NCBI GenBank assembly: GCA_004565275.1
Contig: SDOX01000009.1
Coordinates: forward strand, 694,185 to 758,184
Direction of reading: 5' to 3'
DNA: 64,000 bases
Source: Nannochloropsis salina CCMP1776
Taxonomy: Eukaryota > Sar > Eustigmatophyceae > Eustigmatales > Monodopsidaceae
Shown: positions 1-64,000 of the stretch, piece by piece
Layout: the number at the start of each line of letters is the position of its first letter
Position numbering within the stretch: position 1 is the first letter of the stretch
Program-made: the position numbers and the translations under genes
The notes under the pieces: generated by a model
Told to the model about the DNA's origin: nothing
What the model saw: only the letters and a program-made list of their open reading frames with translations
Database searches by the model: none

Positions 1-10
1 CGCAGGAGAG

Positions 11-2750
11 ATGGAAGCGGTCCGGGACGCATGGGAAGAGGAAAGCGAGAGAGGCGAGAGGAGGGAGGGAAAAAGCAAGCGCGCTTTCCCCAGGGGAGAC
101 GTGCGCGGGTTCTTTGTCAAGCCAGACGTGGGGAGGAAGCATGCGGGGGGGGGGGGAGGAGGAGGAGGGAGGGAGGGGGAAAAGAGGGCATGGTCCACCG
201 CTGCAACCACGCAGTCTGGAAGGGGCGTCTTCAAGGGCCAGACCGAGTTCTGGAAAAAAGCACGAAGAGGTTGGCAAGGAGGGTGGGACCGCAACCAGGG
301 CGGTCGTGGTGATCGATGTGGACGGAGAAGACGGCAGGAAAGACCCAGAAGAGGAAGGGGAGAAATCGACGGGAAGGAGCCGCTGCGGCGTGGTGTATGT
401 GGAGACTGCCTTGGGGTCCGAAGGGAGGGTTGGGGACGGTGGCCACAGTCCTCGCCCGGAGCCGAGGAGGGCGCACATGGTAGACTTGGAGCCGCTCGCC
501 TGCCCCTCTGCCGCTTCCTCCTCCCCTTTGGCTTTCCCCGCTTCCGCCTCCTCGTCCTCTCCGGACCCTGCCTCCACTTCCCTCCCCTGTGGCTCCCTAC
601 AACCCTCCATCTCCACCCACACTGACCCGCCCGTAGCGTCGTCCACCAGGCTCGCTTCTCGTCCCCCCCGGGGCCCTCCCTCCCGTCAAGACCTGGTCTG
701 GAGTTGCCAAGCCTGCACGTTTTTGAACCGATTCCCCCCGCACCCCTTTCCTGCCTCCCTCCCTCGATCTCCCGCTTCTCTTTATCTCCTGAGGGCCTCT
801 GGAGGCGTCGCTTGTGGATCTGAGAAGGGCCATTCTTCGCTGCTTTGTCGCATGTGTGCCACACCCGCCCCGACGGCCCTGGCCGAGACATTGGGCCGAG
901 AAGACGCGATGTCAAAGGAAAAGAAGGACGAAGTCGAGTCCGTTGGTGGAATCGCGCGACATGATGGGGAGGGAAGGCAGCAAGAGGCAGAGGAGGAGGA
1001 GGAGGATGGGGTATTGGTGGTTGGACAAGAGGAGGGTCGGATCCGGGGCATGTCGCGAGGGCAGGGCACTCGACAGCCGACGCAGCGCCCCCCCCTGCAG
1101 GAAGAGGGGGGATGGAATAGAGGCAGGAGGGCCGGTGTGTCGGGGAGCCGGGAGGAGAAGAAAGGGGAAGGGCGAAAGAGGGAGGCGCCCACCGGCTTCG
1201 GCGAAAGGGCACCTAGAGCCAGCGTCCGGTTCCCCAGGTCGAGGGGGGGATTCAGGGAAGATGGGAGCGGAGAGAGCGCGTGGGAACGATTGAAAGTCAG
1301 GGTAGGGATTACAGACGATAGACGGGGAGGAGAAGAAGGGGAGGCGGAGGGAGGAAGAAGGGGCATAGGCATGTCTTTCGCGGTGTCTGCAAACACAGAG
1401 CGGGTCCGGGTGGCCTATGGACCAGCTGGAGGGGGAGAGGGAAGGCGGGGGGCTGGAACCGTGAATTTCAGCATGGAAGAATTTTATGCGTTGGTGGATG
1501 GACAGAGACTTGAACTCGTGAACACGCCATTTGAGGGGCTCGGGCCCCTCCTTGAGCTCGACGGGAGCGAGGCCGCGGCGGCCACCTCGCCTTTCTCCCT
1601 GTGCCTGCAGGTGCTGCTGGGGTGCGAAGCCTTCGTGCAGCAGTGGGCGGACTTGAGGGGGTGGGAAAGGAAGCTGCTCGCAGAGGCGGAGCAATTGCAG
1701 CTGCCTTTGGCGCAATCACTTCGGAAAGAGATTGGGAAGATATGGTGCAAAGGGGAAGGAGCCGTGGAGGGCGGGACGGAGGGTCAAGGAGGCGAGAGGG
1801 GGGAGGAGAGGAAAAAGCCATGTTTCGAGCGGTACGTCAAGTATCCAGCGCTGGGAAATGGCCCCTCAAGGACCAAGGTTATTCCACCTTATGTTCCGCA
1901 TGCCTTCGCACCACGAGCCAACGTCCCCACCCATGCAAGCTGGGCCCCTGCACCCACTGAAAAATGCCCAGTCCCCACCAACGCCGAGACCAGCACCTGT
2001 AACAGTGCCAGCAGTGGGATGGAGACGGATAGTGTGAGGACAGCGGGGAACAATGGCATGGAGGGAATCCACATATCCCCGCATGGCGCGATTTCACCCC
2101 CAGGCTCGACCCCTGCGTCTTCGATCCCTTTGCTGTGCAGCTTCTGCAAACGCTCCATCTCGGATCCCTCCCTCCTTCGTGACCACACCCTCCGCCTTTC
2201 CATGGCACATCACAGCCAGAGCTTTACCTCCATCACCACCGCTGGGGGCCGCGACCGAGTGGACCGGATCGGTAGCGGCCCTCGGCAGCCCTACTGCTCC
2301 TATGCGTGCGGACAAGAAATTCTTCTGCGAGCCGGCTCCTCTTCGCTCATACGACGGCAACTTTTTGCTTTGGAACGAGGGGTCTGTCAACTCTGTGGCT
2401 GCGACTGCCACGCGTTGTTCCAGCAAGTAAAAAGCTTGCCCCCCCCTGAGCGTGTGCAGCTTTTCATGCGTCTCGAACACGCTTTCACATGTCTGGACAA
2501 GGCGGCCATTACGGATCCTCGCGAGGGACACTTTTGGCAGGTCGATCACGTCTTACCCGTCGTGGAAGGGGGAGGAGCCTGCGGGTTGGAGAATCTACGT
2601 ACCTTGTGCACCCCCTGCCATGCCCGAGAAACCACGCGTTTACGGATGCGATTGAGAGAGGGGAGGAACCAGGAGGCGGCCAAAGGCACCCGAGACATCC
2701 GGTGTTTTGCGCGGAACGCGGAAGGAAAGAAAGCATGTGGGAGGCTTTGA
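11..2750 (+). CDS. ZRANB3: ZRANB3-like annealing helicase/nuclease, C-terminal half (5' partial)
   Basis: This looks like the C-terminal half of a ZRANB3-type fork-remodelling protein; the SNF2 helicase half would lie left of the window. In the main frame (from 114) a RanBP2/NZF zinc finger has CxxC pairs at residues 198/201 and 245/248, with an unusually long loop between them. A region from about 420 to 545 matches the ZRANB3 substrate-recognition domain. A C-terminal HNH nuclease has CQLC at 758-761, the motif GHFWQVDH ending in Asp811-His812, and a later CTPCH. The HNH order and the block before it (PYCSYACGQE) follow human ZRANB3 closely. A PIP-box-like segment (GDVRGFFV, nt 95-118) is in another frame, upstream of a run of 12 G at 145-156, so a frameshift or missed intron is likely. 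Family assignment is firm; start and joins are not. Confidence 0.82.
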
Positions 2751-3265
2751 GCGTTGTTGCTGAAAGTGTGCGCAAAAAGGTAGCTGGGAACATTAGAAGC
2801 GAAGAACGAGAAAGTAGTAGGCTGGGCGTGTATGATAACTTGTGGCAACCAGGCCCTGTAAAAGTACCCTGTGACTCAACCCCCCCGCTGTCAAACGGGC
2901 TCTCCTTATCGTTCGACAGTCGTTATGTTGGGCTTACATACGCAGTGCTTTCGCTTACTTCGCTATTCTATGCAACGTCAGACAACGGTCACTCTCTTTG
3001 GCTCTTATTCCTGGGGGAATACTTCTCCTTGAGCCTTGACTTACTGGTCTCTCACCCCCCTAATCACCATCTGAAAATATCTGTCACTGGGTGGTATGCA
3101 GCGCCTCTCCTTTCCGCACCGCTCGAAAACATCACGCCTGTCACCGCGAGTCACGCAGTGTCTCTCTTTTCCCTCTTCCATCTCTCCAGCCCGCCCCAAA
3201 ACTACACAGCATTCACATTACTCACACAGTCACACACGCTCCCTTCTCCTTCCCTCGACTTTCCT
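2751..3265. other. Intergenic, convergent 3' ends
   Basis: The ZRANB3-like gene and the DUF1995 gene end towards each other here. The stretch must hold both 3' untranslated regions. I see no further gene. Confidence 0.6.
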
Positions 3266-4543
3266 CTAATAGTCGTGCCTGGAAGAAGGAACGGCGTTGA
3301 CTTCTTGAAACGGGTTTTCCCCCACCCGAGACCGTCCCCCCCGCGGCCCTGCCGTCTTTTGAATGTAAAAACAGGAATCGAAATACCTACTTTCCACCTC
3401 CAACCGATACGGCTCTTCAAACCTGGACTCCAAGTACGCCCACCCTGACCCCGGCAGCCGGGCGTCGTGGGCAAAGACTCCCCAGGGTCCCCGTTCCCAT
3501 CCCGCCTCTCCCCCTCTTCTGACGATGGAGTACGACAGGTAGGGGTTGTATTTGTAACGGTAGGCCGCGGCCTGGAAACAGGGGACAAAGTCCGACATGA
3601 TCATGGGCCGAACGTGCTCCCCCATGCCTCCTTGCGGGAGGTGCGAGTAGGCGGTCAGGGCTGGATTCACGAGCACTACAGGGGCCCCCCGCAATGTCGC
3701 AATGGCAGTGAGTCGCTGGAACTCGGACACCTCCGCCAAACTCCCCGCCGCATTTTGCGGGACGAAAAAGACGACCATTTCAGGCTTGCTCCCAATGTCA
3801 ATGCGCTTTGTTTTGGGAAAGCTTTTGGCGCTGCCGCCGAGGGGAAAGGAAGGGGCCCGGCGCTTCTTACCCTCAAATTCAGCGTATTCCTCGCTCTCTT
3901 GTCTTGGCCTCGACAAATACTCTATCTGCAGCTCATCCAACGCACCTCCTTGCCTCAAGCGTTTTTCTACAAAGCTGGCTTCTTCCCTCCGCCCAAACAC
4001 AGCCACGACACGGTGGTACCCATGATTCCGTAAGTTCAGCAGCACCTTCTCGTATAAAGGCAAATAGCGATGACTGACCGCACAGGACCACTCCTCGGAC
4101 AAGTCATGTATGTCATCCAGTTGAAGGTCGACGCGGAGTCGGGGGGCTGATGTGATGAGGCTGGGGCCCGGTGTTATGGGAGAGGGACTTGCGGGTGGCC
4201 GGGACAATGAGGTTGAGACCGAGGCCGCGGCTTCCGCTTCTAGCTGACGATGCCGTGCGTCCTCCTCTATCATCCTTGCCACATTGGCAGCAATGTCGTC
4301 GGCCAGGCCCGAGGGTGTATCGGGAAAAGTAGGGAAAGTTCGCAGGGGGCGGCGGGGGAGTGCTCGGGTCGTGTACGGCAAGTACGCTTCCCCCTGAGAT
4401 CCTTGGGGGTAAAACGAGGACGCAGGGCCAGCGTACCCAAATCCAGTTGCGTGAGTACATGACCCCAATCCCAATGCAACTCCTTGTAAGATGGTCAGGT
4501 CCAGCACGATCAGCGCGAATCCAAATTTAGTGCGCCCGCCCAT
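3266..4543 (-). CDS. DUF1995 family protein, probably plastid targeted
   Basis: The C-terminal two thirds fit the DUF1995 family, which is mostly plastid proteins of unknown function. Diagnostic blocks in order are VVAVFGRREEA, PEMVVFFVPQNA, GAPVVLVNPALT, a run around HVRPMIMSDFVPCF, and WGVFAHDARLPGSGW. I chose the ATG at 4543 because it puts a hydrophobic stretch (FALIVLDLTILQGVALGLG) at the N-terminus, followed by THATGFGYAG, which reads as a signal peptide plus a heterokont transit motif. The frame is open 16 codons further up to 4591. A proline/serine-rich segment precedes the domain. No introns are needed. It is divergent from the TatD gene. Molecular activity is unknown; plastid location is inference. 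Confidence 0.72.
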   Translation of the reverse strand: MGGRTKFGFALIVLDLTILQGVALGLGSCTHATGFGYAGPASSFYPQGSQGEAYLPYTTRALPRRPLRTFPTFPDTPSGLADDIAANVARMIEEDARHRQLEAEAAASVSTSLSRPPASPSPITPGPSLITSAPRLRVDLQLDDIHDLSEEWSCAVSHRYLPLYEKVLLNLRNHGYHRVVAVFGRREEASFVEKRLRQGGALDELQIEYLSRPRQESEEYAEFEGKKRRAPSFPLGGSAKSFPKTKRIDIGSKPEMVVFFVPQNAAGSLAEVSEFQRLTAIATLRGAPVVLVNPALTAYSHLPQGGMGEHVRPMIMSDFVPCFQAAAYRYKYNPYLSYSIVRRGGEAGWERGPWGVFAHDARLPGSGWAYLESRFEEPYRLEVESRYFDSCFYIQKTAGPRGGRSRVGENPFQEVNAVPSSRHDY

Positions 4544-4591
4544 GGGTGGCTCCTGGCCGGTGGTAGATCTTTGTGTTGAGGATGTGCCCAT

Positions 4592-5251
4592 AGAGCAGCT
4601 TCGATACTTTGAGGGTTGAGAACCCTCAAAAGCCAGTCGATACGCGGGTTCCTAGTCTATATCTACGCGTGTTTCTAATCTGTGTCTGGGCATATGTACA
4701 GATCTATGGTAAGTTGCATGTTAGATCCAGAAGTACTCCAGAGTAGTCTCTAGCGGTTTCTTCCGCAGTATCATCATAGCCTCTACCTTTGTGCATCCAT
4801 AAATACCGCCACTGACAGACACAAGCGCCTCACAGGAAATCAAACATGCGAATAATAAATGCAGCGTGGGATGTGCAGGCTTTCTATGCTGCCCTTGTTG
4901 CCCATAAAATACATTTTGACAATACTTATGCGAGTGTAGCAGCCTTGTTAAGAAGGGCACCAGCTTACTGAGGAACTCGCTTTTTTTATGTCGTCGAGAC
5001 AAGCGATTTGTGTATTTCACAGGTAATTGGACAACCACTAAAAACCATCCTTCCCTACTTTTTATAATTTCACGGACGTAAGCTTGGCTGATTTCTGCCT
5101 TCAAAGTTGGTGATCATAGATCTTGCTTTATACGATCCATTCTCGGCCGTGCGAGCGGTCTCGGACACATAATGCCAAGCTATTGAGTCATACGCACCAC
5201 TACCGCCCGCAGTGTCCCGAAACCCATTATGGTAGTACTACTGGCGCGGTT
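4592..5251. promoter_or_regulatory. Shared upstream region of DUF1995 and TatD genes
   Basis: About 660 bases separate two divergent genes, so both promoters should lie here. A perfect 10-bp inverted repeat with a 3-base loop lies at 4608-4630. The middle (about 4680-5100) is AT-rich. No other gene was recognised. Confidence 0.5.
4608..4630. repeat. Perfect 10-bp inverted repeat
   Basis: TTTGAGGGTT, then GAG, then AACCCTCAAA. It lies about 65 bases upstream of the chosen DUF1995 start. It may be a protein-binding palindrome or a transcript hairpin; neither is shown. Confidence 0.8.
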
Positions 5252-6343
5252 ATGTTTGATGTGCACGCCCACTTAACTGCGCAAGAATTATTGCCGGATC
5301 TAGACAGATTATTGACGGAAGCGTATAGGTACGTGTATCAAGAAAAATTACCGTAGCACTTTCCCTCTCTTTCCTCTCTTCCTCCCTGGTCCATTTAAGA
5401 CTCTATCCTGTACACGAAAATGAAGGAAAGATCCGCAAATATCACAATGTAGCCATGTATGGAGCTCGTTGAACAGTGCGAAAGGCATTTTTCTCATTTA
5501 AGACCCACTTAAGCCTGGTAGCCCTGACACTCGATAACCCTTGAACACAGTGTCGGTGTCCGCGACATTGTTGTCGTCTCCGAGAATGTACGAGATGCAG
5601 CCTTGGTTCTAAACCTGCCGCCTTGTCAAAACGGCGTCCGGCTGCATAAGTCGTTAGGTCTTCATCCTGAACATGCATGTCTAAGTTCCTTGTCTACCGT
5701 GCTAAACCTCATCCGAGAGAATCACACGAAGCTGGCCTGTGTGGGAGAAATCGGATTGGACTTCTCTCCGCACATCTTGGGGCAGGATGACGCCAAGGCT
5801 GTCAAAGCATTGCAACGGGAGTGTATGAGACAACAAGTAGAGCTGGCATACGAACTTGATTTGCCCGTAAACGTGCATTCCCGGGGAGCGGGGCACCACG
5901 CTTTGTCACTGCTGCGAGAAACAGTGTCAGCATCAAGCGTTGCAGACACGCTAAAAACAACAGAGAGAGCCAGTAGTCAAGCAAGAACTAGGATGTATGA
6001 AGGTCGGGTCCGCGCCGTGATGCACGCATGGGACGGAAAGGCTAAATATGCAGCAGCGGCTGCTGCGGATTCCCAACAAAGCATTTATTTTTCGGTTCCT
6101 CCCTGTGCGTCACGCAGTCCTGTCATGATCAAGTGGATTGAACGCTTGCCATTGGAAAGTCTGTTACTGGAAACAGATTGTCCAGCTTTGGCGGCTGTGA
6201 AAGGAGAGGTCAACGTGCCTCGAAATTTGCAGCTGTCATTGCAAGTCATAGCCGCACATAAAGGAGTAGGACTGGATATTGTCCGAGAGATCACGCGGAA
6301 AAATGCAGAGGAATTGTTCGGCTTGCAAGCCGGGAAGGAATGA
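5252..6343 (+). CDS. TATDN3: TatD-family metal-dependent hydrolase (TATDN3-like)
   Basis: A TatD-type DNase/amidohydrolase of 289 residues. Coding exons are 5252-5328 and 5551-6343. The intron 5329-5550 has GT/AG ends and restores the frame as AG+T. The protein starts MFDVHAHL with the HxH metal pair at residues 5 and 7. GEIGLDFSP supplies the bridging glutamate, NVHSRGAGHH and MHAWDG the further histidines, and LLETDCPAL the conserved metal aspartate. The length and the segment LPVNVHSRGAG match animal TATDN3 better than bacterial TatD. No targeting signal is visible, so a cytosolic or nuclear location is expected. The start is the ATG directly before the HxH motif, as in the family. Confidence 0.88.
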
Positions 6344-7119
6344 AGTGAAGAAATTTGTCAATCCCTTGAAAGGAAACGTTGTGGGCGACCTGATAATATG
6401 GCAACATGGCTACAAAAAAGATACTTTGACAGCATCTAACTGTTACAGACCTTGTTAAAAAAAGGATTCTTGAAGAAGGCCGCATCAAAATAAATTAGAC
6501 CGCTGTGCATCAGGTTTTTTCAAATGTTTGGCAGGGACATGCAGACCTGCGTGTATCAAAAATCGGCCCATGTCACGACTCGATTGGATGTCTTTTTTTC
6601 CTTCAGAATCGAAAAGATGACTCGACGTCATTCTTTCCCAATGAATGCATCGTTTGACTGTTTGAGAACATTAATAATAATTATTGCCTTTGTGCGTCGT
6701 ACAATTCATCCGTTGTGCCCACATGAAGAAGGATCGTATCGCCTCGATCTTCCCGCCATTCCCCCGTGCTTCTGGTTATGTGCACACACAGCAACGCATA
6801 ACCACGAAATCAAAGCGTGCACAAATATTTTTAAATTGATAAACCTGTTATTTGGTTTGAGGCATTAATCGCCTACACAATTGTCCATCACCGCCTTCAC
6901 GACTGTGAGTCTGCAGCTTTTCCGTACGGCATGTTTTGTGTAAGTTGCCTCACCGCTACATCCAACATTCGCCGCGAACTTGCACCTCATTCGTAGGACT
7001 TCAGCAGCCAAAGGAGGGTGGAAAGGAGCATCATGCTTTTTCCTTTTTCAATCTTTGTGGGGATGGAGTCACGCCCATGCCTGTGAGAGGAAATATGAAA
7101 GACATGAAATAGCGTCCCA
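6344..7119. other. Intergenic between TatD and SFI1-like genes
   Basis: It should contain the 3' end of the TatD transcript and the promoter of the SFI1-like gene. It is AT-richer than its flanks. No supported gene was found. Confidence 0.5.
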
Positions 7120-10100
7120 ATGCAAAAAGCCGAGCCTCCTTTTGCCCGCATAGCCGATTTCCACTTTTCCCTTTCCTCTTCTGCTTCCTCCTCTCCCGAT
7201 TCATCGTACTCCTCGACCCTGTCATTGCCTGCAGCCTCCTCCCTGCTTCCTCACGTGGCGTCGCCAGGATTTCTATCCTCGCCATCGAAATTCCATGACA
7301 GTGAGAGCGCCGACGACCAAGACGTTCTGCACGAGGTGGAAGACGGCTTCGCCCGGCAAATGGACGCCCTCGAGCGCGTACACAAGCCCTCCATAGCTCC
7401 TGGATTCAGACGCACAGAGGCGCCTTTCACGGTGGCTGACGCGGTAGTGGGCGGGACAGGCCATTCCACTGGACCTCGGCAGCCCTTCCGCACTCCGCCA
7501 GCAAACGAAGCAGGGGAAGCTGTGGCAACAAGAAAGCCTGCGACAGAGTGGGAAAATAGAAAAGACTTGGAGGGAGGACATGGCGCGCAAGGTACTGCGG
7601 GATCAAATGTGCAGGTCCCACCAATTTCTGATGACTCGGACGACAGCGCCCCGGGCGGCCATGCCTCCCGCAGTAGCCCATTCCAAGGTAAACGCCGCAC
7701 TCTCCACTCCCTCCGGCTACACACCTGCCGAGCCTTGACGCGGCATCGCCGGTTTATGTGCTTGGACGGCTTTGCGCAGTCCACGGCGATGCGGCGCACG
7801 CTCCGTTGCTGGCGGGGGCGGGGCTTGCAAGCCTGGTACGAAAAGACGGCAATTGCCTGGGCCGACGCGCGAAGGCAACAGCGTGCGCTCCGTTGGTGGT
7901 GGGAAACGGTCAAGCACGGGGAGAAGGGGCAGCGGGAGGCGGAGGCATTGGCGGGGACGCGGCATGCTCTTTCTGTGATGTCCAGGTGTTGGAAACGGTG
8001 GAAGACGAGGCACAGGCAACAACGACAACACGAAGCAGCGGAGCAGGCAAGGGCGAAGGAAGAGGGCCGGACAGCGGACGTGGAAGCATGGAGGCGTCGG
8101 CGACAATTCCGGCGAGGGCTTGCGTGTCTTCAGGAGGGGGCCCAGCGTTATCGCAAGATGCTTCAAGGCCAGGCCTGGGGACGGGACAGACAGGTGCTGC
8201 ACGGATGGATGGCGCTCCTGCGCGCGGGCGCAGCCTGGCGGCAGTGGCGAGCGACGGAGGTTTACCTGGGGAAGGTGGGGATGATGGCGTGGTGTGTGGG
8301 GAGGGCCACGCGGGCCGTAAGACAATGGCGGACATGGGCCGAGGAGCACCGGGGGGCCCGCGAGAGGGTGGAAGCTGGAGACACCGGGTGGCAGAAGCGG
8401 CAGTTGGAGCATTCTTTGGCTGCCTGGCGCGCATGGACGCAGTCGAAGGGGTGCCAGGGCCGGAAAAGGCGGGAAAGTAACGCATGGTGGTACCTATGGC
8501 AGATACGTCGGGAATTCCATCGATGGCGAGGGCGAACGGGAGGAAGCCGTCAAGGGAGGCGGGCGACGGAATGGAGGCTCTCGCGCGGGTGGCGGGTCTT
8601 GAGAAAGTGGACGGCAGGACGGCAAGAAGCGAAAAGGGTGCGGTTGGAGTGGGAGGAGGCATGCTGGCGGCGGAAGGCTTGCCAGGCGCTGCGGGTGTGG
8701 GAAGGGCTGGTGAGGAGGAAGAAAGAGGAGAGAGACCGGGGTAGGCGCTCGCTGGCATGGAAATGCAGCCGAGGCCAAGACCGATGCCTGCAACGATGGG
8801 CGCGACGGACAATGATAGACATGTCGCAAAGGGCAAAGGTGGAGCGTGGCCAGCAAGCCTACGGGAAGCGAGGGGAGGAAAAGGGATGGGAAGCTTGGTC
8901 TGGGGAAACTCAGAGCTTGAAAGCCTTCCACGAGCAAGAGGAGCGGGCTGGTCGCCTGCGGGCTCACCGACAACTCTCACGTGCGCTGCAAAAATGGACC
9001 TGTGGTGCCTGGGAGCGTGGAGAGCAACGACGCTGGGCGTGGGAAAGAGGAAGGGAGGCGATGTGGCAGTGGAAAGAAAGGCGGGAAGCTGGGGCGTGGC
9101 GAGCCTGGAAAATATGGGCCGCCCGGCACCGACTCGAGCGAGCAAGACGGGTACAGCAGCAGGCGGAGGCGCGACAGGCCAAGCTTGTGGAGGCTGCTAC
9201 GTCGTGGTGGAGGGGGGCCTCCACTGGGGCTGAGGTGTGCACTTGGAGAACGTGCGCTGTGGGCAACAAAGGGCCAAAAGGACGACGACTTTTACCCCCA
9301 CCCCGACCGTGGACGGGAGAAGATATTCAAACAAGCCATCGCGGGATCAGGTTGGCAGGCGGGACGAGCTGGGGAGGGAGTGTTGACAATCGTCTCCGGA
9401 ACCCGCGCCTCAATACAGTGAGTTGGCAAGGCCCGATCCACGATCGCATCGAACGAGACGGCCGGTCCTCGTTGGCTTCCTCTCTCCCCATCCCCCCCTT
9501 CTTGTCGAGCTCTAGCTCGGCCCATTCCACGCGCATAGGGCCTCGTTTTCAGCCTCGGCGTCCTTTAGAGCTGATGCTGGAGTCCTATGGTGTGCGTGTT
9601 CCGCCCTGGATCGCAGAGGAGTTGCGTACGCGGGAAGCGTCGGCAGTTGAAGAGGAAATTTCACAGACTTCCCACAGAAGAGCGAGGAAACCGAGGAAAG
9701 ACCAGCTTTCGGCGTGCTCTTTTGTTCCTTCTGGTGGGAGGACAAGGAGCGTGGAGGACCGGCGCGGTGATCCGCCGGGCAAATCGATTACAACCCCCGC
9801 CCCACCCTTCTGCCCCCGCACGGACACTTTGGCGCCTACAGCCCCTCGTGATGTGTCCTCGACAGTCGGATGCTCACCCTCGTTTCCTGGAGTGGACGCT
9901 GTAGGCATCGACGCGCTGGGCGAGAATGGTCCCGACCTGGGTGCCGGTGCACTCGTGGCGAGCGCAGCAAAGTCCGGCATCGCCCTGCCTATGAAAGGGA
10001 TGGAGAATGATGGAAGAAGAGGAGAGAGGGGAGAGCAGATGGAAGGACTGGAAATGGATGCGGTCTCGACTATCGTGTGGGAAAATGAAGGGGGAGAGGA

Positions 10101-10683
10101 TCGGGAACGGGACACTCTGGATGTGCAGGCCGGAGGGGGTGGCGACGGGGACACGGAGGAGCATGTGGGCGCATGTGAAAATGCCGAGGACATAGAGGGG
10201 GACGAATTGGACATCTTGGAGGCCCGTCTGAGAGATTGGATGATGGAGCGTGAGCGATTCGAGCATGCGCGCAAGGAATTCGAGTCCCGAAAGCAAGACA
10301 AACTCAAGCAGGAATGCCGGCAACAAGAGCCTCCTTCCTCCGACTCCTCACTCTCCGCGGCCTCGCTCGACGCGTCCTCCTCCCATCCTATGGTACACCT
10401 CGACGTTCATACCTCTAACAGTCTCGAGGGCTCAGAAGTCCACAACACGGAGGGCCACAACTCTAGTGACAGGACCCAAAGAAGGAATCGGCGCCGAGAG
10501 GAACGGATGGAGGAGTTGCGCGACGTGATGCGAGAGTATGTAATGTGGCAGCAAAAGACAATGCCTTTGATCAAAGCTGTCTATGAGAGAGTCCGTCGCA
10601 AGAAATTGCAACTTTCGGAAGGAAAGGAGACGACGATTGGAATGGTGAGTGGGGAAAGAGGCTTCGTGCAAGAGAAAACGTGA
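7120..10683 (+). CDS. SFI1-like centrin-binding repeat protein
   Basis: A 1187-residue protein without introns. From about residue 195 to 715 it is a long array of Trp/Arg-rich helices spaced 25-35 residues apart. Examples are ALRWWWETV, CWKRWKTRH, SRGWRVLRKWTAGRQ and LQRWARRTM. That is the SFI1 repeat pattern, in which each helix binds one centrin in yeast and animal centrosomal proteins. The N-terminal 190 residues are Ser-rich. The C-terminal part is acidic and ends in charged, helix-forming segments near residues 1025-1070 and 1120-1150. The likely role is a centrosome or basal-body scaffold. Repeat architecture is clear; orthology to SFI1 itself is inference, because such repeats also occur in other centrin-binding proteins. 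Confidence 0.72.
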   Translation: MQKAEPPFARIADFHFSLSSSASSSPDSSYSSTLSLPAASSLLPHVASPGFLSSPSKFHDSESADDQDVLHEVEDGFARQMDALERVHKPSIAPGFRRTEAPFTVADAVVGGTGHSTGPRQPFRTPPANEAGEAVATRKPATEWENRKDLEGGHGAQGTAGSNVQVPPISDDSDDSAPGGHASRSSPFQGKRRTLHSLRLHTCRALTRHRRFMCLDGFAQSTAMRRTLRCWRGRGLQAWYEKTAIAWADARRQQRALRWWWETVKHGEKGQREAEALAGTRHALSVMSRCWKRWKTRHRQQRQHEAAEQARAKEEGRTADVEAWRRRRQFRRGLACLQEGAQRYRKMLQGQAWGRDRQVLHGWMALLRAGAAWRQWRATEVYLGKVGMMAWCVGRATRAVRQWRTWAEEHRGARERVEAGDTGWQKRQLEHSLAAWRAWTQSKGCQGRKRRESNAWWYLWQIRREFHRWRGRTGGSRQGRRATEWRLSRGWRVLRKWTAGRQEAKRVRLEWEEACWRRKACQALRVWEGLVRRKKEERDRGRRSLAWKCSRGQDRCLQRWARRTMIDMSQRAKVERGQQAYGKRGEEKGWEAWSGETQSLKAFHEQEERAGRLRAHRQLSRALQKWTCGAWERGEQRRWAWERGREAMWQWKERREAGAWRAWKIWAARHRLERARRVQQQAEARQAKLVEAATSWWRGASTGAEVCTWRTCAVGNKGPKGRRLLPPPRPWTGEDIQTSHRGIRLAGGTSWGGSVDNRLRNPRLNTVSWQGPIHDRIERDGRSSLASSLPIPPFLSSSSSAHSTRIGPRFQPRRPLELMLESYGVRVPPWIAEELRTREASAVEEEISQTSHRRARKPRKDQLSACSFVPSGGRTRSVEDRRGDPPGKSITTPAPPFCPRTDTLAPTAPRDVSSTVGCSPSFPGVDAVGIDALGENGPDLGAGALVASAAKSGIALPMKGMENDGRRGERGEQMEGLEMDAVSTIVWENEGGEDRERDTLDVQAGGGGDGDTEEHVGACENAEDIEGDELDILEARLRDWMMERERFEHARKEFESRKQDKLKQECRQQEPPSSDSSLSAASLDASSSHPMVHLDVHTSNSLEGSEVHNTEGHNSSDRTQRRNRRREERMEELRDVMREYVMWQQKTMPLIKAVYERVRRKKLQLSEGKETTIGMVSGERGFVQEKT

Positions 10684-11538
10684 TGCGTACAGTCATGAAT
10701 CATAAACAAGGTTGTAATTGTGGTGTACATAGAGACTGGTATGCAAAAGTCCAAGGGACACGCTGCTCCGGAATGTAGTCACGTGATGAAGTGTTAAATG
10801 TCAAGGCAGCGTTTATGACTTACTACTTCAGCGTTCACTTAATAAAAGTGATAAAAAAAGTACCGTTTTCATCATTAAATTTTCTTAATATTACTACCAT
10901 TGTTTCTTGCATGGACTATCATGCCCTGACTATTTGATTTCTTCCTGTCAAATTGACAGAGTCTGTAATGCACGTATTTTCTTATCGTTTGACTATCGGA
11001 TCTCTTTTAAAGAATTAACATCATGTCCATCTGCAGTATATTGCCGGTGAGTGGTTGATGGATTAAAATTTCCAATTGAGAATCTTCACGCACACAAGTG
11101 GCCGTCTTTCAAGCAACTGGTAGACACTATACTGTATAAATCGTGAGACTTTACCTGCGCTTACCGAAGGCAATTGACTACGCCGCCGATCTTTACTATG
11201 ACGTCACTGTTCAACTTCAACGGCCGAGCGCAGGCGGCTTAATAACAGACTGGACGGTACGAGCATCGTTCTTTTCAAAGCGTATACTGACCTGATGATC
11301 ACTGAAACTTTTTAGCGTTACAATTTCAATTAGATCGTAATTTCCTGCGATTCAAGATTGAAAATCGCTTTTGTAATGATAATTCTGCCCATTATAGAAG
11401 AGGCAAATTGTATCTCAAATTCGAGCTGTTGTTAACATTACCACCCATCCGCATACATACAAACCGGGAGATCTCAGCGCAAACAGGCGTTATGCTGCAT
11501 TGAGGTAATTAAATTAGTCATAGTTACGAGTTACACGC
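10684..11538. other. AT-rich intergenic region
   Basis: It separates two genes on the same strand. AATAAA at 10841-10846, about 160 bases past the SFI1-like stop, could serve polyadenylation. The rest should hold the promoter of the next gene. No ORF of note. Confidence 0.5.
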
Positions 11539-13656
11539 ATGTTATCGAAGTCCCCAACTGCGTTCTCCTCTCCAGCCTCATCCATCCGAGCCATAGCCGC
11601 TACAGAAGTCGAGACTGACCAGACGGAGTCCTTGCCAACGCCTGTTCGCTCTGCCAACGGTAATCTTGTACGCACACGAGAGTGGCATCAGATAAAGTGT
11701 TTTCACCAATATTTAATGGTCCGGCCGCATCAATCGGAATGGAAAGCTCTACACCAGAGCAAGGCGCAATGGATCGCCAATATGAAGCATTACAATCCTG
11801 TCCTTCGATACGACCGAGCCGCCGAACTATTTGGAGAACATTTTGAGCGCCTTGGAAATGGAGATCTATGGCGGATGCGATTTAATCGCCGCTCGGCTAA
11901 TCCTTTGGAATGGATCTCGGTTGATTTTTTTAGTAAAGGCCGAGCATTGGATGCGTCTTTCCTTCGTTTTTTGATGGGGATGACATGGCAAATGAAGCCT
12001 CCTGCTTTTCGTGCAGCAGTGAGTCTAGAAGAATTTACGCGCGATCGAACCGAAGAGGAGGACAAGGAGGCGAAGGATACGTTTTTGTTGGCCCACAGAT
12101 TCTTGTATGATAGCTGCCCCCAGGGGCTAAGGCTCGAATTTGTTGGGAATTTTAAAACGATTGAAAGTGAAGAGGATGATAAGAAAGATGACACAGAAGA
12201 TTCGACAAGCTTTCGGCAGCAAAAACTGCGAATTTTTGTACAATTGAGGGAGTGGGAAGGGCGCGGTCTTGTTTCGATTACGGAAACTACCCTTACGTCC
12301 ACATTCGTCTCGCTCGCACGTGAGGCATTGGATTTGGTCACATACGACTCCCCATTGCTCCCCTCCATCCTTCAAGCATTGCTCGCCCAACGCCCTGAGG
12401 CAATCCACCAATATCGGCGTATAATCGCAAAAGAAGCGAACAGTCGCACATGCTTCTTTCGCTTATACAAAAACTCGCGCTTTCTCACCCTCTTCGGACC
12501 ATTGAAGCCCGAGCTGGCTGCTCTCATCGAGTCAGCACCTGCGTCATACTATACAGCGTCGATGTCCTCTGCTCATTCCGATGGTATCGGAAGAATAACT
12601 TCCTCGAAGCGCACTCGCGCTCGGGGCAGCGTGTACACAGGATTCAAAAGGCGATCCGAGGGACATTACGCTACATCATCGAGAAGAAAGGAGCATGCCC
12701 GTCACAGTGGAAAGAATAGCACCGATTTACAGAGGAATGGTGAAGAAGGCTTTTACTACTACTACGATGATGATGATGACCTGGGCGATGTGGGGGAGAA
12801 AGACGAAGTCGGGGAGACACAAAGGAGTCAAAGGCAGCGGAAAATGCGGCAAAAGAGGTGTGATGATGATGGCGAAGAATTGTTATCAAGCGTGGAGCCA
12901 GCTGTATGTCTAGCGAACACGAACACTTCGCTGTATCAATCCTATGATCTAGTTGCTCAACAACCGCCCTCTTCCTTCTATGCCTCGATGAAGACGACGG
13001 CAGAGACTGCAGATTCCCATTTCATAGCTTCCCCTCTGGATGACGTGACCACAATTTCCTCTTCAGGGGCTTCTACGGCTTGCCTTGGCCCCCTCATAGC
13101 AATCGATTCAGAAACTCCCGCATGGATACACGACCTAGAGAACTGCGTCAATAGTTGGTTCCCTCACATGCGAGAAGGAGACGATAAAACATTATACGAA
13201 GCGCCGACAGACCCTGACGACGTGTTTGAGAAGTGGTGTAGGGAGAATATGGTGGTCTCTGGGGCCGGACAATGCAATACAAACAAAGATGCCAGCAGCT
13301 TGGGTGTACACGGCAATTGTACCTCTTATCCAATGCATGCACAAGCAGAGGCCTCTACAGTGCACAAAGAGCAGGCGACATCTCCCTTCTCGGTCGGGAA
13401 GTACCCGTCGACAGTCAGTCTAGTACGCTCAACTGCGTCGTCCTCCTCCTCCACCACGGTGGCGACCCTGGTTGAAGTGGGCGAAGAAGAAATCGGGTTT
13501 CCAGGGGCGTGGAAAGCAGCAAAGGGAAACGGCTTTGACCTTCCCAAGCCAACGCAATGTAAACCACAAACAAAAGAGGCACAGCATCAAGAAGAAGAAC
13601 GATTTTGTTCGCTAATGCTCAAAAGTATGGATTCGAGAGACACGCCACAAGCCTAG
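11539..13656 (+). CDS. Unrecognised 705-residue protein
   Basis: I do not recognise a family. The first 330 residues look like a folded domain with many aromatic and charged residues (EWHQIKCFHQYLMVRPHQ, YNPVLRYDRAAELFGEHFER, LLAHRFLYDSC). Residues about 340-440 are basic and serine/lysine-rich, then there is an acidic, aspartate-rich stretch with a short Tyr/Asp run. The C-terminal 250 residues are low complexity with small acidic patches around WIHDLENCVNSWFPHM and DPDDVFEKWCRENM. There is no signal peptide and no membrane segment. The long open frame with even amino-acid use and an ATG near a clean upstream stop supports a real gene. It could be a lineage-specific regulator. Confidence 0.6.
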   Translation: MLSKSPTAFSSPASSIRAIAATEVETDQTESLPTPVRSANGNLVRTREWHQIKCFHQYLMVRPHQSEWKALHQSKAQWIANMKHYNPVLRYDRAAELFGEHFERLGNGDLWRMRFNRRSANPLEWISVDFFSKGRALDASFLRFLMGMTWQMKPPAFRAAVSLEEFTRDRTEEEDKEAKDTFLLAHRFLYDSCPQGLRLEFVGNFKTIESEEDDKKDDTEDSTSFRQQKLRIFVQLREWEGRGLVSITETTLTSTFVSLAREALDLVTYDSPLLPSILQALLAQRPEAIHQYRRIIAKEANSRTCFFRLYKNSRFLTLFGPLKPELAALIESAPASYYTASMSSAHSDGIGRITSSKRTRARGSVYTGFKRRSEGHYATSSRRKEHARHSGKNSTDLQRNGEEGFYYYYDDDDDLGDVGEKDEVGETQRSQRQRKMRQKRCDDDGEELLSSVEPAVCLANTNTSLYQSYDLVAQQPPSSFYASMKTTAETADSHFIASPLDDVTTISSSGASTACLGPLIAIDSETPAWIHDLENCVNSWFPHMREGDDKTLYEAPTDPDDVFEKWCRENMVVSGAGQCNTNKDASSLGVHGNCTSYPMHAQAEASTVHKEQATSPFSVGKYPSTVSLVRSTASSSSSTTVATLVEVGEEEIGFPGAWKAAKGNGFDLPKPTQCKPQTKEAQHQEEERFCSLMLKSMDSRDTPQA

Positions 13657-13965
13657 ACTTGCGAACACATGGACTCCCGGGGACATGCTTTCTTGTGTAA
13701 TTTTAGATCAGACGTATGACCTAGGCAGTGAACGTTAATTTTCTGTCTTGAGCAAAAGCTGACTAGTTGTCTTCCGCAGGTAAAGTGTACTGTTCGGTAA
13801 AGTCCAGAAAGGTGATACAAGGGGACTGAAGATTTCAGAGTGGAGATGAACACATGAACGACTTTCAAATGCAGCACTCCTGAATCCTTAGTCAATCAAT
13901 AAATTCTAACAAACATGATGCATTTTGACTAGATCGTTTGAAAAGCTCAGTAACCCTTCGCCATC
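13657..13965. other. Intergenic, convergent 3' ends
   Basis: It lies between the stops of the 705-residue protein and the FHA-RING gene. AATAAA is present at 13898-13903. No gene. Confidence 0.5.
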
Positions 13966-16351
13966 TCACCAACCCCCACCCCGCTCGGAATCATCATCCT
14001 GTTCTTCCTCCTCGTTCTCGCCACCATCTTCTTCTTCGTCTTCTTCCTCCTCATCCATTCCTGCGGCGTGCGGACACTCTGCTATGTCGTGGCCTGGCTC
14101 GTTGCATCCCTCGCAGACGTCTTCCTCTTCCTCTTCTTCCTCCTCTACACCCTTGTCCTCTTCCTCCTCCTCTCCTTCCCCCCCTGGTTTTCTTGTTGTT
14201 TCTCCTACGGAAGTCCTGGAAGACGAGCTCGTCCCATTGCCCGGTCGAATGTCTTTTTGGCACAACGGGTTCTCATTGCTCATTGTCACCACCTCCCCTC
14301 TCAGCTTCCGTTCTCCACATCCGTCGTTTTCATTTTTTTTCTTGGCCAATCCTCCTTCTCTCTCCCGCCGCGCCAGCTCCTTCCTCAGGCACTCCTCCTG
14401 GATTTTCTCTTCTTTTTCCTCTGATGTCATTGCAGGCGCATGGGAATAACAGACAGCTCGTTCCCCACCCAAACGGTTGTAGAATTCCCTCATTTCATTC
14501 TCCCTCCGCATCCACGCCGCCTTTCTCCCCTCCTTCTCCTCCAACGCCTCCACCACAACTGCGACCACCACATCCAGGTTGGAGGATCGATATGGCCGGT
14601 ATCCCGCCGGGATAGACTCTCGACACACCGGACAAGCACGCGGATGGGCCCGCTTTGTGAAAGCCTCGTCTCCTTTCTCCACATCCGGAGGTCCTCCCTT
14701 CGCGCCTACTCCTTGCTGCAGGCCTCGCTTACACTGCCCACGAACTTCTAAATCTCGTAAGGTTTCTTCAGGATCTTTGTCGGGCCCGTCCTTGAGGTAC
14801 GTATGCACGCAGGAGAAGCAGAATGCGTGGGAACAGGGCAGGACCCCCGCGTCCATGACTATCTCCGAACACAGTGCACAGCCCAGCTCGGCTTCCAAGA
14901 CTTGCAAAATCTCCTCCTGTCCTCCCTTGTCGCCCTTCGCTTGCTGGCTCCGTCCGCTTGTCTTCACGGCCCTGCACTTGTCGAGTTGCCTCTGGAGGGC
15001 TGTTTTCGACCGGCGTGTATTCTTTAGTTCCCTTTTCAACGCCTCTGCTTGGGCAATTTTGGCCTGAAGCATTTCCAACGCCTCCTCTGCCGCCCTTTGC
15101 TTTACAGTAGACTGGTCCTCCGCGACATGCTTCCCCTCCTGCAGCTGAGCGAGCGCAGCATCGACCCGGGCTTCAGCGACCATTAAGGCGGCGTCCTTCT
15201 CTCGGAGCGCCTGCCGAGCCTGCTCCTTCGCCGCCCGCTCTGCTCCTACTATGGTCTCTAATTCTTGCACCCGCCCCTCCGCCTCTCTACCGACTTGGAC
15301 AGCATTAAGTAGAGCTGTGATTGCCTCCTGATAGTCGCCGGAGGGGGGGAATCCCACTGCCGTAAACACCTTTTTTTGACACTGCTGGGCCGACGCAAGC
15401 GCCTTTTGCAAGGTGGCGATGCGGGCTTCCATTGATTCCTTCGATCGGCTAATTTCCAGATTTTGATCGAAGTGCAATTGTAAGCTGGACTCCCTGTCTT
15501 CTTTGCCGGCAACATGCACCCCCTGCGCGGTCCGTCGACGCTTTTTTCCGTTTGGGGCACGCATGTTCCCATCGCCCTCGAGCATTTCTCCTTCGTGCTT
15601 GCCACGTCCCTGGTCCCTAGCGACAATTTTCGCCCTGCCTCCTACACACCCTTCGAATGCGTTCCTCTGGCCCGCCCTCTCTTTTCCCTTCCCGACATCT
15701 CGCTCCACATACCGGTACATAATTGCCTTATTGCATACAGGCCCAAGCTCAGCTCCCTCTTGCAAACCAGCCGCCCCGCCAAATTGAATCATGTCACCGG
15801 AGTGCAAGCGGGCCTTTCGAATTTTAACACGATTTATAAAAACTCCGTTTAATGATCCGACGTCCTGGATGTACGTGCTTTTCTCCGGGCTGACCAAAAT
15901 TTCAGCGTGCCGTCGAGAAATGGTGTTCTGCGTCATCCCGTGCGAGAGAACAACGTCAGCTTTGACCGAACGGCCGACAGAAGTATTTGTTCGAGAAATA
16001 TGAATCAGGGTCGGAATTTCGTCCTGCGGTTGCCGAGCAGAAGGTTTTGGTTCGACAAGGCAGAGAGCTGGAAAATGTGTAGACAAATGGAGGAGGTTGA
16101 GGACCAAATCACCACCAACGGGTTTCTAAAATGTGAGTTTCATGCAAGCGGTCCGTCACAAAGCTCGAAAAGCCAAACATTGACGTCAGAACATGAGAAA
16201 ATGCAATTATTGTCCAGTGCATGAGGGAAAAAGATTACTCACTTCGCTCGATGCCATCGTCGACTACAGCCCCTCGGGCAAATTCCTCTGCTTTGTGCCC
16301 TGTCTCGTTACCTCCATGTCCCTGTAGCTTTATGCTAACCGCCGGAGCCAT
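13966..16351 (-). CDS. FHA / coiled-coil / RING / CCHC-knuckle E3 ubiquitin ligase
   Basis: A predicted 736-residue ligase of the RNF8/CHFR type. Exons on the minus strand are 16351-16243 and 16067-13966. Joining A with CT at a GTGAGT donor and a TTTTCCAG acceptor gives an in-frame protein starting MAPAVSIKLQ and continuing LCLVEPKPS. An FHA domain spans about residues 60-130 (SVGRS, ISRRHAEI, DVGSLNGVFIN) and should bind phosphothreonine. A long coiled coil follows (about 240-410). The RING begins near residue 433 with CALC, then CSHAFCFSC, and after an insertion CPVCRESI. A single CCHC knuckle (CEGCNEPGHDIAEC) sits near the acidic C-terminus. This order suggests recruitment to phosphorylated partners in DNA damage or mitotic checkpoint signalling; that role is inference. 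Confidence 0.8.
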
Positions 16352-17353
16352 TGTCTGCAGCGATGTATTGAGAAAAATGTTGTCGAAAAAAAGGACTGAA
16401 CTCCAAAGGTGGAGGTGGAAGGACAAGTAACGTTTCGCGCGCATTTAAAAACGTTCGGTACCTCCGGGTCGCTTAGGACAGAAATTGTCTCACCTGCCCC
16501 TTGACACCGCGTCGAATTCGCCTGAAACTTCAGAATTCCTGTAGTCGATATGGTTCGTTCGTTCGACGCTATATGGATAGTAGAGTCCATGCTCTAATAT
16601 GCTGGGAAGACCGTACTTAAGGATTTATAGGACGCGAACACGACATGCTTCCCAGGTAAATCACGTGCGGTCAGACATGCCCCATTCACTCGTCCAAAAG
16701 ATAGCAAAATATTCCAAAAGAAGTACATGAAGATTATCCGAAATACTGCAGAAAGATGTTTTGAAGTTTTTATTTTTACTCTGAGTATTTTTATGGAGAT
16801 CACTCGCAAAGTTTGGTTCTGAAGGTCGAGGAAAGGAATACAGAGAAGGGTACCACTAGAACCATGACGCCACCAAACCATGGTGCACATTTGGGAAAAT
16901 GCCGTTTGTGCATAGTTCTTCCTCGCGCTAAGTTGTCTTCCGTCACTCGCACCCGTCGTGTGAGAGCCAAAGAAGGAATGTCGTCAGCCTGGCTTACTTG
17001 TCATGCTCATTTCCTGATCAGCCCTCCCGCCTGACATTACAGAAGAGCCACTAGCCGTCCCAAAAGGCATGCTGGGCATATGGTACGGGATCCTACTACG
17101 TACATCTTACATTATATCTTATCCATCTCACCCGTCATCTTTTCCATGATGACGGCCACGCACCGTGCACACACTTGACATCCAAGACATCTATCACACC
17201 AATATGTCCGACGCCGCCAATTCTAGAAGCCAGAACGCAGGCCGTAGAATGGGAAGAGATCTTGCCTCATTCCCCCCCGTCTGCCTCTACCTACCTTAAC
17301 CTATGCTACCAACATCGTCATGCCACACCGTCACTTGTCTTCTTTAAGTGCCT
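16352..17353. other. Intergenic between two minus-strand genes
   Basis: It should hold the promoter of the FHA-RING gene (right next to 16351) and the 3' untranslated part of the pyruvate dehydrogenase gene. No supported ORF. Confidence 0.5.
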
Positions 17354-20300
17354 CTACACCCTCCCGGCGACCAGATCAAAGACCGCGTCAACCAGATCCG
17401 TGCTTCTCTTGACCACCGCCTTCTCCATGCTGCTGGCGTAAGGCACGGGCGCGTCGTCCATGCACAGACGTTTGACAGGAGCGTCGAGTTCGTCGTAGCA
17501 TTGCTCGGAAACCAGGGCACTGATGGTCGCACCCACCCCCCCCGACGAAGTGGATTCGTCCAGGATGGCCAATTTATGAGTGCGGGAGAGCGAGGCGCGG
17601 ATGGTGTCCATGTCCAGGGGTTTTAGGGATCGAAGTTCAATCAGATCAATTTCCACGGAGGGGTCTCGCTCGGCGATCGCCGCCTGAGCAATCTGGCTCT
17701 CCTTGACACCATGCAGGTAGGTCAAGACAGTGACCGCTTTTCCCGCCAACACGGCCGCGTCCGAGGCGGCGCTCAACGCCACCGCCTTGTTCATGGGCAG
17801 GCATTGATCCACAGGGGCGTTCCCCTTAATTTCTTTCATCAGCTTGACCGGCAAAAACAAAATCCCGGGGCCGTTGTCTCGGATCATGGACTTGGTCAGA
17901 CCGTACGCGGCGTAAGGAGACGCGGCCGTGCAAATCTTCAGGCCAGGGATACCCATCACATAAGCGTGGAAAGGCTGCGAGTGCTCCGCGCCCAAGGCCT
18001 GGTTAGGGGCCGTACCACCGGCGCCAATAATGGTCATGGGCATCAGGAATTGGCCCCCCGTCGTCGCATACGTGTTGCCTGCCGAAGAGATCTCAGCCAG
18101 GCCGTAGATGCCTGTCGGGGTACGGGATGAGGAGCCAAAATGGGAAAGGGCAGGGGCCGGGTGAGTAGCTGGTGGGGGCAGGCTGCACAAAGCCCAATGC
18201 CGTGACGGGACTTAAAGCCATGACACGTAGAGCGCCACGATCCTCTCATCCGACTTAGCGGACATATCACCCAGACCCAGGACAAAAAATGCGACAGGTG
18301 GGGGAACGCACCAAAATTGGTGTTCATGAGTTCAACGATCGGCCGGTATCCGTTCATAGCCTCTCCAAGCGCTTTCCCAATGAAATGCCCTTCGTCGATG
18401 ATCTCGTCGGCCGCACGGAGTTTGCCAAAGGTCTGCTGGGTAAGCTTAGGGATGTTGTAGGAGGAGCCGGCCTGAGGGGAAGCAGAGGGATTTTGAAGGA
18501 ATTACGGGTGAGAGTGGATCAGTGGAAATTTCAGTCGACGTTGTCGTCGAGCACCAGGCAGCAGGTCATGGACAAACAAGACCCCCAACGCCTCCCCCTC
18601 CTCTCCATGCCCCGTCCCAAAATTTTACCTGTAGATCCTCCGCGTGGATTGTGGTGGTGGGATCGCGGACCATCTCCTCGAGGATAGCCAGGTTCACTGC
18701 ATCGCCGATCGTCAGCATGTTCTTCTCGCTGTTGCTCCTCAACAAGGCAATGTACTGTTTCAGGAAAGCGAGGGGAAAGAAAGAGGTAGAGGTTGGCAAC
18801 ACTCAACCCTCGCTGAGACATGGCTTCCCAGCATTTCGACGTTACATATCCCCAATATCGAAGGAGAGCTTCGTCAAGATATGACGAGGAATAACGATAG
18901 ACAATCTATGTTTAAAAGACGGTCTGGAAACAAGAAGACAGGGAGGGGGGAAGGGAGGGAGGGAGGGAGGGTCTGCACGCACCTCTTTGCAGGCGGCAAG
19001 GGCGGCGCCATCCACGGTCTTCTTGGTGATCGCCTCCGCTCCGGCAGGGGGTGCGCGAAGGTTGTAATCCGTGTTAGGAGCATCGGGGTATTCAAGTTCC
19101 TGGATAGAAAGACGAAATTGAGTGATGGGAAAACAGGGGGAAATGAGACACACTACATAGTTCCATGATCAAAGAATGCATCGTGAAAGCAGTCAGCTTC
19201 TATGGCCGCTTTTAAAGGCCGTCGATCCAAAGGCGCCTGCCACAAAGACGCCGTCCCACTGAATGACTTACCTTGGCCAGCCCCGCCGGGGGCGGGGAAG
19301 AGGCGTCGGCAAATTCAACGGCCTTCTTGACCGTTGCCTTGGCCTCGGCACGGCAGGCTTCCAAATCGGCTTCCGTGATGCCGTTGGCCGGGGCCGTCAC
19401 TTCCTCGAAAATCACAATGGGATCGGCTTCCGCGCGCGCCCACCGCTTCTCCTCCTTCCGACCCCGTTCGTGCTCAGGATCGGCGGGGGAATGGCCCGTG
19501 AAACGATACGTGTGCACCTGGAAAATGGAGGGGGAAGGCAAGCGGAAAGGGTCAGAGGGAGAGGTACGACGCGGTTGCGTTCACAGTCTGGCCAGACTGG
19601 GGGCGGAAAAGAAGGATAAGCAAAAGCAGGAAATTGCAGTACTCGTAGTCTACACAGAAATGTGCCCCGTTAAAAACGGGGATGGAAAGTGCAATGCGAG
19701 CACGCTCGACCGCGTGACTTCTGGAAACACATCACGACGGGGTGGGGGTTGGGAGTACCTGCAAAATGGCCGGTCCTTTCTCTCGCACGTAGTCTACCAC
19801 AGCCCTGCCTGTCTTGAGGGTGTCCGCCATGTTCTGACCGTCGACTTTCACCCCGGGAATGCCGTAGTGCATCCCGGCCTTGAACACATCGCTGTTGGCA
19901 GCCACGTCGGGGGTAAAAGTGTTGATGGCTCGCCCGTTGTCGATCACTAGGAAGAGGATGGGAAGGCCCTCCTTGGCGGCCGCATTCAGGCACTCGGCCA
20001 TGCGCCCGTTCTGGGCCCCACCCTCCCCGATGAAGACGATGGTGATGCGATCGTCGTCCTTCTTACCCTCCGCGTCCAACTGTCGGTCCAAGAGGATGGA
20101 TCGGGCGGCTCCTACCGCGTAGGGTAGTTGCTCCGAGACCAACGCCCAGCCACCTTGGAAATTTTTGGAAACGTCATAGATGTGCATGGATCCGCCTGCC
20201 CCTTTGCAGGTCCCGTCTACTTTGGCAAAAAGCTCGGCCATCACATTTTCGGCCGGAACGCCCGAGGCCAATGCGTGTGTGTGTTCACGGTAGTAGGAGT

Positions 20301-20802
20301 GCTTGATGTCACCCGCTTTAATCGCATCGGAGACCAAGGCAGGGATGGATTCCTGCCCGTTGTCCAAGTGCATGAAGCCGCGAATCTTCCCCTGCATATA
20401 GGCCTGGTTGCACGCGTTTTCAAACTGGCGCGAGACCTCCATCATCGTGTACGCCTTCAACAGGTCCGCTTTCCCCACCGTGTCATACTTGCCCAGGGAG
20501 TTCTCCGTCAGCCCAAAGGCCGTGTTCAGCTGCGTCTTCACTCGCTCCCAGCCCAAGTCCTCGGGACGAGGGCGCATCTGCCCTCGTGCCATTGCCTCAG
20601 GGTCCTCGTTGTAAGTGGGACGATCGGTGGCGGTGACACGCGCGGCTGTTGCTGCAGGAGCCGCTTGTAAGGGGGTAGCACGCGTCGTTACTTGGATAGG
20701 GCGCGGGGTCGTGGACAGGAAAGAGGACGGGTTCAGGAAGGCAGTGGACGTGGTAGCCAAGCCAGCCCCAGCGAAAAGGGCCAGACGCATCGAGATACGC
20801 AT
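17354..20802 (-). CDS. Plastid pyruvate dehydrogenase E1, alpha and beta subunits fused
   Basis: One gene encodes both E1 halves of the thiamine-diphosphate pyruvate dehydrogenase, which would feed acetyl-CoA to plastid fatty-acid synthesis. Minus-strand exons: 20802-19759, 19517-19272, 19099-18983, 18754-18629, 18471-18312, 18111-17354. All junctions are GT-AG and phases match (0,0,0,0,1), giving 816 residues with no internal stop. The start gives a signal peptide and the transit motif TSTAFLNP. E1 alpha (to about residue 410) shows YREHTHALASG, GGSMH, a diphosphate-binding GEG...N motif and the catalytic-loop block FTGHSPADP. A 70-residue linker follows. E1 beta starts near residue 482 and shows IHAEDLQ with the cofactor-contacting Glu, LGAEHSQPFH, RSLKPLD and VPYASSMEK. 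In most organisms the subunits are separate; bacterial fused E1 proteins of the wider family are known. Confidence 0.88.
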
Positions 20803-23800
20803 GATGACTGCGGGAGGAACAGTAAAGAAAGGGGGAAAGGGGAAGAAACTTAGAGGACCAGGACGTAGACGATCCGATCTTAAATACATATAACATTGGA
20901 TCAGATGCAAGCATTATATGTCTACTCTTGAATACTTGCCACTTTCTTCAATTACATATATTCGTGCAATTGACGATGTACATAGTAATGTGACATGATC
21001 GCATCATCTCTCGCTTCGTCCTCTCTCGCTATATAGCTGAACACGGAGTTACGACCCGCCCATTGAAACGTGATCACTTACGATGGATGAAGACAAAGGA
21101 TGACTACGTTTCAACGATCCGACCAGCACTCCTCTGTGTAATCAGTGAGCAATAACAAGAGACGTGAGAGAGAAGGCCTTGCGCTGGCAGCGTACGTCGT
21201 CATCGCTGCGACGTACTAGACGATGCCGCTGCGTTGTTACCAACGCAGCATCCAGAGTAAGACGACAAATCACACGAGAAACGCCTCGCTAATTGATGCT
21301 GATGCCGATTTATTTTGTTATGGAGAATCGGGGGTGATCAAGGTTTGTTCGAGGACGCAAAGTATGTTACAAGATGGAGTCGTCGAGAGCGAGCGATGGC
21401 TTTCTCACGAGCTATCTTGGCTCGGGTATCGGCGCCTAAAATGAACACCTGATAACACATGGATGTGTCCGACTGCCCCGGGCATTTCCATGCAGAGTTT
21501 CACTTGCTCTTACATATGTCGAACGACGGGAAAACGTGCACAAATAAAAGTGCCTGGGATAATAAATGGGACAGGTGGACGAGTCGCGTCGGCTTCCGAG
21601 TCGTCGTTACGAAAGCGGGATGTATCCACCGGAACTCGGCTCTCTTCCTTTTTCGATTGACCAATATTATTACATACAAGCACGAGTTTATTTCCGGTAA
21701 TATTTTTGGAAAATGTGCCCGTGATCGTCGTCGTATTGACACACAATTATTTTTGTCACTGGGTAGGAAGCGTTCTTGATACTATGACGTTGCCAGCTTC
21801 CTGTACATCCTCGATCCATTATCCTCCGGGTAGCTTATCATAGCGGCTGCTCGGAGGCCCTCGCCTAACCATTGCTGTTGAGTTCAAGAGTAATTGCCAC
21901 GAGTGCTATATGTTTCATTGACCAGTCGGTGGTATCTTAAATGTCCGGTCAGGTTAGAGTATTTTTCGGGTTTGGGTCTTCAGGAACATGGGAGAAACGA
22001 TAAAGTGAAGCTGCGCGCTACCATGGTCGCAAGAGTATTGCAAAAGGTGAGAATATCATTTGTTCTCCATTTCCAATTAATAACGCTATTCAATGAGCAC
22101 CGTATGACCGTGTCATGTCATCTTCTAAATCGAATAGCAGCTCCTTCGTCACAGGCCCGCTTCTTATGTCTTCAAACAATCAAAATAATAGATGAGCTAC
22201 GGAAAGTATATTTATAAAGAAGATTGATGATGAGGATTCCCTGTGGTTAAGAAGACCACCTCTTTGGCACTTATGCTCATGTTTCAGCCTTCTCCGCACA
22301 ATTGTACGATGACGCCGCGCATTTCGCATGCTACAATTTTCACCGTTCAGAGCTTCGAGTACATCCACAAGTCTCCTTCGCACGCTCCTAATTTGCGTTA
22401 TAGTATCAGAGAGTCGTGATGCTAAACTTTCTGCATCATATATAGACAATCTATGCTTGAACAGATGACACCTCCCGTGCGTGATTTTGATGTGCACCAC
22501 GAGGGTGAGGGTTAACAGAAGAATTTTTAAAAACTGAGACTTCCACTTGGCTGGTGCGGTAGCACGAGGAAAAACATGGCCATATGAGACGTCAATTACA
22601 AAATTTTGTGCCTACATTTCTCTCCATCGAGCACAAGAGTAGCCGTTCGACTCATTTCCTACCTTATCTGACCACGAAGTAGAAAATTGATCGCTTATAC
22701 CAGAGAACTGTTGTCTTAAACGCCTTTTACAAAAAGAGATGAAGAGCAAACAGCTATCTTAACCTTTTTAAAGTATAACAGTCTCAAAATTTGACAATTC
22801 AGGAGAAAATGGACGAAAAGATCAGAGAAAAGAGGTTGAAAGTATACACGCATAGGAGAAAGCATAGAGATACCATTCTTGGCGCCATGAGAAGGTTGCC
22901 ATGCACGGGGATAAAAAGAAACAAAGCAGAAGGGAAAGGAACGCTGGCCTAAGTTCGCTATCCAAGTATCGTAGTGCTTCTACACAAAATGTCTCATCGA
23001 TCCTTCCAAGGCCGCGTTTTCCGCCTGGAAACCATTTTTTTTCCTTTCCCGTCAACAGCAACCTCCCGGCTACCCCTCTGTCAGACTTCTTCTGGGTTGA
23101 GAAACACCATGTGCGGGCCAGTGAGAGATCCATTAATGGAGTGGTCCAGTGGTCACCAGTATACCCTTGCGTCCTTCACGGTCTCAAGTTTATAATAAAA
23201 AAGAGAAATAAATGTAGTTTGTTGCCTCCAAAAGCACATGGCGGGATTTTCAGACGCAACTGCCTGTCGGCTAGCCAGAGCGCTAAAAACATGCTACTGG
23301 GAGGAGCGTCTGCCTGCTCTTTTCGCGGACTAATCCATCGAGCAAGCCATATTTCTTCCTTTCCCCTGCGTCCCTAAATGCTATCGTCCGATACCACCCT
23401 CCTTTACGTTTCTCGATAATCTTCTTCTTCGCATGTTTCTTTGGCGGAACGCTCGGGCGGACGGGTGTGTCGTATTTTCTGGAAGTCTCTCCTCCCCATG
23501 GCTTGATGGAGCCGGTTCACTTTAGACACGTGCGTCGCCCCCCAGATCAGCTGCTCGCTACTGTAAGCTCTCGGAAACAACTTTCTGGATCTCATCCGCC
23601 ACTCCATGCCTTTTCCCCCGTATATCATACGTGTAATATCTAAAACATTGTTCCCTAGGTGACGCCTTGCCACGAAAGGAGCACGTGGGCGTTCGCTGCA
23701 CACGAGTGAGGGGGATTACCTGAGGGAGGATCTTCTCCCTCTTGGCCTGGCCCCCCTCTCTCCCCTTCCACTCCTCCTGTGCCCTGGACGCGCAGGAGGT

Positions 23801-23983
23801 GGGAAACGAGAATCGGATTTGAAAATTGGACGAACAGCGCGTTCGACCGCACCCCACGCAGCTGGGTGTGGCTTGAAGCCTTGGGTACTTACTCGAGCAA
23901 AAAGTCATCCCAGCAGGAAAGCTCGCACGACAAGACAATAAGGAAAGCTCTACTGCGCCTACAAGACGCGTTCGGACTCAGGA
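20803..23983. other. Gene-poor divergent region
   Basis: Over 3 kb lie between the E1 fusion (-) and the GAF/HGGG-finger gene (+). It is AT-richer than the flanks and holds only short ORFs. One minus-strand ORF (22180-22500, 106 codons) has a helix-like Arg/Leu-rich middle but matches no family I know. A possible small spliced gene at 23558-23908 is listed separately. Both neighbours' promoters must be here. Confidence 0.5.
23558..23908 (-). CDS. Possible small spliced gene, unknown
   Basis: A tentative model. ATG at 23908 is followed after 16 bases by a GTAAGT donor. An acceptor at CGCGTCCAG (near 23785), a donor CAG/GTAATC and an acceptor GTGTGCAG (near 23700) give a continuous basic peptide of about 73 residues ending near 23558. 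It would be divergent from the GAF/HGGG-finger gene only 75 bases away. A second frame over the same stretch (down to 23404) also reads as a plausible basic protein (YGGKGMEWRMRSRK, FPRAYSSEQLIWG). I cannot decide between the two, and neither belongs to a family I recognise. Confidence 0.22.
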   Translation of the reverse strand: MTFCSSKYPRLQATPSCVGCGRTRCSSNFQIRFSFPTSCASRAQEEWKGREGGQAKREKILPQVIPLTRVQRTPTCSFRGKASPREQCFRYYTYDIRGKRHGVADEIQKVVSESLQ

Positions 23984-26900
23984 ATGGAACAATCCCGTTT
24001 GCAGGCATACTTGCAATCTGCCTGCTCTGTTTTGGGCTTTAGCGTGGGAGAAATTTGGTGCTGTAACGATACTCAAGGTGCGTTGGTCATGCGAGGAGAC
24101 ATCTCCAACGGGACAGGGAAGCATCCTCCGTTCTTCCTCCCAGCCGTCGTGACTTACTGTCATTACTTCTTCATCCCTATCCTGGCTCATATAACCATAT
24201 TTGCCCATGCAAGAATTCTATGTCCTTCGAGGCAACGAACCTATTTGGTCATATATCTAAGCTTACAGCCTCCCTCCCCTCCCTCCCTTCCCTCCCTTCC
24301 TGCTTTTCCTGCCCTCACACCCTTGCTTCCCCCGCTTCGGACCTTCCCCCCCACCCCACAGACGCAGCTTCCCCCTTGAACCTCCGGTTTATCCAGCTCT
24401 ACACCTCTCCCGAGTACGACCGTTACCGTTCTCAGCTGATCGAGCCCCCTCCCGACGCCCTGGAAGCCCCGGCGCAGAGAGACGATGCCAAGAGCCCGGT
24501 CCCCATGGACGTAAGCGGCCATTCCTTTTCCCCACTTGTCTGCGCGGCGGTCCAGGAGGCCAAGCAGGTGGTGTGGGCCTCCACGCCAGCCAAGGACGGA
24601 CTCCTGAGCCGTCCGTCCCTCCCACTGCGGTCGGCCGTTGGCGTCCCCGTTTGCTCCATCGGCAAGGAGGTGGTGCTCCTCCTTATGTTCTCCCCCGCCG
24701 TCTTGGAACTCACGGAGGAGGCGCATCGTTTCCTCTACACCGTTGCGCAAGCGGCTTCGGATGCCGTCTGTGGCTTCCTCCCTGCCTCGGTCGCTTCTTC
24801 CCTCGTGACTTCCGCCGCCCGGGGCCCGCGCAGCCCGCTACCAGATCCCACAGCACCTGGGGAGAACAACATGCCTCACACCCGCACCCTGATCGAGGCG
24901 CTGCCCGCGTCCGTCACCTTTCAAATGGTCGAAATGGCGAGCGAGATGGTCGGCGTGAACGTGCCCATCAAGACCGAATTTTTGGAGACTTTCAATTCGA
25001 TTTACAATCCCCCGCCGCCGCCCCTGATGCCCGTCGCGGGGGAAGATGGCCAGGGGGAGGAGGAAGGCCTGGATCTGGACGCGTTCGATTCCCTCCCTCC
25101 GCTGGAAGATTGCTTTCTGCCGACGGAGCTCTTGGAGGATGGGGTTCTGGTGTCGGGGCTGCGGGACGAAGAAATGACCGGAGAAGACTGGGATTTCGGA
25201 GCTGCCTTGGACTTTATTTTCGACAAGGACCAGGGCGGGGAGGAGCTTGGTGTGGGCACGGAGGGGGAGTGGTTCGGCCCCGGGAAAGGAAGGGAAGGAG
25301 GGGAGGTTTTGAATTGGGGGATGACGGAGGGAGGGCTGCCTGACCGCCTTTCCCAGCACACGGAGGCATCGCAGCCGTCGGGAATGGATGACAACCAGAG
25401 CAATGTAAAGCAGGAAGAGGGAGGTCTGCAGGGGAAAGGCTCGGATCGGGAGCAAGGGGAAGACTCGGTCATCCGCTTCTTCTACGAGGATGCGCTGCAA
25501 CGGCTCCGGTTCGAGGAGTTCGTCAAGGGCTTCCTGAGTATGTCGGTCTTCCACACGGCCGAGTGTTGGGTGGCCCGGGGGAAGGAAACGCTGGAGCAGG
25601 TGTATTGCGCGACCTGTCTGGCCGATGTCCAGAGCTGGGTGCGTTTCTCCTCGAAGCTACATGGGGATACTCAGCGGGCGTTGCCGGCCCGTGTGCTGGT
25701 GGAGAACCAAGCAATATGGGAGCGAGATGCCCAGCGACTGAACCCCTCGGGTGCAGGCGGCGCGGGCATGGAAAACGGAGGCGGGGCCGGGAAGCACGTG
25801 ATCCAGACCGCGTTTGGTCTTCCTGTCCATGTCGACCAGAGCCATCGTTTGGTGGTGATATTCTACTCGACCTACTCCATCGAACCGGCGGAGATCATGG
25901 AGTCCTTCGTCAAGCGGGCGTTGGACCTGCTCTGGAACAAAGATGCGCAGCACGCCGCCGCCCTCCTGGCCGAACAACAGCAAGAACAGCAGCAGCACTT
26001 GCAGCTGCAGCACGAAAGCAGCGGGGGAGGTTCCTATTCCCTTGGTTTGTCGGAGGCGTCCTCCTCCTACTCTTTGGGATCCGAATTGGGCGAGGACATG
26101 CACACCAGCTGGCGGACCTCCAATCTCGACAAGACCGGGAATCACGACGGTAGAATCCAATCAGGGCAGCAGCAAATGTCACCGTTGACCACGGCCTTTG
26201 GGGGGGGGGGGGGGCAGGAGAGGGAGGAGATCTCACACCTGCCGCAGGTGGAGGGAGGAAGGCATGGGGCCGGAGGTTTGAGGTCTGGCCAAGGAAGCGG
26301 GCAAGATCAGCCACAGCGCCAGTCGTCTTTCTCAAGCATGACAGAGCACTCTGACATGATGGGCTCTTCCACCTCTACCTATGCTTTTGAGGGGCAGCAG
26401 CAACAACGACACCCCCAACAGCAACAGCAACAGCAACCGGTGTACGTCTTCGGCTACACACCTCAAGACTCCTCGTCCACGTCCTCCTCCTACCCTTCCT
26501 CCTCCACCACTTCTCACCCTTACCACCACCATCAAGCCGCCCTTTCCACGACAACCCCTTCCAGCCCCTTTTCTGGCCCATCTGCCACGTCGGCGTTTCA
26601 ACGCGGCTCGACCACCGCCTCCTTGCCTCCCGGGGGGGGGGCAGCGGGCCCTGGCTTTGGCACGCCCCCGCCTCTCACCTATACCAGCAGCACTCCGATT
26701 CTCACCACCCACGGTGGGATCCCGGTGCCCGCCCCGCGGCCCGCAGGCGGCCAGGGCAGTGCGGGATCGCAGCAGCAGTCGTCACAGCAGCAGCAGTCCC
26801 AGCCATCGCGACCCGGGAGTCAGCCCTCCTGTTGGGGGGCACAGGGCACAGACCTTGGTACTGTAGGAGGGCAAGGACTGACGACCCTCATCCACTTGCC

Positions 26901-28625
26901 CCCTGGCTCGTCTCTCCCGCCTCTGGGCGGGGCGATCAACATAGGGGGTACCCTCTATTACCCCCAGCACCAAGTGACGGGTCTACAGGGAGCGCCGCAC
27001 CAGCAACCCCCACAGCACCAGCAGCACCCGTCGTCGTTCGGCCATGGCTCGCACACGGGCCCCGGGGGGGGGGTTTCGTTGCACAGGGAGGACAGTGGCG
27101 GTACCAGCAACCTTGACTTCTCTATGGACTTGCCGGCTGGTGGCAACATCGCCGCCTCCATGATGCCTCCCCCGGCCTCTCGCTCCCCGTCCTTCGCGCA
27201 GGCAGAACACCAAGCGCCTCAATCCATCCGTTTTGCCCAAAGCGGGCGTCAGGGTGAAAAGGGATCCGTCTTGTCGGTGCGACATGACGGAGGGGGGGGC
27301 GAGAAGGGCACCAGGGGGGAGACGGCGATGCATTTGGGAGGAAGGAAGGTCTCGAGCATCTCCCCGCATGCGTCCGGGGCACAGTCGGAGATTGGGTGTG
27401 GCGGTCTGCCTCGAACGCCCTCGGATTACGAGATGCACATGGGTGGCCCGAACGAGATGGGTGGGGCCGGAGGGGTCACGGGCCGGAAGATCTGCAAAAC
27501 CGAGTCGTGCGACCAGCCAACAGCCAAACGGTCGCCCTACTGCTCGCAGCACACAGGGGTTCGGCATTGCCAGCATCCAGGTCTGGGAGAGAGGGAGTGG
27601 TAGAGGGGGGAAGGGAGGGAGGGAGGGAGGGAGGACGAAATGAGAGGGGCCGAGAGGGCAAAGCTCCGAGGGGTTGCTGGCAGGCCAGCGTGGGATTGAT
27701 GGTCCTGTGAGTTGTCCTGTGTGCGGGATGTGCGCTCACTGGTGCCCCCGTCTCTACCTCCCTTTTCACCAGGCTGTATCAAATGTGCGCAGGGGAACAC
27801 GAAGTATTGCATTGCTCACGGTGGCGGGCGGCGGTGCACGTATCCTGGCTGCACTAAGGGGGCCCGGGACAAGAATTTCTGCGCGGCGCATGGGGGGGGA
27901 AAGGTGAGGCAGTGACAGAGATATGTGATGATTGAAAGCAAAGGGCATGAGAGAATGATCAGTAGGCGGATGGGAGCGACTCTAGCCGCAGCGTGCGAAA
28001 GCAGGTCATTGGCTCTGTTGCCTCTTACCTTCTCACACCCTCCTTTCGCGTACTCACCCAGCGATGCTGCATCGATGGATGCTCAAAATCGGCCGTGGGA
28101 GGTTCCTTCATGTGCACCGCGCACGGTGGTGGCCGGCGTTGCCAGTACCAAGACTGCTCGCGCTCGGCGCAGTCTTCCACCAATTTTTGTGTCCGGCATG
28201 GGGGGGGACGCAAATGCCAGGTCGAAGGCTGCCAGAAAGTGGCCCGAGGCCGGACAAGCTTTTGTGCCGCCCACGGAGGGGGAATCCGTTGCAAAGTCAA
28301 CGGCTGCAACAAGGCCGCCGTTGGGAAATTTCAAATGTGCCGGACCCACTCCGGGTATTTGAAGAAACGTGCCAGTGAGCAACAAGAGGATGACGAGGAG
28401 GGAGGCGGGGTCTTCGCCGCCACCGCCTCCTCCCCTTCCTCCGTCTCTCTGGGCGGGTCCTCCCCATCCTCCCTCGCTTCTTTCGTGGATAATCCAGCGA
28501 AGAAGCGAATGATCGCGGTGGGAAAAGGGGGGAGTAACCGGGCCACTGGCATCAAGGGCTTGTACCGTGGGGACGCGATTGCCGCCTACGCGGCTGCGTT
28601 CAATTCCACGTCTCCTTCGCTGTGA
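23984..28625 (+). CDS. GAF-like / poly-Q / seven HGGG-finger (WRKY19-type) nuclear regulator
   Basis: A predicted 1335-residue protein. Exons 23984-24077, 24362-27580, 27773-27903 and 28062-28625 join with GT-AG ends and matching phases. The N-terminus (LQAYLQSACSVLGFSVGEIW, then NLRFIQLYTSPEYDRY and VGVPVCSIGKEVVLLLMFSP) reads as a GAF-like sensor domain. A second GAF-like block follows an acidic stretch (LRFEEFVKGF ... AECWVARG ... GLPVHVDQSHRLVVIFYSTY). The middle is glutamine-, serine- and proline-rich, as in activation domains. Exons 2-4 carry seven tandem fingers of the form C-x4-C-x9/10-C-x2-H, five ending HGGG, as in plant WRKY19-like proteins. The fit is a DNA- or protein-binding transcription regulator with a small-molecule or light sensor; ligand and target are unknown. 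The GAF calls are by eye. Confidence 0.72.
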
Positions 28626-30349
28626 GGGACTCGGTGAGGAACCACATGACAGCCGATACGAATACTGCCATGTGGTCCTGGGAGGATGGGAGCCCCTGGC
28701 CGTGGCCCCGGGGGGTACTCAGACGGGTAAAGGGCGCCCTATGGGCAAAGGAAGCGACCGGGTCATACTACTGATGGATAGGATTAGGCACAGCAGCGGA
28801 GTGGAGCACACCGGTGGGTGTGCCATAGCCTTGCCACCCCTGTGCCATTGTTCGAGTGGGATGCTGTGTTTTAGGGTGGGAGGGAGACATGCCGTTGCTG
28901 ATAATGGAATGTGTTTTTCTAATTTATTTCCTCCCCAAGACCGGGGGGCGCTTAAAATCACACCAAAAGGTATGCATGATTTTTATGCCCTTACCCCAGG
29001 TGTGTAGGGACTGAATGTCTGGTGTTGGAACTGCTTTGTGTGTCTGAATGTGGGTAGACCCGCCACTGAGCGCACAGTAGTTTGACGCTTGCGTGTGTCG
29101 CGAGGGTTGCATGGGGGAGGCCTCCAATGTTTAAGAAATCAGATCTCTATCCCAGGGGGAAGAGATCAAAGAATAGGCGGAGGGGTGTATGAGTGGCTTT
29201 GGCCAGAGCACAAGAAAGGTACTGTTGGGTGCATAGGCGCGATACTTGAACATGAAAGTTGGAGGAATCAGGTCGTTCTCACTGTTGAATGATACGTAGA
29301 TGGTAAGAACGCGGAGGACTGAGGGAAATTGAACGCGTGCACGCGCCACCGGCTGGGATTGTCGCGATCAACAGGTGCTTGACTGTGTCCGAGGAGGGAG
29401 GGACAAGGGGAGATGGATGGGAGCAGACAGAATTTTGAGGACAGAGTTGTGTGGATGGGGTTGACTCGTTTTGCTGGACACAGTGAAGATAGGAGGCGGG
29501 TGTGTAACGGACCCTCAGTTGAAGCCCTTTCTGGTGGCCCTTTCTGGTGGCGCGAGGGCGTGGGAAGCCAGTAGCCGGCTTTGATGAATGATAATACGCC
29601 CGGACAGGGTATCTGTATTTATGGCGGAATGAATTCATAGCACTCAAATGGGTCAAAGCAAGACAAAGAGAGGCGGGAGGGAGCCATGCATGTACAGGGG
29701 ACGGGCGTGAACGGAAGAAGGGGAGTATGGCGAACAGTTGTTATGAATTTTCGTAAACCCATGGCCGAGAATTGCGGGGAGGGGAATCTTCCTTTTGAGA
29801 GCTTTCGTGTGTGGAAGTGGGGCTGAAGACGGCAAAGAAGGATCGACGCCTTTTGATTGGGCCGGTGCCCTTCAGAACCTCCGCGGTGAAGGGGTCGCAT
29901 TGGAAGCTTCTAGAAGCGCATCGCTTGTTTCAGGTCTTTTTTTGTTATTTACGCGGACATTTTCTGGGATTTGGGACACATCACGCATGAAGCCATTCCA
30001 TTGCGCGATACCTCACTACCAATCACACACATCGGCACCTACCGACAAAGGAGTTTCCTGCTTCGTCAGAGGCCCTCGGCGGACTTCCCCCCAACCCTCC
30101 AAGCCATCCTCACCGCCTCCCCTCCCCTTGCTGGATGGAAGTTGTTTCTGGCACTATGGAGGCCGCCTGGAAGATGGACAAGGCCGCTTGCAGCATCCAC
30201 ACGAGCCTTCTTCCAACGAAAGTATTCCTCCCTCCCTCCCTCCCCTACTCTTCTCTCCCTCCCTCCCCAGCAACCAGGAGCCGCCTCGCCGCAGGACTGC
30301 CTCCAACCGCTGAAGTATCCCCTCCTGCTCTATTCCCTCCCCCCCGTCC
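28626..30349. other. Intergenic, convergent
   Basis: The 3' regions of the GAF/HGGG-finger gene and the RING-H2 gene face each other over 1.7 kb. Part of it may be transcribed. A direct repeat of about 11 bases (CTTTCTGGTGG, 29529-29550) occurs. No supported gene. Confidence 0.5.
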
Positions 30350-31520
30350 TTACCTCCCTCTTCCCTCCCCCTCCCTCCCTGGCTCTCCCTCCTCCTCAAG
30401 CGCGCGTCGACAGATGGGGCAGTTGTTGGCGTGTCTCCGCAGCCAGGTCTCCACACACTCACCGTGGAACACATGCCCGCACGGCATTCTCTTCAGCACC
30501 TTTCCGTCGCCCAATTCCTCTTGGCAGACCACGCACTCCCTCTCTTCCGCCCCTCCCCCTCTGTCTGTCCCTTCCCGCACCTCCTCCCACACCACAGTTT
30601 CCAAAGAGGCGATCGCCGTCTCGCTCGCTGGAGAAGCATGGGTCTGATGGGCCTCCCTCCTCATCAATTGGGCCACCAACGCGTTCATGTCCCCGACTGC
30701 GTAATCCCCAATAATACCCCCCCCCCCACCCTCCTTCGCCTACTTCACCTCCTCCAGTGAAGACATTACCTACCATCCTCTCCAAAAATCGTGCCCCGTC
30801 TCCTTCCCCCCCCCTCCCTCCTCCTCCTCCTTCTCCTCCTCCTCCTCCCATTAGTGATCTTCGCACCGATTCCATTACCAGCTCCATCAAGATATCTGCA
30901 GATCCTTCTTCTTCTCCCCCTCCTCCTCCTTCCTCCTCTCCCTCCCTCTCCTCCTCCCCTCCCTCCCCCTCGCTCCGGCGCCGTCGACGACCGCGACGTC
31001 GTCCCCGCCCTCCTGCTTCCCCTGAATTAGCACCCCATCTTGTGTCCTGTAGCCCAATATTCTGCAGCGGAATGGGGGCAAGCATGCTGACCTGTGGAGC
31101 GCCTCTCCCCCCCCCTCCTCCTCCTCGTCCTCCTCCTCCTCCACCACCACCACCGCCTAAGGCCTGCATCAACGATTGAACGAACAGCAAGCTTGGATCT
31201 TGCATCCCCTCCCTATTCTCCCGACTTCCTCGACTTCGTCCCGCTAGGCTTGTGTTGGGATCTCCACTATTTGACTCGGTAGATGGAGACTGCGTGAATG
31301 CCGCAAAATCCGCCTCGTTTGTCCCTTCTATTTTCTCCACAAAACTGCCCTGACAACGTGGACAAATGAGCTCACCGCCCATATCTACACCATTTTCGTC
31401 CGTGAGGGAGGCCGGGACGCGCTGATGGCACGCATGACACCACCAAGAGTCGCTCGTCGAGGGAAGGGAGGAGGAGGTAGAGGAGGAAGAGGCCGCCATG
31501 GAAGTGACTGTACCCGGCAT
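30350..31520 (-). CDS. RING-H2 E3 ubiquitin ligase (RNF126/RNF115 type), frame broken at a C11 run
   Basis: An N-terminal zinc ribbon (WWCHACHQ ... ICPRCQGSF) and a C-terminal RING-H2 finger (CVVCQEEL ... CGHVFHGECVETWL ... CPICRRAL) give the RNF126/RNF115 architecture; these ligases ubiquitinate soluble targets via the RING. Between them lie poly-Gly and Arg/Glu-rich stretches. Zinc ribbon and RING are in different frames. The shift maps to a run of 11 C at 30717-30727; ten would read through into IIGDYAVGDMNALVAQL, which corresponds to the conserved block before the RING in the family. So this is probably a sequencing or homopolymer slip, not a pseudogene. Start may be the first Met (31520) or Met8 (31499). 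Confidence 0.75.
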
Positions 31521-31984
31521 TCGGCAGCCGTCTTCTACGAGAAACGGCTGTACATTGCCAAGATAGAAAGGTTGTGCGCGTTATGATGGATGATGTGAGG
31601 AAATGCTGCGAAATGTGGAGCGAGTGTCTAGGAAAGCACAGAGACACTTGAAGGGGCACCGAAAAGCGACTCATTCGGAGGGTGACAAATAAGACGATAA
31701 AACGCAGGCACCCGACAATTAGACAAGTCAGACGCCCAATCTCTGTCTAGTGAACGACGCTCAGCGCGTCCTATGCATGAATTGTATGTTCCTTGCCGAT
31801 GGAGTGCTTCGTCTTTTGTCCCTTTTTTCCTTCACCAATTTCATCCTCCCACCGTTCGGAGTCGCTAAGACGGGCAACGATGGGCCACATTGACGGCATA
31901 AATGGGCGCGGCGGACCCCAAAGACGCTTTGAGGGCCCTTTTGTACTCATTCGTGGACTCACTGTCGTCGTGCACACCACAGCC
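31521..31984. promoter_or_regulatory. Shared upstream region of RING-H2 and EXO84 genes
   Basis: The two genes diverge from here. The EXO84 frame is open up to an ATG at 31793, so the right part may be coding. No specific element recognised. Confidence 0.4.
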
Positions 31985-34900
31985 ATGTCATCGGCCACAA
32001 AGTGGACTTCCTCCGGTGCCTATGGAGCCGAGAACTGCAGCATTACTGGCAGTGATAAGGCTCGGAGTACTCGGCAACCCGCTTACAATCGTCTTCCTCG
32101 AAAGCATAAATCAAGGAGCCCTTCCTCTGCGACCGGCATTACTGACTCTCTGGCAGAGTTCGCCGAGCAAACTTTCGTGCCAGAAGAATACGCAGAAGCA
32201 TTTTTTGCGGCTCACCCAGAAGCAGAAGCGGAAGAACGATGTGCGGAATTGACGGACCTGAGATGTCAAACCCAAGAGTTGTTGCGGGCCGAAGTGGCTT
32301 CGCATTACCAGCTCTTCATGCGGAGTACAGAAGACATCCAACACGTGGAAGCAGACATCGCGAGGCTTCGCAGGCATGTGGGCAGGATGCAAAAATCCCT
32401 GAAAGCGCTTGATGGTGCCATGACCACCACTTTATCCGGCGCCGCGGCAGATAACGTGAGTATAGCCTTCGCCGCAAGCTCAAAGGTGAGAGAGAGCAGC
32501 ATCGCAATCAAAGACATGGAGGATGGTGGTCAGGATGGAATAGGTGCTCGTGCACGTGACGTGGCATCTCTGCCGGAATGCTTGCGGTCGTGGGGGGCGA
32601 CAGGGGCGACAGGAAAGAGAGGAATGACGGAAGAGGGACGTGGCGGTGGATCGGACGGCTTCAAAGGCGGGTTACACCACCACAGCAACGACCCGGCCGC
32701 AAACTTATCGTCGGGTTTGGAGGGAAAGGGGCCGAGTGGCCAGCCTGCCCCCAATGCCTTGGTAAGAGGAGACGACTTGCCTGTTTGGGTCGCTGCCGCC
32801 TTGGAAGACCTGGACAAATGCATCGTGGAAAATCAACGCTCTGTGGCCGTGAACCACATTGTCAAACTCCGCGCCCTGCTTGCCTCCCTTTCGCCCTCCC
32901 GCGCATCGTCCCCTCACAGCCAAGACCTGCAAGGTCGCGTCACCAGCAAGGGGAAAGAAATCGCTGGGCGGATCATCCGGGAACTCGATGCTCTGGCCCC
33001 CGGGGCCAACCTCTCCATCCTCTTCGATTTCGCGGACATGGCGCAGCAGCTTCGCTTTCTGGTGGCCCTGGACGAGGCGGAGACGGCGGTCGACTTCTTC
33101 GTGCGAAACAAGGGCGGTGTCTTGGCGCGGGCGCTCCACTCCCCCGAAACCAGCGGGGAGCCGCTGGTCTATGTGGCGGTGCTAGCAGAGCGGTTTTTCG
33201 GACTGATGGCAGACGCCTGTGAGTCTTTCGATGCGCTTTTTGCCGTGAGCGTTTCCGAGGGCAGGTCCGAAGCTATAACCGCAGGCGGTACCCCCATAAC
33301 GCCCTCTCCAAATTTCGAGGCATTCACAAGCACGGACGTTGAAAATCAACGCGGTGGCCCCATGTCGACGCCGGGGCCATCCGTTCGGCCTCCCAAGTGC
33401 TTCTTGCGCCTCGTCCTGTGGGTAGAGGAGGAAGTGAGGCAGTTCGCGGTCTTAGTGGGTCGCCAATTGCGAAGCCTGCGCCAGGATTGGTTGCTGTACC
33501 GGCTCCGTGTGGCGGGGAAAGCCCAGGGAAAAGACGGGAAGCTGGCAAAGGGAATGATCGCAGGCAGCGGCGGGGATGGAACAGGTAAGGTTGTGGAAGG
33601 GCTTTCCCCGTGCGAGGCCCGCCAAGGTCCTCCTCGTCCCACCCTTTCACCCCCGTGTCTTCCTCTCTCCTTGTCCCACCCTTTCACCCCCGTGTCTTCC
33701 TCTCTCCTTTCTCGGCACCTCTCTTCCCTGTTCCTGACTGTGGCAGCGGTGCAAAACGGGGCAGGCTTCTTCCCAGAGAGTAGCTTTTGCGGGGTGGGAC
33801 AGGTTGGACGTCCAAAAGGAGCGACAGGATGGCATGCCGCTCTGTCGGAGACGCGCTGTCTCCTCTTGACGATGGTCAACGCCCCTCCGCCTGGTGCGCC
33901 CGTCACCCATCCACAGCGCACCCTGCCCTCCCTTTTCTTCTCCTCCTTCCTTTTCTTCTCCTCCCTTACCCTCCCCACGGGCGCTGTCCGCTGCCACCCG
34001 GCCTTCATCACGGCCGGCGCCTGCCTGGAGGTGTGTTTCTCGCTTGCCAGCAAGCTTGACGCCCTGGGGATACCTGTCGCCCCTGTCTTCGCCCACGGAC
34101 TCGCTTCAGACCTCTCATTCCTCCTCGGCGGGGTCAGGTCTGCGGCATGGGTCCGCATGGAGGACGCGATGGCTACAGAGAGGGAATCAGGGGCTAGGGT
34201 CGTGGTAGTAGGGGAGGAGGCGTTGGTATTGGTCACTCCCGGAAATGTGGTATCGAAGCTGCACAAGATGGTCTCTGAGGACGAAAACGAGGGGGAGGCA
34301 GAGGTCATAGGAACGCGAGACTCCGAGGCCGGAAGCGCTGGGAATGGGATGGATACGGCCTCTGAGGAGACGGCAGCCAGGGGCTCTTGTTCCTCCACTC
34401 CTCCCATGGGGAATGCGCCAGCACACCCCGTCTTCCCTTCTACGCTCCTCCTGCTTGAAGCCTTGAACGCCCTGATGGTGAGTTGCGTCGCGATGCTCGA
34501 TCCCACGGGGGAAAGGCCCCGGTCTTGGGAAGTGCTGGGCCCGGCCCTCGGCGCGGCCCTGGTGAAGGAGGCCTGTGGCTTGCTGCGAGACTACGCTGAG
34601 GAGGTGGCGAAAATGGTCGCAAGCATGGAAAGGAAGGGGGAGGACCAGGGAAGGAAGCCGATGGGCCATGCGTCGGTTTGCACCGAGGGTAGCCCGGAGT
34701 GGAGGGAGCGGGGCGGGCCAAGCACGGAGGAAAGAGAGGCCACTGCGAGGAGACCAAGGGAGGCGGCGGCTTCCCTGAACCCTCGGCCCTCGTTGCGGGA
34801 GTCTGCAGCACGCGTTCTTGGGGCCTTGACAGATATCACCCTGCAAAACCTGCGGCAGTGGACTGAAGACCCTTGGGTGCTGGTGGATGCGACGGCGATC

Positions 34901-35101
34901 GAGATAGAAGAGGTCCGGTCTGTGTTTGACCTCTACACTCGGACCGCCGATGCGATGGGTGAAAAGGCTGCTGCGGTAGAGGCTTCGGCCGCTGCCATTT
35001 CCTCTCCTCCAAAGTCCGGCTCAGCTCCGCCTGTGAAACAGCCACCCTCGGGAACGTCACCACCTTCTGGAGTTTTTTCGCGCCTGACATTGGAAAAGTA
35101 G
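31985..35101 (+). CDS. EXO84: Exocyst complex subunit EXO84
   Basis: EXO84 is a subunit of the exocyst, which tethers secretory vesicles to the plasma membrane. The N-terminal coiled coil (residues about 60-140: SHYQLFMRSTEDIQHVEADI) fits the VPS51/EXO84/COG8 N-terminal domain. The block LPVWVAAALEDLDKCI near residue 260 matches the EXO84 signature, where plant and animal proteins have WL-x4-PEDLDVCI. The helical C-terminal region follows (FADMAQQLRFLVALDEAETA, LVYVAVLAERFFGLM). The frame is open from 31793; the ATG at 31985 is the first that avoids a lineage-odd leader. A GTAAGG donor at 33585 and a GGCAG acceptor ending at 33746 bound a pyrimidine-rich 162-base stretch, a multiple of three without stops, which is probably an intron. 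A second such stretch at about 33890-33990 is less clear. Confidence 0.75.
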   Translation: MSSATKWTSSGAYGAENCSITGSDKARSTRQPAYNRLPRKHKSRSPSSATGITDSLAEFAEQTFVPEEYAEAFFAAHPEAEAEERCAELTDLRCQTQELLRAEVASHYQLFMRSTEDIQHVEADIARLRRHVGRMQKSLKALDGAMTTTLSGAAADNVSIAFAASSKVRESSIAIKDMEDGGQDGIGARARDVASLPECLRSWGATGATGKRGMTEEGRGGGSDGFKGGLHHHSNDPAANLSSGLEGKGPSGQPAPNALVRGDDLPVWVAAALEDLDKCIVENQRSVAVNHIVKLRALLASLSPSRASSPHSQDLQGRVTSKGKEIAGRIIRELDALAPGANLSILFDFADMAQQLRFLVALDEAETAVDFFVRNKGGVLARALHSPETSGEPLVYVAVLAERFFGLMADACESFDALFAVSVSEGRSEAITAGGTPITPSPNFEAFTSTDVENQRGGPMSTPGPSVRPPKCFLRLVLWVEEEVRQFAVLVGRQLRSLRQDWLLYRLRVAGKAQGKDGKLAKGMIAGSGGDGTGKVVEGLSPCEARQGPPRPTLSPPCLPLSLSHPFTPVSSSLLSRHLSSLFLTVAAVQNGAGFFPESSFCGVGQVGRPKGATGWHAALSETRCLLLTMVNAPPPGAPVTHPQRTLPSLFFSSFLFFSSLTLPTGAVRCHPAFITAGACLEVCFSLASKLDALGIPVAPVFAHGLASDLSFLLGGVRSAAWVRMEDAMATERESGARVVVVGEEALVLVTPGNVVSKLHKMVSEDENEGEAEVIGTRDSEAGSAGNGMDTASEETAARGSCSSTPPMGNAPAHPVFPSTLLLLEALNALMVSCVAMLDPTGERPRSWEVLGPALGAALVKEACGLLRDYAEEVAKMVASMERKGEDQGRKPMGHASVCTEGSPEWRERGGPSTEEREATARRPREAAASLNPRPSLRESAARVLGALTDITLQNLRQWTEDPWVLVDATAIEIEEVRSVFDLYTRTADAMGEKAAAVEASAAAISSPPKSGSAPPVKQPPSGTSPPSGVFSRLTLEK
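33585..33746 (+). other. Probable stop-free intron of EXO84 with tandem repeat
   Basis: Bounds are GTAAGG and GGCAG. The length is 162, so retention would keep the frame. Inside is a near-perfect 37-bp tandem duplication at 33636-33709. The encoded Pro/Ser/Leu sequence has no counterpart in EXO84 proteins. Confidence 0.6.
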
Positions 35102-35202
35102 GCTGGAATGCAGGGAATGGGACCATTTATGAAAGCTCTGGAGCAATAGTGTAGAGTGTTGTATTACTCTGAAGCGTACCAAAGTAAGCTTGTAACACAT
35201 GT

Positions 35203-35932
35203 ATGTATGCATGTAAGTTTAAATCGAGGAAATTATTTTCATCACCGAAAGTTCAGCGACTGATGACGCAGAGGACTTGTAGAGTTCCTGTTGGTTTCAG
35301 GAGGGTGGTTCAAGTAAGCAACAGAGACAGTGCGAGCGTAGAGAGTGCGGGGAGGGCCGCGAAGCATTCCCGAGTGGCGGGGGATATAGGGAAGGATGCT
35401 GTCGGCAGCGGCAGCACCAGCAGCAGTGACGACAGCAGCGGAGATGAGAGCAGCAATGAAAAGATTGAGGAGGGAATGGGGCGGACGGAGGAGGAATGGA
35501 TGGCAACGCATGAGGACGAGGAGGCAGGGCTTGCCACTAAAAACAACGTGCTCCGCGGAAGACGATGCCCGCGACGACGAGGAAATCAGCGGGCAACAGG
35601 AGGAAACGGCGGAAGAGGTGGAGAGGGAGCTGGAGCAGAAGCAGGAAGATGCGGCTGATCCGGCTGCAGCTGCTGCGGTGGAGAGGGCGCAGGGGGGTGA
35701 AGGAGGAGGAGGAGGAGGAGGAGGAGGAGATTTTCTGTTATTGCAAAATGACCCATGACCCCGAGGATGGGAGGAGATGGTGGAGTGCGGTAGCTGCAAG
35801 GGCTGGTACCATTTCGATTTCATTGAGAACAAGAAGGGAAAGGTAGTGCGGAAGGCGGCTGAGGTCGCTGCGAGCAGCGAGACGACGCAGTGGATCTGCC
35901 GCCGCGGCTGCAAGAGCAAGACAAAGAAGTAG
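35203..35932 (+). pseudogene. PHD-finger gene with broken reading frame
   Basis: A PHD finger is readable but split over frames. FCYCKM (35733-35750) is in one frame and MVECGSCKGWYHFDFIE through WICRRGC to a TAG at 35930-35932 is in another; together they give the Cys4-His-Cys3 set of a methyl-lysine reader. One missing G in GATGGGAGGAG (35765-35775) would explain that step. Upstream, an acidic Ser/Glu region moves frame once near 35545 and again in the (GGA)n tract 35702-35729. Three shifts in 250 bases suggest decay, or an error-prone stretch of assembly. No GT-AG intron explains them. It lies about 100 bases after EXO84 on the same strand and could once have been longer. Confidence 0.5.
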
Positions 35933-36477
35933 GTACTTCGGATTGAAAGAGCCGGGGAAGGAACACAATGAAGTGAATGTTGAATAATGTAACAATAGTG
36001 TAACGCAGTTTGATCGTTCTTTATCCTCCATCGTCTTTCATTTCGATTTTGCTTTTCTTGCCTTTCTCGTCGCTTACGAGCCCGGCCCATAGGACTCTAC
36101 ATACACCACTTCCTCGACGAGAAAAATGTCCCTCCAGTCGTTCGCAAATGCAAAGCAGCCTTATCATCCATTCCTACACATCAAAATCCACTCTAAGGCG
36201 CATGAAAGAGCTCCTAACTTCCTTTTTTTGACATTCACATAGATCCGGTGGGGGGGTCTTTTTGGGACCTCGAAGTGGTGGGTGCCCCGCATGTGAACCA
36301 CCTTATTAGATGTAGGCGGCCCTAGGTTTCGTTCTCGATGACTTCTCCGTTGAGGGAGCAGGCACTTATATCCAGACATCAATTACTATCCTACAACGTC
36401 TTTCTCACAGGTTGGTATGCGTCCCTGTGGCTAAATTGTCTTGGACTCTACATAAGCAGCTCGGTATTAAAGCCTGG
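35933..36477. other. Intergenic upstream of ABCG gene
   Basis: It should contain the ABC transporter promoter. The frame is open back to 36412 without an ATG, and CTCACAG at 36404-36410 could be an acceptor for an unseen first exon. Confidence 0.4.
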
Positions 36478-39102
36478 ATGCCCGCCTCCACCTTCTTTTT
36501 TACTTTTTCGCTTTTCCCAATTATTTCAACACCATTTGGGCGACTCCGATTGTGCCAACTGTCTTGCCGTTTCATTCCAATTCTCCTTCTCGTGGTGCTG
36601 TATCCCCGCGCTCTGCTGGCTGCATTGCACACAGCAGATAACATGGTCAAGCAGGCCTCCCCCCCCGCCACCTCCACCTGTTGCAGTAAAGCTCTCCGAC
36701 TAGAATGGGAAGACCTGTGCTGTCGAACCAAGTCAGATAAAAGCAGTTCTGGGAGGGAAATTTTGAGCCATGTATCCGGACAAGCGAAACCGGGAAGATT
36801 GCTGGCTATTATGGGGCCATCGGGGAGCGGGAAAACGACCTTGCTTAACACCCTCTCAGGGCAGCTCCCTTACAGCTCCTCGGTGCGACTTACAGGCCAA
36901 GTCTTTATCACGGAGGAAGACACAGGCTCAAAAGACGCGGCGGGCGGGAGTTTTGTGGGCGTTGATGTTGCCATCCCTGGTAGGGAGAGGGAGAGCGGTA
37001 ACTCGGGTTTCGTATTTGTCAAACAGGAAGACTTGTTCTACTCCCAATTGACCGTGCGGGAGACCCTCCTTTTCACGGCCCGCCTCCGCCTTTCGAAGCG
37101 AATGAAAGACGGGGAGAAACGGGCCTATGTGGAGGAGATGATGGCGCGCATGGGTCTTGCCGACGTGGCGGAGACGATGGTGGGGGACGAGAAACAGCGC
37201 GGCATCTCCGGGGGGGAGCGAAAGCGCTTGTCTTTAGCCTGCGAACTCATGGGGAACCCGAGCAAGATCATCTTTGCCGACGAGCCCACCAGCGGGCTGG
37301 ATTCCTTCCAATCCCAAAGCGTTGTCTCGCGCCTGAAACGCCTGTGCCACGATCCTGCCCGGCATACGGTCGTGGTCTCCATCCACCAACCCCGCAACAG
37401 CGTGTACGCCATGTTCGACGACATCATCCTCCTCAGCGACGGCCACGTCATCTACCACGGCCCTGCGGGGAAAGCCACCGAACACTTTGCACGTCTCGGC
37501 TATGTGTGCCCGCCAGAATTCAATCCAAGTGAATGGATGCTGGACTTGGTCTCCGTCGACCATTCCTCCCCGTCACGCCGACAAGAAAGTCAACAGCGGG
37601 TCAAGGAACTGATACGAGCGTACCAGGAGCAAAAGTACACAGGAGAGACGTCCGCCGTCTCTCCCCCCCATCTGTCCAGCGAGAAACAAAAGCTTTTGAG
37701 ATCCCACCAGCTTGCCAACTCCCTGTCCGCCCGCCGGGCCATCCGTGAGCACCATCCTTCCTGGTTCGCGCAATTTTGGCTCTTGATCGCCCGGCAATGG
37801 AAGCAGACGTCTCGAGACCTGTTCACCAATGGCCTCCGGGCGCTGACCTCGGTCCTGCTCGCGGGCATGTTTGGGTCCATCTTCCATCGGCTCGGCCGGG
37901 GCGAGGACGGGATCTCGGAGCGTTCCGCCGTGCTCATGCACACCTGCATCAATACGGCGATGATCGCGATGGTTAAAACCTTGAACCTGTTCACGCGGGA
38001 GAGGGTGGTGGTCGGGCGGGAGCAGACCAAGAAACTTTACAGCACGAGCAGCTATGTGTTGTCCAAGGTGATCGGAGAGCTACCCGTCGACGCCTTCTTC
38101 CCCGTCGTCTTTGGCTGCATCCTCTATCCCATGGTCGGCCTCCAAGCCCATGGACAACGTTTCGCGCGCTTTTTGGGGATTCTTGTCCTCCAGACATTGA
38201 CTTCCTCCGCCCTCGGACTCACCATCGGGAGCCTCTGCCCCTCCACAGAAGCTGCCCTGACATTGGGACCGTCCATCATGGTCGTCTTCATCCTCCTTTC
38301 CGGTCAGGTCGGCACGAGCAACAGCAAGATCCCTCCTTTCTTAAGATGGGTTCAACACATCTCACTGATCCGGTGGGCCTTCGAAGCCCTCTGTCTCAAT
38401 GAGTTCCAAGGGCTGACTTTTACAATACCCAGCCGCTCCCCGCTCCGTATCCTTCGCCGGCTCCTGCCCCCCTTCCTCCCCCCCGCCTTTCGTCGCGCCC
38501 TTCCTTCGCCCTTGGTGCCTCTTGCGGGCGCTGAGGTCCTGAAACGCCTGGATATGGACCCGGCGCGCACCAGCATGGGCCGGGCAGTGCGGGCACAAAG
38601 CCTCATTCTCCTCGGCAATTACCTGCTCACCTACGCGGGTCTGAGGTTCCATGCGCCGCGCTTTCAACCCATCATGGCAACCTCCTCTCCGCCTGCATCT
38701 GGCCCTTTGCCACCCTCCCATTCTACCGCGACTCCCCTCCCCTCGCTCACGCCATCCTCACCGGGTCGAGACCATCCAGTCGAATCGCGTGCGTACCGCA
38801 CCCTGCGTCCACCTATGGCCCTGTCTCCCCCCCCTCCTTCTTCCTCGCCCTTGGCTTTGTCGACGACCGTGGGAGGGGCTCGGTCGGAAGAAAGGCGTAC
38901 CCCGAGCCTGTCCTCCTCCATACCCTCCCCCTCCACCCCTTCCCCTTGGTGGAAAAGACGCCGTTCCAGAGCGATTTCCGCCCCCTCCCCCCCGCTTTCA
39001 GCCTCCCTACCGTTCTCTTCAGGAGAAGGAGGACGAAAACATTCCACGCTGAAGGATAGGACGGCATCGTGGCCGAAACTTTTCCATCCACCACCGCGGT
39101 AG
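36478..39102 (+). CDS. ABCG-family half transporter
   Basis: An ATP-binding cassette half transporter of the White/ABCG family, with nucleotide-binding domain first and membrane domain second; it should act as a dimer exporting lipids or other hydrophobic compounds. Counting from the ATG at 36478, Walker A GPSGSGKT begins at residue 113, the signature ISGGERKR at 243, and Walker B IIFADEP at about 264 with the ABCG-type TSGLDS next to it. The six-helix membrane domain runs from about 430 to 740 (FWLLIARQWKQTSRD at its start, GNYLLTYAGLRF at its end). The N-terminus has a hydrophobic segment (FIPILLLVVLYP), unusual for ABCG and possibly a targeting signal. A Pro/Ser-rich tail of about 140 residues follows the last helix. 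Substrate and membrane are not decided by sequence. Confidence 0.85.
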   Translation: MPASTFFFTFSLFPIISTPFGRLRLCQLSCRFIPILLLVVLYPRALLAALHTADNMVKQASPPATSTCCSKALRLEWEDLCCRTKSDKSSSGREILSHVSGQAKPGRLLAIMGPSGSGKTTLLNTLSGQLPYSSSVRLTGQVFITEEDTGSKDAAGGSFVGVDVAIPGRERESGNSGFVFVKQEDLFYSQLTVRETLLFTARLRLSKRMKDGEKRAYVEEMMARMGLADVAETMVGDEKQRGISGGERKRLSLACELMGNPSKIIFADEPTSGLDSFQSQSVVSRLKRLCHDPARHTVVVSIHQPRNSVYAMFDDIILLSDGHVIYHGPAGKATEHFARLGYVCPPEFNPSEWMLDLVSVDHSSPSRRQESQQRVKELIRAYQEQKYTGETSAVSPPHLSSEKQKLLRSHQLANSLSARRAIREHHPSWFAQFWLLIARQWKQTSRDLFTNGLRALTSVLLAGMFGSIFHRLGRGEDGISERSAVLMHTCINTAMIAMVKTLNLFTRERVVVGREQTKKLYSTSSYVLSKVIGELPVDAFFPVVFGCILYPMVGLQAHGQRFARFLGILVLQTLTSSALGLTIGSLCPSTEAALTLGPSIMVVFILLSGQVGTSNSKIPPFLRWVQHISLIRWAFEALCLNEFQGLTFTIPSRSPLRILRRLLPPFLPPAFRRALPSPLVPLAGAEVLKRLDMDPARTSMGRAVRAQSLILLGNYLLTYAGLRFHAPRFQPIMATSSPPASGPLPPSHSTATPLPSLTPSSPGRDHPVESRAYRTLRPPMALSPPPPSSSPLALSTTVGGARSEERRTPSLSSSIPSPSTPSPWWKRRRSRAISAPSPPLSASLPFSSGEGGRKHSTLKDRTASWPKLFHPPPR

Positions 39103-40378
39103 GTCATAGCAAATAGCCGGGTACAGGAAGGAGTCAGACATTTAGGGCTCAACGCTACTCATGGACATTCGGGTCAGAAAGGCAAAGACGAAGAAGGAGG
39201 GGGGGGTTAGAGGAGAGGGGGGTGGAGTGCAAGGCATTGTCTGAAGGGATTTTGTGGAGTCCGGATTGAGAAAGAGTATGCATCCTTTTTGTAGAGCGCC
39301 GTTGTGATATCTTGGTCGCTGCTCTCTTCAAGCCCTCAATTTTGGAACGACTGCCTTAGGCCATTGCCACGCTAGAAGTTGTGAGAGCAAGCGCTGGATA
39401 GCACGAGGCGCGAGGCCCGGCGATATTGCTCTTGGCGCGGCAGGACAAATTGCTGTGAGTACACGGCTGAGTGCTGCTCGGCTAGTCATGGGCCGTTGAA
39501 AATATGCAAAAAGTGTACATTACATTCTACAGAAAGAGGGAGGAGTGAGATGAAGATGAAGAGAAAAAGAGTGGGTAACGGAGGAACAGCGAGAGAGAGA
39601 AGGAAAAGGCAAGAAAGATTGTATCTGTGAGGGGAATAGACGAATTAAATTCCCCAAATTTAATAGTAACGCTGAACAACAATAGAAAATAGACGAATGC
39701 TGCTAGGAGGGCAGGTCAAGTCTTGACTCCTGTCCATCCATTCAACAAGTGCAATTACAGGGGAGAGAAATACGACCGCGGACGATCAAGGAAAAGAGTA
39801 CAAATGAAGGGTAACCCTAGAAATTCACGCAGACTCCCAGATGTTCCTTTTCTCTGCTGCCATCGGCGCCTCGCCTTGTATATTCACACGTGCATCCCTG
39901 ATACCGAGTCGATTTCTTTCCCTGAACAATTCCTCTCCTTATGTCGAAAAGGGCTATTTCTGCCATGCTCGCGTCTCTTGTCAACAGCTTACCTTAGGCA
40001 CCCCTTGGGCCATTGCCCACGCGACGTGCCCGCGCCCAAACAATAACCACGCCACCACAAACATAATCAATATACGCCTAATCAACAATCCCCCCCCGAG
40101 TCAGCTATCCAACAGTGTGTCCCACATTCTCCTATCCCGATACTCCCCTCCCCATCTTTTTCCTTCGCAAGACACGCCTAAGGAATCTGGCGACATGGCG
40201 TCATTTTTCCTGTTCCTCGCACTTTCGCCGTCACTCCTACTTGAGGATACTTCCTTTCCCCGCCTCCCCGTCCCCCTTTATGCCTCATCTCAAGACACGA
40301 GCCTCAGGCTCACGTTCCCAACCCCCAGTCGAATGCTACCAAACCACACAACTCCTTGTCCCCTGTGGAGAACAACCG
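39103..40378. other. Intergenic, convergent
   Basis: It lies between the ABCG stop (+) and the AT-hook gene stop (-). It contains purine-rich stretches (about 39530-39620). No gene recognised. Confidence 0.5.
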
Positions 40379-42610
40379 CTACTCCTTCGTCCTCATTTTC
40401 TTCCCCTTCTTAACCCCCGCCTCCCCTCCTCGCCCCTTTCCTTTCCGTGACACCTCCCCGTACACAGCCCCCGTCAGGCGACAGTGCTCCCCACAGAGCA
40501 GTTCTCCCTTTGAATTCTTGCTCTGATGGAATTTGGGGCAGGCCAGGACAAGCCCGATCCCGTCCGGGCCCTCCCCACGGCCTCCCTCCCCCCCTCCCCG
40601 AAGCCACCACAGGTATTGACAGCGCCCGCCCCCGTGCAACTTGCACTGGTAGTCTGGCCACCGGTATTCGTTGCCGCAGCCGGGAATCCGGCACACGTGC
40701 CGTCCTCGGTCTGGAAGGTGGAGGCCCAGGGGCTCGGGCCGTCCGGGGTAGGCGTCCGTGAGGAGGGAGGGAGGGAGTGGGGAAGGGGGGGAGGAAGGGG
40801 AGAAAAAGGAGGAAGAGGAGGAAGAAGGGGCAATGGCCACCTTAGAGGGACGGCCCCGCTTCTTCTTGCCCTGTTCCTGGCTTCTTCTCCTTGGCATTAC
40901 ATGACCCTGGTTGTCCCCGCCGTCATCCGGCGTGGTGGCGCGAGAGGTGCTCTTTCGCCCCCGATCGTCGCGCCTGGCCCCTCTCCTTCCTTCCCTCCCT
41001 CCTGACACCCCTCCTTCCCTCCCTTCCCCCACGAATCCCACCACCTCTCCCCTCCGAGCGCGCCTGACCGTCGCCCATTCCTTCCCTTTCCCACCCTTTC
41101 CGACGCCCGCAGCACAGGCGAAGGTGTCCGTGTCGTTCCCGACGGATGCCTGGCCGCCCTCCTCCCCGCCACCAGGGGGATAGAGCGTGATCCGCAACCC
41201 GTCGACAAGGGCCTCCTCGGTCCAATGCTTGCAGGAGGAGGAGGAGGGGAGGAGGTAGGAGAGGAGGAATTCGTAGACCGCCCTCAGACCTTCCTCCCTC
41301 CCTCCCTCCCTCCCTGCCTCCTGCAAGACCTTCTCTTGCCCCGCCCCGGAGAGGAGGAAGTAGTCGCGCCAGAAGGACGGGGGCAGGTCCTGATTTTGGA
41401 GCAGATTTAGAAGGGAGGGAAGGAGGGAGGGAGGGCAAGGGAGTGACGTCACCCGCACATCCAGCGAGGCAGTGGGACGAAGGGAGAGAGAAGGCAGCGT
41501 CCACAGGCGTGCCCGCCCTCCCTCCCGCTCTCCCTCCCCAAGCCCATGGTCGACCCCAGCCCCGCAAGGGTCGTACGTGCACAAGGCTAGGGGAGGAAGG
41601 AGGGGGAGGAGGGCGGTCAGGTGGGTGTCGAGGGAATAGGGCGACGCGTGGAGGGCTTGGGCGAAGGAGGCGAAGGCGTGCACGGGGAGGCCCCAAGCCT
41701 CCCACAGGCCAAGGCTGGAGGATAAAGGGCCCAGGTAGAGCTTCAGGTGCCGTGGTGGGGTGGAGGAAGGAAGGGCGTCCGGCTGGTCGTATTTGAAGGT
41801 GACGAAGACGTCGGGAAGGAGGGAGGGAGGGAGGGAGGGAGGAAGGGGGGGGGAGGCGGGGGCAGGGAGATAGAGACACGAGGACGAAGGAAGGGCGCCG
41901 TAGGGAGCGGCCTCTTCTCGGACGCCGCCCGCCGCCTCGTCCTCCTCGTTCTCCTCACAGGTCTCTCCCGGTTCCCACCCTTCGCCCTCCTTTCCCTCCC
42001 TCAGCCCGACCCCCTCGCCCAGGAACGTCGGAGACGTCTGCCAGGGCGCGAGGCCACCCAGCATGTCTGGCGTTAGGAGGCCGTCGGTACCCGCCATGAT
42101 GTCCGTGGTGAGCGAGTCGAGCGAGCAGGACGAGGCAAACGCCGGACCCCAGCCCGCCCCCTCCGGCGACAGGGTATTACCCGCATGGCCAGTACTGGCA
42201 CTCGCGAAGCCCGTGGCACGGGCAACAGGGGCACCATGACTTGACAAATGCAACGTGCCCTCCACGTCGGAATTGTGCCCATGCCCCTCCGCTTTGCCCC
42301 CTTCTTCGTCCTCCTCGAGATCTTGCTGGATTTTCGCCAAGGCGGTGCGCAGGAGAGGCGCAGGTACCCCCCCCCCGAGACACTGCAATGGTGGGGTTTT
42401 CACCTCCACGCCCTCCATCCCTTGCCGGTCCAGGACGCATTGGTGCGCCATCCATGTTGTGAGAGGCGTGAAGGACTGGCCTTCGGTGCCGAGATCGCTG
42501 CCGTGGGGGCTTGCACTGCCGGGGCAATCCTCAGCACCAACGCCCTTGCAGGATAGCAGGCATCCCTCCGAAAGGAAAGGTGTGCAAGAGGCAGGACGGG
42601 GAGACGCCAT
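40379..42610 (-). CDS. AT-hook protein with single HGGG-type finger
   Basis: A 743-residue protein of unknown family with two DNA-binding features near the C-terminus. KKRGRPSK is a canonical AT-hook. About 60 residues later CRIPGC ... QCKLHGGG is one finger of the type repeated seven times in the GAF/HGGG-finger protein at 23984-28625, followed by a second Cys/His set (ACPKFHQ ... LCGEHCR). The first 450 residues hold Gly/Glu-rich and Pro/Ser-rich linkers and a possible folded segment (VFVTFKYDQPDALP, LYLGPLSSSLGLWEAWG, HLTALLPLLPP). It lacks a targeting signal; a nuclear, chromatin-bound role is likely. It starts divergently from the MsrB gene. Confidence 0.62.
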   Translation of the reverse strand: MASPRPASCTPFLSEGCLLSCKGVGAEDCPGSASPHGSDLGTEGQSFTPLTTWMAHQCVLDRQGMEGVEVKTPPLQCLGGGVPAPLLRTALAKIQQDLEEDEEGGKAEGHGHNSDVEGTLHLSSHGAPVARATGFASASTGHAGNTLSPEGAGWGPAFASSCSLDSLTTDIMAGTDGLLTPDMLGGLAPWQTSPTFLGEGVGLREGKEGEGWEPGETCEENEEDEAAGGVREEAAPYGALPSSSCLYLPAPASPPLPPSLPPSLLPDVFVTFKYDQPDALPSSTPPRHLKLYLGPLSSSLGLWEAWGLPVHAFASFAQALHASPYSLDTHLTALLPLLPPLALCTYDPCGAGVDHGLGEGEREGGRARLWTLPSLSLRPTASLDVRVTSLPCPPSLLPSLLNLLQNQDLPPSFWRDYFLLSGAGQEKVLQEAGREGGREEGLRAVYEFLLSYLLPSSSSCKHWTEEALVDGLRITLYPPGGGEEGGQASVGNDTDTFACAAGVGKGGKGKEWATVRRARRGEVVGFVGEGREGGVSGGREGRRGARRDDRGRKSTSRATTPDDGGDNQGHVMPRRRSQEQGKKKRGRPSKVAIAPSSSSSSFFSPSSPPSPLPPSLLTDAYPGRPEPLGLHLPDRGRHVCRIPGCGNEYRWPDYQCKLHGGGRCQYLWWLRGGGEGGRGEGPDGIGLVLACPKFHQSKNSKGELLCGEHCRLTGAVYGEVSRKGKGRGGEAGVKKGKKMRTKE

Positions 42611-43570
42611 TTTGAAGAAAATGGAAGAAGAGGAAGGGCAGGAGCAGGAGCCGAAAATTCAGTACGTTTTGCAAACCTAATGGAGTGGGAGGATGGAATA
42701 GAGGGAAGGGTTTGAGGAAGGAGGATGGTAAGCGTGGGCAGGAACATAGCGTGCTCAGTTACCTAATTCCAAGCAAAGATTTGACCACCACCATCCAGTT
42801 GCTCAAAAATCTGTAAATTCCCGCTTCTCAAAGATCCTGCATCAACCCTCTAGGCCAACGGAGTGGTAAGCCTCGGACACGAAACACTCGAGGATTGGAG
42901 CATACACTTAATCGGGATCGGATGTATGATGTTTATTAGGATCCGACTGAGAAACATTGCCCATCCCCACCGTGTCATGCGCCTAAAAACCTACCCATGC
43001 GACAGAGCCCATCCGACGTAACCGCGCCCCACCGCGGTCGCCGTGCCATTTGGGATTCAGGCATAAGAAGGAGGGAGTCGACTCCTTGATAGGATCAATT
43101 TCGCTGAAAAACACAAGCAAAGGTTTCGTGCCAGATTGTGTGGGAAACGAAAGAAATTTTGGTGGCCAAAGACAAGGACAAAAGCGTGTGTCATCATGCA
43201 AAATGTTGAGAGACCCAAGTTGTGAGTAGGAGAAGGCTTTTTTTAGGGGGGGAGGCGTGTGCATTGGGGGAAAAGGTGTCATTTAATAAAGCATCTCTCT
43301 CGATCCGCACGCTCTAGGCAGCAGCGAAGGCCGCCCGCGGAGCGCGTGAACGGAGTCCTGAAAAAATATGTAAAACACCATGATCTTGCCACAAAGAAAA
43401 TGGCAATGTTTATTGACAACATAGCTTGCTTTGATGTGATAACGTAGATGTGTCGAGATGGTGTGCTTGTGGCTTCGCGAAACAAATATTCGATATGAGC
43501 GATATGGAAGCTACTGTGGAGATGACTCACAGGAGGCAATCGGCCCGCTATCTCTTCAACCGACACAGGC
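42611..43570. promoter_or_regulatory. Shared upstream region of AT-hook and MsrB genes
   Basis: Nearly 1 kb between two divergent genes. It should carry both promoters. No gene and no clear motif recognised. Confidence 0.45.
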
Positions 43571-44413
43571 ATGCGCCTCCTTCAAATCCAGCCTGTCTCT
43601 CTATTTCTACTAGGTCTCGCCTTGTCTCCCATGCGACGGGCAACAGCCTTCTCTTTCCCCCGCCGCGTTTCCCGTGCTGCTTCGACCTCCTCCTCCTCCT
43701 CCTCCTCCTCCTCCTCCTCCTCCTCCTCCTCTTCCCCCACCTCCGTCCAAGCCACTCCCAAGTCCAATGAACCAACCCGTCGTGCTGTCATCGGCAAATG
43801 GCTTGGCGGCGTTGGGCTTAGCGTGGCGGCCACTGCCGCGCTGGGTACCCTTTTCTTTCCACGGCGTCCTCTAGAAACACACGCCGCGGAAGTGTCTGCC
43901 CCTGCAGCCACTCCCCGAAGCTCAATGGGCTTGGACCTGACCCCTTTGTCTACGAACGAGGCTTTAAAGGCCGCCGACAAGCTCAAGCTGAGCAAGCAAG
44001 AACGGAGAATACTCTTCGAGGCGGGCACGGAGATGCCAGGCTCGGGAATGACGGCCAATGGGGTCAAGTACAGCAGTAAAGCTGATGGCCTGTGGGTATC
44101 GGCGCTTAGCGGCGTGCCACTTTTCGACGCAAAGGCGAAATACAACAGTGGCACAGGCTGGCCCTCCTTCACCCAGGTGGTGGATCCAGCCCACGTTATC
44201 GAACGGGTGGACCCTCGGGACGTGGACGGTAAGCCCCAGTTCCTATGGCGGGTGGAGGTGATCGACCGAAAGAGCGGTACCCACCTCGGCCACGTCTTTG
44301 ACGACGGCCCGGCTCCCACGGGGAAGCGGTACTGTATGAACGCGGCGGCCATGCGGTTCGTGCCACGGGAGGAGGTGGACGGATGGATGGCCAGCTTGCC
44401 CAAGGTGAAGTGA
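43571..44413 (+). CDS. MSRB: Methionine-R-sulfoxide reductase B, single cysteine, probably thylakoid lumen
   Basis: MsrB reduces the R form of methionine sulfoxide. The domain (residues about 130-278) has GTEMPGSG, SGTGWPSF, GHVFDDGPAPTG and the catalytic RYCMNAAAMRF. That cysteine is the only one in the 280 residues, so the zinc-binding CxxC pairs and the usual resolving cysteine are absent. The N-terminus reads as three signals in a row: a signal peptide (LQIQPVSLFLLGLAL), the plastid motif ATAFSFP, then RRAVIGKWL plus a hydrophobic stretch ending near THA-AEV, which looks like a twin-arginine thylakoid signal. A serine run encoded by a (CTC)n microsatellite of about 15 units (43686-43732) links the parts. 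No intron is needed. Fold and activity are sure; lumen location is inference. Confidence 0.85.
   Translation: MRLLQIQPVSLFLLGLALSPMRRATAFSFPRRVSRAASTSSSSSSSSSSSSSSSSPTSVQATPKSNEPTRRAVIGKWLGGVGLSVAATAALGTLFFPRRPLETHAAEVSAPAATPRSSMGLDLTPLSTNEALKAADKLKLSKQERRILFEAGTEMPGSGMTANGVKYSSKADGLWVSALSGVPLFDAKAKYNSGTGWPSFTQVVDPAHVIERVDPRDVDGKPQFLWRVEVIDRKSGTHLGHVFDDGPAPTGKRYCMNAAAMRFVPREEVDGWMASLPKVK
43686..43732 (+). repeat. (CTC)n trinucleotide microsatellite in MsrB
   Basis: About 15 units, coding for serine in the MsrB presequence. Length changes would keep the frame. Confidence 0.9.
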
Positions 44414-44990
44414 AGGAGGACGGGAGGGAGGACGGGAGGGAGGGCGGGAGGGAGGGTGGGAGAGAGGGTGGGAGAGAGGGCGGTGAAAGTAGAAGATGGA
44501 AGGGAGGGAGATCGTTGGAAGGTAGACAATGCGTCGGACGGTTGAACTTTGGTCGGCAGTGGAATAGAGAGAGGAGACGTGGTGGGAAGGAGACAAAGGA
44601 GGAAGGAGAGGCAACCTGCAAATGAACGTGTGAAATCGGCTGACAGCAACCCTGTCGCGACGCGATAAACAAGCGTGCGTGTAGTTTCCTGTGAATGCAA
44701 CCTTGCGAGAACTTCATGCCCCTTCACGCATTGTGAAAGCCCTCGGGCACCAGAGGGGTCCGACCACATCAACTTGGAAGTAGAACGAAGGGATAGTATT
44801 CTCTTTTCCCTTCAAAAATGCCGTTTTAAATGCCACGAGCGCCTCCTGCTTTATCTCCCTCGGCACTCTCATCGCCGTGCCCGCTTGCCACACTGCACAC
44901 GCGGCGGCGCCTTCCCTACCCCCCACCCTCCCTTCCTTCCTCCCTCCCTCTTCCCCTTTCTTCCTCCCTCCCTCCCTCCCTCCCTCTCTT
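44414..44990. other. Intergenic with G-rich minisatellite
   Basis: Right after the MsrB stop, 44414-44483 is a degenerate array of GGGAGGGAGGxC/GxGA units. The rest holds the 3' ends of MsrB and the eIF4E gene. No gene. Confidence 0.6.
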
Positions 44991-46109
44991 TCAAGCTTTC
45001 ACCTTCCCAAACACCTTATCTCGCATCGCGCTGGATAAACCACCGGCACCTCTCCCTTCTCCCCCTCCCGCCCCGCCGCCGCCTCCCCCTTCCCTCCCCG
45101 TACTCACGCTCAGCGAGGTGGTGGACCCACTATAGCCCTCGCCCGCCGTCACCACGCTCTCCGAGTGGTCCTTCCAGACGAAGTCCGGGACCACCCCTGC
45201 CTCCATCCCTCCCTCCACCAGCCCCTCCTTCATCGCCTCCCGCAGCCTCTCCCGAATCTCGTCATTGACCCCCGCCTCCTTCGTTGACGTCCACAGCTCC
45301 AAACGGTACTCAGCCCGCTTGAACTTGCACTTGTCCACCACCCGCACCCCCGTGATCACGCTTCCATCCTCCAGCGTCTCCCCAATCAAGGCCAGGACGG
45401 TGCTCGTCCACATCCGGTCCAAGCTTGGCAGGTCGAAGTCTCGCCGGCACTCCCAATGCCCCCCCTTCAGGTTCAGTGCGTCTTCCCATTCTGGCTTCAC
45501 GCCCTGCGAGTGCATGCGAGGGATGGAAGGGACCGTTGCATGAGCTCAACGGCTGTAAGCACGCACTTGCGGGAGAGTAAAAGAGGAAGAGATGCCGACA
45601 TCCCTTGTTCCACGCGGCACGAGTAGCCCGACAAGGTAGGCCGAGTGTCCTCTTCCACTCGTGGCTGTCAAACGTACCTTCTTAAACAGTCCAAACGCCT
45701 CCAGGTTCTTTCCGTCCAGCTTACGTCTCGACAATTGTGCGGGCTGAGCCCCGGGGACCATTTCAGTGAAGACGTCGCTAGGCTTGGGTAGGTGGTGAAA
45801 GTAGGTCCAGAACCCTTCGACGGTCGAAAACTCGCACAACGCTTGGTACGCCTCCTTCCCGTAGCTCTCTAGAGCTTGTGTTACTGTCGGGTAATGAAGA
45901 TAAAGCTGCCATGGTTGCTGCAAGGGGTGGTCCTGCCCGTTAGTGCTACTAATGCTGCTGCTACTGCTGCTTGTTGTTCCATTGTCCATGACGTCGTCTG
46001 TACAAGTCCACGCAGCAGCACGGTCACAAATGCTCCCCACTTTGTCTGGCACCACACCTGGTAGCCTACGGTGGTCGGGAGGGTGCTCCAAAATGAAAAA
46101 CTGGCGCAT
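44991..46109 (-). CDS. eIF4E-family cap-binding protein, class II/III-like
   Basis: A translation initiation factor 4E relative that should bind the mRNA cap. Exon 1 is 46109-45678 (or from Met41 at 45989) and exon 2 begins at 45503 after a GTACGT-CAG intron, phase 0. HPLQQPWQLYLHYP is the start of the fold, STVEGFWTYFHHL the FW block, and GVKPEWEDALNLKGGHW contains the cap-stacking Trp of the second site (human W102) and its Glu. Aligned by eye, human W43 is kept but W46 and W56 both fall on Tyr, which places it near class III or II (4EHP-like). The 3' end is uncertain: a GTGAGT donor at 45107 with acceptor ending 45031 would stop soon in exon 3; without it the frame runs to 44991. Divergent from MPDU1 with a short shared promoter. 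Confidence 0.82.
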
Positions 46110-46400
46110 GGTATTGAGGACATGCTTTATTGGAGAGCTCGTCCTATCTTCTCAGTGACGATTGTTGCCACTCCCTTGAGCCCGGCCCGATTTCCGTGCA
46201 AATGACACCATCCGGCCTTGACCGGTGCGACACATGTGCCCTACCGTCTATGTTCATCCTACGTACACTCCGCAAAGGTCCTGCCTGGCCGCCTCAAGCC
46301 ATTTATTACGGTTTTTCCATCACTCGTCTCAGCCTCGCCAGTCTACAGCGGGGCCCTCGCCCAAGAATACACTCCGACTTGGAAGCGCCATCCAGCCCGT
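46110..46400. promoter_or_regulatory. Short bidirectional promoter, eIF4E / MPDU1
   Basis: Only about 290 bases separate the two divergent starts (410 if eIF4E starts at 45989). Both promoters must fit here. Confidence 0.5.
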
Positions 46401-47912
46401 ATGCACGGCCGCACACGGATGGTTTCTCTATCCGTGTGCGTACTGTGTCCGCTTCTTCTCCTGGTCGTCTTTCTGTCAAGTCTTGAAAGGATACAAGCAG
46501 CGCGTGGTCCCTCCAAAGCCCCGGACTTCAATTTTGTGGACGGGTAAGTCGTCCCAAAGGGGAAATGGGCATGCTGCCTGCAACTTGTCTGCGGTCGTAT
46601 GCTCCTTATGATGAGTGGCGTACCGCTATCGGCCGCGATCAAGGCAGGACATGGCATCGAAGAACGAGCATACCGCCAGAGGAAGTTATTTCCCTGACTT
46701 TCTCATATCCCTCTGCCGTATTCCCACTGCTCCTAGGCTCCAAACCCTCTTTTTCGCCCTTTGTTCCGGCGAGCTGCTCACACGTAGGGGTATGGAACAG
46801 CACCTGGACCTCATCTTGTCGTTTATCTCAATGGGACTCTCCATGGGGATTATTGCAGGCGCCTGCTTCCTGAAGATTCCTCAGCTCCTTACCATCTTGA
46901 AGCATCAGGTGAGGCAGGAGGTTGGGGAGGGCTGACAGGCTGCCAGATTTACTCGCATCTGCGTCTCAGGAACGCTCTTTTATCAATCTCCTAGCTCCCT
47001 TGCTTCATTCCGTGTCAGGCTCTCCCCTCCTCCCTCCCTCCCTTCGTCCCACCCTCATTCTCTTTCTCTTTCCCTCCCTCCTGTCCTCCCTCCGTTCCTC
47101 ACCCCTCTCCACCCCAGAGCGTGGCCGGCCTCTCCCCTTTGTCCATATATGCGGAAATCACAAGCGGCCTGGGGATGGTCCTATATAACCTGCACGCGAA
47201 TACTCCGTTCCTTTACTACGGAGAGACCGTCGCCGTCCTCTTACAGAACCTCCTCCTCCTCCTCCTCCTCTGGCGCTACGCCTCCCCTCCAACTTCCCTC
47301 TCCGACCGCCTCGTCCCTTCTGCCATTGTTCTTGCCTTGGGGACGGTGGGCTGGTCGCTCCCAGAACATAAGGAGTGGATCGTCCGGGCTACTCTGCCCC
47401 TGGTGGTCGCCATGCGTCTGCCACAGATCCTGACCAATTGGAGCAACCGGCACACAGGTAGGCCGGGAAAAGAGGCATGATGCTGCTGCCGGTTCCCTGA
47501 TTTTGGAGCGTTTGCGTCGGAACCTATGCTTCGAGATATCGTCGCCTGGGGTCAAGAGGAAGAGCCACGACGTGTCCTTCTTGTCCCACCGAGCCTCCTC
47601 CCTCCCTCCCTCCCTCCCTCTCTCTCTCTCTCAGGTCAACTCGCCGCGCTCACCGCCTTGATGGCTTTGGCTGGCTCCCTGGCAAGGCTCTTCACCACTC
47701 TGAAGGAGCTGGGGCCCAAGGACCCTCAACTACTCGTCTATGCCCTGAGTTTCTCCTTGAATGCCGTCGTGATGGCGCAGATCGTCTGGTACCGGCAAGC
47801 GACGGCCGAGGCCATGGAGAGCAAGGAGAGGAAGGGAGGGAGGGAGGGAGGGAAGGAGGGAGGAAGCCCGGTGCGGAGATCAGCGAGATTGGAGAAGAGG
47901 AAGGAAGCCTGA
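46401..47912 (+). CDS. MPDU1: MPDU1 / PQ-loop repeat protein
   Basis: Mannose-P-dolichol utilization defect 1 is an ER membrane PQ-loop protein needed for using dolichol-linked mannose and glucose in glycan assembly. Exons 46401-46543, 46680-46908, 47118-47457 and 47635-47912 join with GT-AG ends and matching phases to 329 residues. The N-terminus is a signal peptide (SVCVLCPLLLLVVFLSS). Two PQ-loops are visible: FLKIPQLLTIL (first) and MRLPQILTNW (second), with the glycine-rich GLSMGIIAGA before the first and NRHTGQLAALTALMALAGSLARLFTTL after the second, as in animal MPDU1. The tail is a Lys/Arg/Gly-rich segment. All introns contain CCCT-rich tracts. Confidence 0.87.
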
Positions 47913-48857
47913 GGCGGGTGTACCTGGAGACGGCGAAGGAAGTGCTCATCCCGCAAGAAGGGAAAATAGACGATTGTGGACCGAGCGAGAGGGAAAGGAA
48001 GGAGAGGGACATGTGGATGAATCCTCTTCCAGGCAATGTCTTCCTGTGACGAAAGCTCCCGTTAGCACCCTCCCCCCAACCGGAAACCTGTCAAACCAGT
48101 CCTCTACCCCTGACCCTCCCCCCTCCAAAAGGCCAAACAAACGCCTTGTATGCCTGCATATTCCTCGTTGACCTGCTTGTTTGATTGGCGTCTTTGCTTT
48201 TTTGCCTGTCAACACGCCTTCTAGGCGCACAGAAAGGAGTGTGTCGGGGGGTATGCCGGGTATCCTTTTGCAGACGAAGAGGCGTATTCCACTCGAGGAC
48301 GGGGACCAAGACCACCGAGCCCTCACCCTCCTCCTCCAAGAGTAGGAAAAGGGAAATCTCGGGAAGGAGAAGTGTTCGCTTCGGTCCACAGCCTGGCGGC
48401 AGACGGGGCCACCCACGACCAAGGGAACAGAGACGAGAGACCTATGCCCTTCAAATACCCGGAAGAGTAACGAAAAAGCACACCGTCGAGCAACGCGAGC
48501 GGGGCGGTGCCCTGCAAATACATCCCATGTGTTGTTCTCTCTTTCGGTCGATCCTCCTGCGCATGGCGTTGCTCTCTGCCAGCATCTTCCCGCCTATCCT
48601 CCTGTCAAGCTCGTTCCCCTCCACTGTGGGGACGACGATTCCTCCTTTACGCCACGGCGTCAGACCAGCCGTCCTGGACTGCATCCAACCGAAGGTTTCG
48701 CCACCCTATGCTCGCCACAACACAGTACCCGTCTACCGCATTCCTTCACCTCCTCCATCCAAGATCAACCAGCTTTCCCCCTATCCGTAAGAACATATGC
48801 CCACTCGATCCAACGCACCTTCCCTCCTCCCCTACCTCCTTTCCCCCCTGCCTTCCC
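47913..48857. other. Intergenic, convergent
   Basis: It lies between MPDU1 (+) and the carbonic anhydrase (-). The ORFs in it have no family resemblance. Expected content is 3' untranslated sequence of both genes. Confidence 0.5.
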
Positions 48858-51016
48858 TCACTTCTTGTTGGGCGTCTTACCCTCCTCATCCAGGGCCTTC
48901 TTCATGAAGATACCTGTCCCACGGAGCGAGATGAGCGATCCAGCAAGCACCCTCCGACCTCCCCTCCCGCCGTCCCCCTTCCCTCCCTCTCTTCTCTAAC
49001 CTGAATTTTTGAAATCGTACAACTTGTAGATAGCCAGATTTTTCTTGACCTGGTGGAAAGAGATACAGGGGGGAGGGGGAGGAGGGTGGAAAGGCATGCG
49101 CGCGTCAGTGGAGAAGGAGGGGAAAACCCTTGCCCTCCCTCCCTCCCTCCCTCCCTCCCCATACACTTTCGGCGGCTCTTCTCCTTCTTCCCCCTCCACG
49201 GTTCGAGATATAGCTACTCCCCACTCCATCCCTCCCTGTCTCCCTCCTTCGCTCCTTCCCTCCCTCCTTTCCTCCCTCTCTCCCTCCCTCTCTCCCTCCC
49301 TCCCTCTCTCCCTCCCTCCCTCTCTCCCTCCCTCCCTCCCACCTCTGTCCTGAAGTCAATGGCCAGCTTTCGAAGCAGCCCCTCTCCCACGTCGTAGACA
49401 AAGCCATGGATTCGGGGAATGCCGGCCTCTACTTGCTTCCGCTGGGGAGGGGAGGGAGGGAGGGACAGGAGGGAGGGAAGGAGGGAAGGAGGGAGGGAGG
49501 AGGGAGGGAAGGGAGGNNNNNNNNNNNNNNNNNNNNNNNNNNNNNNNNNNNNNNNNNNNNNNNNNNNNNNNNNNNNNNNNNNNNNNNNNNNNNNNNNNNN
49601 NNNNNNNNNNNNNNNNGGGATGTGGAGGTGGAGAGAAGGGAAGGAACAGGAAGGAGGGAGTCAGATATCCAGGGAGAGAGGGAGGGAGGGAGGGAGGGAG
49701 GGAGGGTTACATTGGTAGTGGCCGACGACGAAGATGTCCTTGACCTCGAGCACATGGACCGCGTACTCCAACACGGCAAGGAGGGACATGTCCGTGTTCA
49801 CCACCAGGTTCGCGATATTCCGCGCCACGAAGACTGAGGGACAGTGCCGACAGGGGGGAGACAGGTCAGCCTTGGTATCGGACGGAGGCCATCCCTCCCT
49901 CCCTCCCTCCCTCCCCCGTGGCCCCCTCACCTTCTCCTGCCTTGAGCCCCATGATCTCCTGCGCGGGGACGCGAGAATCAGAGCATCCGATGTAAAGGTA
50001 CTCTGGTTTCTGTCAAATAGACAGGAAGTGGGTAAAGGAAAGAAAGATGGGAGGAAGGGTGAGGAGGGAGGGAGGGAGGGAAAGAGAGGCCGCCAAGGCT
50101 AGCCAGGCCTGTGAGGTGCTTAGATGATATTCTGGCACCCCTGGCTTCGGGTCCTGAGGAAGGCCTATGGACGCTTCCAGCGCAAACGTCGAGGCTCTCT
50201 TGACTGGCCCCTACCTGGCCATGTTTGAGCTTCTTGAAGAAATCAGGGTCGTCCTTGAGGGCATTTTCCACCCACCGCTTGTTGTTTTCAAAAATGTGAC
50301 TGAGTTCGGCATCCTGTCCACAATGGGAGGGAAAGGGGGGGGGCTGGCTGAGCACCTCTGACACGCCTAGGAGGCGCCTACTCCCTAGTCGCGAGGTACC
50401 CATGTCCAAGCACCCGGTGTCGCTCTTCTCCTTTTCATGCCTCTCGATCCGTTCCCCAGTACCTTTGATAGTTTGTTTGCCCTATCTCCTTCCAGCGTCC
50501 GGTACTCTTTCTCCCGACCCCCCTCTTTATCCTCGCACGTATTATCCCCCTCGCGTACCTCCCATATCGGATGATGTTTGTGAGACCGAACCGGCAGGGC
50601 CCACGGGCTGTTGATGGAAGTCTTCCTATTGTTTAGGGTGCGAGTCCCATGCGCGAAGGCTTGGCACTGAAAAAGGAAGAGAAAGAATGTACGCGTGGGA
50701 GTACGAGGGGTTTGTCCAGGGTAGAAGTTGAGGGAGAGGAGTCATGACGCGATGGCGTGAGTGGTTGAATCCAGCACGTAGAGAGTTGAGACCACGCAGT
50801 GAAAATGCGGGGGAGCTTTCAGCAATCTACGGGAGACTGATCGACTGCTTTGTGTCGTTTGTTTTGTGGCATGGCGAGAGTCTCCAATCCTATCCGCAGA
50901 CCCTGAGCTCCTGATTCGGACACAGGACATACCTGAAGGGCTAAGGGCATTGCGATGCAAGCCGCGGTCGCACGGCGGCAGAAAGGGGTTAGCCCCGAGA
51001 GCATAGGAATGCGCAT
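48858..51016 (-). CDS. Plastid beta-carbonic anhydrase, one exon hidden by the gap
   Basis: Beta-type carbonic anhydrase, the zinc enzyme interconverting CO2 and bicarbonate; in an alga it likely serves carbon concentration. Exons found on the minus strand: 51016-50933, 50666-50559, 50313-50215, 50009-49931, 49833-49711, then (after the N gap) 49441-49343, 49049-49001, 48913-48858. Phases match wherever both sides are visible. Signature blocks are [26 protein letters not shown] (zinc Cys and the Asp-Arg pair), [20 protein letters not shown] with the zinc His and the first base of the second zinc Cys codon, and [15 protein letters not shown]. The exon carrying the end of that Cys codon and the following helices is missing, so it should lie in the gap. 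The first exon plus CQAFAHG looks like a signal peptide and plastid transit start. Confidence 0.84.
49138..49345 (+). repeat. (CCCT)n arrays in carbonic anhydrase introns
   Basis: CCCTCCCT-type arrays at 49138-49160 and 49250-49340, broken by CTCT. On the opposite strand this is (GGGA)n. Similar arrays occur near 18957, 27612, 41817, 47601, 49678, 49891, 50063, 59071, 59964, 63380 and 63970. Confidence 0.85.
49517..49616. other. Assembly gap (100 N)
   Basis: Exactly 100 N flanked by GGGA-rich repeat. The true length is unknown. It hides at least one carbonic anhydrase exon. Confidence 0.99.
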
Positions 51017-51593
51017 TGTAATTTCCCTGTGAGTGCGCGTGTATGTGAGAGAAAGAGGAAGTAAGCCAGTCGAAAGACTAGTTGCACTCGCTATGCATGG
51101 GCAGGTGGACAGCGAGAGCGGCGAGCCGTCCTCACGAAACTGAAGCTGTCAAATAACACATGCGCGGACGGTTAGCCGCCTTTAATTCATGTCATACCGA
51201 GACTCTGCCTGAGTGTCGGTCATCAGCTTTGAAGATTTCGATATTGTGTTTCAAAATAGCAAAGTGTGCGGCACACGGGTCTCGGTATGGTCTCCGTGCT
51301 GAGACATCCGGGTCGTTTTTGCCCGGATACCTCAACTAACAAGGAAAAATGGAACCAACTTGGATGAAACACTTGCTGATGACTATATTTATTTTAATTA
51401 TTCTCTGATGTCTGTGAATTTCTAAGAAATGAGAAAATTGGAAGTCTCATGTATTGTCATCAAGGATTGAAGCAGCCTTTGCATTTGCTAGTATTTGTCT
51501 GGTGTTGATTTAAGCTCTTTCAGCCGTTCCTGACCTCGCAGATCTCATATTACGCCCTAATCCCGACGCATTTCATTCCGTCACATTATTCTT
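51017..51593. other. Intergenic between two minus-strand genes
   Basis: It should contain the carbonic anhydrase promoter and the 3' untranslated sequence of the Sec14-like gene. No gene seen. Confidence 0.5.
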
Positions 51594-52546
51594 CTATTCT
51601 TCCATATCCTTCTCTTTTAGTTCTCCGCCAAGAGAGGCCAACAACTGGTCAAGTGCTATGTACGGCGCAAAGCCTTGTGGATCCGAAACCAAAACCAAGC
51701 GTCGTTGCACGTGACTGTGGACAAAATGGCGCAGCATTGACCAAAGAACCCGCGTCATGGTGGTTGCTGGATAAAGAATGACTTGGAAAAGTTTCATGGG
51801 ATAGAGCACTCCAAATATATTGAAAAAGGCCTTGTACAACTCCAAGTCTTGATTGAATAAGCTCGCCCCTCGTCGGTCAATGACCAGCGTAATGCGGTAA
51901 TTACTTCCCCCCATCCGCGCAACCAAGGACTCGGACGCATACACTACTGTTTGTACGTATTGTTCGATAACACGATTCTTTCGATCATGTCCTTGCAATC
52001 GGAAATACGCAATAGGGCGTCCCGCACGGTCTTTCCCTTGGAAGAAAAACAAACGCTTGCGCAACGGAGCAAGAACAGTGCCTCGATCAATCGGTAGGTG
52101 TGTTCGTCGCCACTCTAGGCATTTTTCGATACGTTCCGCCGCTTTTCCAGTATCGCCATGGACGTAGATAAGAAAATTGCGCAAGTCATGTTCCGGAAGA
52201 CCATTCTCACCAGAGTAGGACTCCTGGAAAAGACAGAATAGAAGTTGTATGATTATTCTCTATACCTCTCAAATTATAAAATGAATAATAACTTTCACCC
52301 ACTCACTTTCAATAACTCCAATTGATCTTGCCAAGCCACATTCCATTGCTCCTCTGGTAAGAGGTCTGAATCGTCAAGTGCATTTGACGGAGAAACGACA
52401 TATGTTTTGTCAAAGCTTTCCTTATCATCAGCAATGCAAAGAGCTCGTGCTTTTGCCCCTAACTCCTCCTCGTTTGCAGGTATCGCAGTGCTTAGCATGA
52501 CGTTGTCTTCAGGATGCTTGCTCAAGTGATTACCAATTGCCACCAT
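51594..52546 (-). CDS. CRAL-TRIO (Sec14-like) lipid-binding protein
   Basis: A 289-residue lipid-transfer type protein. Exons are 52546-52307 and 52223-51594, joined at AAA/GTGAGT and TTCCAG/GAG in phase 0. Exon 1 has a helical stretch EEQWNVAWQDQLELLK. Exon 2 begins with the CRAL-TRIO N-terminal helix pattern (LRNFLIYVHGDTGKA, CLEWRRTHLP) and then the lipid-binding fold: RPIAYFRLQGHD, YRITLVIDRRGASL and VLYPMKLFQVILYPATT. The last is the usual YP-x4-x-x-I-L-x-N/P block. Proteins of this family bind phosphoinositides, tocopherol or other lipids in the cytosol; the ligand cannot be read here. A short C-terminal tail ends Lys-Asp-Met-Glu-Glu. Confidence 0.85.
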
Positions 52547-53289
52547 TCTCGGTTGCGAGGAATATTTTCAGCCTGATGTATCTGGAAAGACCATCATCAT
52601 TGAGTCGACAAGCAACTTACACTTGAGTACATGGTCTCAATGTATCTTCGTATGCACGGCCTATACATTGCATATTCTTATTTGATTGAGCACGTGATTT
52701 CATTAGAAATAACGATCACAGGCCTTAGAAGTCTACAAAATGTTGATCGCTTCGACTCAAAATTTTGAATGAAGTTCTTACCCTGACCATAATTCGTAGT
52801 GTTGAAAAAGTATTCCCGCAAGAATGTCTTGTGGAATTGAAACACTTGTCGTTTTTCCAGATTTGAACCCAAAACGTAAAAGCATTTTATTGTCATACTT
52901 TGCTATCGTCCTGCGCCATGTTATTTCTGAAGCCAATGCAAAGTGCTACCCCGGATCATCTAACGGTTCATCCAATCTATAACGGCAACTTGAAATTTTA
53001 AACGAGTCCAATTTCGTCGAAACTCGTGTCGTAGATGCGTGCATCCTTCTCGGCCGTCGTTTGCCTCAGCGTTGTATTTTTTATGTTATTTATGTTACGT
53101 CAAAATAATATGTCATCAAGAATGCAAAAGTGTGCCGAGTTTCTCCCATCTTGACCTGAGCATGAGCTCTGCTATCCTTTGACCAACTTGAGAGCCATTT
53201 CCGTTCTCCTACTGACCATCTGGCTCATGTCACGATCCTTACGAAAAATCTCAACTACTCTTCATTTGCTTTATCCAAAATGAAAAGGT
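52547..53289. promoter_or_regulatory. Shared upstream region of Sec14-like and beta-propeller genes
   Basis: Divergent, AT-rich. It should hold both promoters. No gene recognised. Confidence 0.45.
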
Positions 53290-55446
53290 ATGCCATTTTC
53301 GACGCCTGCATCCAATACGGACGGTGGTGTTCAAGGTTCTTCATCACATATCAAGAAGGCCGTGTCCGCCACGCCGCCGGCGCTGGTTGAAGTGCTAACA
53401 TCCGGCCAGGCTATCGAGGAGGGTGTGGTAGAAAAGGCTGAAGATTTGCTTGAGCGTGACGTTTTCCATGATCGCGATGATGTGGGCGCTACTCTCGATC
53501 TGTCGCCTTGGCCCATTGTGCACGGGACGCGGGGCTCGGCTGACCACACATCCATGAAACAACCTCACGGAGAACACACACAGCGCTTCTACCTGTACAA
53601 TTCTCAGCGTATCCATGATGAGGAGGAAGCGAACGGGTTGTACATGGGTCAACTACTGGCGCAGAATGTGGGAAGTGGCCCGGGGACGCAGCCAGCGGGT
53701 CAGGACGCACCGAGCTTCTTCGAGGAAGCAGGGGCTCTGATAGATTTCAACATTGACGACGCCAACGCCGTCTCGGTGATTACAGAGCGGGTGTCAGACA
53801 CAGAAACACGTCTGTGGACTTCCACCATTGGCAACATTGTGGTATTCCGGCAGGTTCAAAACGCGCCGGGTTTACAACGGCTTGCAACCTACGACCACGG
53901 GCAAAATAAGAGGTTCCACGGTTCTTACGCCTTTGTGGCCTCCAATGGAACTGCAAACGCATTTTTTACGACGATGGAAGACAAGGTGGCACGCTTTGTA
54001 TTGAAAGGCAACGATCAAGAAGGTTGGACGATCGTGCGAGTGAGTGAGTTGGCATTGCCATCGCAGTCACCTCTGGCGTCTTTGGCTCAAGGCACACATA
54101 CCCAGGAGAAGAAAGACCATTTGGTAGGACTGACGCTCCTGGAGGATGGAACCATCGTCAGTGGCTCGAAAGGGGGCGTGATCATGGCATCGCGTTTGAA
54201 TGAGGCGGGGGAGGTTGTCTACAAAGATCACCTGTCCCTGAACGACTACGCCGAAGGAGGTCCCGCGTGGGTGTCCAACTCCATCTCCTCCACCGGCCAA
54301 TCCATCTTCGTCGTGACCCACCGGGAACTCATGTGCCTGGATTACGATCCTTCCTCCAAGAAGCTAGCCTTCAAGTGGACGGCCTTGTATCAGCCCAACC
54401 CTGCCGTTGCCGATGCCTGGTTTGTGGGCCGGCTGGGACCCGGGTCTGGCTCCACCCCCTCAGTGACCTCGTGCAATGGCCAAGAGCTGGTGGTGATTAC
54501 CGACGGCGTCTCTCCCATGAATTTGTTGTGGTACGACGCGCGCACGGGTGCCTTGGTGGCCAAGCGAAAGGTGCAATTCGGGGCCGATCCGGAGGGGGAA
54601 GCACCTACGACCAGCGAGCAATCCGTCGCAGTGGACGGATGTAAGGCCTTTGTCGTGCAGAACTACATGGGGGAGGATCGATTGTCGGACGACGTGACCT
54701 GCATTTCGGCCACCCGGCCGGGGAGCAGTCTGCGCCGTCGACTGGGCGACTATTGCCTGTCCCGCAAGGACCCGAACCACCCAAAAGACCTTTTCCCTGT
54801 GCGGGCGTGTCCGATTGCCTTTGGGTGCTCGGCTTATGGTGCAGCCCTTTATGAGCTGGTGGGAGCAGAGTCTTCCGATGTCCGCCGTGTATGGGCCCGG
54901 GATGACGTGAGTTGTGGGACGTCGATACCGTTGCTGTCCACCCACCCCGAGAGCCGCATGGCCTACTGCGTGGGATTCAAGAAAGGCAGCTACCAATGGT
55001 CGCTGTTGGGGATGGATTTGGACACAGGGGTGGACAGGACGCATTTGCAATTCTACGAAACGAATTGGGCGTTGAACGCGCTGGCCAACCCTTTCTACGC
55101 GGGCGTGGAGGCCACGGGGGAGAACACGATGACGATTGGGGCCATTGGCGGGGTCCTCCATCTTTCGCCCGAGACACCTGGGGGCAGCGTCGGGGTTTTT
55201 TCGACTCTTTCGTCCGACACGATGGGGGGCCCGACGGACGTCGGAGGGGGAGAGCTCCGATTAATTGTTAACAAGGGGAACGGGGAACGAGCCACGGGAT
55301 CGATGGCGGCCAGGATCCAGCACGCCGCGGTGGGCACACCGATCGAGACGAAGGCAAGCATTGCTGCAGTGGCTGTGGCATCTATGCTCGCGATTGCATT
55401 CTATCTGCGTAAACGTCTGGTAGCGTCACCCCGGATGCCCCGGTAG
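53290..55446 (+). CDS. Beta-propeller-like protein with C-terminal membrane anchor
   Basis: I do not recognise a named family. The 718-residue protein shows repeated beta-strand blocks of propeller type, e.g. TRLWTSTIGNIVVF, GTIVSGSKGGVIMA, QSIFVVTHRELMCLDYD, MNLLWYDARTGALVAKR and WSLLGMDLDTGVDR. These resemble PQQ/WD-like blades at roughly even spacing from about residue 140 to 640. Near the C-terminus SIAAVAVASMLAIAFYL is a single hydrophobic segment followed by RKRL, fitting a tail anchor or type I anchor. Seven cysteines cluster around residues 460-560 (VTCIS, DYCLS, RACPIAFGCSAY), suggesting an oxidising compartment, yet no clear signal peptide is seen at the ATG used (53290). A GTATGC right at the start could instead be a donor, so an upstream exon may exist. 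Confidence 0.6.
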   Translation: MPFSTPASNTDGGVQGSSSHIKKAVSATPPALVEVLTSGQAIEEGVVEKAEDLLERDVFHDRDDVGATLDLSPWPIVHGTRGSADHTSMKQPHGEHTQRFYLYNSQRIHDEEEANGLYMGQLLAQNVGSGPGTQPAGQDAPSFFEEAGALIDFNIDDANAVSVITERVSDTETRLWTSTIGNIVVFRQVQNAPGLQRLATYDHGQNKRFHGSYAFVASNGTANAFFTTMEDKVARFVLKGNDQEGWTIVRVSELALPSQSPLASLAQGTHTQEKKDHLVGLTLLEDGTIVSGSKGGVIMASRLNEAGEVVYKDHLSLNDYAEGGPAWVSNSISSTGQSIFVVTHRELMCLDYDPSSKKLAFKWTALYQPNPAVADAWFVGRLGPGSGSTPSVTSCNGQELVVITDGVSPMNLLWYDARTGALVAKRKVQFGADPEGEAPTTSEQSVAVDGCKAFVVQNYMGEDRLSDDVTCISATRPGSSLRRRLGDYCLSRKDPNHPKDLFPVRACPIAFGCSAYGAALYELVGAESSDVRRVWARDDVSCGTSIPLLSTHPESRMAYCVGFKKGSYQWSLLGMDLDTGVDRTHLQFYETNWALNALANPFYAGVEATGENTMTIGAIGGVLHLSPETPGGSVGVFSTLSSDTMGGPTDVGGGELRLIVNKGNGERATGSMAARIQHAAVGTPIETKASIAAVAVASMLAIAFYLRKRLVASPRMPR

Positions 55447-56558
55447 GTGCTACGTCATTTACTGCAACTCGTTCACAAATTCTATATTTAAATAAAACTT
55501 GGCAAATTAAAAAAAAAGTCTCGTGGGTGTGCATGCTCGATCGAGTTTATATAGAAACTATCTCTTCTGCTTTCCTACGTTTCTGGGGATATTCACGGAC
55601 CAGTGATATCTTGGTGAGGCGAAGCGTTCTTGAAGGGATGAGAAGGTCAAATGGCGTATACGAGAACGTATATGACGGGGGGGGGGGTTGAGACATGGGA
55701 GGAAAAATAGCTACATATAGTGAAGGGCCTGAGCAGGGAAATGTGTCAGCTATGTATTGGATGAATAGTGCATGAATACGAACGACCAAAATCAGCCCAA
55801 ATCCACGAAGACATGGTTTTGTATGGAAAATTCGGACTCTTTCATTGCTGGAAATGGTAGGACTTAAAGCTCCGAAATTGAACCGAGAATTGCGGTGACG
55901 ATAAATACAAATACCGAGTATGTCAGGACTAAAAAAAATCCTACGCTTGCATCGAGAAGTTTCAAAAGATGCTAATATCAAAAAAAGCGATTCTTACGCG
56001 AGAGAGAGAGCTCGCAAGGGAGGGGAAAATCACCGCTTTCCATTCACGATTTCTTTCACATTGCAATAGCGTGTTTGTTTGTTTGTGTGTCTGTGTACGT
56101 AAACTTCCAAGAATCCCTCTATTGGCTTCGTTTATCCTTTCAAGACTTGAAAATGTTGTCCCAATGCCTGGCATCCCACCTTCCGATGCATGGACGTGAA
56201 AAAAGTGCATTTTCTCGATCGGAAAGAGATGGCTGTCGCTTCGTGGGAGCAATACGTCAGCCCCTGGAACGAGGCCCGCAAAATAAATGTCAGCGCACGC
56301 CTGTTGCCAGGAACGTGGCCACACTGGTCTGACAATTTCCATGCGTGGTGTGTACGTGTTTATGTGGGCGAGTGAAGTTCGTATGCGGTGAAAATTCGCA
56401 AGTTGACCGAACTTTTAAGGGATTTTTTTAATTCCACCGTTGGAGTCTGCCTCTTTCCGGATGACCGAACCTGCCACGGATTTCGTCTGCCAGCATTTCT
56501 CCTCGCACAAACACTCCTTCTCAACCATGTATGTTGCACAGGCCCAGCATCCAGGGCC
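55447..56558. other. Intergenic with possible polyadenylation signal
   Basis: AATAAA at 55491-55496 lies 45 bases past the beta-propeller stop and is followed by an A run. A run of G at 55677-55687 follows. The remainder leads to the phosphoesterase start; its frame is open from 56388 but lacks an ATG before 56559. Confidence 0.5.
55491..55496 (+). terminator. Candidate polyadenylation signal
   Basis: AATAAA 45 bases after a stop codon on the same strand, with AT-rich flanks. Position fits; function is not shown. Confidence 0.45.
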
Positions 56559-59500
56559 ATGGTGTGGTGCAATGGTTCTCTCAGCGGAGGTGAAGGAGAT
56601 GATTTGCCGCTGACACGTGGTGCTGGCACCTGGGAAGGAGGCTACTCAGCCGTCTGCGAGGCTGAAACTACACTTCCGAGTATCTCGGAAAGGGTCTCAA
56701 CGCTGGAAATGCAACCGGACAGGAATCCTCCCACGATCACGAGAACTGCAAGCAACCTGCGAACAGGCAATGCATTTTTCAGTGCGGCATCGGCCCTCCC
56801 TAGTTGGCCGTGGCGCCCTGCGCCCGGGCGGAGAGAGAGACAATCTCACCTCCTGTACGCTTCCGTATTTTTGGTCGTGGGGGCGTTTTTGCTTGGTGTG
56901 GGAGTATGGATCGGTCAGTCCAGGGCCATCATCAGCAGGAGTGAAGGCAGTGTCAATTTCTTTCCTCCCTCGGGGCTTGGCCAGGTCAAAGCCGACTGGC
57001 CGACCCACTCCTTGCTTGGAAACACGTGGGCTCCGCGAGACGTGGAGCCGCTCTTTACTGCCTATCACTTTACGGACGCCCATATCGAGCCGTTGTACGG
57101 TACGAAATCGCATGTGGTGGAAACGTGGTCGAACGGACGGGGTGTCCTCGGAAGATGTCTCTTGCCGTCGTCTCCCTTTCTGTGAACCGTGTCCTTGTCG
57201 CGTACAAATCCCTCTTCTTCCTTGTCATTTCCTGCTCGCCGGGTCATTCAGAACCTGCGCATCCCTTTCTTCACCCTGAAGATGTCTATTGCCGTCGTCT
57301 CCCCCTCTGTGAACCGTGTCCTTGTCGCGTACAAATCCCTCTTCTTCCTTGTCATTTCCTGCTCGCCGGGTCATTCAGAACCTGCGCATCCCTTTCTTCA
57401 CCCATTCTTTTACGTCCCGGCTCCCTTTCTCAGATAAACACGTGGTGGTGAAAGGCAATTGCCGCAAGCCCGATTGTTGCAAGAAGGGGGAAAATGTCTG
57501 CGAAGCTTTTACCTACGACGAATCGGAGCTCCCCACCCTCGGTTGCGACCCCCCCGTCTCCCTGCTTGAAGGCGTCCTTGAGGCCATGCAGGCCGTGGAC
57601 CCTGAGGTCTCTTATGTCCTCTTTACGGGCGACATGAACGCGCACCGTGAGTGACTCAACCTCCCACCCGCCCTCCCTCCCTCCTGCCTTCCCTCCTTCC
57701 CTCCCTCCTGTCCATTCCTTCCCTTTCCAGACTGTTTGAGTCCGCCCATTGCCTTTTTCGTGCCATGAATGTGATGGCCTTCATTTCCACAGGCGTGTGC
57801 TTCCCCTGGAACCCCCCCCCCCCGTCTCATACCGCCTCCGATTACCTCCCACTCCCTTGTATGTCCTCCATATTCAGACCTCTGCAACGAAGAGCTCGTT
57901 CGAACCACCCAAAATGAATTCATGCGCCGGGTCCACCGGGCGCTACCGCACTTGCCTTTCGTCTACGCAATTGGAAACGTGAGTGTTGCTCTCCTTCCCC
58001 CATCCCCGACTTCTCCCCCAATCCTTTCTCCCTTCTTCCCACCCTCCTCCTTGCATCCATCCGCCTCCCTCACCTTCTTCCTACCTTCGCCAAAAGCTGC
58101 TCAGTGAGAAACTTCCTGTGGCATTACTTCCCACGCCGCTCATGCCCTCCCTCCCTCCCCCCCTCCCTCCTTGCCCCCTCTCCCCTCTAGAACGATCTTT
58201 GGCCGAACAGCAAAAACTCAGAGCATAACTTCGAAGCTTTGTTTCAGGTGCAGCTCAAACACTGCCCCCAATGTGCCATATTCCAAGGTACGAGGGGCGA
58301 GAACGCGCCACAGAATTGACATGGGATGTGCACTAGCATAACATCCTTTCGAGATGAATTCGTATACTATCCCAGATTCCCTGAATGAGAACAAAATCAT
58401 TTTTGACTAAACGACCATTAAACCTTTCCTGGCTGAATATGCACAACGTCCTTAAGGGGGTGGGAACTGCCCAAGGTCTCAATCCCTTTCCTGCGTCCTC
58501 TCCATCCCTCCCAGGCACCGAAGAGGAAAAAACCGATAATGCCCGCACCTTCCGCGCCGGCGGTTACTACCGCTTCCGGGACCGTGCCAAGCACGTGCGC
58601 ATCCTCGTGGTGAACAGCGGGCTCTGGGCGCCGCGGTACGACAACTCGGACCTGCCGCGTGCTCTGCCCGACGCACACATGGTGGGTGCACGTCGGCGGC
58701 GTGGCTCCGGGACGTTCTACCTCCCCCCCATGGCGATGCCCATCTCATGCATTCCATGCCTGCCTTTACTATCTTCTAGGACTGGGTGGAGAATGAGCTG
58801 GAGGCGGCAAAGGAGGGCGGGGAGCAGGTCGTCCTCATCTCGCACATCCCCCCCGGGCACGTGAGGCACTCGGCGGATTGGCACGAGCGGTTTCTCGACC
58901 GTTACATTGCCTTGTGCACGTAAGGAGGAAGGAGGAGAGGGTAGAGGATGATGGCAGGACGAGAAAGGGGGAGGGAGAGACTTGAACATGCTCTGGGCTC
59001 TCTTCGCCTCGGACTGTCCTGCGCAAAGGGATTGTCTCCCCGAGCCTCATAGTCCCTCCCCCCCTCCCCTCCCTCCCTCCCTCCCTCCCTCCCTCCCCTC
59101 CTCTCTCCCTTCCTCCTCCAGCCGCTTTGCCGGCACAATCACCGCCCAGCTCTACGGGCACCACAGTAAGGAATACATTCGGTCCTTTTCACCGGAGGTG
59201 GGCGTGCTCGTCTCGGCCGGCGTGACGCCCTTGGGGGGAGGGTCTTTAACCTACCCGGGGGAGAAAGACGCTGCCAACCCCACCTTCCGCCATTTAATAT
59301 TCACAAAATCAGGTAGGCTTTTGATTGCGTGCTTGCCATGTCGTGGTACCTGGAGGGAAAACAGGGAGGAGATGAACCGTCCGCGCCATGGGGCTCAGCC
59401 CGTAGAGGGACGTCGGGGATTCCCCCCCCCGGGGGCCATTGTCGCGGTCCCAGGGCTGAGAGATGAACCGAAGGCTTCCCTCCCTTCCTCTTTCCTGTCC

Positions 59501-60384
59501 TCTTTCCCTCCCTTGCTCCAGGATTTTACGACATGTGGAGTTTCTATCTCGATCTGTCCAGTGGGGAGCGCGAGCGATTCCTGGGCGAGAAGAAGCCAAG
59601 AACCAGCAAGACAACCCCGGCGACGCTTGGGGAGAAAGCACGGGAGGAAAGTGTTGGGGGTGGGTTCCTCTTTCCCTCCTCCACGCGGAAAGAGAAGGAT
59701 CGGGAAGCCTTCGTGTCCGCGCTGGAAAGCGCCGCTGCCGCTACCCCGGTGACGGCCATGGGAAGGGCTGACAAGCGTGGGGTCTCGGCCAAGTTTCTGG
59801 AGGCAGTGAAGGCAGCGAACAGCAAAGGATGGGTGAGTGGGTAGCACGTGAGGGTCAGAAGGGACGGGAGGGAGGGCGGCGGGAAGTGGGAAGGATGGGG
59901 GTAGGGGTCGAAACGGAGGGAAGGCAGTGAGGACATGGGGAAGGAGGAGCCGCTTCTTGAGAAGAAGGGAGGGAGGGAGGGTGAGAAGGAGGGACGGGAA
60001 GCGAGAGAAGAATAGGAAAGGCTTGAATGCCGTCTGTGTCCTGGCCGCTGCCCCTCTTACCCCCCGCATGGTTTCCTCCCTTTCCTTCAGGACCTAATGT
60101 ACTCCTTCCGCCAGACCTACAAATGCCCCGACGTCTCTCCCGCCTCCATCCACCTGGCCGCGGACCGGATCCTGCGGGACTCGCATTATACGACTCGCTA
60201 CGAAATGTACCTGGGCGGGTTACATTCCCCACATCGCCTGATTACTTGTGACGTCCATACCCGGACCTGGGACTCGGAGGAGGTGGAAACGTGTTTCGAT
60301 CGACTCTGTCTGTACGATGTCAGCCAAGAATGCGCCGCCTTAGAGCCGAAAAAGAAGAAGAAGCACCATCATCAGATGGTTTGA
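56559..60384 (+). CDS. Acid sphingomyelinase-like / endopolyphosphatase-type phosphoesterase, membrane anchored
   Basis: A calcineurin-like metallophosphoesterase of the acid sphingomyelinase-like (SMPDL3) and PPN1 endopolyphosphatase group. Nine exons: 56559-57099, 57434-57646, 57878-57978, 58191-58287, 58515-58681, 58780-58919, 59122-59312, 59522-59832, 60091-60384. All junctions are GT-AG and phases match, giving 684 residues. A single membrane segment near residue 110 (LYASVFLVVGAFLLGVGVW) makes it type II. Metal-site motifs in order: HFTDAHIEPLY (D-x-H), LFTGDMNAH, YAIGNND, VVLISHIPP and LYGHHSKEY. The third motif reads GNND where sphingomyelinases have GNHD. The lumenal or vacuolar catalytic domain is followed by a Lys/His-rich C-terminus. 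Substrate (phosphodiester lipid, nucleotide or polyphosphate) is not decided. Confidence 0.83.
57151..57403 (+). repeat. 127-bp tandem duplication in an intron
   Basis: Two copies, 57151-57277 and 57278-57403, differ at about two positions. They lie wholly inside the first intron (57100-57433) of the phosphoesterase gene. Confidence 0.9.
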
Positions 60385-61100
60385 TGAGCTTTCGGAGATT
60401 GGAGGCGCAAGAAAGGTAGATCTCCGTGCGGGTTTCGTGAGGGAGAGCGTTGAAAATAATCCCTCGCGCTTTTTGCAGTGGGAAAAAAAGCTTTTACACC
60501 ATATATGCAGATGTCTTCTTTCGATGTTGCGTATGAGTGTCAAACGAAGACTATTGGATAGTATTTTGGGGGGGAAATTACCGGACAAAGCATTCTCCTC
60601 AGAGGGATGCCATTGAGACGTGTACATTAGACCTAAAATAATCGCGGTGAAGAGGCCGGATTTATGTATCGCTCAACGAGAAAAGACTGACGGGACATGA
60701 GCAGGATGAGGGCATAAAATTTGACCGTACACGGTAAAGAACGAACTGGATGCATTTTTTTAAGCACGCCAAGTGCCTCTGTGTTTAGTTGACTTCCCAT
60801 TCAACCTCCCGCCTGAGAGATCAAGACATTTCTTTTTCATCGTAGCACAGCCCCTCTTCTACAAGTTCTTGGTCCGTGTCTCAACGATTATGACCCTGTT
60901 CATTCATAATCATGTCCCGCAGGAGTTACATGATATCGTTTTGGTCAGAGAGTTCTGTAAAACTAGCTATAAAGAACGTCAAGTCAGACCCGTCGGCGTC
61001 GGCGAGCGTCGGAACATCACATGGCAATGCTCACTTCTTTTCATTTTGATATCGATTTATCGCGCCATTCTCTTTCTAAGGTGCTCGGTCAATTGGGTGA
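60385..61100. other. Intergenic, same-strand neighbours
   Basis: Contains the 3' end of the phosphoesterase transcript and the GUCD1-like promoter. No gene seen. Confidence 0.5.
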
Positions 61101-62405
61101 ATGGGCAGTAATGTATCTCGCAGCACAAGTACGACAGACTCCACCACTGCTCCCACCGGTTTCACGTCGTCTTCTTCGCCATCAAACAACGTGGTAGACC
61201 TGTATGGCGGAACAAAGGAGCTGAAAGACGACATTTCTACACTTATCGTGCGCCTGAGAGGGGTATCGGATGAGAAAGACAGGGCCATACCGACTAGAAA
61301 TGGAGGCGATCATCGAACCGTACGTGAGGAAGTCCACAGCACTGCCAATGCGAGGGTTGGGCATATTGAAAGAGGAGGAACCCACCTTTGCCTCCAACAC
61401 ATCCCCCAACAAGCAACCTGGGACTGTGGCATCGCTTGTTTGCAGATGATATTGACCCATGTCGCGGCCTCTGCCCCTTTCTCCTCCCTCTCGATCCCTC
61501 CTTCCCGGGATGCCCTGCTCGCCCGCGTTGGGACCCGGTCGATCTGGACCATCGACTTGCTCTACCTGCTTAAGCCGTACCTGACAGGGAGTCAGCGCGC
61601 AGTCTTCCTTGTCACCGCATCCCCCGGCGTCTGCGTCCGGCATGCGACGCTGTCTTACTACACCAAGGCGGGGCAATTCGGGGTGGACAGGAAGCGAGTC
61701 CTCCGACTTTTTCGAGCCGCTCTTGGGAATGGACTCAGGGTCTACGAAGGGAGGCTATCCTGGGAAGACTTGAGGGATTTGGTGTGCACAGGGCGGGTTT
61801 TGCTCGTCCTGCTCGTCAACCAACGGCTGCTCCCTTCCTCCTCCTCCCTACCCTCTGCCCCTTCCTCCCTCCCTTCCTCTCCTCCTCCCGGCGCCACCTC
61901 CGTGACGCCCAAACCACTGACAACCGAAGCGTCCTCCTCCTCCTCGATTCCCATCTTCTCTTCCGACGAGCGACAGTCTCAGCATGAGCAGGGGCCGCAC
62001 TCAGAGACAGGCGCCTCGTCATCCTCAATGGACTCCCCATCCTGCAACGCCCTGAATGCTGACCCTCCTTCCTCCTTCCTTCCTTCCCTGCCCCCGGCAT
62101 TGCCCCCTCCCTCTTCCTCCTCCGCAGCCTACTGCGGCCACTACATCCTTATCACCGGCTACCGCCCAGCATCCCCCCCTCCCTGCCTCCCTTCCTCCCC
62201 CCCTTCCTCCCCATCAACCACTTCCGGCGCTGGCTTTTTCCTCTACAAGGACCCGGCCAAGGCCCCTCTATCACCAGGGGAGCAGGAGGGGAAAAGGGGA
62301 GGGACGGAGCAAGAGTGCAGGGATCACCTGATCGAGGTATCGGCACTGGAGAAGGCGAGGCGGGCTGAGGGCACGGACGAAGACATCCTGGTGGTGGAAG
62401 TGTAG
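61101..62405 (+). CDS. GUCD1: GUCD1-like papain-fold protein, possibly N-myristoylated
   Basis: Homologue of guanylyl cyclase domain-containing protein 1, a small papain-like-fold family despite its name. Blocks in order: IPQQATWDCGIACLQMIL with the conserved Cys, SIWTIDLLYLL, ATLSYYTKAGQFGVD, LVLLVNQRLL, then CGHYILITGYRP and the C-terminal GTDEDILVVEV. In animals GTDEDILLI closes the family domain. A Pro/Ser-rich insertion of about 95 residues (nt 61825-62120) splits the fold before CGHYILI. The protein starts MGSNVSRS, with Gly2 and Ser6 as in N-myristoylation sites; the rest of the first 90 residues is Ser/Thr-rich. Single exon. Biochemical activity of the family is unsettled. Confidence 0.8.
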   Translation: MGSNVSRSTSTTDSTTAPTGFTSSSSPSNNVVDLYGGTKELKDDISTLIVRLRGVSDEKDRAIPTRNGGDHRTVREEVHSTANARVGHIERGGTHLCLQHIPQQATWDCGIACLQMILTHVAASAPFSSLSIPPSRDALLARVGTRSIWTIDLLYLLKPYLTGSQRAVFLVTASPGVCVRHATLSYYTKAGQFGVDRKRVLRLFRAALGNGLRVYEGRLSWEDLRDLVCTGRVLLVLLVNQRLLPSSSSLPSAPSSLPSSPPPGATSVTPKPLTTEASSSSSIPIFSSDERQSQHEQGPHSETGASSSSMDSPSCNALNADPPSSFLPSLPPALPPPSSSSAAYCGHYILITGYRPASPPPCLPSSPPSSPSTTSGAGFFLYKDPAKAPLSPGEQEGKRGGTEQECRDHLIEVSALEKARRAEGTDEDILVVEV

Positions 62406-62935
62406 ATAGAAGCTCAAGATAAGTCCTTTCATGGCTGTACATGGGGGAATACTTTCGACAGAGGGGAAGGGGTAGGAAGGGGGTGGCACATAGCCTGCAT
62501 GTACAGCGCAAGGCAGGTACAGTAAGGAATCGACAGGGAAAAAACTGGTATCGCCCGTCGTAAGCAGGGCGTTAAACCTCTTGTTTTCTTTCCATTTCCT
62601 TCACGGATCCATCTCCGCAATCCCATGCATTAGCTCCCCCCTGTCGACCAGCCACCTGCAGCTGACGACGGCTGGGGACACGCTTCGGAAGGACAGGAGG
62701 GAGGGCGGGAAGAAGGGCAGGGAGGGAAGCAAGGAGTAGAGAAGGAGCTAGCAAGGGTCTCGCCCAGACTTCCGCAGTATCCGGGAACTTGCTAGCTCCT
62801 CCACCCTCTTCTCGCTTTTCGTGTATCGCCCACAGCCCTTTCTTCTGGGCGGAAATACTAACCCTCCCCGCTCATCCATCGACTCCTTCACATCCTTCCT
62901 CCATCCTCCTCCCCCTCCGCCCGTGACATCCCGGA
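62406..62935. other. Intergenic, convergent
   Basis: It lies between the GUCD1-like and PUS7 stops. No gene recognised. Confidence 0.5.
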
Positions 62936-63961
62936 TCAAACCTCAGACTCGGCCTCCCCTCCCGCTCCCACCATGACCCAATCCCCTTCCTCCCCGTTTC
63001 CTCCTTCCACGTCTCCCTTCCTCCCTTTCAAAGCCGGCTCGGACACTTCTGGAACTTTCTCGGGGGTGTGGCCCGAGGAAGGGATGGAGGGCGGGCGGGA
63101 GGTCGGGCTGGGCCCCGGCTCGTTCAATTTCTTCATTTCGTGCGCAGTCGTGGAGACCTTCATCAGTTCCCTCAGGAGCATGGTCGCATATGTCGAAGGT
63201 GGGAGGGTGAACGACAGTATCAGCGCCCTCGAACCCACCCCCTCCTTCTCTGTTTCTCCCTCCCTCCCTCCTTCCTTCCCTCCTTCCTCCCCTCCCCTGG
63301 TCTCTTCCTCTTCTCCTCTCTCTCCTTTTGGCCCCCGCCGCAGCTCGCCCGCAAATCTATGCCAATACATGGGTAAGCCTCCCTCCCTCCCTCCCTCCCT
63401 CCCCCCCTCCCTCTCTTCCGCCTCTCTGCGGACCAGCACGTCCACGTCACTCTCGGCCAACCGCTCGGACGCCTGGTGGTAGCGAGCCAGCTTCCATCGG
63501 AAGTCCCCCGCCTTTTCCATGATTTTCCGGTAGTCCCCCCCCAGGGTGTACTCTGACTGGGCCTTGTTTTTGAAATCCTCGAGGGGGACCCCCCGCGCCT
63601 GACACAAGCGCGCGTAGTGCTCGCCCACCTCGTTGCTGGGGTAGACGACGTTCACGCCCGGCATGGGCAGCACCACCCGGTCCAGGGGCACCACGCCCGC
63701 TTTGTCTTCCTCCATTGTTACCTCCCGCACTTCCCTTTCGTACGAACGGGGCCAGACGCCCAATACCCCGCCCTCCCGCCCGCCCTCCCTCTCGCCCTCC
63801 CTCCCGCCCTCCGCCGGGCCCCCGTCCTCGTGCCGGAAGACCAAGTCACCCGCGACCGCCTTGGCACTCCCGTACCGTTGCAGCCGAAAGGAAGCGGCGA
63901 AATTCCAAATCTCGCTCTGGAACGCATGCAGGTACATGAGCTGGATGTTCTTGGGGATGGC
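62936..63961 (-). CDS. PUS7: PUS7/TruD pseudouridine synthase, C-terminal exon (partial)
   Basis: C-terminal part of the TruD-family tRNA/mRNA pseudouridine synthase PUS7. The visible exon starts at 63961 after a CAG acceptor; the catalytic Asp and the N-terminal half lie beyond the right edge. Family blocks: IPKNIQLMYLHAFQSEIWNF (YxHxxQSxxWN in animals), VAGDLVF, LPMPGVNVVYPSNEVG, GDYRKIMEKAGDFRW and FTLPPSTYATMLLRELMK, the typical C-terminal signature. Between VDVLVRRE and the signature a Gly/Glu-rich insertion of about 65 residues is encoded by GGGA-type repeats, all in frame. It may be an insertion or a retained intron. The last 60 residues are low complexity. Confidence 0.83.
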   Translation of the reverse strand, partial: AIPKNIQLMYLHAFQSEIWNFAASFRLQRYGSAKAVAGDLVFRHEDGGPAEGGREGEREGGREGGVLGVWPRSYEREVREVTMEEDKAGVVPLDRVVLPMPGVNVVYPSNEVGEHYARLCQARGVPLEDFKNKAQSEYTLGGDYRKIMEKAGDFRWKLARYHQASERLAESDVDVLVRREAEEREGGREGGREGGLPMYWHRFAGELRRGPKGERGEEEETRGGEEGGKEGGREGETEKEGVGSRALILSFTLPPSTYATMLLRELMKVSTTAHEMKKLNEPGPSPTSRPPSIPSSGHTPEKVPEVSEPALKGRKGDVEGGNGEEGDWVMVGAGGEAESEV

Positions 63962-64000
63962 CTGAGCAAGGATCAAGGGAGGGAGGGAGGGAGGGAGGGA
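63962..64000. repeat. GGGA-rich intron end at window edge
   Basis: (GGGA)n from about 63977 to the window end; on the minus coding strand it is the pyrimidine tract before the PUS7 exon. Confidence 0.6.

Follow-up and report, generated by a model that had tools for sequence, protein, structure and literature searches.

A probable plastid pyruvate dehydrogenase E1 with its alpha and beta halves fused in one nuclear gene of a heterokont-type alga

In a photosynthetic alga of the heterokont type, one nuclear gene very probably encodes a plastid-targeted, thiamine diphosphate (ThDP)-dependent pyruvate dehydrogenase (PDH) E1, with alpha and beta in a single chain. In plants, E1 alpha and beta are encoded by separate nuclear genes, and in red algae by separate plastid genes; plastid PDH is among the main enzymes proposed to supply acetyl-CoA to plastid fatty-acid synthesis. 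With E1 as one chain, the two subunits would be held at a 1:1 ratio, a single import event would suffice and engineers would have one gene to alter in place of two. If it were common to heterokont algae, the arrangement would be a mark of the lineage and a natural single-chain form of an enzyme that usually has two chains. Working with a three-lipoyl E2, the single chain may also alter the complex; a change in the assembly of its core was suggested in the first-pass annotation.

Gene model and the join between the halves

The gene lies on the minus strand, running from position 20802 down to position 17354 of the window (the whole 64,000-nucleotide stretch of DNA that was analysed), and consists of six exons and five introns, all of the latter beginning with GT and ending with AG (Table 1). 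The first-pass annotation had proposed six in-phase exons and one 816-residue frame, and rebuilding of the minus-strand gene model bears this out: the spliced frame of 2451 nucleotides encodes 816 amino acids and a stop, in phase throughout, in the order presequence, E1 alpha, linker, E1 beta. Introns 1 to 5 measure 241, 172, 228, 157 and 200 bases, the first four being in phase 0 and the fifth in phase 1. Retention of introns 1 to 4 would bring in-frame stops into the message (2, 2, 2 and 1, respectively); intron 5 contains no in-frame stop, and retaining its 200 bases would shift the frame. The weakest step of the gene model is the coding status of exon 3, with its 39 linker residues: among the six exons it is the only one in which the GC fraction at third codon positions (0.64) is lower than at first positions (0.69). 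The fusion does not require exon 3: its junctions with exons 2 and 4 are both in phase 0, and skipping it would still yield fused halves.

Table 1. Features of the E1 gene, in window coordinates
Feature	Position	Strand	Basis
Exon 1, 348 codons: presequence (about residues 1-60), then the larger part of E1 alpha, including YREH and the thiamine-diphosphate stretch (GEG...N)	19759..20802	-	gene model, Pfam, structure-relative alignment
Signal-peptide-like start MRISMRLALFAGAGLATTSTA, then F22	20737..20802	-	by eye and hydropathy
Exon 2, 82 codons: C-terminal portion of E1 alpha, including TYRFTGHS	19272..19517	-	gene model, alignment
Exon 3, 39 codons: linker joining the halves	18983..19099	-	gene model; GC pattern by codon position less distinct than in the other five exons
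Exon 4, 42 codons: last linker residues, then the beginning of E1 beta (Transket_pyr)	18629..18754	-	gene model, Pfam
Exon 5: E1 beta, including its catalytic glutamate (DEIIDE; human counterpart in the alignment, DTPISE)	18312..18471	-	gene model, alignment
Exon 6: remainder of E1 beta, including the histidine of AEHSQ and Transketolase_C, then the stop	17354..18111	-	gene model, Pfam, alignment

It is conceivable, though improbable, that two adjacent genes, E1 alpha (exons 1 and 2) and E1 beta (exons 4 to 6), are transcribed or processed apart and that the joined frame is an accident of gene modelling. The 517 bases that separate exon 2 from exon 4, and so the alpha from the beta half, could accommodate such a division, as could the in-frame stops of introns 2 and 3 if these were retained, and the weak coding pattern of exon 3 points the same way. 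What tells against two genes is the quality of the splice sites (the GT-AG introns have 15-18 pyrimidines in the 20 bases preceding the AG), the phase-0 joins of exons 2, 3 and 4, which hold with or without exon 3, and the lack of an in-frame, presequence-bearing start directly before exon 4. No in-frame methionine is found upstream of exon 4, back to the last stop; a separate beta protein would need a presequence exon that is not seen. The first in-frame methionine is residue 482, where the E1 beta domain opens, and translation beginning there would produce a protein without a presequence. The earlier statement that no start or stop separates the halves is accordingly right about the stretch from the last upstream stop to exon 4, which holds no methionine, but needs amending for the beta domain, which opens with the in-frame Met 482.

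Domains, partner genes and substrate

Three Pfam domains are found in the product of the fused frame, each over its curated cut-off: E1_dh (PF00676) at residues 120-424 (E=2.9e-51, 174.7 bits against a cut-off of 22), Transket_pyr (PF02779) at residues 483-655 (E=2.9e-15, 56.8 bits against 27) and Transketolase_C (PF02780) at residues 687-797 (E=3.7e-22, 79 bits against 25.9). These matches are far beyond chance, and the protein belongs to the alpha-beta type of 2-oxo acid dehydrogenase E1. Among solved structures the nearest relatives are the human PDH chains, E1 alpha (1.4e-44) and E1 beta (3.1e-40); together with the Pfam domains, they confirm what had been claimed from inspection, namely a complete E1 alpha, a linker and a complete E1 beta.

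Human mitochondrial PDH E1 (PDB 1ni4) and the algal fusion have their domains and key catalytic positions in common, the human enzyme being built of two separate chains and the algal one of a single chain. In the alpha half the human-aligned YRxH (YREH here), the metal-binding Asn196 and GHS are all kept, as are the active-site Glu59 and His128 in the beta half (human residue numbers). In the same alignment, the stretch around the second phosphorylation site of human PDH E1, which we take to be SYR, is not kept. The Mg/ThDP motif of the fusion reads GEG where GDG is expected. GEG is also present in the branched-chain-type E1 alpha of the same genome and in two bacterial fusions (L024 and L025, described below), so that loss of activity need not follow from the substitution.

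The first 21 residues, judged by eye and hydropathy, resemble a signal peptide and are followed by phenylalanine. A signal peptide with phenylalanine at the cleavage motif (ASAFAP-like) is the pattern of heterokont plastid proteins. Two other genes start in the same style as the MRISMRLALFAGAGLATTSTA-F of the E1 fusion: an E2 gene on contig C35 (MRQTTLTRKAVGAGLLALVLLAQASMA-F) and an E3-like gene on contig C1 (MRLSSTCLLLAITGATA-F). The putative plastid E2 (C35:438000-441600, locus L116) occupies an uninterrupted frame of 783 residues (845-3193 of the locus) with a 2-oxoacid_dh domain, three Biotin_lipoyl domains and two E3_binding stretches, and scores 484 bits with the PDH E2 model TIGR01349, above its cut-off of 445. 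The best model for the E3-like gene is TIGR01350 (dihydrolipoyl dehydrogenase), at 393 bits just below the cut-off of 408.8. With E2 and E3-like genes that start in the same way, a nuclear-encoded plastid PDH is the best reading, and the E1 fusion, the E2 and the E3-like protein would form a full plastid complex. The spliced gene model, the presequence-like start (seen by eye) and these two matching starts lend support to the nuclear location and plastid targeting that the first-pass annotation had proposed.

The assignment to pyruvate is of a different kind. The best NCBIfam match of the fusion is TIGR03182, the equivalog model of PDH E1 alpha, at 279.3 bits against a cut-off of 393.85, and the E1 beta model NF006667 gives 202.7 bits against a cut-off of 321. 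The mitochondrial-type E1 alpha on contig C55 of the same genome, which serves as a control, passes TIGR03182 with 407.4 bits. The fusion, falling below the cut-off of TIGR03182, is not filed under that model, and we infer pyruvate as its substrate. The alpha half matches the mitochondrial-type E1 alpha (151 bits, 32% identity) better than it does the E1 alpha near 155 kb of contig C93 (87 bits, 28%), which we judge by eye to be of the branched-chain type; the best NCBIfam model of the latter (C93:155382-156296, locus L002), which has GEG for GDG, is TIGR03181, again below its cut-off.

Family and protein searches of the alga's own genome (weak for intron-rich genes, and with only the best candidates scored) returned no other plastid-type E1 among the matches listed, the other E1 alpha genes among these being those of C55 and C93. 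Frames at C1, C14 and C78 are, to judge from the frames, transketolase- or DXS-like. A probable mitochondrial E1 beta at C55, identified by eye, was missed by one of these searches, another catching a 32-position piece of it. Runs of N occur beside this gene (C55:41584-44679, locus L014) and, in the plastid contig C103, which carries psaA and psaB, at the start of psaA (locus L109). The PsaB of C103 and PDB chain 8zo9_b differ at 4 of 737 residues. Since C103 is partly N and the searches are weak for intron-rich genes, a second plastid copy of E1 may exist.

This last consideration can be turned into an argument that the fusion product serves the plastid as an E1 for some other 2-oxo acid, or is a degenerate copy, and that separate E1 genes elsewhere deal with pyruvate. 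The strong divergence of both halves (see below), the missed NCBIfam cut-offs and the GEG in place of GDG would all fit, but we regard it as very improbable: the frame is open over six exons with its key residues kept, the alpha half is nearer to PDH than to the branched-chain-type E1, a PDH-type E2 with a plastid-style start is present in the genome, and no further plastid-type E1 alpha is among the matches listed.

If the gene does encode a plastid PDH E1, its operation can be sketched. The fused protein would be imported into the plastid, where two chains would pair into a counterpart of the alpha2-beta2 E1, with ThDP bound where an alpha half meets a beta half. This E1 would decarboxylate pyruvate and acetylate the lipoyl domains of the plastid E2, and the acetyl-CoA so made would feed plastid fatty-acid synthesis.

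Bacterial fusions and the origin of the algal gene

Bacterial alpha-beta fusions are real but uncommon among the loci examined. Single stop-to-stop frames with E1 alpha followed by E1 beta were found in Leisingera (L024, 666 residues; the fused PdhA WP_024092523.1), Ciceribacter (L025, 670 residues) and an alphaproteobacterial metagenome-assembled genome, or MAG (L094, 680 residues). Only L094 comes from the contig scan, in which it is 1 of 80 loci (the best 80 of 583 relatives); L024 and L025 are 2 of 4 plasmid loci that had been chosen for high coverage. Of the 84 loci, 48 have an alpha match in the available DNA, the fusion status of the others being not fully judgeable. The length of its frame had suggested L034 as a further fusion, and this was rejected, its alpha lying in another frame. 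None of the best 80 of 583 relatives has a cyanobacterium named in its record title; the two patterns used for the contig scan may well exclude cyanobacteria. In viral contigs, the beta half alone gave 9 pattern matches and the alignment query 20, with no relatives among either.

In Leisingera the fused PdhA is flanked by an E2 gene and acsA, according to the annotation, and Ciceribacter has like neighbouring frames. In contrast with the algal gene, the bacterial fusions are unspliced, lack a presequence and have a shorter gap, of 14-24 residues, between the matched halves. L024 and L025 are 37-38% identical to the algal fusion in alpha and 32-34% in beta; for L094 the figure is 32% in both halves.

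Trees were made for alpha (49 rows, including 46 of the 48 bacterial frames, two with fewer than 250 aligned residues having been dropped) and for beta (85 rows, including all 84 bacterial frames), both without cyanobacterial or algal plastid rows. Both halves of the algal protein are very divergent, with end branches of 3.09 in the alpha tree (median 0.33) and 5.13 in the beta tree (median 0.32), and the trees decide little on their placement. The mitochondrial-type E1 alpha of C55 groups with alphaproteobacterial rows (99/97) and the alpha half of the fusion stands outside that group, although its long branch makes this placement weak. The three bacterial fusions fall into two separate parts of the alpha tree as drawn, a single origin being recovered in 34% of the bootstrap trees.

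That the alga took the fusion whole from a bacterium with a fused E1 is very improbable: the alpha-beta order is the same in all three bacterial frames, and the smallest well-supported set that contains the algal beta half (29 rows, 98/98) also contains all three fused rows, but both halves score higher against separate than against fused bacterial genes (beta, 192 bits as opposed to 142-170; alpha, 199 bits as opposed to 145-180) and the alpha tree puts the algal protein apart from the fused rows, again weakly, on a long branch. A more particular history for the single-chain plastid E1, to which we attach rather little confidence, is that the fusion arose once, in the ancestor of the heterokonts with red plastids, when the E1 alpha and beta genes, neighbours in the plastid, were transferred to the nucleus together; it would then have evolved fast along with the three-lipoyl E2, giving an E1-E2 core unlike those of plants and mitochondria.

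The diatom protein, other fusions and neighbouring genes

A counterpart may exist in the diatom Phaeodactylum tricornutum, also a heterokont alga, whose protein B7FZE1 (PDH1) we take to be Phatrdraft_55035. In proteomic data, with 24 unique peptides, B7FZE1 carries the name 'pyruvate dehydrogenase E1, alpha and beta subunits'; the fusion is read here from the name and not from the sequence. The labels vary: in the relevant passages of PMC9153171 B7FZE1, and in those of PMC3662598 Phatrdraft_55035, is called the alpha subunit only, and B7FZE1 figures among the up-regulated proteins of the complex in an extract of PMC8670125. PDH1, PDHA1 and PDHB1 are listed as the three pyruvate dehydrogenase genes of P. 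tricornutum in a portion of PMC6477932, as would be expected of one fused gene and a separate pair. The reading of the algal locus as a fused E1 is supported as regards the fusion, its nuclear location and its probable plastid targeting, but the novelty that had been claimed for it is weakened by the diatom name with both subunits and by the bacterial fusions. Since the diatom name points to the same fusion, the algal gene is a useful example of an arrangement for which a diatom already supplies a name.

Other metabolic partners are likewise joined in single nuclear genes of algae of this kind. TIM-GAPC3, UGP/PGM and G6PDH/6PGDH are diatom examples (passages of PMC2173943), and several amino-acid pathway fusions, anthranilate synthase alpha/beta among them, are recorded for Nannochloropsis oceanica (passages of PMC3499364); a fused pyruvate dehydrogenase is not named in these passages. 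Neither PMC3499364 nor PMC4859558 has a match for 'pyruvate dehydrogenase' in its main text, and no discussion of an E1 fusion as such was found among the matches listed from the open-licence literature, as partly available, subscription papers lying outside its scope.

Three other genes of the window may be mentioned. After the E1 gene, on the same strand (13966-16125, minus), lies a frame for a protein with FHA and RING domains and an acidic, Cys/His-rich C-terminal tail, presumably CHFR-like. On the plus strand are a frame with the C-terminal domain of the exocyst protein Exo84 (31781-35101) and an ABC transporter in which ABC_tran precedes ABC2_membrane (36316-39102).
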